Shown here: positions 1-64,000 of the stretch, one piece after another
Position numbering within the stretch: the stretch's first letter is position 1
Layout: each line of letters starts with the position of its first letter
Origin: Diphasiastrum complanatum
Lineage: Eukaryota > Streptophyta > Lycopodiopsida > Lycopodiales > Lycopodiaceae
DNA length: 64,000 nt
Direction: 5' to 3'
Assembly: GCA_029204225.1 (NCBI GenBank)
Contig: CM055094.1
Location: 5,388,063 to 5,452,062, forward strand
Position numbers and translations under genes: made by a program
The notes under the pieces: generated by a model
What the model saw: only the letters and a program-made list of their open reading frames with translations
Told to the model about the DNA's origin: nothing
The model's database searches: none

Positions 1-490
1 ATGAATAAGCATATCTTTTGCTACAACCACAGCTAAAAAAACTCTTATGGATATCATTCATTCTCTGGAAAGAAAGTATCGTTATAGTCAATACCTTCTA
101 CTTGAGAATATCCTTTGGCGACTAATCGTGCCTTATAACGATTAAGCGTACCATCGAAATTGAATTTTCTTTTGAAAATCCACTTACATCCAACTGCTTT
201 TCTTTCAGGAGGAAGAGAAATCAGATTCCAAGTGTTGTTTTTCATGAGCGATAAGTATTCTCCATTTAAAGCTTTTCTCCATTCATTTGCTTGTGGACTA
301 GAAAGTGCTTCATCAATGTTTTGAGGTTCATTTTCGAATATAGCACTTAAAGCGAAATAGGATTTCCAACTAGCTTCTAGAGATTCTAAAACTTTCAAAG
401 ACGGTTTTCGTATCCTTTCAGTCCTTCGAAGAGGAGGTGAAGAAGCAGAACTTTCAAGTTGTAAACCCTCATATTGATCATTAACAGAAT
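1..490 (-). pseudogene. Ty1-copia reverse transcriptase N-terminal fragment
   Basis: Minus-strand reading is open from about 490 down to about 54 and gives a Pro/Ser/Arg-rich integrase-RT linker (RRTERIRKP) followed by the start of a copia reverse transcriptase. Recognisable blocks are EALSSPQANEWRKAL, NNTW, the W-IFKRK segment, YKARLVAKGYSQ and GIDYNDTF. This is the classic copia order EP-EAL, EW..AM..E, GCKWIFK, KARLVAKG. The TF-P stretch is damaged near 50-60; beyond it AVVVAKDMLIH can still be read in another frame up to the window edge. The polymerase YVDD box would lie outside the window. It is a dead fragment; integrase, gag and LTRs are absent on this side. It abuts VLIG copy A at about 490. 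Family assignment is firm; element boundaries are not visible. Confidence 0.9.
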
Positions 491-492
491 CA

Positions 493-1174
493 AATTGAAA
501 GATCAGCTTCTCACCAAGACTAAGTCATTAGAACTTGCTAAAAGCGTCTGTTTTGTGGACGAGGAACTGTATTCGAAGCATGGTGATGTTATCGATTTCC
601 AAAAAGTCGCGGAGGACGTGTGCAGGAGTAGGCGCTGTCCAACTCGATCTGAAGTCTTTTCCAATCCTAGAAGTGATTGACCTGGTGAAAGAAAGGATGA
701 TTTTGTGCGCATCAGAGTGTGCTCGACCACGATGTGACGAAAAGTGTCCTCGTTGTAAACTCACATGCCTTCTTCCAGCTGGGCACGCTGGACGGCATGA
801 TACATTGCACCAGCCCCAAGGACTGTGTGGCATCTGTACTATAACTACTGATGAGAGGGATTTCGTTTCATGCTCCAAGTGTGTTGTTTTAGGTTTGTTT
901 ATCGTAACCAAACCAAAAGGGCTGGACCGGACGGTGAGTTACAAGGATTTTGAAAAAACACTTTCCTGCATGGACCCTTCCTTCTGAAGGTTTTGGAACA
1001 CCTAAAGTGAGAGAGTATATCTTTGCTCATTACCAGGAGGATCTTCTCCAAAGATATTTACCCGGCCAGCCAATGCTGAAGGTGTGCAGCAACATCCCTT
1101 CCGAGTATCTGCATGACCTGAAAGGCCTACGCTGCGAGATTGAGAACGTCCTTCAACGTCATAAAAAGTCATAG
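493..1174 (+). pseudogene. VLIG-like GTPase, C-terminal fragment (copy A)
   Basis: This matches the C-terminal part of the two longer GTPase copies (12267-12875 minus and 55714-56348 plus). It carries the Cys/His cluster ARPRCDEKCPRC...LTCLLPAGHAGRHDTLHQPQGLCG, then an SCSKCV segment, the FPAWTLPS block (frame broken near 955) and the conserved tail REYIFAHYQEDLLQRYLPGQ...NIPSEYLHDLKGLRCEIENV. The spaced C..CP.C..C...GH..HD..HQP..G pattern resembles the zinc-binding tail of very large inducible GTPases; the role is inferred. Reading requires at least two frame changes (near 630 and near 955), so it is a pseudogene. There is no G domain: the fragment begins abruptly at about 493 beside copia sequence. 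It closely resembles copy B including 3' flanking DNA. Confidence 0.85.
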
Positions 1175-1470
1175 TTGTTCTACCGAATAATCACGATGGC
1201 TGCTTGCCTGCCTGGCAATGGGCATGCTGTATTTGTTAGTGAATCAGTTATCTACAGCACAGAAGTTACTTAGCATCACAAGTGATTTAACTGCAGCTAG
1301 TTGGTTAACTCTACATGCAATTCTCAGTTAGTTATGGTTACCTATAATGAACTATAATAGTACCTATAGAGTACTATTTATAGTGTACTATTTTGTTAAT
1401 GTATTGTTGACAACAATGGCTTTAGGTTCTGGCCTGTTAGGGTCTAATTATAATTATTATAATGTGCTTT
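1175..1470 (+). repeat. 3' flank of copy A, duplicated at 11985-12266 (inverted)
   Basis: About 290 bp after the copy A stop codon match, in reverse complement, the sequence after the copy B stop. Shared landmarks include ATGCTGTATTTGTTAGTGAA, AACTGCAGCTAGTTGGTTAA and TTGTTGACAACAAT. Small indels separate them. The duplication that made A and B therefore included 3' UTR or intergenic DNA, so copy by reverse transcription of a spliced, polyadenylated mRNA is less likely than a segmental event. Confidence 0.85.
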
Positions 1471-2417
1471 CAAAGCTTGGTTCTTGCTTAAAATATAAAT
1501 ATTCCTCATGTTTATGTACTTGTAGTATTGTGCACTCTAAAAAAGGATTGTGCAAAATGATGCTAGAGGAGCAAGAAAACTATTGATTTTATTAATGAAT
1601 GATGGAAAACCCATCAATGTACAAAAAGATGAGAGTAGAATGTGCTTAAGAGAGCACTTTTTTATCACCCCTTTTGGTTGTAGATTCGAGCCTCTTTCTT
1701 CTTATTTCTTCCTAAAGCAGCTCTTTCTAGCCCTTGAATCCATTCATGCTCTTGGCCCTAAACACTTTGGACTTGCTCATTGCTCACGTAAAATAAAAAC
1801 GATCACAGACACTCTCTTCTACATCCTTCCCTTCTTCATTCTCCAAGGGACTTATGAAGTTCATCCGAAGGTGAAATCACCTATTTGTGTTTTATAATAT
1901 AGACCTTTATGCTCAACATCTCTTACAAAGTTGTTGCCAAAGCAATTGGTCAGTGGCTTGGAACTTAGAAAAGGGGTAGTTAAAAAATAATTAAAAAATC
2001 AAATAATGATCACGAAAATACTAATGACAGTATTCAGCTCGTTGAAATAAGCAATTTTCCTTTTTCAAGTATTGAATTCCATGATCAAAATACAGAATTA
2101 CGAACTTGGTTAAAAATTAAAGAGAAAATTCAAAAAATAAACTGTCTTAGGAAGTCCTTAGGGGGCATGTGAGAAAGCGAGAACGCACGTGAAGGAGAGA
2201 GAAAGTCAATGGGGGCCCAATGCTCATGAAGGGCTGGGGGGAGTGGAACACGCCGAGGGGGTCTAGATGAAGAGAGAAACATGGCACGTAGGCAAGTGGC
2301 CCGATTGAATGTTTGGCGGCGAGATTTTATTTAAAATAAAACTTCAAAAGAAAAAAATGAAAAAAAAAAATTGCAACAAAAAAAACCTTTCATATTTGAA
2401 GTCGTGAAGTGCTTCTC
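1471..2417. other. No gene recognised
   Basis: AT-rich sequence with short open frames that show no family motif. From 2160 to 2300 the base composition is more G-rich, and a poly(A)-rich stretch at 2330-2390 precedes the LTR remnant. Confidence 0.6.
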
Positions 2418-3236
2418 CCAACGGCGCCGGCGCCGCTCCCGGCACCACTTTGACCAGAATCCAGCCGGCGCCAAGTTCCTATGGCTGAAAATCTTTGATC
2501 GGTTCTAGCGAAGTCCAGAGAGCTCAGATCGATGTGCAATCACCTCACACGATCTAGGCATGATAAAAGGAAGCCTGGGGATCAATAAAATCTAGAGAGA
2601 GAAAATGACTTTCTAGAAAGAGAAAATCCTAGAGAGAGTCGTATCCCGGGATGCCAGCGGTATGCCGTCGGGACCATTCGGTCCGTGGCGCCAGCGGTAT
2701 GCTGTCGGGACCATTTGGTCCAAGAACTGGTTGTTTCCATATCTGTCGCGGCTTGTGGTTCTGAGTGTTCCTTGCATGAACGTGAATGGGTTAAGCTCTT
2801 GGGGAACGGGCTCTAACCTGTCGGCTGAGTTGGATGGCTTGCTTGGGTGGATGTTACCTGTTTATGGCTGTCCAGTCTGGCGTGGCGCCAGGTTGGCTTC
2901 CAGCGCTCGTGACGAAGCTTTCAGTTGGTTAAGTCTGATGTAAGTCAGACCGCTTGCTTGGAATGGATGTTACTCGTTTGTAACGAAGCTTCGAGTTGGT
3001 TAAGTTTGATGTATGTCGGGCGGCTTGCTTGGAGGGAAGTCACCCACGTCGGGACCCCCGATCTGGCATGGCGCCAGGTTGGATCTCAATGTTGGTTTTC
3101 GGAACTTCAAGTTGGTTAAGTCTGATCGTTGTTGGCGAGTTGGCTGCTTGTATGTCAAGTGGGTTTGGATGGCAAGAGTTGAAGGCTGGGAAGCTAAGTC
3201 GTGGTTCCCGGCTCCCTTTGGGATGCCTGCGCTACA
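2418..3236 (+). mobile_element. Family-T solo LTR, 5'-truncated and internally deleted (L1)
   Basis: Homology to the full LTR (for example 52819-54063) begins in the GGCGCC-rich block at about 2418 and ends at the canonical 3' terminus GCGCTACA at 3236. The first about 100 bp of the LTR are missing. A second deletion of about 360 bp joins the AGAGAGAG tract at 2638 directly to GTCGTATCCCGGG. No primer-binding site follows, so no internal region is attached. No target-site duplication can be assigned because the 5' end is lost. Small open frames within it recur in every LTR copy and are not genes. Confidence 0.9.
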
Positions 3237-4553
3237 AAGGTGTCTCCTTTTTTTCATAAAAAAGGAAAATGAGGAAAGAGCTCAAGGTGCAAGCTTTAAT
3301 CATCATCTAATGGGTGGTCATAGATCTTGGATTGTGTAGAAATGACAATGTGCAAATTATGGTGGAATTAATAATCTATATTGAGTCCATTATTGTCTAA
3401 GGGTGGCCATAGATCTTGGATTGTGTAGAGAAGATCGTGTGTAAATGATGGAGCAATCAATATTGAACTGCGCTTGGATGGGAGAGAGACACTAGCTGCA
3501 TGCAACTTCAGATGCAATTGGGAAGACACTCCTCTTTAGTTAGGAATGGAGTCCTTCTTCAGAAGGAAATGAGTGCAACATTGTTTGCATGCTTCCCTTT
3601 CTTGATCTCTTTATTGTTGTCACATGGCATCTTTTGTGGCAAAGAGAGAGAGTCACATCAAATAATGGCATCATCCTCCATGGCCTCTTATGTGGCCAAT
3701 AGCACATTGAAAAATGGCGTGTTTCATGGCACATTGAGATAGAGAAAATGTAACTAGTAGGTTTTGCTTAGCTTGTAGATCTACTTGTATTTGGTATGGG
3801 ATGTTCTTGATTTAGAGGCTGTTGGACTAACCTCCTATAAAGTAGGAGGCGACCGGTCAATGAGCACATGTCATATGCTCACTGGGACACTTGGTCCAGT
3901 GTATGAGTGACACATCGGACAATGATGTATGAAATAGGTGAAGGATGCATGTTCTATTACAGAGTCAAAAGGATGTGAGTAATCATTCCCTGCTATAACA
4001 ATCTGACGGTTGTCGAAAATATTGGGCAAATTTACTAAGCACCTCCACTTCCTTTGGGAAGCTATTTCGTTGGTCATTGCAACCAACAACATGCTTCCCT
4101 CTCTTTGGTTAAAACCTTGTTCACATGCAAGTGAGAGTGGATGAAAACCACGAAGCACCTAGGGAGAGAAAAACATAGCACTTGACATATTTACAACTAA
4201 ACGAAGCTTGAAATTTGTAGAGTTGAAATATTGGTTTTGCATGGGTGCCCATTGAGAGTTGTGCAAGGACAATTGTTAGAGAGGTGTAGAAGTGAGGGAA
4301 TTGCAAGTATTGGAATTCTCACAACTAGGTACCTGTTAAAAAGCATTCAATGAAGAATTGTTAATTTGTCGTTAGCCCAAATTTATGAGCCTAGTCCATA
4401 AACTCTCAGTTAGGATTCCTCACATGAGCAGAATTATTCCTTCAACCATGTTCTCTAGTTAAAAACCAGAAATTCGATATTCCCATTCTTAACCATCAGT
4501 TCAGGTAGATTCTCATAAAAAATCATCGTTATGAACGGAGAACATCTTTCAAC
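3237..4553. other. No gene recognised
   Basis: Short frames only, without recognisable domains. Contains one spaced direct repeat (3312-3340 and 3401-3429). Confidence 0.6.
3312..3429. repeat. Spaced 29-bp direct repeat
   Basis: The 29-bp words starting GGGTGG at 3312-3340 and 3401-3429 differ at one base and are 89 bp apart. Sequence between and after the words also looks loosely similar (AATGATGG/AATTATGG context), so this may be an old two-unit tandem repeat. Confidence 0.7.
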
Positions 4554-4898
4554 ATGGGTAAGAATGGAGCAAGTTCTAAAAGACCCACGTATTTGCCAAA
4601 AGCCATACAAGCTCTAGATAGGCCATTGTTTTCACAACTTGCATGGAAGCCAAAAGCACCAGTCTCTCCTCAAAAAGAACAACCATGCAAAGTTAGAAAA
4701 AGCTTCCTCATGCAAGAAAAGGAAATGAGGTCAGTTTTCAAGGGCCTCATGCAAACCCTAACAAAACTTGCAAGGGCAAAGCATCAAAATACAATGCTTG
4801 TTCGACCCTCCCACGGCCGCTACAGTTCGACTCTCTGCACCATCGCTGATAAAGACAGGTATGCATTCAAGCAACACACCCACAGTTACAACAGCTGA
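4554..4898 (+). CDS. Hypothetical short ORF, doubtful
   Basis: An open frame of 114 codons, Lys/Gln/Pro-rich, with no domain I recognise, no transmembrane segment and no signal peptide. A Thr/Ser/Pro-rich stretch (SSNTPTVTTADQPLTPTDAS) can be read in the next frame at about 4860-4940, so a frameshifted low-complexity protein is conceivable. No paralogue exists in this window to test conservation. It is kept only because it is the longest open stretch between 3.2 and 5.8 kb. Confidence 0.2.
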   Translation: MGKNGASSKRPTYLPKAIQALDRPLFSQLAWKPKAPVSPQKEQPCKVRKSFLMQEKEMRSVFKGLMQTLTKLARAKHQNTMLVRPSHGRYSSTLCTIADKDRYAFKQHTHSYNS

Positions 4899-5773
4899 TC
4901 AGCCTCTTACACCCACAGATGCTTCTCCCACTGGAAACGGCCGGCTGCCATTGATGAGTGAAGGATAGATGGATATCGTTCCTGTAACAGAATCATCGGC
5001 GAACTCCAGCTCCATTACCTCTGTCACAAAATTCTGGGGATTCATAAATGGGCAGGGAACTACCGACAAGACCATCAATGGGTAGGCGGAAAGCGAGACC
5101 CAACATGGATGCTCTACGCACATCAGTTCCCAATTCGACCATGTTTAGATCTAAACAGCTGATCAACAATTAGTTTCACACAAATCTCTTTCTTATGACC
5201 TAAGAAATGAGTTTTAAAAGGTAGAAGATTGCTTTTCTGTTGCTCTGAAAACAGGGTTTCTTCCCACACAATCACTCTCCCCAACAGAGGTTTCAAGCAA
5301 CTCACAGGAGAAAGTTTTTCCTGAACTCAAGCTGCAGGCATCAATTATTCCAAAGGATTATGATTCATGTTCTACTTTCAAACCAAAAGCAGGACCACCA
5401 GAATCACAATCAACAGGGAATAGTTAATTTCTCATGCCAAGCTATAGGAACACTCTTTTGTCCATGTCTATTTATGCTTACCTCTAGAGAATGAGCAACT
5501 TACAATATCCAATCTATGTTTTCAGTTTGCTTGAATCACAAGAGGATTAGTTATGGAGAAAAAACTCAAACCCTCAACAAGCAATCATTAAATTCAAGAT
5601 TTTCAGCTATAGTTAATTTATTCATTATGGATGAATTGATTCCTCACCAATCTATCAACAAACATCCTGCAACTAAATCTGAATCTAACCTGTCCAAAAC
5701 ATTATGGATTCAAGCAAATTATTCATTCCCAAAATAAATAGATTTAGACAAGCATTAAGGAAAATATGGGCTT
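4899..5773. other. No gene recognised
   Basis: Short frames only; no motif, no element terminus and no clear repeat. Confidence 0.55.
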
Positions 5774-5895
5774 AAAATGGGCCCTTTAAAAAATTTAGAG
5801 AGAGATTATGTAGAGAGAGAATGCGAACCGGTAACTTCTAGTCGCCGTTTTTCGAGTTTTCAGCCTTGCCCGACGTTTAACTGGTATGGTTAACT
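5774..5895 (+). repeat. Unit-1 leader, shared with 31442-31570
   Basis: The block starting AAAATGGGCCCT and ending TGGTTAACTT is also found at 31442-31570. Shared features are an AGAGAGAGA tract, a GCCGTTTTT/GCCATTTTTTT region, TTGCCCG and GTTTAACTGG/GTCTAACTGG. In both places it lies a few hundred bp upstream of a LP--C-PII ORF, so it marks the left end or 5' leader of the same repeated cassette. No terminal inverted repeat was found to pair with it. Confidence 0.7.
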
Positions 5896-6156
5896 TCAGA
5901 CAATAGTAAGCTAAGCATGAGATGTAATAACTTTTCTTCATGCTCGTTCAAAATTCGGGCCTAGAGCTTTAAGACTGAAAATCTTGGTGTGCTCAATGCA
6001 AAAACTGAAGGAGTTGAAATCACTGTATGCTTATAGTGAAATTTGAGGCGGGACGATTTTTCAATGTGACATAAACATTACAAAAGTAAGGTATGCTAAA
6101 TCTATTCATGTTGATTTACTATAGTTTGAAGCATTTACGGATTGTAGCTTTTAACA

Positions 6157-6620
6157 ATGGCAATGTTCCATTTGCATGTTGCTCTTCCTATGGAATGCAC
6201 TCCAATTATTAAGAAAAATTCGAAAGTTGTAGAGAATGCTACTGCAATAGTTAGAGAATTGAGGATGAATAATCATATGAATATAGATTTGTGGGTGGAT
6301 GGATCAATTTATCCTAATGATCCAGCTACCAATTTGTGTCCAGATTTTAAGTCCGTAACTCATTTTCTCAGATTTGTATGTGAAGAAAATAGCGGATTAC
6401 TTGGATATTGTCAAAGGTTACGTGATATTGGAATGCATAGCATATCTTGTCTTAATCAGCAATTATAGTTTGCTAATCAACAATTGCAACGTGCAAATCA
6501 GCAATTGCTTCATTATGTGCAACACACTACTGCTGAAAACAATGCACTCCGGAATGCTATCTCAGAGTTGAATGCTACAGTTACTACTCTTCGGGGATCA
6601 AACCAAGAAATGTTAGAATC
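6157..6620 (+). pseudogene. LW-DGS-YP coiled-coil ORF, unit 1 copy 1
   Basis: The reading frame starts at ATG 6157 and gives a compact N-terminal domain with LPMECTPIIKK, IDLWVDGSIYPNDP, and a FLRFVCEENSGLLGYC block. A single TAG at 6466-6468 interrupts it. Beyond that codon the same frame continues into a heptad-like segment rich in Asn, Gln and Leu (ANQQLQRANQQLL, AENNALRNAISELNATV) to about 6615, a likely coiled coil. The same motifs recur at 6850-7269 and 31834-32140, so this is a real protein family although I do not recognise it. One nonsense codon and later stops make this copy a probable pseudogene. It lies upstream of an H3-fold gene in both cassettes. Confidence 0.6.
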
Positions 6621-6849
6621 CAGGAAAAGCTGAGATCCGAGAGTTTAAAATCTGTTGTTGATATAAAAGTTATCAAAAAGACAATGATGAAGAGAAAAAG
6701 AAAGAGAGTACCGATGAAGAATGTTGATGACTTATTTATACATAGCGGCACATAATTTGAGTTTCATATGTTTGTTGCATTTCATGTTTGGTGGCAAAGA
6801 ACTATTTAACAGATCGTTCATGCATTGGATCATCTTTAAGTCATGTTTT

Positions 6850-7269
6850 ACCAAGAAAGTCAGCAAAGGGAATGATATGATCGCTCACAGAATCAACCAA
6901 AGAAATAATTACGATTTGTGGATTGACGGAAGTTTGTATCCATTGGATCCGAGCTCGATGCAAGCTCGACAATTCCCATCCATCACACAATTAATAAAGT
7001 TTTTGTGTAATGGAGAAAACGGTTTATTGGGTTATTGTGTAATATTGACGAATGGTGTTGCAAACTCGGTTCAGAAAATACAGAGTTTAAAATGTATGTT
7101 AAATGGTTTGCTTGCTGACTATAGAAAAAAAGAGACCGCATTATTACAAACAAAAGAAGATAATGCACGTTCACATAATATTATGTTAAATTTGAATGCA
7201 ATTAATGATCAATTCCGACAAGTTGTTGTATATCAAATGACTAGTCAAAAGAAGAAACTTGCATACTAG
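6850..7269 (+). CDS. LW-DGS-YP coiled-coil ORF, unit 1 copy 2
   Basis: Open frame (open back to 6721) whose recognisable part runs YDLWIDGSLYPLDP, FPSITQLIKFLCNGENGLLGYC, then a helical Lys/Glu/Gln/Asn-rich tail. It parallels copy 1 domain by domain, so the two are a tandem duplication about 690 bp apart. The N-terminal LP--C-PII block of copies 1 and 3 is missing here; the upstream residues are hydrophobic (YLYIAAHNLSFICLLHFMF) and probably not the original N-terminus. The frame ends at 7269, but Lys-rich coding-like sequence follows in other frames. Function unknown. Confidence refers to it being protein-coding in origin. Confidence 0.5.
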   Translation, partial: TKKVSKGNDMIAHRINQRNNYDLWIDGSLYPLDPSSMQARQFPSITQLIKFLCNGENGLLGYCVILTNGVANSVQKIQSLKCMLNGLLADYRKKETALLQTKEDNARSHNIMLNLNAINDQFRQVVVYQMTSQKKKLAY

Positions 7270-7559
7270 ATAAGAAATTAAAAAGAAACAAGCGAAAAAG
7301 AATTCTAAAGGACATTGATGAGCTTTCGCTAAATGGAGGCCAACGGAGAAAAAGGATTCAAGCATTCAAGTTAGCATCTGATTTGAATCGGTTTTATTTT
7401 AGTTTTGTGAAGTAGCATGACATTTATTATGTGTCCTATTTGGGTTTCTTGATTTTTATAATCATTTGCAGATCAGCATTGGTTGCAAATGAGCATCTGA
7501 AGGACAATGACCTGATTGGAAAATCACTGAGTTTGGTATTGACAACCAAGTCCAGCGGT

Positions 7560-7862
7560 CAAAATTGCCAGAAACGACGACCAAATCATTTGCATGACAC
7601 GTGCACACTTCAGATCTTGACACGTGTCCTTGCACGTGCATGCCAACTGTACGATCATATCAGCCAGTCGTCCCGTGATGCGTGTGTGGCCCAGATTGTG
7701 ACACATATCCTCGCAAGTGCATGTCAATCGTATGATCATACGGACCAGTGATGTCTTGACACGTGACAAGTCCGTGTGATGACATGTGTGACCACACGTG
7801 CGGGGATTGGAGGTGTCACATCACACGTGTGATAATGATGGGACATTATGCAGGTATAAAAG
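7560..7862 (+). promoter_or_regulatory. Probable promoter of H3-fold gene 1 (CACGTG cluster and TATA box)
   Basis: A dense group of ACACGTG/CACGTGT elements (G-box/E-box core CACGTG or its near relatives) lies at about 7596, 7620, 7635, 7758, 7793 and 7824. It is followed by a TATA box (GTATAAAAGG, about 7854) some 255 bp before the ATG at 8113. Between TATA and ATG, CATATCG/CGATA words recur. The second H3-fold gene has the same architecture (34960-35160), which supports a conserved promoter. Function is inferred from sequence only. Confidence 0.6.
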
Positions 7863-8112
7863 GATGCTTTGGGCTCATATTTCTGTTTCGTATTTCTTCA
7901 TTCCTTAGTGCTCCTCAGATTTCTTCGATCACTTGCGCCCCTCGCTATCCGCATATCGCTACCACACGCCCAGAGAGTCAGATACCAGTACAGCTTTCCC
8001 CTCCGCGCGTCGTAGCGATACGCCATCTCCCATATCGCCATCACACGCCTCCCCTATCCGATATGCACTATTCTTTCTCATTGGCGTGTCATAACGATAC
8101 CTTAGCTTGAAA

Positions 8113-8718
8113 TGGCCTGTACCAAGCAGATAGCACATTTGCCCCGCCTCCTCGTCCTCTTGTACAAAGGGCAGTGGGCACTAGTAGGAGAGTAGGTCGG
8201 CCTAGAAGACCATGGTTAAGGGATATCAGGAGACTACAGAGGACAACAAATCTTCCGATTCCCCGTGATTCTACAGGTCTGTGAGATTAGTGACAAGGTC
8301 ACTCTCACATGATATTCGCTGGAACATAACAGCCCTGGAAGCCCTCCATACTGCCTATGAGGACTTTCAAGTTAAATTCTATGAGAACTCTACGCTTTGC
8401 ACAGTGCACGCCAAGAGAGTTACCCTCATGCCTCAGGACATGCATCTTGCAATGAGGCTGAGGAGTACATACGATCAGGTCTTTAAGAGTGGCTTCACTT
8501 CTAGGCCACCACCTACAGAGAGAGGGCCTGTTCCTCAATGAAGAAGGAGAAAGTAGATCAAGCCCACCAGGCCTGCCAGACAAAGGGTAGTACTCAGCGA
8601 ATCACCATCCCCTCATATCTCTCATCCTTTGGTTGGACCATCACACCAGTCTGCAATGCGTTCTTCTCCTCCCACCACCCCTAACTATTCAAGTAGTTCC
8701 TCTTCCATTCCCTCCTAG
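8113..8718 (+). pseudogene. Divergent histone H3-fold protein, copy 1
   Basis: The start MACTKQIA resembles the H3 tail MARTKQTA. A frame change near 8137 leads to an Arg/Pro-rich linker and RPRRPWLRDIRRLQRTTNLPIP, equivalent to H3 [22 protein letters not shown]. A one-base loss near 8272 shifts to the histone fold: HDIRWNITALEALHTAYEDF, then YENSTLCTVHAKRVTLMPQD and MHLAMRLRS, aligning without gaps to H3 alpha-1 end, alpha-2 and alpha-3. Trp replaces the H3 Phe84 position, as in plant CENH3. The frame continues past two stops (TGA after VPQ, then TAG) into a Pro/Ser-rich tail to about 8718 that canonical H3 lacks. Four lesions make this a pseudogene. The tail ends where the Ulp1-derived inverted repeat begins. 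Confidence 0.75.
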
Positions 8719-9128
8719 CTTATCAATCTCTTTGGCAACATACTCATCAAAAACTATATACCTCTCAGAATCCAAAAATGAATCTTTTGGATCAACAAAA
8801 AATCTTACACAAAGATCCTTATAAAAAATACCTATTAAACTTATATGTAGATCCGATATTATTCTATCTACAATAGTGGTCTTTGGTCCCAGGTTCGAGC
8901 CTCCCCTTGGAAACCAAGAAGCATTCCCTCCATTCCATCCTACAATAACGAACATATGACCACTATTGTAGATAGAATAATATCGGATCTACATATAAGT
9001 TTAATAGGTAATTTTTATAAGGATCTTTGTGTAAGATTTTTTGTTGATCCAAAAGATTCATTTTTGGATTCTGAGAGGTATATAGTTTTTGATGAGTATG
9101 TTGCCAAAGAGATTGATAAGCTAGGAGG
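8711..9128. repeat. Near-perfect 171-bp inverted repeat made of Ulp1 gene sequence
   Basis: The arm at 8711-8881 is the reverse complement of 8958-9128, with one difference noticed by eye (near 8827 versus 9012). The spacer is 76 bp (8882-8957). The right arm is the natural N-terminal coding part of the Ulp1-like gene (SDLHISLIGNFYKDL, DSFLDSERYIVFDEY); the left arm is an inverted copy placed between the H3-fold gene and the protease. Transcription through both arms would give a long hairpin RNA. Confidence 0.9.
8882..8925 (+). repeat. tRNA-derived SINE fragment in hairpin loop
   Basis: The loop contains TTTGGTCCCAGGTTCGAGCC and then CTCCCCTTGG-AAACCAA-AAGCATT. The same arrangement is seen on the minus strand at 22596-22636, where it belongs to a SINE with an upstream A box. 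GGTTCGAGCC fits the pol III B-box consensus GGTTCGANNCC. Only the B-box half remains here. Confidence 0.6.
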
Positions 9129-10138
9129 TCAATTTTCTTTCTGTATAAGTTCAATTAATTATGTAAATCACATAAATAAAGACTTTTGTGATGTCTTGAA
9201 GGAGAAGACAACAAATATATCAGATCCAGTTGTGGAGGCTGGTTTGATGTATTTTGTAAATAGATGTAAATGCGATGATACTAAGGACATTGGAGTTGTG
9301 CTGTCTTTTTTTGCACACAGCCCTTATAGTCCAACTCAGGCGACGAAGTATCTTCTCCATACAACCTCGGAGACCAAAGTCTTTATTATTCCATATTGCC
9401 AAAACTAAGTGATTACATATAATATATTCAAGTAATATTTTTAATAGGTATTGTAATTCCTTCAGTTTAACTAATTATCTCTTGTTTGCAGTAAGCATTG
9501 GAGTATGCATATAATCTCCCTTAGGGAAGATTCAGATGGGATCGTTAATCCCATCTGTTTAAAGATGGATTCCTTGAGCTCTACCCATGCCGAAATGGAC
9601 GTGATGTATAGTAGAATGTTGCCATTTTTGCCAAAGCCGGATGGGGCCACTCTAAATAGCCACCTGGAGATTGTTGATGCAGAAGTAAGTATTTCTCATT
9701 AAGCTGATAGGTAATATGATTTGTTTTTTTCAGAGTGCACAACTAACCTATTATACGTTTTGTGATTGAAGTCAACTCAGCAAAATGATGGACATAGTTG
9801 TGGATGGTTCTCCATCCACAATATAAAAGACTTCTTAGAGTGGTACATCATGCAATCCGCGGCTCCAGATATACGAAACGTAAATAGACTAAGTAATGGC
9901 CTAACTATTTTTTTTTTTTATTTGGTTTATGATAAGTCAATTGACTCGGTTATTTTGGATTTGCAGTATAAATGACAAGCATTTACAATGAATGAGATAT
10001 ATGAGTTTCGTCAACAATTGTTGGTGAACTTATTATCCCATGCAACACCCAGTCCAGCTGCGGAAACGGGAGGCCAATCAAGTCCACAACTGACACTAGT
10101 GCAGGGTGGAGATAATCCATATTACTTTGAGCTGTAAA
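8956..10138 (+). pseudogene. Ulp1/SENP-like C48 cysteine protease, copy 1
   Basis: A four-exon reading is supported by comparison with the copy at 57178-58256. Exon 1 (8956 to about 9405) ends in KVFIIPYC. Exon 2 (about 9492-9684) opens with the catalytic HW dipeptide and holds the KMDSL acidic residue. Exon 3 (9772-9879) carries QQNDGHSCGWF, with the oxyanion Gln and catalytic Cys. Exon 4 (from 9967) ends in NPYYFEL at 10138. Introns start GTAAGT and GTAAAT and end AG. His, Asp, Gln and Cys of the Ulp1 fold are all present. Ulp1 proteases remove SUMO-like proteins; transposon-borne relatives are common in plants. An in-frame TAA near the first splice site and a TGA at 9973 suggest decay, unless splice sites differ. 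The true N-terminus is uncertain because the inverted repeat begins at the start. Confidence 0.75.
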
Positions 10139-10533
10139 TAATAGATTAAATAGAGATATACATTTTTGATGTAATGCCCTGTGAATAATTATGGGCATAT
10201 AGAAAGATAGAGACAATGGGGTAAAAGCATCCATTGTTAAATATAGGACACACATGTACATTCTTAGAAAATGAGAAAATTATGAGAGCTTTTAAAAATC
10301 TTGTATCATGATTGCTCTATTATCTGAACAATTCCGCCCAAATCTTTGCATTTGATTTTCTCTTCATGTCTTACGAATCTGCACAAACATACATTAATCA
10401 AATTACAGTTAGTGATCCGAATATTGACAAAAAGGATAATGAATACAAATTAATATACAAATTCATAGATTTCACATACCAATTTTCCATCCAATATAAA
10501 GCAAATATTCGGGGATATCTTGTTGTAAAAGTG
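10139..10533. other. Convergent intergenic region
   Basis: AT-rich spacer between the 3' end of the Ulp1-like gene and the 3' end of the minus-strand gene. No feature recognised. Confidence 0.5.
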
Positions 10534-11590
10534 TCAGTCCGTTCTAATGTAGAATAAGGTCCAGTCCTGCTCAACCTCAATAGTAGTAAGTGAATCTCCA
10601 TTTTCTATGATATCAATGCATATATGATCAGTGTGTCCAATGTTGTCTAGATCTTGATCTAATGGGGCAAAAGTACCGTTGTGTTCTTTCCATCTCTGAT
10701 AATGAAACACCATACTAAGCATTTGCTTTTCTATACTGTATCTAAATGATATGGATGAATGTTTGATTCTACAAGCAATATCTGCAGTGGATCTTATATC
10801 CCAACCTTTGTCCATGAATTTGAATAAAAAATCATCTGATAGATTTTTGCAAACAAACAATGTGGGAGTTCGATGCACCTCCGTGTTTGAAAAAGAGCTG
10901 ACAAACAATAACATTGGAACAAACAAGCTTAAGTGCCCATTTCTTGATCCAGTACTAGTTTTGAGTGACTTTTGTATATCATTATATAGCTTGGAACAAA
11001 AACATTTTATTATATTGTCATTGACTGCAATCCACCACACGTTATCTTGAAAACTAGGTAGAGGTATACACTCTAGTTTTCCCATTCCTCCATTTGTGTA
11101 TGGAATATACATAGCATCATAAAAAAATATTCCAGAATCTGCAAGTGCTTTTGTCATTCGTCCTCTGTATTGCAATTTGCCAATTTTTGAATGGATGACA
11201 TCTATGATACCTGAAAGAGACGCCACAGGTTTCCATTCATGTATATTTGAAGGATATAGATCTGCAATACAAAATCATAATAAGCTCTGATTCATAAATA
11301 CGATTACGTTTTAAAAATGACAAGCAACCCAAAAAATTAAGATACTTACAATAACACTTTCAAAAATCATGTGGATTTACAACCTCCACATTAAGTTCTG
11401 AATGCATATAAACATGTTGAATAAGCACCTTTGAAACGGTTTGTCCTCCTGGAGAAACTTTGAAATCAATAAGCCGCCCTTTCCAATAAGATCTATATGT
11501 ATACTTGACCTTTTTCTTTTGGCGAAAAGCCCCTCTCGCCAATGGATGCATCAGTACCCAAGAAGCCTTATGATATTCACGAGCATTCAT
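10534..11590 (-). CDS. Unknown intron-containing gene of unit 1
   Basis: Two open blocks on the minus strand. The 5' block (11590-11355) starts MNAREYHKASWVLMHP and is rich in basic and aromatic residues (KVKYTYRSYWKGRLIDFKV). The 3' block (about 11265-10534) includes YPSNIHEWKPVASLSG, QYRGRMTKALADSG, NVWWIAVNDN and ends VEQDWTLFYIRTD. GTAAGTATC at 11354 and TTTTGTATTGCAG ending at about 11266 are convincing donor and acceptor sites for an intron of about 90 bp; a TGA sits eleven bases before the donor, so the joined frame needs one changed codon or another donor. I recognise no family. The position, convergent with the protease, suggests it belongs to the same cassette. Possibly a transposon-encoded protein. 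Confidence 0.5.
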
Positions 11591-11984
11591 GTGCCATCGT
11601 CTTCTCTCTCATTATAAAAAATTGCAGAGCATATCAAGGATCTTGGTCTCCTTCTCATTGTCATAGCTTGAAGAGTTCACGTTTGAACTTGTCAATATGA
11701 GAGTCCAGAGTATAATAGGCGCCAAACCTATTTGTGAGTCCCAAGATAATTTTAACTTGAGGTTAACCCAAGCAGTTTAGTCAACCAGTCGTCGCGCACG
11801 CCAGCCAATAGTATGCTTCCAATCTACTAGACCGGAAATTCAAATTTGCCCAAACATGAATTGTGTTTTCCGCGTCAGGCGAGTTATGTTACATAAAAAC
11901 CACTATGTCAAGAACCGATTGGGCCACATGGACATAAACAACGAGGGAAAAAAAAAACTCGTAACAAACGGCCCTTCTAAGTTT
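11591..11984. other. No gene recognised
   Basis: Possible upstream region of the minus-strand unknown gene; no motif or repeat that I can support. Confidence 0.5.
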
Positions 11985-12266
11985 GAGAACTCTTGTAATG
12001 AATAATTATAATTAGACCCTAACATGCCACGAACCTAAAGCAATTGTTGTCAACAATACATTAACAAAATAGTACAATATAGGTACTATTATAGTTCATT
12101 ATAGGTAATTGTAACTAGCTGAGAATTCCATATAGAGTTAAGAGTTAACCAACTAGCTGCAGTTAAATCACTTGTTAAGTAATTTATGTGCTATAGGTAA
12201 CTGATTCACTAACAAATACAGCATGCCAAGCAAGCCAGCAGCCATCGTGATTATTCGGTAGAACAA
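11985..12266 (-). repeat. 3' flank of copy B, duplicated at 1175-1470
   Basis: Reverse complement match to the DNA following copy A, colinear with small indels, showing that A and B share a segmental origin that reaches beyond the coding region. Confidence 0.85.
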
Positions 12267-12978
12267 CTATGACTTTGTATGACGTCGAAGGACGTTCTCA
12301 ATCTCGCAGCGTAGGCCTTTCAGGTCATGCAAATACTCGGAAGGGATGTTGCTGCATATCTTCAGCATTGGCTGGCCGGGTAAATATCTTTGCAGAAGAT
12401 CCTCTTGGTAATGAGCAAAGATATACTCTCTCACTTTAGGTGTTCCAAAACCTTGAGAAGGAAGGGTCCATGCAGGAAAGTGTTTTTCAAAATCCTTGTA
12501 ACTCACCATCCGGTCCAGCCCTTTTGATTTGGTTACGATGAACAAACCTAAAACAACACACTTGGAGCATGAAACGAAACCCAGCTCATCAGTAGTTATA
12601 GTACGGATGCCACACAGTCCTTGGGGCTGGTGCAATGTATCATGCCGTCCAGCGTGCCCGGCTGGAAGAAGGCATGTGAGTTCACAACGAGGACACTTTT
12701 CGTCACATCGTGGTCGAGCACACTCTGATGCGCACGAAATCATCCTTTCTTTCACCAGGTCAATCACTTCTAGGATTGGAAAAGACTTCAGATCGAGTTG
12801 GACAGCGCCTACTCCTGTGCACACGTCCTCCGCGACTTTTTGGAAATCGATAACATCGCCATGCTTCGTCCACAATCCTTCTGTAATGCAAGGTCCCGTC
12901 TGTCACGCAGTCGAGAAGCTCACCCGTTCGCTTGGTCTCGATGAGCTGGACCAGGTGGAGGTCAAGTTGGGCCCTCAT
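12267..12978 (-). pseudogene. Copy B C-terminal Cys/His domain
   Basis: MRAQLDLHLVQLIETKRTGELLDC leads to HYRRIVDE, where about 200 bp present in copy C (from LLEKEINDQLRKD to ELAKS) are missing. The frame then changes to KHGDVIDFQKVAEDV, the Cys/His cluster CARPRCDEKCPRCELTC with GHAGRHDTLHQPQGLCG, SCSKC, and the tail NIPSEYLHDLKGLRCEIENV ending at 12267. The Cys/His spacing suggests one or two metal sites. Nearly the same as copy A. Confidence 0.85.
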
Positions 12979-13039
12979 AACCTTCCAATTGCGTACCCAC
13001 GCCTCAGCTTGTAGCTTGTCAGAAACACTGCTCGATGAT

Positions 13040-14578
13040 TCAATCTTCCAGCATTTTGGTGCTCAAAAGGTTCCCGACCTCCACGGATAACATTTTCGTT
13101 TCTACCACACGATTTGCGCAATTTTGGAATAACAGCCGAAGTCGTTCTCTTTGTGAGTTCAACCTTTTTGCCACATTGTGATGCTCATCCCATTTTTCCT
13201 GAATGGCTTCCAATTTATGGGTAAGCTCTTCTTTAACAATCTCATGGATAGATTGTTGACGCTTTTTAGATTCATCCGCTACTGACTCCTCCGTGTATCG
13301 GATCACCTCATCCACTATGTGATCTGCATACTGCTTGGTCCCTTGTAGGTAGTTCTCCACCTTTGACATCAGCAGTTGTTGCTTATCAGGCCCTCGGCCA
13401 AGGACGGTTAAGGCATTCTCGTTCCATCGTGAAGCTCTTTTGTGTCTAGTGAATTTATATTTCTGGCCAACCACTGGACTAGCTACATATAAATTGTAGA
13501 CATAGGCCCGTACCTTTTCTGGCAACGGCGGATTTTTTAGTGCAGCTTCTTGCAAGATGCGCTCAAAAACTTCTTCAAAACGTGATTCCATTTCGATTTC
13601 CCATTCAGGTGAAGACCTATTGAACTGCTCGAGCTCAGCTTTTTGTATATCAATTTCCATCTGTATTTTTTTACAATAATCTTTCACCACATTGTCAAAC
13701 TTAAGGACGCCATCAATACAGTCTTTAAGTCGACCCTTCCACTGTCTTTCCAAGTGCAATCGGTAGTCTTGCCACCGAGCAAGTTCTGAAACCTTCCATC
13801 TCTACCATTGGTTCTGCTCAAGAATCCCGTCGATCACTTCTGTTTGCTTCCTGATCGTCAATTCCACCCTGCCTTCGAAAATTTTCCAAGAGCTATCCAA
13901 GGAATGGTTACCAGTGCCTTTATCCACTCGAAGTGCACCTTCCAGAATTTCAAACTCTTCCAGATATTTTCTTCCCAAATGTTGTCGGCAACTCACCAGT
14001 TTGGCTTGAAGTTGGTGATAGTTTTCATATTCGATACGATTCAAAAACCTCAGTTCAAAATTTGCATCGGCTAAACAGTGCCAGACCATTCCCAGATACT
14101 CTGTCCACTCGGCCAACTCTTGACCCTTCCAATATCGGCCATCCAAAACACGTTTGTGGATGTACTTTCGCAACTCGACCACCTTTCTGCCGTAATCCCA
14201 ATTAGGAGTATCTAGTGGTGGTACATCACCTCTCTTCAAATTACCAAGATATTTTATATCACTCCTCTCCTCTTGCACATCAACCTGGAAGTTGTTGACT
14301 GTGCTGATGGAAGCTTGAGAGCTTGCTTCTCCTGTTCTAGCAACTCCTAGCTTAGCAACCACCAAGGAAGCTTCTCGCAAGTCTTCTTGAAGCTTTCGCT
14401 GGTTCTTCCTCAACTTATTCACGTCATTTGTGTCAACACTCCTATACACAAAAAATAGTTTTGCCTGCATCGGACCAGCATACTTCTCAGCCATAGCAGA
14501 TCCTTTAAAGGTAACATCACCATGGGCAGTACTTCTTTGAGCCCACTGTCTTCTTCGTTGGTGACCACTATAATACAA
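13040..14578 (-). pseudogene. Copy B post-G-domain helical stalk
   Basis: The frame from 14578 gives KGSAMAEKYAGPMQAKLFFV, followed by YRSVDTNDVNKL, the likely G4/G5 region, then a long charged helical stretch. A TAG at 13802-13804 interrupts it once (copy C has a Gln codon here), and the same frame continues to 13040 through RWQDYRLHLERQWKGRLKDC, KQYADHIVDEV and QNCANRVVETKML. The composition (Lys/Glu/Arg/Gln-rich, few Pro) fits a dynamin-like helical stalk. A small difference near 13035 ends the frame. Confidence 0.85.
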
Positions 14579-14884
14579 GCATCAGCAGGAAGAATAGCAA
14601 AAGTTGCCAACCGGTTGTCTTTTAATTCGGTATCCTCAAGGCCAAAATACTCTGGGGCCCTTATCCCCTCTGTATCTAGTAGGAGGACGTAGTCAAATTC
14701 GGGCCACTCTGACTTGACAAGCTGAAGATAGACCCCACGGGTGCACTGCCCCGCACTCGTCTTGAGTTGTGTTCCAAACATGAGATTGAGGAGAGTGGAT
14801 TTACCGCTGCTTTGGAGTCCTACCACACTCAGCACGAACACCTTGGGCTTATGTTTTAGTGAAGAATGCAGCACTGTGTCCAGC
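14515..14884 (-). pseudogene. Copy B G domain
   Basis: Directly after the element, the frame gives KVFVLSVVGLQSSGKSTLLN, containing the P-loop (G1, GLQSSGKST), then SAGQCTRGVYLQLVK (a Thr in the G2 region) and YVLLLDTEGIRAPEY with the G3 motif DTEG. RLATFAILPADACIIVV follows. This is the VLIG arrangement (Gly-Leu-Gln-Ser-x-Gly-Lys-Ser-Thr ... C-T-R-G ... D-T-E-G). A one-base deletion near 14515 relative to copy C shifts the frame. The upstream in-frame residues derive from the LTR and are not part of the gene. Confidence 0.9.
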
Positions 14885-16102
14885 TGTAGCGCAGGCATCC
14901 CAAAGGGAGCCGGGAACCACGACTTAGCTTCCCAGCCTTCAACTCTTGCCATCCAAACCCACTTGACATACAAGCAGCCAACTCGCCAACAACGATCAGA
15001 CTTAACCAACATGAAGTTCCGAAAACCAACATTGAGATCCAACCTGGCGCCATGCCAGATCGGGGGTCCCGATGTGGGTGACTTCCCTCCAAGCAAGCCG
15101 CCCGACATACATCAAACTTAACCAACTCGAAGCTTCGTTACAAACGAGTAACATCCATTCCAAGCAAGCGGTCTGACTTACATCAGACTTAACCAACTGA
15201 AAGCTTCGTCACGAGCGCTGGAAGCCAACCTGGCGCCACGCCAGACTGGACAGCCATAAACAGGTAACATCCACCCAAGCAAGCCATCCAACTCAGCCGA
15301 CAGGTTAGAGCCCGTTCCCCAAGAGCTTTACCCATTCACGTTCATGCAAGGAACACTCAGAACCACAAGCCGCGACAGATATGGAAACAACCAGTTCCTG
15401 GACCAAATGGTCCCGACAGCATACCGCTGGCGCCACGGACCGAATGGTCCCGACGGCATACCGCTGGCGTCCCGGGATACGACCCTCAGCTATGTGCCAA
15501 ATTAAAAATTTGGAAAGCGGCCTTACAACTGGCGCTTTTACCGAACACTGAAACCCAGAAGGTAATCAGAGTCAGTTTGAGGAAAATCCCGCTTTATTGA
15601 TAAATCTGAGAAGGTTACATTTCAAGTGTGTGACCGACCCTAGTCTCCGGGGCGCTAGCATGCCAAGGCGAGAGCCATGACAACATTCCAGCAAGGGAGG
15701 CTGAGACTTGGTTGGAGCTCGCCCTGAGTCGCAACCCGCACTCCCCTATAGTATTGGTGTGATTCGGCACCCCCCCTCATACCAAGCACTCTACCCAAGC
15801 TGGTAAAGCACGTTTTTCTCTCTCTAGGATTTTCTCTTTCTAGAAAGTCATTTTCTCTCTCTAGATTTTATTGATCCCCAGGCTTCCTTTAATCATGCCT
15901 AGATCGTGTGAGGTGATTGCACATCGATCTGAGCTCTCTGGACTTCGCTAGAACCGATCAAAGATTTTCAGCCATAGGAACTTGGCGCCGGCTGGATTCT
16001 GGTCACAGTGGCGCCGGGAGCAGCAGGGGCGCTGCTGGCGCCGGGGACATAGCTGGCGCCGATGGCGCCGCAAGTAAAGCTTGTAAAGGTAGCTTTACAA
16101 CA
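14885..16102 (-). repeat. 3' LTR of E1
   Basis: Same length (1,218 bp) and virtually same sequence as the 5' LTR; bounded by the polypurine tract (16103-16116) and by the CCAGC duplication at 14880-14884. Confidence 0.95.
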
Positions 16103-17954
16103 TCCACCCCACCTTTATAAAATCTGATGTCCTCATCAGATGTCAGATTAAAGTAAAGGTGTCTCCCAATTAAAATGACTATACATTTAAGCTACTAGGC
16201 ACAGTACTCAATTTACTGGCCACTTTTTATTAACATTGAAGCTGGCACACCACAAGTCGGAGGCTCAGCTCTTTGTACTGAAATATTACATAACTTGAAA
16301 ATATATCTTTGTCTGGGAAAAGCGTAGATTTGATATCGCTTTCGTAAAACCCGAGAACCTTATTAACTGGTGACAGAGGCCTTTCTTTGAAAAGTTCGCC
16401 CCTGTCGCTTCTGACTTTCGACTTTGGAACTCCTTTGAGCTCCTGATTTGTCCTTGATGCACTTTTGTGTTGAGCTCCCTGAGCTCCAGGTTTGTTCAGT
16501 TCCGCACAGGTATCAAGGCTCCCTGAGCCGAAGGATTTATCGTTTGATTGCCCACTTTATGGTCCACTTCGTGCCTTGTTGCTTCTGCACCTTGATTTCT
16601 CTCCTTGTCCAAGCCTGATCTTGATACTTTTCCATCTTGGCTCTTTAAGGTAGGCAAAGATTGAGTACTCCGCAATGCACCTCTCACTTAGCTTGAAGTA
16701 GCTCTTTGAATCAGCCCAAATGTAACCATTGACCTCGTGGAAAGCCAAAGGGTCGCACCAGTTTGATCCGCATCCGAACTATCTCTTCGCGTTTGTTTGA
16801 AGCACCATGTCCGTCGCGCAAAACTTGACTTTCACAATTCCATCACTGGTCAGTTGCCTCACAGTCAAAACAAGAAGTGTACATCGAGCTTGGCTTCAAG
16901 TAGCTCTCTTTGAATCAGAAACATGCACCCAGAGTTTGCACTAATCCGATCTCAACGCGAACTGTCCCTTAGCGTCCGTTCGAAATACCAAGTCTCTCAT
17001 GCAAGACTCAACTTTCACAGTTCCTTCATTGATCAGCTGCCTTACACGTAACACAAGCCAGCGTACTCATATGTTTCCTCATCATTGCTGGTCTAGAGAA
17101 AGCCTATAACAAACTTTCCTTTCCACAACAAAAACTTGTCAACTTATTAGGTCCAAAGTTCGCCAGTCTCCTCGTGTGAGTATGGCTAGGTCACCTTGAA
17201 TTTGCCCCCATTTTGATCAACTTTAATTCAAAATTTGCCCCAAGAGAGAGGTGTGTGTGATAGTTCCCCTCCACTTAATAAATCAGCTGATCGGACTTTA
17301 GAGTACAGTTCTTCGGACAAAAAGCCTTTCCAACACTTTGCTTCCCATCTGCTAGGATTATGGCTCGATCCAACTTGTTGCCAATCTCTGAAGAGGATCC
17401 TAGTCTTTTCCCCTTTGAGGAAAAACCCAACTGATACTGGATATCACCCATACTCAGTGAGTTTCAGTTCCGAAGGTGGCCGTCCCAAAATGAAGACCAA
17501 CTGCTCCATAGAAGATCTCCCCTGAAATTGCCCTTTCCAACTTTTGACTTCCTGCTTGCGTCTGGTGGGCGTTGTCGCAAATGAAACTAACCCAAGAAAT
17601 AGGCTAGCCATCCATCCTTTGCAAACATTGAGTCGTTTCGTTGTCGTTCACGTGTGAGTACTTGAACTGCAAATCCGCCCCACAGATTCTGTAGTCCTCT
17701 TTGTTTGATGGTATCAGCCTTCAAAAGAAAAGGTTCCTTCTCGAGCCATCAGCTCCTTGTATCACAAGCAATCATGCAAACCAGGAAAAGCACGAGTACT
17801 AAGACTCACCACGAATACATACAAGTAAGACACTCAGGCAGGTTTACTAACAAGTAACAAAGACAAGGTCCCCCTTTGAGATGGTCCTGCCAACGGACCT
17901 TTGCCTGGCCGCGCTCATACAAATCGATCACAGAATCAGCCCACATAGGACACC

Positions 17955-18515
17955 CCTCCAACCATCCGTGCTTTCACCATTAAGCAGCACATTGCCTCAG
18001 TCACGCCCCACCACTTTTTGGTCGATAGCCCTTATAGCTAAACGATCGGCAGCTATCCTTGAATATACCACCCCCGTGGACGCACCCGTGCTTTCACCGT
18101 CAGGCAGCACATTGCCTCAGTAACGCCCCCACCAAATCTAGTCGATAGCCCTTATAGCTAAACGATTGGCAGCGTACCCCCCCAATCGTGGACGCACCCG
18201 TGCTTTCACCGTTAGGCAGCACATTGCCTCAGTAACGCCCCCACAAAATTTGGTCGATAGCCCTTATAGCTAAACGAATGGCAGCTATCCTTGAATATAC
18301 CACCCCCGTGGACGCACCCGTGCTTTCACCGTTAGGCAGCACATTGCCTCAGTAACGCCCCCACCAAATTTAGTTGATAGCCCTTATAGCTAAACGATCG
18401 GCAGCATACCACCCAAATCGTGGACGCACCCGTGCTTTCACCGTTAGGCAGCACATTGCCTCAGTAACGCCCCCACCAAATTTGGTCGATAGCCCTTATA
18501 GCTAAACGAACGGTG
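17955..18515 (-). repeat. Leader tandem repeat of E1, five units of about 97-121 bp
   Basis: On the minus strand each unit runs CGATCGTTTAGCTATAAGGG, CTATCGACCAAA, GGGGGCGTTACTGAGGCAATG, TGCTGCCTAACGGTGAAAGC, then GTGCGTCCACG. GGTGAAAGC occurs five times. Spacer length alternates between units. The same array is in E5 (50404-50970), while E2 has one unit. Confidence 0.9.
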
Positions 18516-18815
18516 GTCATCGTGAATATGTCACCCCGCACCCCACAAGGCACAGACCGTGCTTACACCATCCTAATGGCAGCACATTGCCTCATCTGTC
18601 CTACGTGCAGACGGCGCCAGGCCCGAACCGCGGAAACTGACCGTGCTTACACCTCAAGGGCAGCACTTTGACTCATCAAGCCCCCGTCCTGCCAACCACC
18701 CCGACCGTGGACGCACCCGTGCTTACACTGTGGGCAGCACCTTGCACAACAGTTGTCTTGATGAACCCCAAATCGTGGCCATTTCCGTGAGATCCGCATA
18801 GCTGACCGGCCAGTC

Positions 18816-18828
18816 GGCTCTGATACCA
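18816..18828 (-). promoter_or_regulatory. Primer-binding site of E1 (initiator Met tRNA)
   Basis: Minus strand TGGTATCAGAGCC two bases after the 5' LTR, the usual plant retrotransposon complement to the 3' end of initiator methionine tRNA. Confidence 0.9.
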
Positions 18829-18830
18829 CA

Positions 18831-20048
18831 TGTAGCGCAGGCATCCCAAAGGGAGCCGGGAACCACGACTTAGCTTCCCAGCCTTCAACTCTTGCCATCC
18901 AAACCCACTTGACATACAAGCAGCCAACTCGCCAACAACGATCAGACTTAACCAACATGAAGTTCCGAAAACCAACATTGAGATCCAACCTGGCGCCATG
19001 CCAGATCGGGGGTCCCGATGTGGGTGACTTCCCTCCAAGCAAGCCGCCCGACATACATCAAACTTAACCAACTCGAAGCTTCGTTACAAACGAGTAACAT
19101 CCATTCCAAGCAAGCGGTCTGACTTACATCAGACTTAACCAACTGAAAGCTTCGTCACGAGCGCTGGAAGCCAACCTGGCGCCACGCCAGACTGGACAGC
19201 CATAAACAGGTAACATCCACCCAAGCAAGCCATCCAACTCAGCCGACAGGTTAGAGCCCGTTCCCCAAGAGCTTTACCCATTCACGTTCATGCAAGGAAC
19301 ACTCAGAACCACAAGCCGCGACAGATATGGAAACAACCAGTTCCTGGACCAAATGGTCCCGACAGCATACCGCTGGCGCCACGGACCGAATGGTCCCGAC
19401 GGCATACCGCTGGCGTCCCGGGATACGACCCTCAGCTATGTGCCAAATTAAAAATTTGGAAAGCGGCCTTACAACTGGCGCTTTTACCGAACACTGAAAC
19501 CCAGAAGGTAATCAGAGTCAGTTTGAGGAAAATCCCGCTTTATTGATAAATCTGAGAAGGTTACATTTCAAGTGTGTGACCGACCCTAGTCTCCGGGGCG
19601 CTAGCATGCCAAGGCGAGAGCCGTGACAACATTCCAGCAAGGGAGGCTGAGACTTGGTTGGAGCTCGCCCTGAGTCGCAACCCGCACTCCCCTATAGTAT
19701 TGGTGTGATTCGGCACCCCCCCTCATACCAAGCACTCTACCCAAGCTGGTAAAGCACGTTTTTCTCTCTCTAGGATTTTCTCTTTCTAGAAAGTCATTTT
19801 CTCTCTCTAGATTTTATTGATCCCCAGGCTTCCTTTAATCATGCCTAGATCGTGTGAGGTGATTGCACATCGATCTGAGCTCTCTGGACTTCGCTAGAAC
19901 CGATCAAAGATTTTCAGCCATAGGAACTTGGCGCCGGCTGGATTCTGGTCACAGTGGCGCCGGGAGCAGCAGGGGCGCTGCTGGCGCCGGGGACATAGCT
20001 GGCGCCGATGGCGCCGCAAGTAAAGCTTGTAAAGGTAGCTTTACAACA
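18831..20048 (-). repeat. 5' LTR of E1
   Basis: Begins TGTTGTAAAG (minus strand) with an 8-bp inverted repeat (TTGTAAAG / CTTTACAA around CTAC), followed by a GGCGCC-rich block, an AGAGAGAAA tract, AATAAA signals and the terminal GCGCTACA. Confidence 0.95.
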
Positions 20049-20053
20049 CCAGC
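20049..20053. repeat. Target-site duplication CCAGC (right)
   Basis: CCAGC at 20049-20053 equals CCAGC at 14880-14884, directly flanking the terminal CA/TG of the element. Copy C has a single GCTGG at the corresponding gene position. Confidence 0.95.
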
Positions 20054-21371
20054 TCAATCAAGACTGTGTCCACCCACAGTTTGTTAAACATGGCTGCATC
20101 TCCATCTAGGATTTCTAGTGGGAAGCCATCCAGCAAGTGGTGCGCTGCCAGCATTGGGAGCTCCCTCTTGCGTGGTTCTGCGACAAATATGTGGCTCAAC
20201 TCTCGCCAAAGATGCTCTAAACCTAGCATCCGGTTCTAGCCGCTCTGTACTTCTGATTCAACGAGGAATTTTCTGGGTTCGACGCGTCAGAAACCACCTC
20301 CACCATTCTAGCAGTCTTTTCAATAGTCGATTGCTGCTTCTTGTCTATTGACAGTTGAAAGTGAACGATGTCAATCTTCCGCTTCACATAGTGCTCCTCC
20401 AAAAGCAATTGGAGGAAGATATTAAGGATTGGTAATTTCTGCACTTGATCTGCAGCATTTGCACGTTCTATTTGAATTTCCCTCATTCTCTGCTCCAGTT
20501 TCTTATTTCCCTTCTCCCGTAGTGACTCAAAGTAAACTTGTGCCTCTGTGGCAAAGCATTTCTGCAACCAAAGGTCATCCCTCGCGCTCTCGAACTTAAG
20601 TTCCTCATGACGATTCGCAATACTGGAAACGGGGGTCTCCTCGTCCAATGGATGAATTCCACTGAGACATTCTTTCAATGTTGCCGCTTGACCATGCCGG
20701 CCTTTGAATTTCCCCAATTTAATGGCTCTCACCAAGTATTTGCGGATATCCTCAGTCAACTCTTTAAAGTTTCCGCACATGTGTTTGAAGCCATTGTTAT
20801 TGCTTTTAGACCTTTCTGCTGTATTGATATTCCAGTAGAGTATTTCAACACCGGGATGCCCTCTAGTCCACGGAAGAAAGCAATGATTAGTACACAAGTA
20901 CACCTTGGGATTTTCAAACAATGCGATCTGCCAGACTGGCACAAGTACACCTTCCTCACTGCTATCAATGATGTACCAAGTAGACTTGTCCTCCAAGCCA
21001 GCCAAGAATTTCCCTTCGTCTGACGTATGAGGTCCCAGTGCGATGGCAACGGTTCCCATTATCGCCTCCTGGCTGGACGTCCTCTCGGTGGAAGAAGTAA
21101 AATCCTCATTCAAGATCGCTACCTTGGAACCAGCCTTGAATCCCATGTAGTTGCCTTCAATTCCACAGTCGAAGTTTTTCGCAGCCGTATTCAACATTAA
21201 TTTCAATTTAGTGGATGAATTTGCCTTGATTGTCACACCCTTGAACAGCACTCCACCGATGTGATATCGGCCAGTTGAGACGTGAGAATTATAGTTACAC
21301 AAAAACTTCCCCGCATCGATGAGTGTTTGCACACGACGCAAATCGTCCAATGCCTCCTCACTCCACCGCAT
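20054..21371 (-). pseudogene. Copy B middle segment (Y-SH...GG motif and helical region)
   Basis: Open for 382 codons from 21371 to 20223. Near its start is FLCNYNSHVSTGRYHIGGV, a Y-x-S-H...GG signature reminiscent of MACPF domains (Y-G-T-H...GG) and of the equivalent region in VLIG-like proteins. It then continues with CTNHCFLPWTRGHPGVEILYWNIN, LTEDIRKYLVRA, KECLSG and a charged helical stretch. A short deletion near 20225 relative to copy C shifts the frame, after which LGLEHLWRELSHIF and DGFPLEILDGDAAM run up to the element boundary at 20053. The homologous part of copy C (47000-47810) is fully open, so coding potential is secure. Confidence 0.85.
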
Positions 21372-32169: not shown

Positions 32170-33420
32170 GGTGGAAACAAAATATATGTGCCAAACTATG
32201 GCACGTTTCAAATTTGATGGCATCTCGCAGGTGATTTAAAGACACTGAAATGTATGTATAATGTTTCGCACGGGGCAAATACTAAACATCCTTGTTTGTA
32301 TTGTATGAAGAATTGTAAAGACTTGAATTTGACAAGATCAAGAGTTGGTCCAACAAGAGATCGAGAGGATCCAAACTTTAGACCTGTGTTGGCAATTCCA
32401 TTGGTCAATGTTCACATATGCACATTGCATGCTGAGGTACAAATTATCGAAAAATTGATTTACAATCATATTTTGTATGTTTGGAATACCAAACCTGAAT
32501 TGGCCTCTAAAATTGGAATTGAGAGATTAGAGGAAGTACTTTCAAAAGCAGGTTTGCACAAGGGGAATGTTAAAATAGAAAAAGGTGAGAAACTATCGGG
32601 TAAATCAGGGAACGTTCCAAACAAGCCATTTGTTGGAGGTACAAAAGCTAGAACGTTTTTATCCAATCACACTGGAAAGTCTTCTACCGTGACATACAAT
32701 ATTTGGAAAGATGCTAGAACGTTTTTATCCAATCACACTGGAAAGTCTTCTACCGTGACATACAATATTTGGAAAGATGTTGTTGCAGCATCAAAAGATT
32801 TTGAAGATAGGGGCAACACAAGATTAAAAAAAACTGCAATATGGCAAAATCTTGACAATTTGATTGGCATGTTCGAAAAGAAAAGTTATCTAAAATCGAC
32901 ATTGCAAATTTACAAAAATATTGTGAGATATTTGTCAAATCGGTAACAGAATGTTGGGGAGAGGATCATGTTACACACTATATGGTAATTCAATATTTGT
33001 TTTTGTGCAAAAATCATTCAACAACGTCATATATTTGATTTCTGATATATGTATTTTACTGATTGTAGCATATTTTATTACATCACACCACATTTTCTGC
33101 AAAAGAATATGGAAGTATGAGCATATGGTCTGCTCAAGGTATGGAGAAATCGCATTGGCAAGCAAGAGGAGCTTTTCATTGAGCAACAACCATGGAGGAT
33201 ATAATTCAAAGAGATGCTATTTATATCAATTATTTCAATGGTTCTACAGAAGAGCACAATTTAGATATCAAACCAAATATTCAACAAATCTCATTTCATT
33301 CAAAAATGCATTTCAACATCTGAGGAGAAATAGTTCAAAAAGAAAAATAATTAAAACATTACATATTCTTATTGGTATCAAAGGTCAGATGAGCAGTATG
33401 GTCATGAAGAAATTGTCTCC
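32170..33420 (+). pseudogene. Transposase-like protein with CLYC motif
   Basis: Coding sequence begins before the ATG at 32254 (LAGDLKTLKC precedes MYNVSHGANTKHPCLYCMKN) and stays open to 32946. Motifs: HPCLYC (CxxC), VNVHICTLHAEVQIIEKL, KPFVGGTKARTFL, AIWQNLDNLIGMF. After 32946, ECWGEDHVTHYM ends at a possible donor (ATG-GTAATT, about 32984). Then EYGSMSIWSAQGMEKSHWQARG follows, with a stop, near 33105-33175. The GDLK...CLYC...LH...QGMEKSH arrangement resembles uncharacterised, probably transposon-derived proteins that I recall in animals and plants (memory, not a search). His, Asp and Glu are conserved-looking but I do not assign a catalytic triad. A 66-bp tandem duplication lies inside. 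Confidence 0.5.
32647..32778 (+). repeat. Perfect in-frame 66-bp tandem duplication
   Basis: 32647-32712 and 32713-32778 are identical, encoding the same 22 residues (ARTFLSNHTGKS...IWKD) twice and keeping the frame. Identity implies a very recent slip or assembly artefact. Confidence 0.95.
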
Positions 33421-34500
33421 TCTCATATGGATCCAGATGCTCAATTGATCTTCTTTTGCTCAACTCTATGTAACTTGCGTACACTGCTAAAGCAGATGAC
33501 CTTTTGGGTACATTTTCAGAAACATAACCCAATATTTTTATAGCTATATCCCTCTTCACAAAAATGATTTTGTATGTACTGTTAGAATATCTATGTCCAT
33601 CACAAAAATAGGACAATGCCTTTATTGCCATTACTATAGTTCTTGCTTGTGAATAAAAGTTGTCATGTTGAATACGAATTTCATTTTGTTCAAAGTATTT
33701 CAGGTAATGGCACAATGTTGAATCCTTTTGGCCAACAACACCTCGGGCACCTCCTCTTCTCGTAGCAAAATCATCAACTTCAATTGTGTCCCGCAATATA
33801 AATACAAAAATTTGTAATCAATTTAATTTTTAGATGGATTTTGATTGAATACTATGCTAAACATGATTATGATGGAATAAGAAAATGAAAATTACCATGT
33901 TATGCTGGTCATACTCCAACAATCCTTTCCACGCAAGTCATGCCCAGCAGGAAAACTTCTCACTATCTCAGAAAAAATGTATTGCTCTGGAGGAGGATAT
34001 CTTTTTTGAAACTCAATGAACTCCTCCTCACTAGGAGCATTTGCTCCATAAGCTAGACATTGTTGCCTTGTAATTTGTAAAGCCTGTTCTCCAAACTTCC
34101 AACCACCTTCATCTTCATAGTCAATCCCTTCAATTAAATCATCATGATTGAAGTCTATTATATCCAAAATTATGACAATGCATTGGCTAGTACAGATAGG
34201 ATCTCGTCCTCTCTCATGTCTAATACACCCCCAATATCATTCAATGAAAAATATGGCAAGCTATTCATGTGATATATAAGAATGTCAAGCGGTGTCTTGC
34301 TTTTATCGTGTTCTTCTACATCTGATGTAGAAGATATTACCATTGACCGTGATAGAGTAGGGTCAGCCTAGCCTCTTCCTCATCACCTAATACTTCATCT
34401 TCTAAATTTTTGTCCACATCGACAGTACATCTCTGAGTAGATGTTCTACTTGAAGAACCAACACCAATTGATCTAGAAGATTGGCCTTCATTAGGTATAA
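33359..34500 (-). CDS. Unknown minus-strand gene of unit 2, probably multi-exon
   Basis: Two open blocks: 34167-33892 (IDFNHDDLIEGIDYEDEGGW, ITRQQCLAYGANAP, RYPPPEQYIFSEIVRSFPAG) and 33796-33359 (DDFATRRGGARGVVGQKDS, YFCDGHRYSNSTYKIIF, HLDPYERRQFLHDHTAHL). GTAATTTTC after ACATG at about 33897 is a plausible donor between them; the acceptor is not certain. Further upstream (34500-34170) Ser/Thr-rich and acidic peptide (SSRSIGVGSSSRTSTQR, LEDEVLGDEEEARL) and SLPYFSLNDIGGVLDMRED can be read in different frames. I do not recognise the family. It is convergent with the transposase-like gene, as the unknown gene of unit 1 is convergent with the protease. Confidence 0.4.
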
Positions 34501-34639
34501 AGGCATATATGAAGAAAACAAAAGCTATGCTGTCAGCTATAAACCTGCATGATCTTCTATGGGATTCACAATATTATACAACCTTCAGGCTCTCGTCAAG
34601 CTTGGTAAACTTCCTATCATGCTTGTGCTTGGCTTCAGG

Positions 34640-35200
34640 AGAGGCACTGTCGTGTGGCAGCGATATCAGGGAAATAAGCAAGTATCAATATCGCAGGCAC
34701 GTGACGGTGTGTAGGAAAAATCAAAAGTGGCAGCAGCATCGCATGGTAGCAATATTGGGCAGTCGATGAGCGAATCCGATATCGCAGGCACACGAAGGAG
34801 TGCTGGCAAATAAGATCAAATGTAGTAGATTTGCGTTGTTGTGATATTGCAATCAAAATCTTTGAGTTATCAAAACGTTTTATGATAGAGTTTAGTCCTT
34901 ATATACATCCCGTAGATTCATTGCAGCCGTTCGGAAGTCACTTAGATACACGACACTTCTGAGATATGTCCATTCCTATACCACGTGCGAAGCATTATGT
35001 GCAATGTCGGCCAAATCCATAGGTGACATGTGTGTGGTTTAAAATCGGACACATATATCTGCACGTGTGGAGCAATCATAAATAGGACACACGAATCAGA
35101 AATTGGCACGTGGCACTTTTGCATTTAATGCATAAAAAATATTTCTCTATATAAGCAGAGACTACGATTAAAAATCATTTGCTTATAAAATTCGTGAATC
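34640..35200 (+). promoter_or_regulatory. Probable promoter of H3-fold gene 2
   Basis: GCACGTG, CCACGTG, GCACGTGTGG and GGCACGTGGC words at about 34700, 34982, 35074 and 35105, then a TATA box CTCTATATAAGCAG at about 35146, 230 bp before the ATG at 35378. GATATCGCAGGCAC-like words at 34690 and 34780 and GATATCGGA words in the leader parallel the CATATCG words of gene 1. Confidence 0.6.
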
Positions 35201-35377
35201 GTTTCATTCTCTATGTCGCCCAAACAGAATATCGGAGCGGCGCGACAGTTTAGGTTCTTTCTTCGAGGCTTGGTCCCTGCGATATCGGAATCTCTGTCTG
35301 ATATTGGAGCTATGTGAGAATTTGTATACGTTTAATTCATCAACCATCTACTCGCGTGTCTGCGATATCGGAAAGGT

Positions 35378-35933
35378 ATGGCAAGGACTAAATAGACCGC
35401 GCGTCCACAATCTATTGTCCCGTTTGCTGGTCAACCTACATCATCCTTTCATCCTGCAGCTGCTAGACTTCGTGCTAGGAGGACAGGCAGAAAACCCCGC
35501 CCATGGCTCAGAGATATCAGGAGGTTACAGAAGTCCACCAACCTGCTGATACCGAAAGCTCACTTCAACATAATAGTGAGGAATGTGATAAGATCTTTAT
35601 CTGTGGATGTGAGATGGTGCGTGACTGCCATAGAAGCTTTGCATACAACCTATGAAGATTATCAGAATAGGTTTTTTGAGGATACTGTGCTTGTTGTTGT
35701 ACATGCAAAGCGGGTGACTATCATGGCCAAAGATATGGAGCTTGTGTTCAGGCTGAGGAATCAGTACGAGCAGGTGTTCAAAGCACCTCCACCTCCCCGA
35801 CCCGCTCCCAGGGTTAGACCCCCTTATCAGAGGAAAAGAACGCAGTCAAGGCCAATGTAGTCAAGATCCAGGGCCAAAAAAGAACAAATCAAGCCAGTGG
35901 AAGACCAGCCAACTCATGATCAAGCTGGGCCGT
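35378..35933 (+). pseudogene. Divergent histone H3-fold protein, copy 2 (CENH3-like features)
   Basis: The frame begins MARTK, then TAG where canonical H3 has Gln5, then TARP; it stays open to 35857. After an Arg/Ala/Pro-rich tail come KPRPWLRDIRRLQKSTNLLIP (H3 alpha-N), RSLSVDVRWCVTAIEALHTT (alpha-1/alpha-2), FFEDTVLVVVHAKRVTIMAKD (alpha-2/loop 2) and ELVFRLRNQ (alpha-3). Alignment to H3 is gap-free through alpha-1 and alpha-2. TNLLIP and Trp at the Phe84 position are typical of plant CENH3, but loop 1 has no CENH3-type insertion. A Pro/Arg-rich extension (FKAPPPPRPAPRVRPP) follows; after TAG at 35858 coding-like sequence (RAKKEQIKPVEDQP) goes on to the LTR at 35934. One nonsense codon at position 6 argues for a pseudogene, unless translation starts downstream. 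Confidence 0.8.
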
Positions 35934-37225
35934 TGTTGTAAAGCTACCTTTACAAGCTTTACTTCCGGCGCCATCGGCACTAGCTATGTCCCCAGCGCCA
36001 GCAACACCCGTGCTGCACCCGGCGCCAGCGGCGCCGACGCCGCTCCTGGCGCCATTGTGACCAGAATCCAGCCGGCGCCAAGTTCCTATGGCTGAAAATC
36101 TTTGATCGGTTCTAGCGGAGTCCAGAGAGCTCAGATCGATGTGCAATCACCTCACACGATCTAGGCATGATTAAAGGAAGCCTGGGGACCAATAAAATCT
36201 AGAGAGAGAAAATGACTGAAAGAGAAAATCCTAGAGAGAGAAAAATGTGCTTTACCAGCTTGGGTAGAGTGCTTGGTATGACGGGGGGTGCCGAATCACA
36301 CCAATACTAAAGGGGAGTGTGGGTCGGAGGCTCAGTCCTTGACGTTCTAACTTGCTCTGGGACCTTAGGGAGTGTCACCCCTTAGAGTCTTACAGGGCAC
36401 GTTGAGTGCACCTGAGTCAGCTTTACAACAGCGAGCTCCAACCAAGTCTCAGCCTCCCTTGCTGGAATGTTGTCATGGCTCTTGCCTTGACATGCTAGAG
36501 CCCGGGGACTAGGGTCGGTCACACACTTGAAATGTAACCTTCTCAGATTTATCAATAAAGTGGGATTTTCCTCAAACTGACTCTGATTACCTTCTGGGTT
36601 TCAATGTTCGGTAAAAGCACCAGTTGTAAGGCCGCTTTCAAAATTTTTAACTTGGCACATAGTTGAGGGTCGTATCCCGGGACGCCAGCGGTATGCCGTC
36701 CGGACCATTCGGTCCGTGGCGCCAGCTGTATGCTGTCGGGACCATTAGGTCCAAGAACTGGTTGTTTCCATATCTGTGGCGGCTTGTGGTTCTGAGTGTT
36801 CCTTGCATGAACGTGAATGGGTTAAGCTCTTGGGGAACGGGCTCTAACCTGTCGGCTGAGTTAGATGGCTTGCTTGGGTGGATGTTACCTGTTTATGGCT
36901 GTCCAGTCTGGCGTGGCGCCAGGTTGGCTTCCAGCGCTCGTGACGAAGCTTTCAGTTGGTTAAGTCTGATGTAAGTCAGACCGCTTGCTTGGAATGGATG
37001 TTACTCGTTTGTAACGAAGCTTCGAGTTGGTTAAGTTTGATGTATGTCGGGCGGCTTGCTTGGAGGGAAGTCACCCACGTCGGGACCCCCGATCTGGCAT
37101 GGCGCCAGGTTGGATCTCAATGTTGGTTTGCGGAACTTCAAGTTGGTTAAGTCTGATCGTTGTTGGCGAGTTGGCTGCTTGTATGTCAAGTGGGTTTGGA
37201 TGGCAAGAGTTGAAGGCTGTGGTTC
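35934..37225 (+). mobile_element. Family-T LTR L5, main part (split by E2)
   Basis: Starts TGTTGTAAAG at 35934 and runs to GGTTC at 37225, where element E2 is inserted; it resumes at 42285-42313. Within it, about 106 bp of foreign LTR sequence sits at 36325-36430, and about 13 bp before the insertion (GGAAGCTAAGTCG) are lost. Flanks GCCGT (left) and GTTCA (right) do not match, so its own target duplication is absent. Confidence 0.9.
36325..36430 (+). repeat. Piece of the E3 LTR terminus embedded in L5
   Basis: Nearly identical to 44543-44650 (GTCGGAGGCTCAGTCCTTGA ... GTCAGCTTTACAACAG), that is the reverse complement of the 5' end of the gag-bearing family's LTR. It replaces about 16 bp of normal LTR sequence. 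Confidence 0.85.
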
Positions 37226-38472
37226 TGTTGTAAAGCTACCTTTACAAGCTTTACTTCCGGCGCCATCGGCGCCAGAAATGTCCCCGGCGCCAGCAGCGCC
37301 CCTGCTGCTCCCGGCGCCAACGGCGCCGGCGCCACTCCCGGCGCCACCGTGACCAGAATCTAGCCGGCGCCAAGTTTCTATGGCTGAAAATCATTGATCG
37401 GTTCTAGCGAAGTCCAGAGAGCTCAGATCGATGTGCAATCACCTCACACGATCTAGGCATGATTAAAGGAAGCCTGGGGATCAATAAAATCTAGAGAGAG
37501 AGAGAATGACTTTCTAGAAAGAGAAAATCCTAGAGAGAGAAAAACGTGCTTTACCAGCTTCGGTAGAGTGCTTGGTATGAGGGGGGGTGCCGAATCACAC
37601 CAATACTATAGGGGAGTGCGGGTTGCGACTCAGGGCGAGCTCCAACCAAGTCTCAGCCTCCCTTGCTGGAATGTTGTCATGGCTCTCGCCTTGGCATGCT
37701 AGCGCCCCGGAGACTAGGGTCGGTCACACATTTGAAATGTAACCTTCTCAGATTTATAAATAAAGTGGGATTTTCCTCAAACTGACTCTGATTACCTTCT
37801 GGGTTTCAGTGTTTGGTAAAAGCGCCAGTTGTAAGGCCGCTTTCAAAATTTTTAACTTGGCACATAGCTGAGGGTGGTATCCCGAGACGCCAGCGTTATG
37901 CCGTCGGGACCATTCGGTCCGTGGCGCCAACGGTATGCTGTCAGGACCATTTGGTCCAGGAACTGGTTGTTTCCATATCTGTCGCGGCTTGTGGTTCTGA
38001 GTGTTCCTTGCATGAACGTGAATGGGTTAAGCTCTTGGGGAACGGGCTCTAACCTGTCGGCTGAGTTGGATGGCTTGCTTGGGTGGATGTTACCTGTTTA
38101 TGGCTGTCCAGTCTGGCGTGGCGCCAGGTTGACTTCCAGCGCTCGTGACGAAGCTATCAGTTGGTTAAATCTGATGTAAGTCAGACCGCTTGCTTGGAAT
38201 GGATGTTACTCGTTTGTAACGAAGCTTCGAGTTGGTTAAGTTTGATGTATGTCGGGCGGCTTGCTTGGAGGGAAGTCACCCACGTCGGGACCCCCGATCT
38301 GGCATGGCGCCAGGTTGGATCTCAATGTTGGTTTGCGGAACTTCAAGTTGGTTAAGTCTGATCGTTGTTGGCGAGTTGGCTGCTTGTATGTCAAGTGGGT
38401 TTGGATGGCAAGAGTTGAAGGCTGGGAAGCTAAGTCGTGGTTCCCGGCTCCCTTTGGGATGCCTGCGCTACA
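37226..38472 (+). repeat. 5' LTR of E2
   Basis: Bounded by GGTTC on the left and by the primer site two bases to the right; contains additional GGCGCC words compared with the 3' LTR. Confidence 0.9.
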
Positions 38473-39225
38473 TGTGGTATCAGAGCCGACTGGCCGGTCA
38501 GCTATGCGGATCTCACGGAAATGGCCACGGTTTCGGGTTCATCAAGACAACTGTTGTGCAAGGTGCTGCCCACAGTGTAAGCACGGGTGCGTCCACGGTC
38601 GGGGTGGTCGGCAGAACGGGGGACTTGATGAGTCAAAGTGCTGCCCTTGAGGTGTAAGCACGGTCAGTTCTCGCGGTTCGGGCCTGGCGCTGTCTGCACG
38701 TAGGACGGATGAGGCAAAGTGCTGCCTAGGGAGGTGAAAGCACGGTCTGTACCTTGTGGGGTGCGGGGCGACATATTCGAACTGTACGGGTTAACCATTG
38801 ATACAGAGATGCTGCTCGAATTCGGGTGTAAAGAACGGGTGGTTAGCTGCCGGTGCGGGATAGCTACCGATCGTTTAGCTATAACGGCTATCGACCAAAA
38901 AGTGGTGGGGCGTGATTGAGGCAATGTGCTGCTTAATGGTGAAAGCACGGATAGTTGGAGGGGTGTCCTATGTGGGCTGATTCCGTGATCGATTTGTATG
39001 GGCGCGGCCAGGCAAAGGTCCGTTGGCAGGACCATCTCAAAGGGGGACCTTGTCTTTGTTACTTGTTAGTAAACCTGCCTGAGTGTCTTACTTGTACGTA
39101 TTCGTGGTGAGTCTTAGTACTCGTGCTTTGCCTGGTTTGCATGATTGCTTGTGATACAAGGAGCTGATGGCTCGAGAAGGAACCTTTTCTTTTGAAGGCT
39201 GATACCATCAAACAAAGAGGACTAC

Positions 39226-39729
39226 AGAATCTGTGGGGCGGATTTGAAGTTCAAGTACTCACACGTGAACGACAACGAAACGACTCAATGTTTGCAAAGG
39301 ATGGATGGCTAGCCTGTTTCTTGGGTTAGTTTCATTTGCGACAACGCCCACCAGACGCAAGCAGGAAGTCAAAAGTTGGAAAGGGCCATTTCAGGGGAGA
39401 TCTTCTATGGAGCAGTTGGTCTTCATTTTGGGACGGCCACCTTCAGAACTGAAACTCACTGAGCATGGGCGATATCCAGAATCTGTGCGGCGGATTTGCA
39501 GTTCAAGTACTCGCACGTGAACGACAACGAAATGACTCAATGTTTGCAAAGGATGGATGGCTAGCCTGTTTCTTGGGTTAGTTTCATTTGCGACAACGCC
39601 CACCAGACGCAAGCAAGAAGTCGAAAGTTGGAAAGGGTAATTTCAGGGGAGATCTTCTATAGCAGTTGGTCTTCATTTTGGGATGGCCACCTTCGGAACT
39701 GAAACTCACTGAGCATGGGCGATATCCAG
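39226..39729 (+). repeat. 250-bp tandem duplication in E2 interior
   Basis: CAGAATCTGTG...GGCGATATCCAG occurs at 39225-39479 and again at 39477-39729 with a few changes; E1 and E5 have one copy. Confidence 0.85.
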
Positions 39730-41061
39730 TATCAGTTGGGTTTTTCCTCAAAGGGGAAAAGACTAGGATCCTCTTCAGAGATTGGCAACAAGTTGGATCG
39801 AGCCATAATCCTAGCAGATGGGAAACAAAGTGTTGGAAAGGCTTTTTGTCCGAAGAACTCTACTCTAAGTCCGATCAGCTGATTTATTAAGTGTAGGGGA
39901 ACTATCACACACACCTCTCTCTTGGGGCAAATTTTAGATGAAAGTTGATCAAAATGGGGGCAAATTCAAGGTGACCTAGCCATACTCACATGAGGAGACT
40001 GGCGAACTTTGGACCTAATAAGTTGACAAGTTTTTGTTGTGGAAAGGAAAGTTTGTTATAGGCTTTCTCTGGACCAGCAATGATGAGGAAACATATGAGT
40101 ACGCTGGCTTGTATTACGTGTAAGGCAGCTGATCAATGAAGGAACTGTGAAAGTTGAGTCTTGCATGAGAGACTTGGTATTTCGAACGGACGCTAAGGGA
40201 CAGTTCGCGTTGAGATCGGATTAGTGCAAACTCTGGGTGCATGTTTCTGATTCAAAGAGAGCTACTTGAAGCCAAGCTCGATGTACACTTCTTGTTTTGA
40301 CTGTGAGGCAACTAACCAGTGATGGAATTGTGAAAGTCAAGTTTTGCGCGACGGACATGGTGCTTCAAACAAACGCGAAGAGATAGTTCGGATGCGGATC
40401 AAACTGGTGCGACCCTTTGGCTTTCCACGAGGTCAATGGTTACATTTGGGCTGATTCAAAGAGCTACTTCAAGCTAAGTGAGAGGTGCACTGCGGAGTAC
40501 TCAATCTTTGCCTACCTTAAAGAGCCAAGATGGAAAAGTATCAAGATCAGGCTTGGACAAGGAGAGAAATCAAGGTGCAGAAGCAACAAGGCACGGAGTG
40601 GACCATAAAGTGGGCAATCAAACGATTAATCCTTCGGCTCAGGGAGCCTTGATACCTGTGCGGAACTGAACAAATCTGGAGCTCAGGGAGCTCAACACAA
40701 AGTGCATCAAGGACAAATCAGGAGCTCAAAGGAGTTCCAAAGTCGAAAGTCAGAAGCGACAGGGGCGAACATTTCAAAGAAAGGCCTCTGTCACCAGTTA
40801 ATAAGGTTCTCGGGTTTTACGAAAGCGATATCAAATCTATGCTTTTCCCAGACAAAGATATATTTTCAAGTTATGTAATTTTTCAGTACAAAGAGCTGAG
40901 CCTCCGACTTGTGGTGTGCCAGCTTCAATGTTAATAAAAAGTGGCCAGTAAATTGAGTACTGTGCCAAGTAGCTTAAATGTATAGTTATTTTAATTGGGA
41001 GACACCTTTACTTTAATCTGACATCTGATGAGGACATCAGATTTTATAAAGGTGGGGTGGA

Positions 41062-42279
41062 TGTTGTAAAGCTACCTTTACAAGCTTTACTTCCGGCGCC
41101 ATCGGCGCCAGCTATGTCCCCGGCGCCAGCAGCGCCCCTGCTGCTCCCGGCGCCACTGTGACCAGAATCCAGCCGGCGCCAAGTTCCTATGGCTGAAAAT
41201 CTTTGATCGGTTCTAGCGAAGTCCAGAGAGCTCAGATCGATGTGCAATCACCTCACACGATCCAGGCATGATTAAAGGAAGCCTGGGGATCAATAAAATC
41301 TAGAGAGAGAAAATGACTTTCTAGAAAGAGAAAATCCTAGAGAGAGAAAAACGTGCTTTACCAGCTTGGGTAAAGTGCTTGGTATGAGGGGAGGTGCCGA
41401 ATCACACCAATACTATAGGGGAGTGCGGGTTGCGACTCAGGGCGAGCTCCAACCAAGTCTCAGCCTCCCTTGCTGGAATGTTGTCATGGCTCTCGCCTTG
41501 GCATTCTAGCGCCCCGGAGACTAGGGTCGGTCACACACTTGAAATGTAACCTTTTCAGATTTATAAATAAAGTGGGATTTTCCTCAAACTGACTCTGATT
41601 ACCTTCTGGGTTTCAGTGTTCGGTAAAAGCGCCAGTTGTAAGGCCGCTTTCAAAATTTTTAACTTGGCACATAGCTGAGGGTCGTATCCCGGGACGCCAG
41701 CGTTATGCCGTCGGGACCATTCGGTCCGTGGCGCCAACGGTATGCTGTCAGGACCATTTGGTCCAGGAACTGGTTGTTTCTATATCTGTCGCGGCTTGTG
41801 GTTCTGAGTGTTCCTTGCATGAACGTGAATGGGTTAAGCTCTTGGGGAACGGGCTCTAACCTGTCGGCTGAGTTGGATGGCTTGCTTGGGTGGATGTTAC
41901 CTGTTTATGGCTGTCCAGTCTGGCGTGGCGCCAGGTTGACTTCCAGCACTCGTGACGAAGCTATCAGTTGGTTAAGTCTGATGTAAGTCAGACCGCTTGC
42001 TTGGAATGGATGTTACTCGTTTGTAACGAAGCTTCGAGTTGGTTAAGTTTGATGTATGTCGGGCGGCTTGCTTGGAGGGAAGTCACCCACGTCGGGACCC
42101 CCGATCTGGCATGGCGCCAGGTTGGATCTCAATGTTGGTTTGCGGAACTTCAAGTTGGTTAAGTCTGATCGTTGTTGGCGAGTTGGCTGCTTGTATGTCA
42201 AGTGGGTTTGGATGGCAAGAGTTGAAGGCTGGGAAGCTAAGTCGTGGTTCCCGGCTCCCTTTGGGATGCCTGCGCTACA
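41062..42279 (+). repeat. 3' LTR of E2
   Basis: Follows the polypurine tract AAAGGTGGGGTGGA and ends GCGCTACA at 42279, then GGTTC. Confidence 0.9.
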
Positions 42280-42284
42280 GGTTC

Positions 42285-42313
42285 CTGGCTCCCTTTGGGA
42301 TGCCTGCGCTACA
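42285..42313 (+). mobile_element. Family-T LTR L5, distal 29 bp
   Basis: CTGGCTCCCTTTGGGATGCC and the terminal GCGCTACA complete the L5 LTR after the E2 insertion. Confidence 0.9.
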
Positions 42314-42901
42314 GTTCATCAGACGGAAGTAATGGTCCATGTGAAACAACCAATCTTCCACAACTCGAATGTCACGCTCTCCTTTGAAAGTAGGTGGTGC
42401 TTTCACTTTGGCAGTCTTCCTTGGGCCCTCCGTGTTTCGCGCTCATGGTTCTCTTGGTATCTGTGGAGGAGGCGCCACTGCATTCCCCCTAGTTGCTTCG
42501 AACTCTTCAAACCTGTTTTTGAGCTGTGTTAGCCCGTCTCTCATTTCTCTAGCAAGGTAAAATTGAGTAAGATTCATGGTTCGCAAGGATGTTTGCCATT
42601 CTTTCCTTTCGGTTTCTCTATCCTTCTTCACCTCGCTAAGCATAGCCGTCATTGCGCTTGATAAGTATTGCCGCATCTTCACTTCAAAGAGGTCCTGTTG
42701 CGCCTCTGGCAAGGGTTCATCTCTTGGTGTAGGTTCAGAAGGGCCACCCATCTCTTCTTGGAGAGGCACCACTGTGGAGTGCATACGCTCTTTCTTTCTC
42801 GACTTGGACCTGGTACCATCTTGATGCATGCGAGAGCTGTATTCTCGAGCCAGCTCTTCTCCGTTCGTCAATGCTCGTAACTCTTCAAGATGGTCCTCCA
42901 T
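42314..42901 (-). pseudogene. Gag fragment of LTR element E3
   Basis: From ATG 42901 the minus strand gives MEDHLEELRALTNGEELARE, an acidic/basic helical region (FEVKMRQYLSSAMTAMLSEV, REMRDGLTQLKNRFEEFEA) and PPPQIPREP, then one TGA (42443-42445). The same frame then continues with APPTFKGERDIRVVEDWLFHM and DHYFRLMN until it is cut at 42314. P-x-F-x-G/K-x-x-D...V-x-x-W-L...Y-F is the start of a retrotransposon gag domain of Ty3-gypsy type. It is the only gag found in a family that shares leader and primer site with the coding-less family-T elements. The remainder of gag and all of pol are missing. Confidence 0.75.
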
Positions 42902-43731
42902 TATAGTCAGAGGTGTACTTCCAACAGATTATCGCCTCAATCCTTTTTATATTTGAAGCTCTCCCTTCTGTCGGCCGAGCCCCACAGCTCTCTTTTCTTC
43001 TTTATTAAATCAGCTTCAATGAAAATATCCCTTCCTCAAACTTAGCACGCCCACATCACCTGAAAGCCAAGTAGGAACCAGGTCATTTGTGTCCAAGCAA
43101 GCACACAACAAACGGAACATACCAACCAAAGCAAACACAGAGAATCCCTCTCAAGCCACAAACCCCCTGAGACTGGACGTAGGACCTTTGCCTAGCCGCG
43201 CCCACACAAATCTATCACAGAATTAGCCCACGGGGAAACATCCATCCAACCATCCGTGCTTTCACCATTAAGCAGCACATTGCCTCAGTCACGCCCCACC
43301 ACTTTTTGGTCGATAGCCCTTATAGCTAAACGATCGGCAGCTATCCCGCACCGGCAGCTAACCACCCGTGCTTTACACCCGAATTCGAGCAGCATCTCTG
43401 TATCAATGGTTAACCCGTACAGTTCGAATATGTCGCCCCGCACCCCACAAGGTACAGACCGTGCTTTCACCTACCTAGGCAGCACTTTGCCTCATCCGTC
43501 CTACGTGCAGACAGCGCCAGGCCCGAATCGCGAGAACTGACCGTGCTTACACCTCGAGGGCAGTACTTTGACTCATCAAGTCCCTCGTTCTGCCCACCAC
43601 CCCGACCGTGGACGCACCCGTGCTTACACTGTGGGCAGCACCTTGCGCAACGGTTGTCATGACAAATCCCAAAACGTGGCCATCCTTGTGAGACTTGCGT
43701 AGCTGACCGGCTAGTCGGCTCTAATACCACA
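42902..43731 (-). mobile_element. Leader and primer site of E3
   Basis: Contains on the minus strand a primer site at 43717-43729 (one mismatch to TGGTATCAGAGCC), CGTCCACGGTCGGGGTGGT, one CGATCGTTTAGCTATAAGGG unit, and GGTGAAAGCACGGATGGTTGG, all matching the first part of E1, E2 and E5 interiors. After about 43140 it diverges from them. Confidence 0.85.
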
Positions 43732-44651
43732 TGTTGCGTCGGCGCCTCAAAGGGCGCTGGGACTTGAGCGGTTTCCCCAACACGCACTTAAGTCTAACAT
43801 TCATCCATCATGCACTTACGTAAAAGCCAACTCAGAAACGTAACAAGCTTAACCATTCAGACTTAAGAAAACTGGAATCCCAACCAACCCGAAAGCCAAC
43901 TCAGAATCCGTCCCCAAGAGGTAACCAAAGGCAAAGACAAGCCACACATGAAACCCAAGGCATAGTGGTCGCCAAACTGACCAATTGGCAGAGCGGCAAG
44001 CCCCATGTCGATGACAGGGACCCTTAGGCACCAACGACGCAAAAAGGTTGTAGTAAGGGTCCTTCCACTTGGACCGGTCCCGAAGGCGAAACCGAAATGG
44101 TAATCATCCCCAAGGATCAACTTTTTAAGATTTGGAAGAGGTTACATTCATACATAGACTGACCGGTCTCGGGGCCACCAACACGTGCTGGGCATTGTGC
44201 CTGGCTCGTGCTGGTAGAGGGAGCTGAGACCTGGCGACTGGATTCCTGGCGCTGGTTGAGCTGCCCAAGATTCTGTCTGCCGGACTCCCCCTATAGTTCT
44301 GCTGTGATTCGGCGCACCCCCTCTGGTTTGAAACATAGTGCTTTCTGGTAAAGCACACTTTTTAGGACTTAGTTTTTATTTTGCTGATTAAGCCTAGCAA
44401 GCCTGGCAGAATCAGTCTGGCTCCCGGACATGGGTCCCGGGAGCCGTCCCGGCGACCGAATCAACCTGCTTTCCTGACTAGGCCATGACTCGAGCTCCAG
44501 AGCTAGCTCATGACTTTGTGACTACTTGACTGGCTCACCACAGGTCGGAGGCTCAGTCCTTGACATTCTAACTTGCTCTGGGACCTTAGGGAGTGTCACC
44601 CCTTTGAGTCTTACAGGGCACGCTGGGTGCACCCGAGTCAGCTTTACAACA
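43732..44651 (-). repeat. 5' LTR of E3 (family related to T)
   Basis: 920 bp. On the minus strand it begins TGTTGTAAAGCTGACTC and ends GACGCAACA just before the primer site. Ends share TGTTGTAAAGCT with family T, but the body is different. No second copy in the window. Confidence 0.85.
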
Positions 44652-44777
44652 GTTGCCCCATGGAAGTTCCTTTCCATACTTGTGTGTCGTCCACTCAAAA
44701 ATGTAAGCTCCTCTCACAACTCCCAACTAGATCAGATCACCTGGATCAAAACAAGTAGTCAGGGATAATTCAGGTCC
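44652..44777. other. Short unassigned spacer
   Basis: 126 bp between E3 LTR and the next LTR fragment; not matched elsewhere in the window. Confidence 0.5.
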
Positions 44778-45060
44778 AGGATTTTCTCTCTCTAGATTTT
44801 ATTGATCCCTAGGCTTCCTTTAATCATGCCTAGATCGTGTGAGGTGATTGCACATTGATCTGAGCTCTATGGACTTCGCTAGAACCGATCAAAGATTTTC
44901 AGCCATAGGAACTTGGCGCCTGTTGGATTCTGGTCATAGTGGTGCCGGGAGCAGCGTCGGCGCCGGTGGAGCCAGGAGCAGCAGGGGCGCTGCTGGCACC
45001 GAGGACAATGCTGGCGCCAATGGCACTGGATGTAAATCTTGTAAAGGTAGCTTTACAACA
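44778..45060 (-). mobile_element. Family-T LTR fragment L9 (5' part only)
   Basis: Minus strand, begins TGTTGTAAAG at 45060 and breaks off in the AGAGAGAAAATCC tract at 44778. Confidence 0.85.
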
Positions 45061-45545
45061 ATAGGATACCCCTCCAACTATCCGTGCTTTCACCATTAAG
45101 CAGCACATTGCCTCAGTCACGCCCCACCACTTTTTGGTCGATAGCCCTCATAGCTAAACGATCGGCAGCTATCTCACACCGACAGCTAACCATTCGTGCT
45201 TTACACCCAAATTCGAGCAGCATCTATGTATCAATAGTTAACCCGTACAGTTCGAATATGTCGCCCCGCACCCCACAAGGCACAGACCGTGCTTACACCA
45301 ACCTAATGGCAATACACCGTGCAGACAGCGCCAGGCCCGAACCGCGAGAACTGACCGTGCTTATACCTCAAGGGCAACACCTTGACTCATCAAGTCCCTC
45401 GTTCTGCCGACCACCCCGACCGTGGACGCACCCGTGCTTATACTGTGGGCAGCACCTTGCACAACAGTTGTCCTGATGAACCCCAAACAGTGGCCATTTC
45501 CGCGAGATCTGCATAGCTGACCGGCCAGTCGGCTCTGATACCACA
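45061..45545 (-). mobile_element. Family-T leader of E4 (truncated)
   Basis: Primer site GGCTCTGATACCA (plus sense) at 45531-45543 and one leader unit, ending at GGAGGGGTATCCTAT where LTR fragment L9 begins. In E2 the same point continues GTGGGCTGATTCC. Confidence 0.85.
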
Positions 45546-46741
45546 TGTAACGCAGGCATCCCAAAGGGAGTCGGGAACCACGACTTAGCTTCCCAGCCTT
45601 CAACTCTTGCCATCCAAACACACTTGACATACAAGCAGCCAACTCGCCAACAAAGATCAGACTTAACCAACTTGAAGTTCCGAAACCAACATTGAGATCC
45701 AACTTGGCGCCATGCCAGATCGAAGGTCTCGATGTGGGTGACTTCTCTCCGCGCCAGTCAAACTTAACCAACTCGAAGCTTCGTTACAAACGAGTAACAT
45801 CCATTCCAAGCAAGCGGTCTGACTTACATTAGACTTAACCAATTGAAAGCTTCGTCACGAGCGCTGGAAGCCAACCTGGCGCCACGCCAGACTGGACAGC
45901 CATAAACAGGTAACTTCCACCCAAGCAAGCCATCCAACTCAGCCGACAGGTTAGAGCCCGTTCCCCAAGAGCTTAACCCATTCACGTTCATGCAAGGAAC
46001 ACTCAGAACCACAAGTCGCGACAGATATGGAAACAACCAGTTCCTGGACCAAATGGTCCCGAAAGCATATCGCTGGCGCCACGGACCGAATGGTCCCGAC
46101 GGCATACCTTTGGCGTCCCGGGATACGACCCTCAACTATGTGCCAACTTAAAAATTTTGAAGCGGCCTTACAACTGGCGCTTTTACCGAACACTGAAACC
46201 CAGAAGGTAATCAGAGTCAGTTTGAGAAAAATCTCACTTTATTGATAAATCGGAGAAGGTTACATTTCAAGTGTGTGACCGACCCTAGTCTCCGGGGAGC
46301 TAGCATGCCATGGCGAGTGCCAGGACAACATTCCAACAAGGGAGGCTGAGACTTGGTTGGAGCTCGCCCTGAGTCGCAACCCGCACTCCCCTATAGTATT
46401 GGTGGGATTCGGCACCCCCCTCATACCAAGTACTCTACCCAGGCTGGTAAAGCACGTTTTTCTCTCTCTAGAATTTTCTCTCTAGAAAGTTATTTTCTCT
46501 CTCTAGATTTTATTGATCCTCAGGCTTCCTTTAGTCATTCCTAGATCATGTGAGGTGATTGCACATCGATCTGAGCTCTCTAGACTTCGCTAGAACCGAT
46601 CAAAGATTTGCAGCCATAAGAACTTGGCGCCGGCTGAATTTTGGTCACAGTGGCTCCTAGAGCGATGTCGGCACCGGTAGCAATAGGGGCGCTGCTGCGC
46701 CAGTGGCGCTGAAAGTAAAGCTCGTAAAGGTAGCTTTACAA
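45546..46741 (-). mobile_element. Family-T 5' LTR of E4 (L10)
   Basis: 3' terminus TGTAACGC at 45546, 5' terminus CTTTACAA near 46741 with the last two bases altered. More diverged than the other LTRs (several substitutions, missing words in the GGCGCC block), so it is an older insertion. It truncates the N-terminal part of VLIG copy C. Confidence 0.85.
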
Positions 46742-48369
46742 TGCAAATGAATTGTCAACTTCAGAGTAGGCACTTAAAGGGTGACACTGGAGATGGCCCC
46801 ACAGTGGTAGAGTTTGGAATCGGCTTTCTGAGGACACCAGATAATCAGCTACAAGAGCATACGCCATGCTTCGTATTTTGTGTGTGGGGCGATCACAATC
46901 GGCTGGGGGAGTTTTTGGGTGAGGTTGCAGACATGATCGTCGTAGAAACGGAGCCAGATAAGAAAGCAAGCTTTCTTCCGTGGACTGAAGGTCATCCCAA
47001 TGTCGACATACTCTACTGGAATATCAATTCAGAAAAGAAGGGTCTCAGCATTGACAAAGACTTCAAACGTATGTGGGGATCCTTTAAACAGTTGACTGAG
47101 GATATCCGGAAATACTTGGTGAGAGCCATTAATCTGGGGAGATTCAAAGGCCGGAATGGTCAAGCTGCAACTTTGAAAGAATGTCTGAGTGGAATTCCTC
47201 CATTGAACAAGGAAACCCCCATTTCCAATATTGCGAATCTTGATGACATAGAGAGGGCGAGGGATTCTCTTCGGTTGCAGAAAACCTTTGCCGAGGAAGC
47301 ACATCTTTACTTTGAGTCACTGCGGCAGAAACAAGATAAGGAGAAACTTGAGCACAAGATGAGGGGAATTCAAAGAGAACGTGCAAGTGCTGCTCATGAA
47401 GTGCAGAAATTGCCAATTCTTCGATTCTTTCTGCAACTGCTTTCGGAGAAGCATCACGTGAAACGGAAGATTGGCATCGTGCACTTCCAGCTGTCAATAG
47501 ACAAGAAGCTGCAATCGACTCTTGAAAAGACTGCCAAAACTGTGGACGAGGCTTTCGATGCGTCTCGGAAGAAACCAGAAAGTTCTGAGTTGAAGCACAA
47601 GTACAGAGAAGCTAAAAAAGATCATATGAACCAGATGTTAGGTTTGGAGCACCTATGGAGAGAGTTGAGCCACATATTTGTCGCAGAACCAAGCAAGAGG
47701 GAGCTCCCGAGGCTGGCAGCGCACCACTTGCTGGATGGCTTCCCATTGGAAATCCTAGATGGAGATGCAGCCATGTTTCACAAACTGTGGGTGGAGACAG
47801 TCTTGGTTGAGCTGGACACAGTGCTGCTTGCTACGTTAAAACATAAGCCCAAGGTGTTCGTGCTGAGTATAGTAGGACTCCAAAGCAGCGGTAAATCCAC
47901 TCTTCTCAACCTCATGTTTGGCACACAGCTCAAGACAAGTGCGGGCCAGTGCACCCGTGGGGTATATCTTCAGCTTGTGAAGTCAGAGTGGCGAGAATTT
48001 GACTACGTGCTGCTGCTAGATACGGAGGGGATAAGGGCCTCGGAATATTATGGCCTTCAGGATGCCGAGTCAAAAGACAACCGCCTGGCAACTTTTGCTA
48101 TTCTTCCCGCAGATGCTTGTATTATAATGGTCGCCAACGAAGAAGACAACGGGCTCAAAGATGTACTCCCCATGGTGGTGTTAGCATTCAAAGGATCTGC
48201 CATGGCTGATAAGTATGCTGGTCGGCTGCAGGCAAAGTTGTTTTTTGTTTATAGGAGTGTTGACACAAATGACGTGAAAAAGCTAAAAAAAAACCAGCAA
48301 ACTTCTAGAAGACTTGCAAGATGCTTCCTTCAAGATTGTTGGAATAGGACAGCGAAGCTCACAAGCTGC
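46742..48369 (+). pseudogene. VLIG/GVIN-type large GTPase, copy C, N-terminal half
   Basis: Open from 46741 to about 48300. It begins within the region equivalent to VEILYWNIN of copy B plus about 90 further residues (GDTGDGPTVVEFGIGFLRTP). The Y-SH...GG region is missing, lost at the LTR junction. Key motifs by residue of this frame: P-loop GLQSSGKST at about 379-387 (47875-47901), SAGQCTRGVYLQ, G3 DTEG at about 427-430 (48019-48030), DACIIMVANEEDNG, and LFFVYRSVDTNDV. A shift of one base near 48302 takes the reading to EDLQDASF..., which matches copy B. At CATCA (48370-48374) the gene is split by a compound LTR element and resumes at 54069. The last residues of the open frame past 48369 are LTR-derived. 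Confidence 0.9.
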
Positions 48370-48374
48370 CATCA

Positions 48375-48862
48375 TGTTGTAAAGCTACCTTTACAAGCTT
48401 TACTTGCGGCGCCATCGGCGCCAGCTATGTCCCGCGCCACTGCTGCTCCCGGCTCCAACGGCGCTGGCGTCGCTCCCGGCGCCACTGTGACCAGAATCCA
48501 GCCGGCGCCAAGTTCCTATGGCTGAAAATCTTTGATCGGTTCTAGCGAAGTCCAGAGAGCTCAGATCGATGTGCAATCACCTCACACGATCTAGGCATGA
48601 TTAAAGGAAGCCTGGGGATCAATAAAATCTAGAGAGAGAAAATGACTTTCTAGAAAGAGAAAATCCTAGAGAGAGAAAAACGTGCTTTACCAGCTTGGGT
48701 AGAGTGCTTGGTATGAGGGGGGTGCCGAATCACACCAATACTATAGGGGAGTGCGGGTTGCGACTCAGGGCGAGCTCCAACCAAGTCTCAGCCTCCCTTG
48801 CTGGAATGTTGTCATGGCTCTCGCCTTGGAATGCTAGCGCCCCGGAGACTAGGGTCGGTCAC
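48375..48862 (+). repeat. Truncated outer LTR (L11)
   Basis: First 488 bp of a family-T LTR, ending within GGGTCGGTCAC where a complete LTR starts. Confidence 0.9.
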
Positions 48863-50092
48863 TGTTGTAAAGCTACCTTTACAAGCTTTACTTGCGGCGC
48901 CATCGGCGCCAGCTATGTCCCCGGCGCCAGCAGCGCCCCTGCTGCTCCCGGCGCCGCTCCCGGCGCCACTGTGACCAGAATCCAGCCGGCGCCAAGTTCC
49001 TATGGCTGAAAATCTTTGATCGGTTCTAGCGAAGTCCAGAGAGCTCAGATCGATGTGCAATCACCTCACACGATCTAGGCATGATTAAAGGAAGCCTGGG
49101 GATCAATAAAATCTAGAGAGAGAAAATGACATTCTAGAAAGAGAAAATCCTAGAGAGAGAAAAACGTGCTTTACCAGCTTGGGTAGAGTGCTTGGTATGA
49201 GGGGGGGTGCCGAATCACACCAATACTATAGGGGAGTGCGGGTTGCGACTCAGGGCGAGCTCCAACCAAGTCTCAGCCTCCCTTGCTGGAATGTTGTCAT
49301 GGCTCTCGCCTTGGCATGCTAGCGCCCCGGAGACTAGGGTCGGTCACACACTTGAAATGTAACCTTCTCAGATTTATCAATAAAGTGGGATTTTCCTCAA
49401 ACTGACTCTGATTACCTTCTGGGTTTCAGTGTTCGGTAAAAGCGCCAGTTGTAAGGCCGCTTTCCAAATTTTTAATTTGGCACATAGCTGAGGGTCGTAT
49501 CCCGGGACGCCAGCGGTATGCCGTCGGGACCATTCGGTCCGTGGCGCCAGCGGTATGCTGTCGGGACCATTTGGTCCAGGAACTGGTTGTTTCCATATCT
49601 GTCGCGGCTTGTGGTTCTGAGTGTTCCTTGCATGAACGTGAATGGGTTAAGCTCTTGGGGAACGGGCTCTAACCTGTCGGCTGAGTTGGATGGCTTGCTT
49701 GGGTGGATGTTACCTGTCTATGGCTGTCCAGTCTGGCGTGGCGCCAGGTTGGCTTCCAGCGCTCGTGACGAAGCTTTCAGTTGGTTAAGTCTGATGTAAG
49801 TCAGACCGCTTGCTTGGAATGGATGTTACTCGTTTGTAACGAAGCTTCGAGTTGGTTAAGTTTGATGTATGTCGGGCGGCTTGCTTGGAGGGAAGTCACC
49901 CACATCGGGACCCCCGATCTGGCATGGCGCCAGGTTGGATCTCAATGTTGGTTTTCGGAACTTCATGTTGGTTAAGTCTGATCGTTGTTGGCGAGTTGGC
50001 TGCTTGTATGTCAAGTGGGTTTGGATGGCAAGAGTTGAAGGCTGGGAAGCTAAGTCGTGGTTCCCGGCTCCCTTTGGGATGCCTGCGCTACA
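48863..50092 (+). repeat. Full 5' LTR of E5 (L12)
   Basis: 1,230 bp. Shares E1-specific bases (CCCACATCGGG, AACTTCATGTTGG, CTTTCCAAATTTTTAATTTGG). Confidence 0.93.
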
Positions 50093-50094
50093 TG

Positions 50095-50107
50095 TGGTAT
50101 CAGAGCC
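50095..50107 (+). promoter_or_regulatory. Primer-binding site of E5
   Basis: TGGTATCAGAGCC two bases after the LTR. Confidence 0.9.
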
Positions 50108-50403
50108 GACTGGCCGGTCAGCTATGCGGATCTCACGGAAATGGCCACGATTTGGGGTTCATCAAGACAACTGTTGTGCAAGGTGCTGCCCACAGTGTAA
50201 GCACGGGTGCGTCCACGGTCGGGGTGGTTGGCAGGACGGGGGCTTGATGAGTCAAAGTGCTGCCCTTGAGGTGTAAGCACGGTCAGTTTCCGCGGTTCGG
50301 GCCTGGCGCCGTCTGCACGTAGGACAGATGAGGCAATGTGCTGCCATTAGGATGGTGTAAGCACGGTCTGTGCCTTGTGGGGTGCGGGGTGACATATTCA
50401 CGA

Positions 50404-50970
50404 TGACCACCGTTCGTTTAGCTATAAGGGCTATCGACCAAATTTGGTGGGGGCGTTACTGAGGCAATGTGCTGCCTAACGGTGAAAGCACGGGTGCGTC
50501 CACGATTTGGGTGGTATGCTGCCGATCGTTTAGCTATAAGGGCTATCAACTAAATTTGGTGGGGGCGTTACTGAGGCAATGTGCTGCCTAACGGTGAAAG
50601 CACGGGTGCGTCCACGGGGGTGGTATATTCAAGGATAGCTGCCATTCGTTTAGCTATAAGGGCTATCGACCAAATTTTGTGGGGGCGTTACTGAGGCAAT
50701 GTGCTGCCTAACGGTGAAAGCACGGGTGCGTCCACGATTGGGGGGTACGCTGCCGATCGTTTAGCTATAAGGGCTATCGACTAGATTTGGTGGGGGCGTT
50801 ACTGAGGCAATGTGCTGCCTGACGGTGAAAGCACGGGTGCGTCCACGGGGGTGGTATATTCAAGGATAGCTGCCGATCGTTTAGCTATAAGGGCTATCGA
50901 CCAAAAAGTGGTGGGGCGTGACTGAGGCAATGTGCTGCTTAATGGTGAAAGCACGGATGGTTGGAGGGGT
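50404..50970 (+). repeat. Leader tandem repeat of E5, five units
   Basis: CGTTTAGCTATAAGGGCTAT occurs in units starting about 50410, 50521, 50643, 50754 and 50874. Each ends GGTGAAAGCACGG(G/A)TG. Same count and unit order as E1. Confidence 0.9.
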
Positions 50971-52818
50971 GTCCTATGTGGGCTGATTCTGTGATCGATT
51001 TGTATGGGCGCGGCCAGGCAAAGGTCCGTTGGCAGGACCATCTCAAAGGGGGACCTTGTCTTTGTTACTTGTTAGTAAACCTGCCTGAGTGTCTTACTTG
51101 TATGTATTCGTGGTGAGTCTTAGTACTCGTGCTTTTCCTGGTTTGCATGATTGCTTGTGATACAAGGAGCTGATGGCTCGAGAAGGAACCTTTTCTTTTG
51201 AAGGCTGATACCATCAAACAAAGAGGACTACAGAATCTGTGGGGCGGATTTGCAGTTCAAGTACTCACACGTGAACGACAACGAAACGACTCAATGTTTG
51301 CAAAGGATGGATGGCTAGCCTATTTCTTGGGTTAGTTTCATTTGCGACAACGCCCACCAGACGCAAGCAGGAAGTCAAAAGTTGGAAAGGGCAATTTCAG
51401 GGGAGATCTTCTATGGAGCAGTTGGTCTTCATTTTGGGACGGCCACCTTCGGAACTGAAACTCACTGAGTATGGGTGATATCCAGTATCAGTTGGGTTTT
51501 TCCTCAAAGGGGAAAAGACTAGGATCCTCTTCAGAGATTGGCAACAAGTTGGATCGAGCCATAATCCTAGCAGATGGGAAGCAAAGTGTTGGAAAGGCTT
51601 TTTGTCCGAAGAACTCTACTCTAAAGTCCGATCAGCTGATTTATTAAGTGGAGGGGAACTATCACACACACCTCTCTCTTGGGGCAAATTTTGAATTAAA
51701 GTTGATCAAAATGGGGGCAAATTCAAGGTGACCTAGCCATACTCACACGAGGAGACTGGCGAACTTTGGACCTAATAAGTTGACAAGTTTTTGTTGTGGA
51801 AAGGAAAGTTTGTTATAGGCTTTCTCTAGACCAGCAATGATGAGGAAACATATGAGTACGCTGGCTTGTGTTACGTGTAAGGCAGCTGATCAATGAAGGA
51901 ACTGAGAAAGTTGAGTCTTGCATGAGAGACTTGGTATTTCGAACGAACGCTAAGGGACAGTTCGCGTTGAGATCGGACTAGTGCAAACTCTGGGTGCATG
52001 TGTCTGATTCAAAGAGAGCTACTTGAAGCCAAGCTCGATGTACACTTCTTGTTTTGACTGTGAGGCAACTGACCAGTGATGGAATTGTGAAAGTCAAGTT
52101 TTGCGCGACGGACATGGTGCTTCAAACAAACGCGAAGAGATAGTTCGGATGCGGATCAAACTGGTGCGACACTTTGGCTTTCCACGAGGTCAATGGTTAC
52201 ATTTGGGCTGATTCAAAGAGCTACTTCAAGCTAAGTGAGAGGTGCATTGCGGAGTACTCAATCTTTGCCTACCTTAAAGAGCCAAGATGGAAAAGTATCA
52301 AGATCAGGCTTGGACAAGGAGAGAAATCAAGGTGCAGAAGCAACAAGGCACGGAGTGGACCATAAAGTGGGCAATCAAACGATAAATCCTTCGGCTCAGG
52401 GAGCCTTGATACCTGTGCGGAACTGAACAAACCTGGAGCTCAGGGAGCTCAACACAAAGTGCATCAAGGACAAATCAGGAGCTCAAAGGAGTTCCAAAGT
52501 CGAAAGTCAGAAGCGACAGGGGCGAACATTTCAAAGAAAGGCCTCTGTCACCAATTAATAAGGTTCTCGGGTTTTACGAAAGCGATATCAAATCTACGCT
52601 TTTCCCAGACAAAGATATATTTTCAAGTTATGTAATTTTTCAGTACAAAGAGCTGAGCCTCCGACTTGTGGTGTGCCAGCTTCAATGTTAATAAAAAGTG
52701 GCCAGTAAATTGAGTACTGTGCCTAGTAGCTTAAATGTATAGTCATTTTAATTGGGAGACACCTTTACTTTAATCTGACATCTGATGAGGACATCAGATT
52801 TTATAAAGGTGGGGTGGA
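50971..52818 (+). mobile_element. Non-coding interior of E5
   Basis: Colinear with E1 and E2 interiors. Short frames (for example at 52174-52365) recur in all three copies but carry no gag, protease, RT or integrase motif. Ends in the polypurine tract at 52805-52818. Confidence 0.8.
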
Positions 52819-54063
52819 TGTTGTAAAGCTACCTTTACAAGCTTTACTTGCGGCGCCATCGGCGCCAGCTATGTCCCCGGCGCCAGCAGCGCCCCTGCTG
52901 CTCCCGGCGCCAACGGCGCCGGCGCCGCTCCTGGCGCCATTGTGACCAGAATCCAGCCGGCGCCAAGTTCCTATGGCTGAAAATCTTTGATCGGTTCTAG
53001 CGAAGTCCAGAGAGCTCAGATCGATGTGCAATCACCTCACACGATCTAGGCATGATTAAAGGAAGCCTGAGGATCAATAAAATCTAGAGAGAGAAAATGA
53101 CTTTCTAGAAAGAGAAAATCCTAGAGAGAGAAAAACGTGCTTTACCAGCTTGGGTAGAGTGCTTGGTATGAGGGGGGGTGCCGAATCACACCAATACTAT
53201 AGGGGAGTGCAGGTTGCGACTCAGGGCGAGCTCCAACCAAGTCTCAGCCTCCCTTGCTGGAATGTTGTCATGGCTCTCGCCTTGGCATGCTAGCGCCCCG
53301 GAGACTAGGGTCGGTCACACACTTGAAATGTAACCTTCTCAGATTTATCAATAAAGTGGGATTTTCCTCAAACTGACTCTGATTACCTTCTGGGTTTCAG
53401 TGTTCGGTAAAAGCGCTAGTTGTAAGGCCGCTTTCAAAATTTTTAACTTGGCACATAGCTGAGGGTCGTATCCCGGGACGCCAGCGGTATGCCGTCGGGA
53501 CCATTCGGTCCGTGGCGCCAGCGGTATGCTGTCGGGATCATTTGGTCCAAGAACTGGTTGTTTCCATATCTGTCGCGGCTTGTGGTTCTGAGTGTTCCTT
53601 GCATGAACGTGAATGGGTTAAGCTCTTGGGGAACGGGCTCTAACCTGTCGGCTGAGTTGGATGGCTTGCTTTGGTGGATGTTACCTGTTTATGGCTGTCC
53701 AGTCTGGCGTGGCGCCAGGTTGGCTTCCAGCGCTCGTGACAAAGCTTTCAGTTGGTTAAGTCTGATGTAAGTCAGACCGCTTGCTTGGAATGGATGTTAT
53801 TCGTTGGTAACGAAGCTTCGAGTTGGTTAAGTTTGATGTATGTCGGGCGGCTTGCTTGGATGGAAGTCACCCACGTCGGGACCCCCGATCTGGCATGGCG
53901 CCAGGTTGGATCTCAATGTTGGTTTTCGGAACTTTAAGTTGGTTAAGTCTGATCGTTGTTGGCGAGTTGGCTGCTTGTATGTCAAGTGGGTTTGGATGGC
54001 AAGAGTTGAAGGCTGGGAAGCTAAGTCGTGGTTCCCGGCTCCCTTTGGGATGCCTGCGCTACA
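52819..54063 (+). repeat. 3' LTR of the compound element (L13)
   Basis: 1,245 bp, with subtype bases different from L12 (CCCACGTCGGG, AACTTTAAGTTGG, CTTTCAAAATTTTTAACTTGG, GAAGCCTGAGG) and additional GGCGCC words. Followed by CATCA. Confidence 0.93.
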
Positions 54064-54068
54064 CATCA

Positions 54069-55713
54069 GCCTTCTCAATATCCTGGTCGATGTGCAAGAG
54101 GAGAGGAGCGATGTAAAATACCTTGGTAGTTTGAAGAAAGGTAATATAGCACCAGTAGATATTCCAGATTGGGATTACGACAGAAAGGTGGTCGAGTTGC
54201 GGAAGTACATCCACAAACGTGTTTTGGATGGACGGCGTTGGGAGGGTCATTAGCTCGTGGACTGCATAAAGTGTTTGAGAATGGTCTGGCAATGTATAGC
54301 CGATGCAAATTTCGAACTGAGGTTCTTGAATTATATCGAATTTGAATACTATCACCAACTTCAAGACAAACTGGGGAGCTGCCGAAGAAATGTGGGAAAA
54401 AAGTGTGTGAAAGAGATTGAACGACTAGAAGGAGAACTTCAAGTGAACTTCAAGGAGAACTTCAAGAAGGAGAACTTCAAGTTGACTTCAAGTCACCGAC
54501 CATTCCTCGAATAGCTTCTGGAACATTTTCAAAAGCAGGGTGGAAGAGACCGTCAGGGAGGAAGGAGAAGAAGTGAACAGAATTCTTGAGCAGAAAAAAT
54601 GGCAAAGATGGAAGGTCGAAGAAAGTGCACGCTGGATTGACTTTTGCTTGGACCAGGACAGACAATGGAAGGCCCGACTTGAAGATTGTATTGCTGGCGT
54701 CCTCAAGTTTGACAATGTCGTGGAAGAGTATTCTAAAAATATACAGAAGGAAATCCAATCAGACGCTGATCAGCTAGCTCTATGTGTTCAATAATGCTTC
54801 ATCTGATCAGGAAGACAGAATGAAGTCACATTTTGAAGAACTTTTTGGGCGCATCTTGCAAGAAGTTGAAGAAAAACATCCGCCGTTGGCAAAAAAGGTT
54901 TGTGGGTATGTTGACGAGTTATATGTGAACAGTCGAGTGGTTGGCGAGAAGTTCGAATTCAGCAAAAAAGTTACTTTGGTAACGATTAAAAATAACCTAA
55001 ACATTGTTAAGAAGACCGTCTTGGGAGGTCGTGTTAAAGAGCAGCTGGATTCAAAGATGGAGAGATTGCTAAAAGACGCCAAGCAATATGCTCATCACCT
55101 AGTGGAAGAGACGTTCAGATTCACAGACAAGTTAGTAGCAGGGGAATCGAAAGACTATCAAAAGTCTACACATACTTATGTTAAGGATGTGCTTACCGAG
55201 AGACTGACAACCATTCAGCATAAATGGGATATGCAGCACAATGTGTCTCAAAGGTTGACGGCAGAAAAACCGCGACTTTGGCTGTTCTATAAAAATTGCG
55301 CAAACGGTGTGGGAAGAACGAAGATGTTATCCATGGAGGTCGGGCAAATTTTGCAGACCAAAATGGTGGATTCTTTTAAGGTTCATTTATCTAGAAGTGT
55401 TTCGGACAAACTACAAGCTGAGGCGTGGGTACGCAACTGGAAGGTAATGAGGGCCCATCTTGACCTCCACCTGGTCGAGCTCATCGAGACCAAGCAGACG
55501 GATGATCTTCTTTACTGTGTGTCTTTTGGGAGCTCACATTACAGCAGGATTGTGGACAAACTGCTAGAGAAGGAAATTAACGATCAGTTGCGGAAAGATA
55601 ATCCTCTTCGGACCTGGTTTGTAAACTCAATCCATGGAGCCCGAATCTTGCAGCTGTTTCAGCAGTGCGTTCGAAATCTTTATCAAAATCTTCAATATTC
55701 CTTGGCGAGTTGA
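54069..55713 (+). pseudogene. VLIG copy C, stalk region
   Basis: The gene resumes with LVDVQEERSDVKYLGSLKKG, DYDRKVVELRKYIHKRVLDG; one TAG at 54251 interrupts, then MVWQCIADANFELRFLN follows in frame. A small expansion of AACTTCAAG words at 54446-54492 yields NFKENFKKENFK and disturbs the frame. A second open part starts before 54540 (EETVREEGEEVNRILEQKKW) and, after a shift near 54790, a third runs open for about 300 codons to 55713 (FEELFGRILQEVEEKHPPLA, KQYAHHLVEETFRFT, FYKNCANGVGRTKMLSMEV, MRAHLDLHLVELIETK, RTWFVNSIHGARILQLFQQC). The last part includes residues deleted in copy B. Confidence 0.85.
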
Positions 55714-56348
55714 AAGAGCAGCTTCTCAAAAAAACTGAGTCCTCAGAACTTGCTAAAAGCATCCCTCTTTGAATTCGAAGCATGGCGATGTTATCGATTT
55801 CCTAAAAGCCGGGGAGGACGTGAACGAAGGAGTAGACTTTGTCGAACTCGATCTGACGTCTTCTATCAAAGAGTTGATAGAGCTAGTGAAAACAAGGATG
55901 ATTGCATCCACATCAGAGAGTGCTCGACCACGATGTGAAGAACAGTGTCCTCGTTGTCGACTCACATGCGTTCTTCCCGCGGACTGAGTGGAGGCCATGA
56001 CATCAAGACTGGTGAGTTATCTGCATATCCATGCTCCAAGTATGTCACTCTGCAATGGAGCATGACAGATCGAAACCGAGGAATAAAGGAGTCCGTACCT
56101 TTCAAGGATTTTGAAAAACACTATACTGGATGGACGCTTCCTTCTGAAGGTTTGGAACACCTAGAGTGAGAGAGTATATCTTTGCTCATTACCACCAAGC
56201 TCTTCTGAAAAGGTATTTAGCCCTCAATCCAAGTATTAAGATGTGCACCAACATCCCTTCCGAATATGGGCATGACCTGAAAGGCCTAGGGTGCGAGCTT
56301 GAGAGTCATTCAAAGTCACACTTCTCGTTAAACAACTATATACACTAG
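55714..56348 (+). pseudogene. VLIG copy C, C-terminal Cys/His domain
   Basis: After a frame change near 55690 the reading gives GELKEQLLKKTESSELAKS, then KHGDVIDFLKAGEDVNEGVD, SARPRCEEQCPRCRLTCVLP at 55916-55975. The GHxGRHDTLHQPQGLCG part of copies A and B is altered (SGGHDIKTG), so the cluster has lost His/Cys residues. FPFKDFEKHYTGWTLPSEG and REYIFAHYHQALLKRYL with NIPSEYGHDLKGLGCE close the gene. At least three frame changes. The 3' flank differs from that of copies A and B, so C is the more distant copy. Confidence 0.8.
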
Positions 56349-57177
56349 TAGGTGTGATTGTTATCTAGTTACCTTCACAAGCTACTTGACACTTCACAAG
56401 TCCTTAGTAGTGTTAGTTAACTTGGCAAGTGATTTACTTAAAATTAGCTAGGCTGGAGGAAAACAAAAAAATTAGCTAGTTAACTTTACTAGTCATTTAC
56501 TTAAAGTTAGCTAATCTCGAGAAAACATTCGATCAAAGCTTACTTTGCTGCAATTTGATATTCCTGAACACTTTTGTTTTCAAGTCAATGAGATTTTGGT
56601 ACGTATATTTGTGTTTTATTTCCATGGTTAATACACATTTGAAATGACTTTCAATGAGTTTATTTGAACTTATTTTAGTGTTTTCATTATTTTGCGCTTG
56701 CATTTAAAATTATCCCAATGTTGGTATTATTTAACAAGTTTTTTTGATGTACATGTAAGACCAAGACAAGAAAATCACATATAGTGCAAGGATTTAAATA
56801 CAAACGTAGAAATTGTTGAAATCGCATAAACATTGGGATGGTAGACGTGCAACTTTGAACAACAAGCTTTCAAAAAAAGGAATAGAAAATTGTCTCAAAT
56901 GACTTCAAAATTTCATCGAACATATAGTATTCAATATTTTGGAAAAGGTACATTGTTAGCAAAATTGAAATAAAATATTTGTGGCTTTCAATAATAGCTC
57001 ACTTTCTGTTTTCCTATTTGTTCTATGCATCGTCATGTGATGAAATCTTTCTATACGTTTGTATTTTATATCTATATTTATATTTCAATCATAAGTGTCT
57101 GAGGCAGATCGTCAAGCACTGCAACGTCACTACCCACTATGTGGCAGCTTCATGCTTGTAGGACCTTGCATAAGATA
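56349..57177. other. No gene recognised
   Basis: AT-rich; TTAGCTAG(T)TAACTTTAC words at 56450 and 56490 form a weak local repeat. Nothing else. Confidence 0.5.
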
Positions 57178-58256
57178 TTAGACTTCTAGCATTTCATGTC
57201 GCAACTGATGAACAATATTTGTTGATACTTGAGGGCATTGGAACTGCAATTTAAAACATTGAGTGTAATATATAATGCCAATGATTAATAACTTATAATT
57301 ACACAAACATAATATCATCAAGATACTAGAAGTTGAGAAATTTACCTCACGTATATCAACATTTGGAGTTTGCATCATATACCAATCCAAGAATGATTTA
57401 ACATTCCAGATGCAAAACCATCTGCAGCTGAATGCATTGTCTTGTTGCAAAGCCTGAAAGATTACAACAAAAAATTGTTAAATTGTAATTAGTATAGTTT
57501 TTAATTGCATGCCCTTGTGTAAAAAAAAAATCAGTGAAGAGATCATTTTACCTTTGCATCGACAATCTCCATATTAGTATTTATATTCAACCCATATGGC
57601 CTGGGCAATAACTCCACCATTCTCTTGTACATGCAGTTGACATTGGAATGGGTGACATTCAAGGAATTCATTTCCATGCACATAGATGTGCAGCTTCTAG
57701 TAGAATGCACTTTTAAATATACAACGTGCACGCTCCAATGTGTGCTACCAGCAAATGACAAGCAATGAATGACTAGAATCAATAAGAGTTTTTGACAAAC
57801 AAATCTTACAAAAAAAAATTATCTTCCTCAGCACATTCTGGAATGATGAAGACAGTTGCCTCCTCGCTTAGGTGCTTGAAGAGCCTTTTAGCTTTCCTCG
57901 CTCGATGCAACAAATGTCCAAAAAATGGAGATACAATGCAAATCTCCTTGGTGATTGTATATGTGTATTTATGTAAACAATATACACAACCAACTTCAAC
58001 AACTGTATCTGAGATATGGGAGGTCTTCTCCTTTAGCTCCTTACAAAGCTTATCTTTGATATGCATTTTAAAGTTGATATCATCTATTCAAAACAAAAAT
58101 TCTCCTCCAAGATTGTCTATTCTTTTGGCTATATACATATCAAATTAAAGATATCTTTCAGAATCAAAAAATGTGTCCTTTGGATCAATAGGAAATCTGA
58201 CTGACATGCAACTCTTTATCAGTTGCTTCAACATCAGACACAATCTTATCCACCAT
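57178..58256 (-). pseudogene. Ulp1/SENP-like C48 cysteine protease, copy 2
   Basis: Same exon plan as copy 1. Exon 1 (58256 to about 57823) has MVDKIVSDV, DPKDTFFDSERYL and IDNLGGEFLF in changing frames, then open HIKDKLCKELKEKTSHISDT and TVFIIPECAEE. Exon 2 (about 57746-57550) has HWSVHVVYLK and MEMNSL. Exon 3 (about 57452-57346) has QQDNAFSCRWFCIW. Exon 4 (57243-57178) has FQCPQVSTNIVHQLRHEMLE. Intron donors GTAAGATT, GTAAAATG, GTAAATTT and acceptors ending in AG are in the same places as copy 1. Catalytic His and Cys are kept, but the Asp position reads Asn and the Gly after Cys reads Arg, so activity is doubtful. The 5' end abuts copia RNase H at 58262. Confidence 0.75.
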
Positions 58257-58261
58257 TTTAT

Positions 58262-60364
58262 TTAGATCCTCCGACTTTTGAGAAGCTCCACCTCCTTTGC
58301 CATGACTTGCTCCCTCACAAAGTGATATGCCACCTCAATATGCTTGCTCCTAGCATGAAAGATAGGATTGGTTGCCAAATTTTGGGTTGATAGGTTGTCA
58401 CAAAAGATAATTGGACTTTTTGAAAAATCCAGCAAGTTAATATCTTTGATCATCCTCTTGATCCATACCATCTCTTTTGTGCAATGTGTAAGTGCTTTGT
58501 ACTCGGCCTCACTAGACGACAATGAGATAGTGGCTTGTTTCTTTGACATCCATGATATAGCTCCATCACCTATGAAAATACAATGTGTACTTATGGCATT
58601 TTATCTCCAGCATAGTCCGAACCTGAAAATACAATGTGCACGTATGGATTTCCTATCCATTTTATCTCCAGCATAGTCCAAATCTGAAAATCCAAAGTTA
58701 GATGATGATCCCTCATACAATATGCCAAAATCTCAAGTTCCCTTGATATACCTCAAAACTCCTCTTCCTAGCTTCCAATGCTCCTCAATAGGATCCTGCA
58801 TAAATTGACTCAATCTACCAGCACAATAGCTTAGATCTGGTCTAGTGATGGTTAGATAGATAAGTGACCCAATTAGCTTTCTATAGAGAGTAATGTCGTC
58901 GAAGAATCTTTCATTACCTCTTATTGTTAGCTTTACATTTGACTCCATAGGTGTATCACAAGATTTTGCATCTACCATATAAAATCTTTCTAGAATAGAA
59001 TTAGCATACTTCTCTTAACAAATGAAAGTGAATTGAGAAGATCTAAACACTTCTACTCCTAAAATATAATGTAAATGACCAAGATCATGCACCTCAAATT
59101 CCTTCTTATGAGCACTCTTGATATCCTCAACATCTTGATTGTCTCCACCATTCAAGATGATATCATCCACATAGATTAGCAAGATGGTAACATCATTTCT
59201 AGCTAACATTTAATAAAGTGAATGATCATAACTCCTTGGTGCTTGCTTAAGGCCGTACAAACTCTTTTTTAGTAAAAACACTTGCTTTGGCTTTGTAGTA
59301 GAAATGTAGCTCTTGGGTTGCTCCATGTACACTTCCTCCTCAAGATCACCATTCAATAATGCATTTGTTATGTCCAATTTCCATTGATCCCAACCATAAA
59401 GAGTAGCAAAAGACATAATCACCCGAATACTCACCATCTTTGCCACTGGTGCAAAGGTTTCTTGAGCATATCCTTTTGCCACTAACCTTGCCTTGTACAT
59501 GTTGATAGATCCATCCTGGTTTGTCTTCACCTTGAATATCCATTTGCATCCAATAGCTTTCTTGTCCTTAGGTAACTCCACCAATCTCCATGTTCAGTTC
59601 TTCAATAAGAGCTTGATACTCAAGATCCATTGCTTGGATCCACTCCTCTTTGTTCCTTGCTTCATCTACCCATGTAGGTTCATCAAAAGAGGTTAGGAAA
59701 GCAAAATAATTTCTAGCAACTACTTGCTTACCCTTCTCATCATATTGAGCCTTGAAGGTGTTTGCCTTTGCCTTGATGTCCTCCTTGGCTTTTGACTTGA
59801 TGAAGGTCTTTCATCATCACCATCCAAAGTAATATCCATAACATAATCATCAAGAATGTTAGATCCATCCACATCATCCTTATCAATAATACTTGAAGAT
59901 ACTTTTGAAATGTTCTCCTCATAAAAAATGATATATCTACCAACAATCACTTTGTTAGTAGTAAGAATGTAAACCTTGTAGGCTTTACTCACCTCACTAT
60001 ATCCAACAAATATACCTTTCCTTGAAGATAGATCCTCCTTGGTCCTATCATCAAGAGCTATATTGACATAGCATGTGCATCGAAAAGTTTTGAGAAAGTT
60101 GACACTCGAACTCCTCTTGAATAGCATCTCAAAAGGTGTCCTTCCATCCAAAATAGCACTCGGCCACCTATTGCACAAGAAATTAGCACACAACAATGCT
60201 TGATCCCAAAATGGCTTATCAAGGTTAGCACTTAACCTCATAGCTTTGGCACACTCACATAGAGTCCTATTCTTCCTCTTGGCCACTCCATTTTTCCTGA
60301 GATCACGAGGAATCTGCACAAAAGTAGTACATCTAAAAACTCGTAAGTTTGAATTTCTACTCAT
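58262..60364 (-). pseudogene. Ty1-copia pol remnant (integrase end, RT, RNase H)
   Basis: From 60364 downward: integrase C-terminal part (GVAKRKNRTLCECAKAMRLS, FWDQALLCANFLCNRWPS, TPFEMLFKRS, GIFVGYSEVSKAYKVY), a linker rich in Asp and Ser, RT (KAIGCKWIFKVKTNQDGSIN, YKARLVAKGYAQ, TFAPVAKM, LDITNALLNGDLEEEVYMEQ, LLKKSLYGLKQAPRS), the polymerase box LLIYVDDIIL (about 59180), DTPMESNVKL, GSLIYLTITRPDLSYCAGRL, and RNase H (SLSSSEAEYKAL, HARSKHIEVAYHFVRE) ending at 58262. At least five frame breaks and no LTRs. Order IN-RT-RNase H defines copia. Confidence 0.92.
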
Positions 60365-60665
60365 GCAAAATTTGGCCCTCTTACAAATTTTTTATAATGA
60401 GGATTCTCCTATTGAGTTTACCGAATTTTTATTTGAAATTTCCGCATCAACTTAGCCCACCTAGCCTACCGCCCTCTTAAATCCAATTGATTGCAGAAAT
60501 TAAGGGTGTTATCATCAATGTACAGATACAATTCTACATCATACAAATCATACTTATATGTCTTCAAAGCATCAACTATGACATATAACTCCTTTTCATG
60601 AGTTGGATAATTCTTTTGAGCAAGGTTGAGCTTCTTAGTAAGGTTAGTTTGTTCTTGTCACACCT
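60365..60665 (-). pseudogene. Ty3-gypsy RNase H fragment
   Basis: Minus frame: NLAQKNYPTHEKELYVIVDA, LKTYKYDLYDVELYLYIDD, then GRxARWAKLMRKFQIKIR. This follows the gypsy order NY-HEKEL-A-V-AL...TDH..L......R..RW...L..F.F.I.Y. The catalytic Asp of TDH appears as IDD. Stops occur after QLDLRGR. Adjacent gag-like sequence is probably the same element with an internal deletion. Confidence 0.7.
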
Positions 60666-61440
60666 CACTCTCACATGCAGTAGTTTACATATCAAACAAG
60701 AAACAAATATACATATACTTAAGATGAATCTTAAGAAACTAGCATGTTTGGCTCACCATGAAGTGTGCATGGATCCTGCCATTCGACTGCAACTCGTACA
60801 CTTGAGTGTCCTAGGTCCAAGTTTTATGAACATCCTTCCACCTATGTCACCCTAGACATGCCAAACATAGGTTCTTTTTCTTAGACCACTCCAAATCTTG
60901 AGACGAAAGCATAGAAAAGTGCTAGACCTCTTGGGTATCAAACATTCCAAACCACCCTTTACCTTTTGAGGCACCACTACTTTTGCCCTTTTTGCCACTA
61001 GGAATACACTCTTGACTAGATTGAGCTTTCCATTTCTTTAAAAAAAAAAGATTTCCAAGGTTGAAAGCCACTCATAGAAAGTGTTTCAGGCTCCTTGGCC
61101 TTTTTTCCATCTTTATAATAAAGGGCCATATGTAACACCCTCTGGAAGCTACGAGTTTGTACCTCATGCATGCCCTCCACAAAATGGAACACTTGTAAAA
61201 ACATAGGTATCCACATCAAAGCCTCTTTGTACTTGTCTACATACTCTTGTTGAACATATTGCCTTGTTTCAAACAAGTCCATGCATGCATCACCTAATTC
61301 TTTTTATCTAGTGGATTCATCCAATTTTTTGTGAACAATTGTTTGAAAGCCTCTCAAGTAACTGGAACTAAATTATCCTTTCAACCTTTTGCCACTACCT
61401 CTATGTTGTTTCTTGAAGGTGCTTCCATAATCTTCTAATC
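60666..61440 (-). pseudogene. Gypsy-type gag remnant, doubtful
   Basis: Minus frame from 61282: MDLFETRQYVQQEYVDKYKE, FHFVEGMHEVQTRSFQRVLH, then KGKGWFGMFDTQ and KKKNLCLACLG, the last recalling a damaged zinc knuckle (C-x2-C). V-EY...Y...L...P fits a retrotransposon gag domain. Given by position next to gypsy RNase H. Confidence 0.4.
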
Positions 61441-62780
61441 ATTGTCTTCAATTTCACACATCTAATAATCTCTCATTTTTGGAGCCAATTTTCAATGACA
61501 TTAATATTTTGCATAGCAACTACTCATGTGTACCCCCATGCTCCAAGCATAAGAGTCTACAAAAGACTCAACGATTGAATGTGAATTTTTTGATTTTAGG
61601 ACAATGATTGATTGTACTAATCAATCTAGAAGAGTTATTGATTGCCAAATCAAAGGATTCATCAAGTGTTATTGACTAGATCTTGATCTACATGCAAATC
61701 TCTAACTATTTAGCAAGATCAATAGGTGTAATACCAAAAAACTAACAAGGGCGGCCTCAAACGTGGAAAACAGTCATTGTATGGACTGTGACCAAAGTGC
61801 AAAGTACTAAACTCATATGATAGCTTACAAGCATAAAATCACAAAACAAATGTGTAGATCTCAAGCAAATTGCTAGAATGGAAATCTCTGATCAACTTCT
61901 CATTAGATTTGGTGATCTCTTTATACCACCAATGGGAGCAAGATGTGCTCATAGATCAAAGTTGACTTATCCTACTAGCTAGAATCCAAATGCTAGTCTC
62001 CACAAAAAGTGGGAATCTACCCTATAAAATAGGATCTAAGAGAATATGTACATCTTATCTAGTACATCCAAATCCACACATGTGAACAACATCTTGACAT
62101 GTGGGAGCATTTACTCATTCACATGGAAGTGCAAGCTAATTACAAGGAGTTTGACCAAAATGACTTTTTCCAAGGTTCTACTCAAAAGTCAAGTTCACGC
62201 TTGTGTAGATCTATCTAAAATGAATCTAACTTTATACAAGTACTTTTTCTACTTCCTTTCACACATGGGAACAGGCTCCACATGTGTGAGATCTCAACAT
62301 AATCTAGATCTCAAGTTTAACCATATTACATCAAGTTAGATGTGACATTTTCAACATAATGTACACAAACCTCACCATAGGCTATACCTAAGTAGCTCGC
62401 CCATCTCCTAGAGATACTGATAATAGTCTACCTCTCCTACATCCCATGTAGGCTGATGTTGCTAACTCTGATTTGACCAGTATATAGTATTTACACCTAA
62501 AACCTATCTCACCATTGTATCCATCATATCATCCAAACCAAACCGAATGCAAACTAGATCCAACCATCGTGATGATCAACTCACCCACGATCCATAGCAT
62601 GATAGTTCAATCAGAACCCTATACACTGTACCATTTGATCACCAAGTATCCATTACCCATTGATAGCTCTCCACTTGTAGTATAACTAGACTCCAACTGG
62701 ATCTGCCCAAACAAAGCTGCATCCTGCTTACCAAATAATGATGGATAAAAACAACATGTGACACCAACCTAAAGATCATT
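61441..62780. other. No gene recognised
   Basis: Non-coding sequence between two retroelement remnants; no LTR pair or primer-binding site seen. Confidence 0.5.
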
Positions 62781-64000
62781 GTGCATATAACCATGCAGCT
62801 CACCGTGTGTGCACGCTCTATGATGAAGCAAATGGACTTGCCAAATTATTTTTGGTCAGAAGCATGCAATGTGGCTCCACAAGAAATCATGCAAGAAGAT
62901 CAAGATGATGCTCCACAAGAAATCATGCAAGAAGATCAAGTCCATGAAGAGGAGCATGATCGAACTCCACCCATCTACGAGCCAAGGGCGAGGTATTTGC
63001 TTATTGGAGCTGTGAAGAAAAAACCTGTGGAAAGCAATCGACAATATTTGGACACTCCTTGGGATACTTACTCACCAAGAAGTATATCACCGGAGTTAAA
63101 AGTACCTAAGTGCTATGAGAACATCATGAAAGATGTGAGGATGAATCTACCAAGATTGAGCTCGCAAGGTGACGTGAGAAGATCTATGAGAGAGAGCAGA
63201 GCTCCCGATTGTTACCATGTAAATTACACCCTCATGAGTGACATAATGAAGTGTCAAGAGCTGACAACTTATGAGGAGGCAAAGGATCTCAAGGAATGGC
63301 AAAAAGCTATGGAAGACGAGATGGATTCAATCCATAGACATGGTATGTTGGACTTAGTTGATCTTCCACTTGGTAAGAAATCCATTGATAACAAATGGGC
63401 GTATAGAACAAAATTTCATGTGAATGGTTCAATTGCAAAGCATAAGACATGCTTGGTGGTACAGGGTTATGAGCAAAGCAAAGGGATCCATTAAAAAAAC
63501 ATTTGCTCCACTGGCAAAGTTGATCACACTATGCCTTATAGTTGCATTGGCATCTTATTTTGGGTGGAAAATCCACCAAATGGATGTGAAGTCCGCATTT
63601 CTAAATGGTGACTTGGAAGAGAGGTATATACCAACCACAAGGCTTTGTTCTTAAAGGACATGAAGATCAGGTATGTTAACTACGAAAAGCGCTTTATTGT
63701 CTTAAGCAAGCGCCATGAGCGTGGTATGAACACATCGATAGCTACTTTCTCTCCCACAAGATTGTGAGAACTAATTTTGATCCAAATATCTATGTTCTCA
63801 TAAATGATGATTGCATTGCCTTGGTTGTGTTGTATGTTGATGACATTATCATTACGAGAAATATTGAAAATCTCATTAATGCTATCAAAGCTGATCTAAG
63901 TAAGCAATTTGAGATGATCGATTTTGATCTCATGCATTACTATTTGGGTGTGGAAGTATCGCAACATGCGAATGACATTAGACTTTGTCAAAACAAGTAT
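62781..64000 (+). pseudogene. Ty1-copia pol remnant, runs off the window
   Basis: Starts in the end of integrase (CARSMMKQMDLPNYFWSEAC), then a linker with a 36-bp repeat (APQEIMQEDQ twice), RT N-terminus (YEEAKDLKEWQKAMEDEMDS, LPLGKKSIDNKWAYRTKFHV, NGSIAKHKTCLVVQGYEQSK), a stop near 63492, KTFAPLAKL, WKIHQMDVKSAFLNGDLEE, then in another frame KALYCLKQAP, YEHIDSYFLSHKIVRTNFDP, LVVLYVDDIIITRN (YVDD at about 63833) and MHYYLGVEVSQ to the end. Frame breaks and stops (for example after HEDQVC) show decay. It is a different lineage from the 58-60 kb element. Confidence 0.9.
62874..62940 (+). repeat. 36-bp tandem duplication in copia linker
   Basis: GCTCCACAAGAAATCATGCA... (31 bp) at 62874-62904 recurs exactly at 62910-62940, giving APQEIMQEDQ twice in frame. 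Confidence 0.9.

Follow-up and report, generated by a model that had tools for sequence, protein, structure and literature searches.

A recurring gene cassette in Diphasiastrum complanatum proves to be one of many copies, here decayed, of a plant DNA transposon with a histone H3 of its own. The window, that is, the whole stretch of 64,000 nt of contig CM055094.1 that was analyzed (source genome size, 1.745 Gb), holds this cassette (unit 1) and a second one (unit 2), both of them broken copies of related DNA transposons. The analysis establishes how the elements are built, that their genes are linked, that two insertions were clean, that the histone fold of family F1 was formerly under purifying selection, and that the H3 tail is conserved in its first residues.

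Anatomy and genomic copies of the elements

The anatomy, of which we are nearly certain, is that of two complete relatives of 9,063 and 9,017 bp, each with four genes in the order A–B–C–D: gene A is transposase-like, gene C combines an H3 tail, an H3 fold and a Ulp1-type protease, and gene D is convergent. The elements start with CATTA and have GGGCC approximately 30 bp inward. Imperfect terminal inverted repeats of about 30 bp are present in F1, and in class II an inverted repeat of 32 bp is identical between the left end of locus L122 and one right end of L119. The right end of F1, with up to three mismatches allowed, occurs 228 times in the genome, and its reversed control does not occur.

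Two independent insertions occurred without target duplication, the joined flanks matching empty sites with neither a gap nor a duplication. For L005, no clean match to an empty site was obtained; two partial matches of 72–73% cross the joint, one of which exceeds the query by 12 bases. The position of the right end of L030 is uncertain, and L119, L120, and L121 did not yield a complete pair of ends for F2 or F5. Of the features to be sought by comparison of copies, according to an initial interpretation made from the letters alone (the sequence-only reading), the ends and inverted repeats were found, and target duplications were absent at the two insertions. MULE/VANDAL target duplications are about 9 bp long, and the Spy superfamily makes none; insertion without target duplication would be unusual should a DDE-type enzyme prove responsible for it.

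Linkage of the genes greatly exceeds that in shifted controls. A protease exon accompanies 83 of the 150 best H3 matches at a distance of up to 1.2 kb and in the same orientation (shifted controls 0, 0, 0, 0), gene D accompanies 43 of these 150 at up to 3.5 kb on the other strand (0, 0, 0, 1), and 67 of 150 gene A matches have one or more of the remaining genes downstream in the expected orientation (0–1 per gene). This agrees with the earlier proposal of a large DNA transposon in which a histone-fold gene accompanies a transposase-like protein and a protease of deSUMOylase type, and the transposon does have inverted ends; the outcome named there as contrary, genes unlinked in other copies, is not what we observe.

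Copies are spread over all 23 large contigs, with thousands of first-look candidates per gene, mostly unscored. The gene order is fixed across several families; the H3–protease fusion is seen in F1 and F2, and protease-like sequence follows H3 in F3, F4, and F5. Nearly all copies examined are decayed, and many H3 copies contain stops or frameshifts.

The motifs KLDES, GDLK, and GMEKSH of gene A, to which we tentatively assign a catalytic role, are common to the families. Pfam searches with gene A matched no known transposase family: gene A from one decayed copy had no MULE model at E≤1, and no KDZ model was retrieved at E≤1, or at E≤10 with further pieces. No relatives of gene A were found in viral contigs by tblastn. 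As for Helitron features, genes A–D have no Rep/helicase match in Pfam, inverted ends are present, and the ends read TAATG, not the CTRR of Helitrons.

Two broken copies in the window

The two units share a leader (approximately 5770–5896 and 31438–31570; 72% identity over 134 nt, 7.7e-13) and an H3-fold ORF (8281–8541, Pfam Histone 1.9e-14; 35576–35860, 2.5e-12), as had been noticed from the sequence. The Ulp1-type protease of unit 1 was borne out after joining of exons (PF02902, 1.8e-8; 34.9 bits, the cut-off being 20.7), and the convergent gene at 10534–11590 proved to be a repeated one. Three other parts of the sequence-only reading are to be revised. The LW-DGS-YP ORF is not a gene of its own: at 6157–6468 it lies within exon 1 of gene A, in the same part of unit 1 as the leader. 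H3 and the protease, described as separate genes, form a single gene in better-preserved copies. Finally, the additional genes ascribed to each unit separately derive from one A–B–C–D plan. Two independent cassettes with different cargo were considered and rejected, as fuller copies hold every gene; deletion and truncation, not cargo, make up the differences between the units.

Table 1. Features of units 1 and 2 (positions in the window)
Feature	Positions	Strand	Evidence
Unit 1
Left end of element (CATTAAGG...GGGCC), gene A first exon; related subfamily	5753..6870	+	Without F1 match
F1 gene A: rest of exon 1, start of intron 1/exon 2; 5'-truncated	6873..7554	+	90–92% to L003x, L005x
Internal deletion junction, ~3.7 kb, gene A core and gene B gone	7554..7555	.	
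Gene C first part: decayed tail (MACTKQI...), H3 fold, linker	8112..8710	+	Pfam Histone, PDB
Inverted duplication, protease exon start	8711..8872	-	Reversed match to L001–L006
Gene C first exon, protease part	8956..9408	+	Frame fused to H3 in L001–L006; PF02902
Gene C exon 2: KHWSMHI (His), KMDSL (Asp)	9492..9684	+	Sequence reading, motifs
Gene C exon 3: QQNDGHSCGWF (Gln, Cys)	9772..9879	+	
Gene C proposed last exon, one in-frame stop	9967..10137	+	Splice signals (predicted)
Gene D main exon, convergent	10534..11226	-	At least 150 matches, E≤0.001
Gene D first exon	11360..11590	-	Same frame in L001–L006; predicted splicing
F1 right end	11970..12000	+	Sharp boundary across seven copies
Unit 2
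F2 copy, intact left end (CATTAGG)	31421..35931	+	87–90% and 77–80% pieces to L030
Gene A: GDLK, HPCLYC, GMEKSH motifs	32217..33400	+	
Gene B (second gene left unassigned by the sequence-only reading)	33359..34560	-	DNA match to gene B of L030, L003x
H3: MARTK-stop-TARP tail and H3 fold	35378..35860	+	Pfam Histone

Unit 1 is a chimera, in which a left part from another subfamily, extending to approximately 6870, is followed by a 5'-truncated F1 copy at 6873–12000 (Table 1). The left-end sequence resembles the ends of F1, F2, and F3, and alignment with F1 begins at 6873; the part that follows has a second LW-DGS-YP ORF and a coiled coil. At the deletion junction, position 3018 of L003x corresponds to 7554 and position 6754, to 7555. 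The first part of gene C was aligned with 46 further copies, its H3 fold being in frame at 8281–8541. In the window, frameshifts and an inverted duplication, a reversed copy of approximately 8967–9128, part H3 from the protease.

Unit 2 stops near 35931, after H3, where GC-rich repeats start. Its gene A contains frameshifts and a short internal tandem duplication. The tail of its histone has a stop within the sequence that starts the tail of F2 copies, MARTKQTARP.

Histone and protease parts of gene C

A single open H3–protease frame comprises 367–448 aa in L001–L006 and 527 aa in L030, with a small gap putting the tail out of frame in L003. The H3-fold ORF of unit 1 matches H3 chains of PDB at ~1e-12. 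Element histones are similar to canonical H3 in the fold, the MARTKQTAR start, the length of loop 1, and the HAKRVT loop 2, with approximately 44–55% overall identity among the element matches listed, but differ in that the tail is replaced after residue 9, a protease is fused at the C-terminus, and K4 is mostly the sole tail lysine in F1 and F5. The single-sequence structure prediction for the histone ORF of unit 2 (mean pLDDT 45.6) is too low for use.

Variation among 44 F1 copies shows past purifying selection on the histone fold: N:S is 91:20 for singletons and 28:41 for shared variants (OR 6.7, P=1.8e-8). By the same test, no purifying selection is seen in linker 2 of F1 (P=0.24), and constraint on the F1 protease part is weaker than on the fold (OR 2.1). 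For the H3 fold elsewhere, support is weaker in F2 (P=0.049) and in F5 (P=0.094), and the test is not significant in F5 and class II (P=0.076). The F1 tail alone yields P=0.69, or 0.04 outside CG/CHG sites.

The start of the tail, MARTKQT[A/T]R, is kept in three families (as the majority sequence in F1, F2, and F5), and the residues downstream of it are unrelated. Tails of F1 and F2 have seven of eight residues in common in codons 2–9, though seven of these eight codons differ, compared to one of eight residues in codons 10–17. The equivalent of H3K4 is Lys in 44 of 47 F1 copies selected regardless of the tail. The canonical H3 tail has eight lysines; in F1 and F5, lysines 9, 14, 18, 23, and 27 are mostly missing, and a single tail lysine is present in 36 of 42 and 16 of 19 copies, respectively. 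A tail with K4 only is not general, since F2 tails have two to four lysines, the one F3 copy examined has MAKTKST, and class II has, as far as seen, neither this tail nor a protease.

The class I fold has a CenH3-like NLLIP, and in the tree it falls with Arabidopsis CenH3 (72/79, not a decisive value); loop 1 in the aligned rows is of ordinary H3 length, unlike that of CenH3. Host CenH3 was not found among the matches listed, which are filled by element copies. A single origin of class I and class II H3 is neither demonstrated nor rejected (p-AU 0.18).

The protease part resembles Ulp1/C48 SUMO proteases in the PF02902 match and in the His, Gln, and Cys motifs, but differs from them in the N-terminal histone and in mostly having Asn at the usual Asp position. 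Gln and Cys are present in all eight copies with exon 3 recovered by motif search, and His, in six of eight, with Tyr in L004 and the motif not found in L006. The third catalytic residue is Asn in seven of eight copies (L001–L006 and L030) and Asp only in the window copy. The PF02902 score of L030, 20.2 bits, is just below the cut-off, and the joined exons have one weak Ulp1-like match in PDB (6dg4, E=1.2). Gene D has no Pfam match, and its predicted structure (single sequence, mean pLDDT 29.7) is too low for use; its C-terminus may perhaps be like ubiquitin-like folds, on which nothing here relies.

Proposed role of the gene C protein and known systems

The complete explanation, a group of A–D transposons whose gene C protein would be an anti-silencing factor, stands in our judgment at an even balance, and the function itself, silencing being countered by the histone that the element encodes, is plausible, if somewhat short of probable. 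The H3 fold would pair with host H4 and enter nucleosomes at or near the element. Its tail would present H3K4 and, in two families, lack K9 and K27, and hence chromatin with the element's H3 would be unable to take the lysine marks that maintain silencing of plant transposons. The fused protease would free local silencing factors of SUMO or of some other modifier. The histone part having been kept intact by selection, the element may use it to alter silencing chromatin. In favor of the explanation as a whole we count the single H3–protease gene of better copies, the PF02902 match, the linkage of genes A, C, and D, the 228 right ends, the clean insertions, selection on the fold in F1 and F2, the conserved tail start with its K4, the single tail lysine of F1 and F5, and the precedent of VANDAL elements (VANC anti-silencing, the Ulp1 domain of KIU); we count against it the Asn at the third catalytic residue, the non-significant tests, the tails of F2, F3, and class II, and the decay of copies. 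The strongest form, histone-replacing transposons that would deposit their own H3, with K4 kept and in two families devoid of K9 and K27, in nucleosomes over their copies while the protease removes SUMO-dependent silencers, is doubtful.

Other roles may be considered for the same protein. Rather than countering silencing, the H3-like domain could serve the choice of insertion sites by guiding the transposition machinery to nucleosomes, possibly those of centromeres or of newly replicated chromatin, with the protease clearing SUMO-modified proteins, as might be suggested by the NLLIP wording of class I, its grouping with CenH3, and the spread of copies over all large contigs; given the ordinary length of loop 1, and as such guidance does not need a tail conserved at its K4 start, we find this unlikely. 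Alternatively, the protease might act on the element's own proteins, by processing or removal of a ubiquitin-like tag, the H3 domain being only a chromatin anchor. Related proteases have processing roles in other mobile elements, and the replacement of Asp by Asn in the majority of copies suggests altered specificity or mechanism, but the H3 fold is more constrained than the protease part and class II H3 has no protease seen, making this option improbable. Passive capture, in which a host H3 is multiplied as a functionless passenger, is documented with inactivated copies in fungal hAT elements, according to the available part of the source (PMC6710886), and would be consistent with the stops and frameshifts in many copies. 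It is nonetheless disfavored by selection on the F1 fold, by conservation of the tail between families despite codon change, and by the protease fusion and fixed gene order in several families, and we regard it as very improbable.

The anti-silencing reading has parallels in known systems. As far as the available text of the sources goes, VANDAL elements, which are Mutator-like elements of flowering plants, encode VANC anti-silencing proteins, and their KIU subgroup (Kaonashi) has a captured Ulp1 domain (PMC13317346, PMC10398659); the likeness thus comprises a plant DNA transposon, an accessory gene countering silencing (VANC), and a captured Ulp1 domain (KIU). The elements described here differ in the absence of a MULE match in gene A, in the inverted ends and in the lack of target duplication, and their accessory protein is a histone H3 rather than a VANC-type DNA-binding protein. 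In Dothideomycetes, the accessible sections report hAT elements with a captured housekeeping H3, present in many copies and inactivated by RIP (PMC6710886). H3 sequence is multiplied inside a DNA transposon in both cases, but here it is divergent, fused to a protease, reshaped in the tail, and was under purifying selection. Kyakuja-Dileera-Zisupton (KDZ) and related fungal transposons carry TET/JBP genes, by the portion of the source at hand (PMC12730594), and similarly are DNA transposons with a chromatin- or DNA-modifying accessory gene; gene A has no KDZ match, and the accessory gene is a histone with a protease here and an oxygenase in KDZ. Among open-licence PMC papers we found no published description of a transposon-encoded H3–protease element, which does not prove its absence in print.

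Plant transposons escape silencing with DNA-binding anti-silencing proteins; if the proposed role is true, a transposon that encodes a variant of the very histone on which the silencing marks are placed would represent a different anti-silencing strategy. Two families having lost nearly all tail lysines except K4, such a transposon would also show, as a natural experiment, which positions of the H3 tail matter.

Genomic linkage and ends of the element

The cassette proposed in the sequence-only reading is real: the H3-fold gene, the protease and the convergent gene D co-occur far above shifted controls. The assembly searched comprises 1,744,706,496 bases in 5,176 contigs, of which C1–C23 are chromosome-sized. 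A same-strand protease exon (150 matches listed) lies no more than 1.2 kb from 83 of the 150 best H3 matches; for 43 of these 150, gene D (150 of 153 listed) is found at up to 3.5 kb on the opposite strand, and for none on the same strand. When the lists are displaced by 50 or 200 kb in either direction, the counts are 0, 0, 0, 0 for the protease and 0, 0, 0, 1 for gene D. The 150 best matches of the transposase-like gene A have, downstream and in the expected orientation, H3 in 42 cases, the protease in 39 and D in 41, with at least one of the three in 67 (controls give 0–1 in each case; D lies in the opposite orientation twice). These counts are lower bounds, since scoring covered the top 150 candidates out of thousands.

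Both H3-fold ORFs of the window match Pfam Histone, and the first also PDB H3 chains, as the earlier assignment had it. The protease pieces taken singly had no match in the Pfam search; once joined at their splice junctions, they reach 1.8e-8 with Peptidase_C48, over the curated cut-off, which confirms the claimed Ulp1-type protease. The leader common to the two broken copies in the window, units 1 and 2, was also correctly recognized (72% over 134 nt). Gene D, without match to any Pfam model, belongs to a large family of repeats, the genome search giving 11,496 first-look candidates, of which the best 150 were scored.

Six 10-kb stretches (L001–L006), fetched around H3 matches with long open frames, align over kilobases with one another and with unit 1, and the likeness ends at one common point after TRTAATG in these six copies and in the window copy. 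Two of them, when extended, proved to contain complete elements, 9,063 bp long in L003 and 9,017 bp in L005, both starting CATTAGAGGAGTTACAAACATCAAAAGGG; the right end read inwards is an imperfect inverted copy of the left, CATTACAAG...TTCTCAAACTTAGAAGGGCC. The copy alignment suggested in the sequence-only reading gave sharp shared ends with imperfect inverted repeats. The genes run A (+), B (–), C (+), D (–), C encoding the H3 tail, H3 fold and protease. The right-end pattern, with at most three mismatches, occurs at 228 genome sites (119 forward, 109 reverse), and its backward reading, used as a control, at none. Left ends of families F1, F2, F3 and of a fragment at window position 5753 start with CATTA and have GGGCC approximately 30 bp in, replaced by GGGTC in L005.

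The element is mobile and present in many copies. L003 is inserted in an F3 element, within intron 1 of that element's gene A. Joined without removal of bases, the flanks of L003 give an ungapped alignment of 440 bases with three empty F3 copies (95.7%); in two further empty copies a 2-base gap is seen outside the joint. The element of L122, from a kindred class (class II), interrupts a Copia polymerase gene, with RVT_2 (1.4e-61) in its right flank. Its joined flanks read FCDNQASQQIVSNPIFHARTKHIEIAHHFVREKVQSKEVQLHHVPSSEC with no break, recognized by eye as the end of a Copia polyprotein; the 49-aa joint alone had no Pfam match. Since the joined flanks of L003 and L122 run without a break, the target duplications sought at the ends are absent from both insertions. 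None is seen by eye at the L005 flanks, for which the genome search found no clean empty site.

Features discussed in the text, with their locations
Feature	Location	Strand	Observation
Window	C3:5388063-5452062	+	Part of the assembly searched
Unit 1, right end	window 12000		Common end point of likeness
Unit 2	window 31421-35931		Broken off by the probable GTPase-gene array
GTPase ORF, 594 aa	window 46741-48525		URGCP-like (very large inducible type) GTPase domain, PF25683, 1.1e-54
Repeats around GTPase ORF	window ~14.5-20, 36-42, 48-54 kb	both	97-100% alike
Short repeat	window 8880-8925		46 bases identical to short repeat upstream of L005; similar also to window 22.5-22.7 kb
L002	C6:21313643-21323642		~2.9-kb A+B segment inverted in place, rest of element in order
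L021	C7:53543499-53545098		412-aa open frame: gene A piece, H3 domain and protease-like sequence, in frame
L029	C17:36118126-36128125
Transposase-like ORF	L029, ~757-1681	–	Next to class II copy; weak DUF7869 match, 8.5e-4, below cut-off; a different transposase-like ORF
Class II element	L122, 1864-8267 (turned locus)

The GTPase ORF with its flanking repeats suggests a recent array of such genes, and the short repeat reads, by eye, like part of a tRNA-derived one.

Families, classes and gene A

Class I comprises F1 (unit 1), F2 (unit 2; L030), F3 (L036), F4 (the single copy L021) and F5 (L097–L116, L119, L120). Class II consists of 18 of the 20 loci of one fetched set (L020 and L021 excepted), read further in L029 (the place of L015) and L122 (the place of L014). 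Its H3 domain is the C-terminus of a polyproline protein; the ARTKQTAR tail is absent, and no protease was seen in the loci read. Judging by sequence likeness, the two classes are kin, because gene D is homologous along its length (blastp 1.5e-34), the GMEKSHYRAKAAYF motif is present in class II, and the L122 end, CATTAGGGCCC...GGGCC, is an inverted copy of a right end found in L119. The likeness of gene B between classes is weak (profile E 1.3e-4, one-sequence search), and the L122 layout differs in that D shares a strand with H3, and B shares the opposite one with the 3' part of A.

The LW-DGS-YP/coiled-coil ORF is exon 1 of gene A, and the gene's first intron can be made out in two families. 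Later exons contain KLDES, GDLK, HPCLYC and GMEKSH, proposed here as a DDE-like series of candidate catalytic motifs. For gene A, Pfam gives nothing convincing (best 0.14 at E<=1), further pieces of the gene at E<=10 yield sub-cut-off matches only, and no known superfamily could be assigned to the element group with Pfam. The in-frame joining of a gene A piece to H3 in L021 apparently arose by deletion.

The H3–protease protein and selection on it

In L001–L006 gene C is a single open frame of 367–448 aa, leading from the H3 fold through a serine/proline-rich linker to the protease; the tail is in frame in five of the six copies and shifted by a 2-base gap in L003. F2 gene C (L030) is likewise fused, in a single 527-aa frame, and F3, F4 and F5 have protease-like sequence downstream of H3 on the same strand. 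The motif search recovered the protease Gln and Cys in L001, L002, L003, L005, L006, the window copy, L030 and L120, and His in L001–L003, L005, the window copy and L030, with Tyr in L004; it did not find exon 3 in L004 or His in L006, and of the F3, F4 and F5 catalytic motifs recovered only the Q...SCGW of F5. The third catalytic residue is Asn in L001–L006 and L030, and Asp only in the window copy.

Codon comparison shows that three families, while diverging, have retained the H3-type start of the tail. The majority tails are MARTKQT[A/T]RLTTFAPPP in F1, MARTKQTARPKSIVPSA in F2 and MARTKQT[A/T]RGHSGGIPI in F5. Between F1 and F2, codons 2–9 encode equal residues at 7/8 positions with different codons at 7/8, and codons 10–17 equal residues at 1/8; between F1 and F5 residues are equal at 8/8, with three codons different, and at 1/8 in the next stretch. 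Lysine at the H3K4 position is present in 43/44 F1 rows (44/47 including dropped rows), selected by the H3 fold alone without regard to the tail, and in 20/20 F2 and 19/19 F5 copies, figures biased by a tail-containing query that nearly all of these copies matched from the first residue (one of 20 F5 copies, beginning one codon late, was left out). Exact ARTKQT[A/T]R is intact in 13/44, 7/20 and 8/19 copies of F1, F2 and F5, the losses being chiefly R to H, C or Q, and Q to stop. The canonical H3 tail has eight lysines; a single one precedes the fold-start PW in 36/42 F1 and 16/19 F5 copies with PW, F2 tails have two to four, and the one F3 copy starts MAKTKST. Among the genome matches listed, at least 13 are 97–99% identical to canonical H3, further H3-like exons 82–97%, and element copies mostly 44–55%.

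For selection on F1, 47 of the 67 H3 matches on C1–C23 with a protease match were used (seven already read and 40 of the 60 others), leaving 44 rows after badly aligned L055, L062 and L072 were dropped. On the premise that singletons are mostly post-insertion and variants in at least three copies arose in active lineages, the ratios of non-synonymous (including stops) to synonymous variants show that selection has preserved the H3 fold of F1: 91:20 for singletons vs 28:41 for shared variants (odds ratio 6.7, P=1.8e-8), and 82:16 vs 9:26 with CG/CHG sites excluded (14.8, P=9e-10). The protease part gives 151:47 vs 46:30 (2.1, P=0.011), linker 2 76:23 vs 34:17 (1.65, P=0.24), linker 1 P=0.43, and the first 12 codons, with few variants, P=0.69, or 0.04 without CG/CHG sites. 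The H3 fold gives P=0.049 in F2 and 0.094 in F5 (0.031 and 0.32 without these sites), and 0.076 in class II (17 rows, L014 and L122 among them being one copy). Picking F1 copies by likeness to the window H3 protein bears on singleton and shared variants alike; shared variants may include those shared by recent duplication, L040 and L043 being 99.9% alike.

Origin and proposed role

A 24-row tree with F3 left out supports the grouping of class I at 96/92 and that of class II at 100/98, and places class I with Arabidopsis CenH3 at an indecisive 72/79; one origin for both H3s is not rejected (p-AU 0.18). R83, H113, R116, T118 and D123, which we take to be DNA or H3–H3' contacts, are kept in most aligned F1, F2 and F5 rows. 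The gene C protein would enter or imitate nucleosomes.

The literature searched yielded no selected H3–protease fusion in a transposon, the nearest case, as outlined in PMC6710886, being passive H3 capture in fungi. Gene C might serve the targeting of insertion, the main rival to a role as an anti-silencing factor; we favour the latter, since F1 and F5 have lost K9 and K27 while K4 is retained. The nearest precedent for such a role is VANC anti-silencing, as outlined in PMC10398659, and KIU, a subgroup of the VANC system, has an Ulp1 domain of unassigned function (PMC13317346). As an anti-silencing factor, the gene C protein could strip SUMO from silencing factors via its Ulp1-type domain, and chromatin with the element H3 would be unable to hold H3K9me2, a mark that the silencing of plant transposons relies on (PMC7218100).
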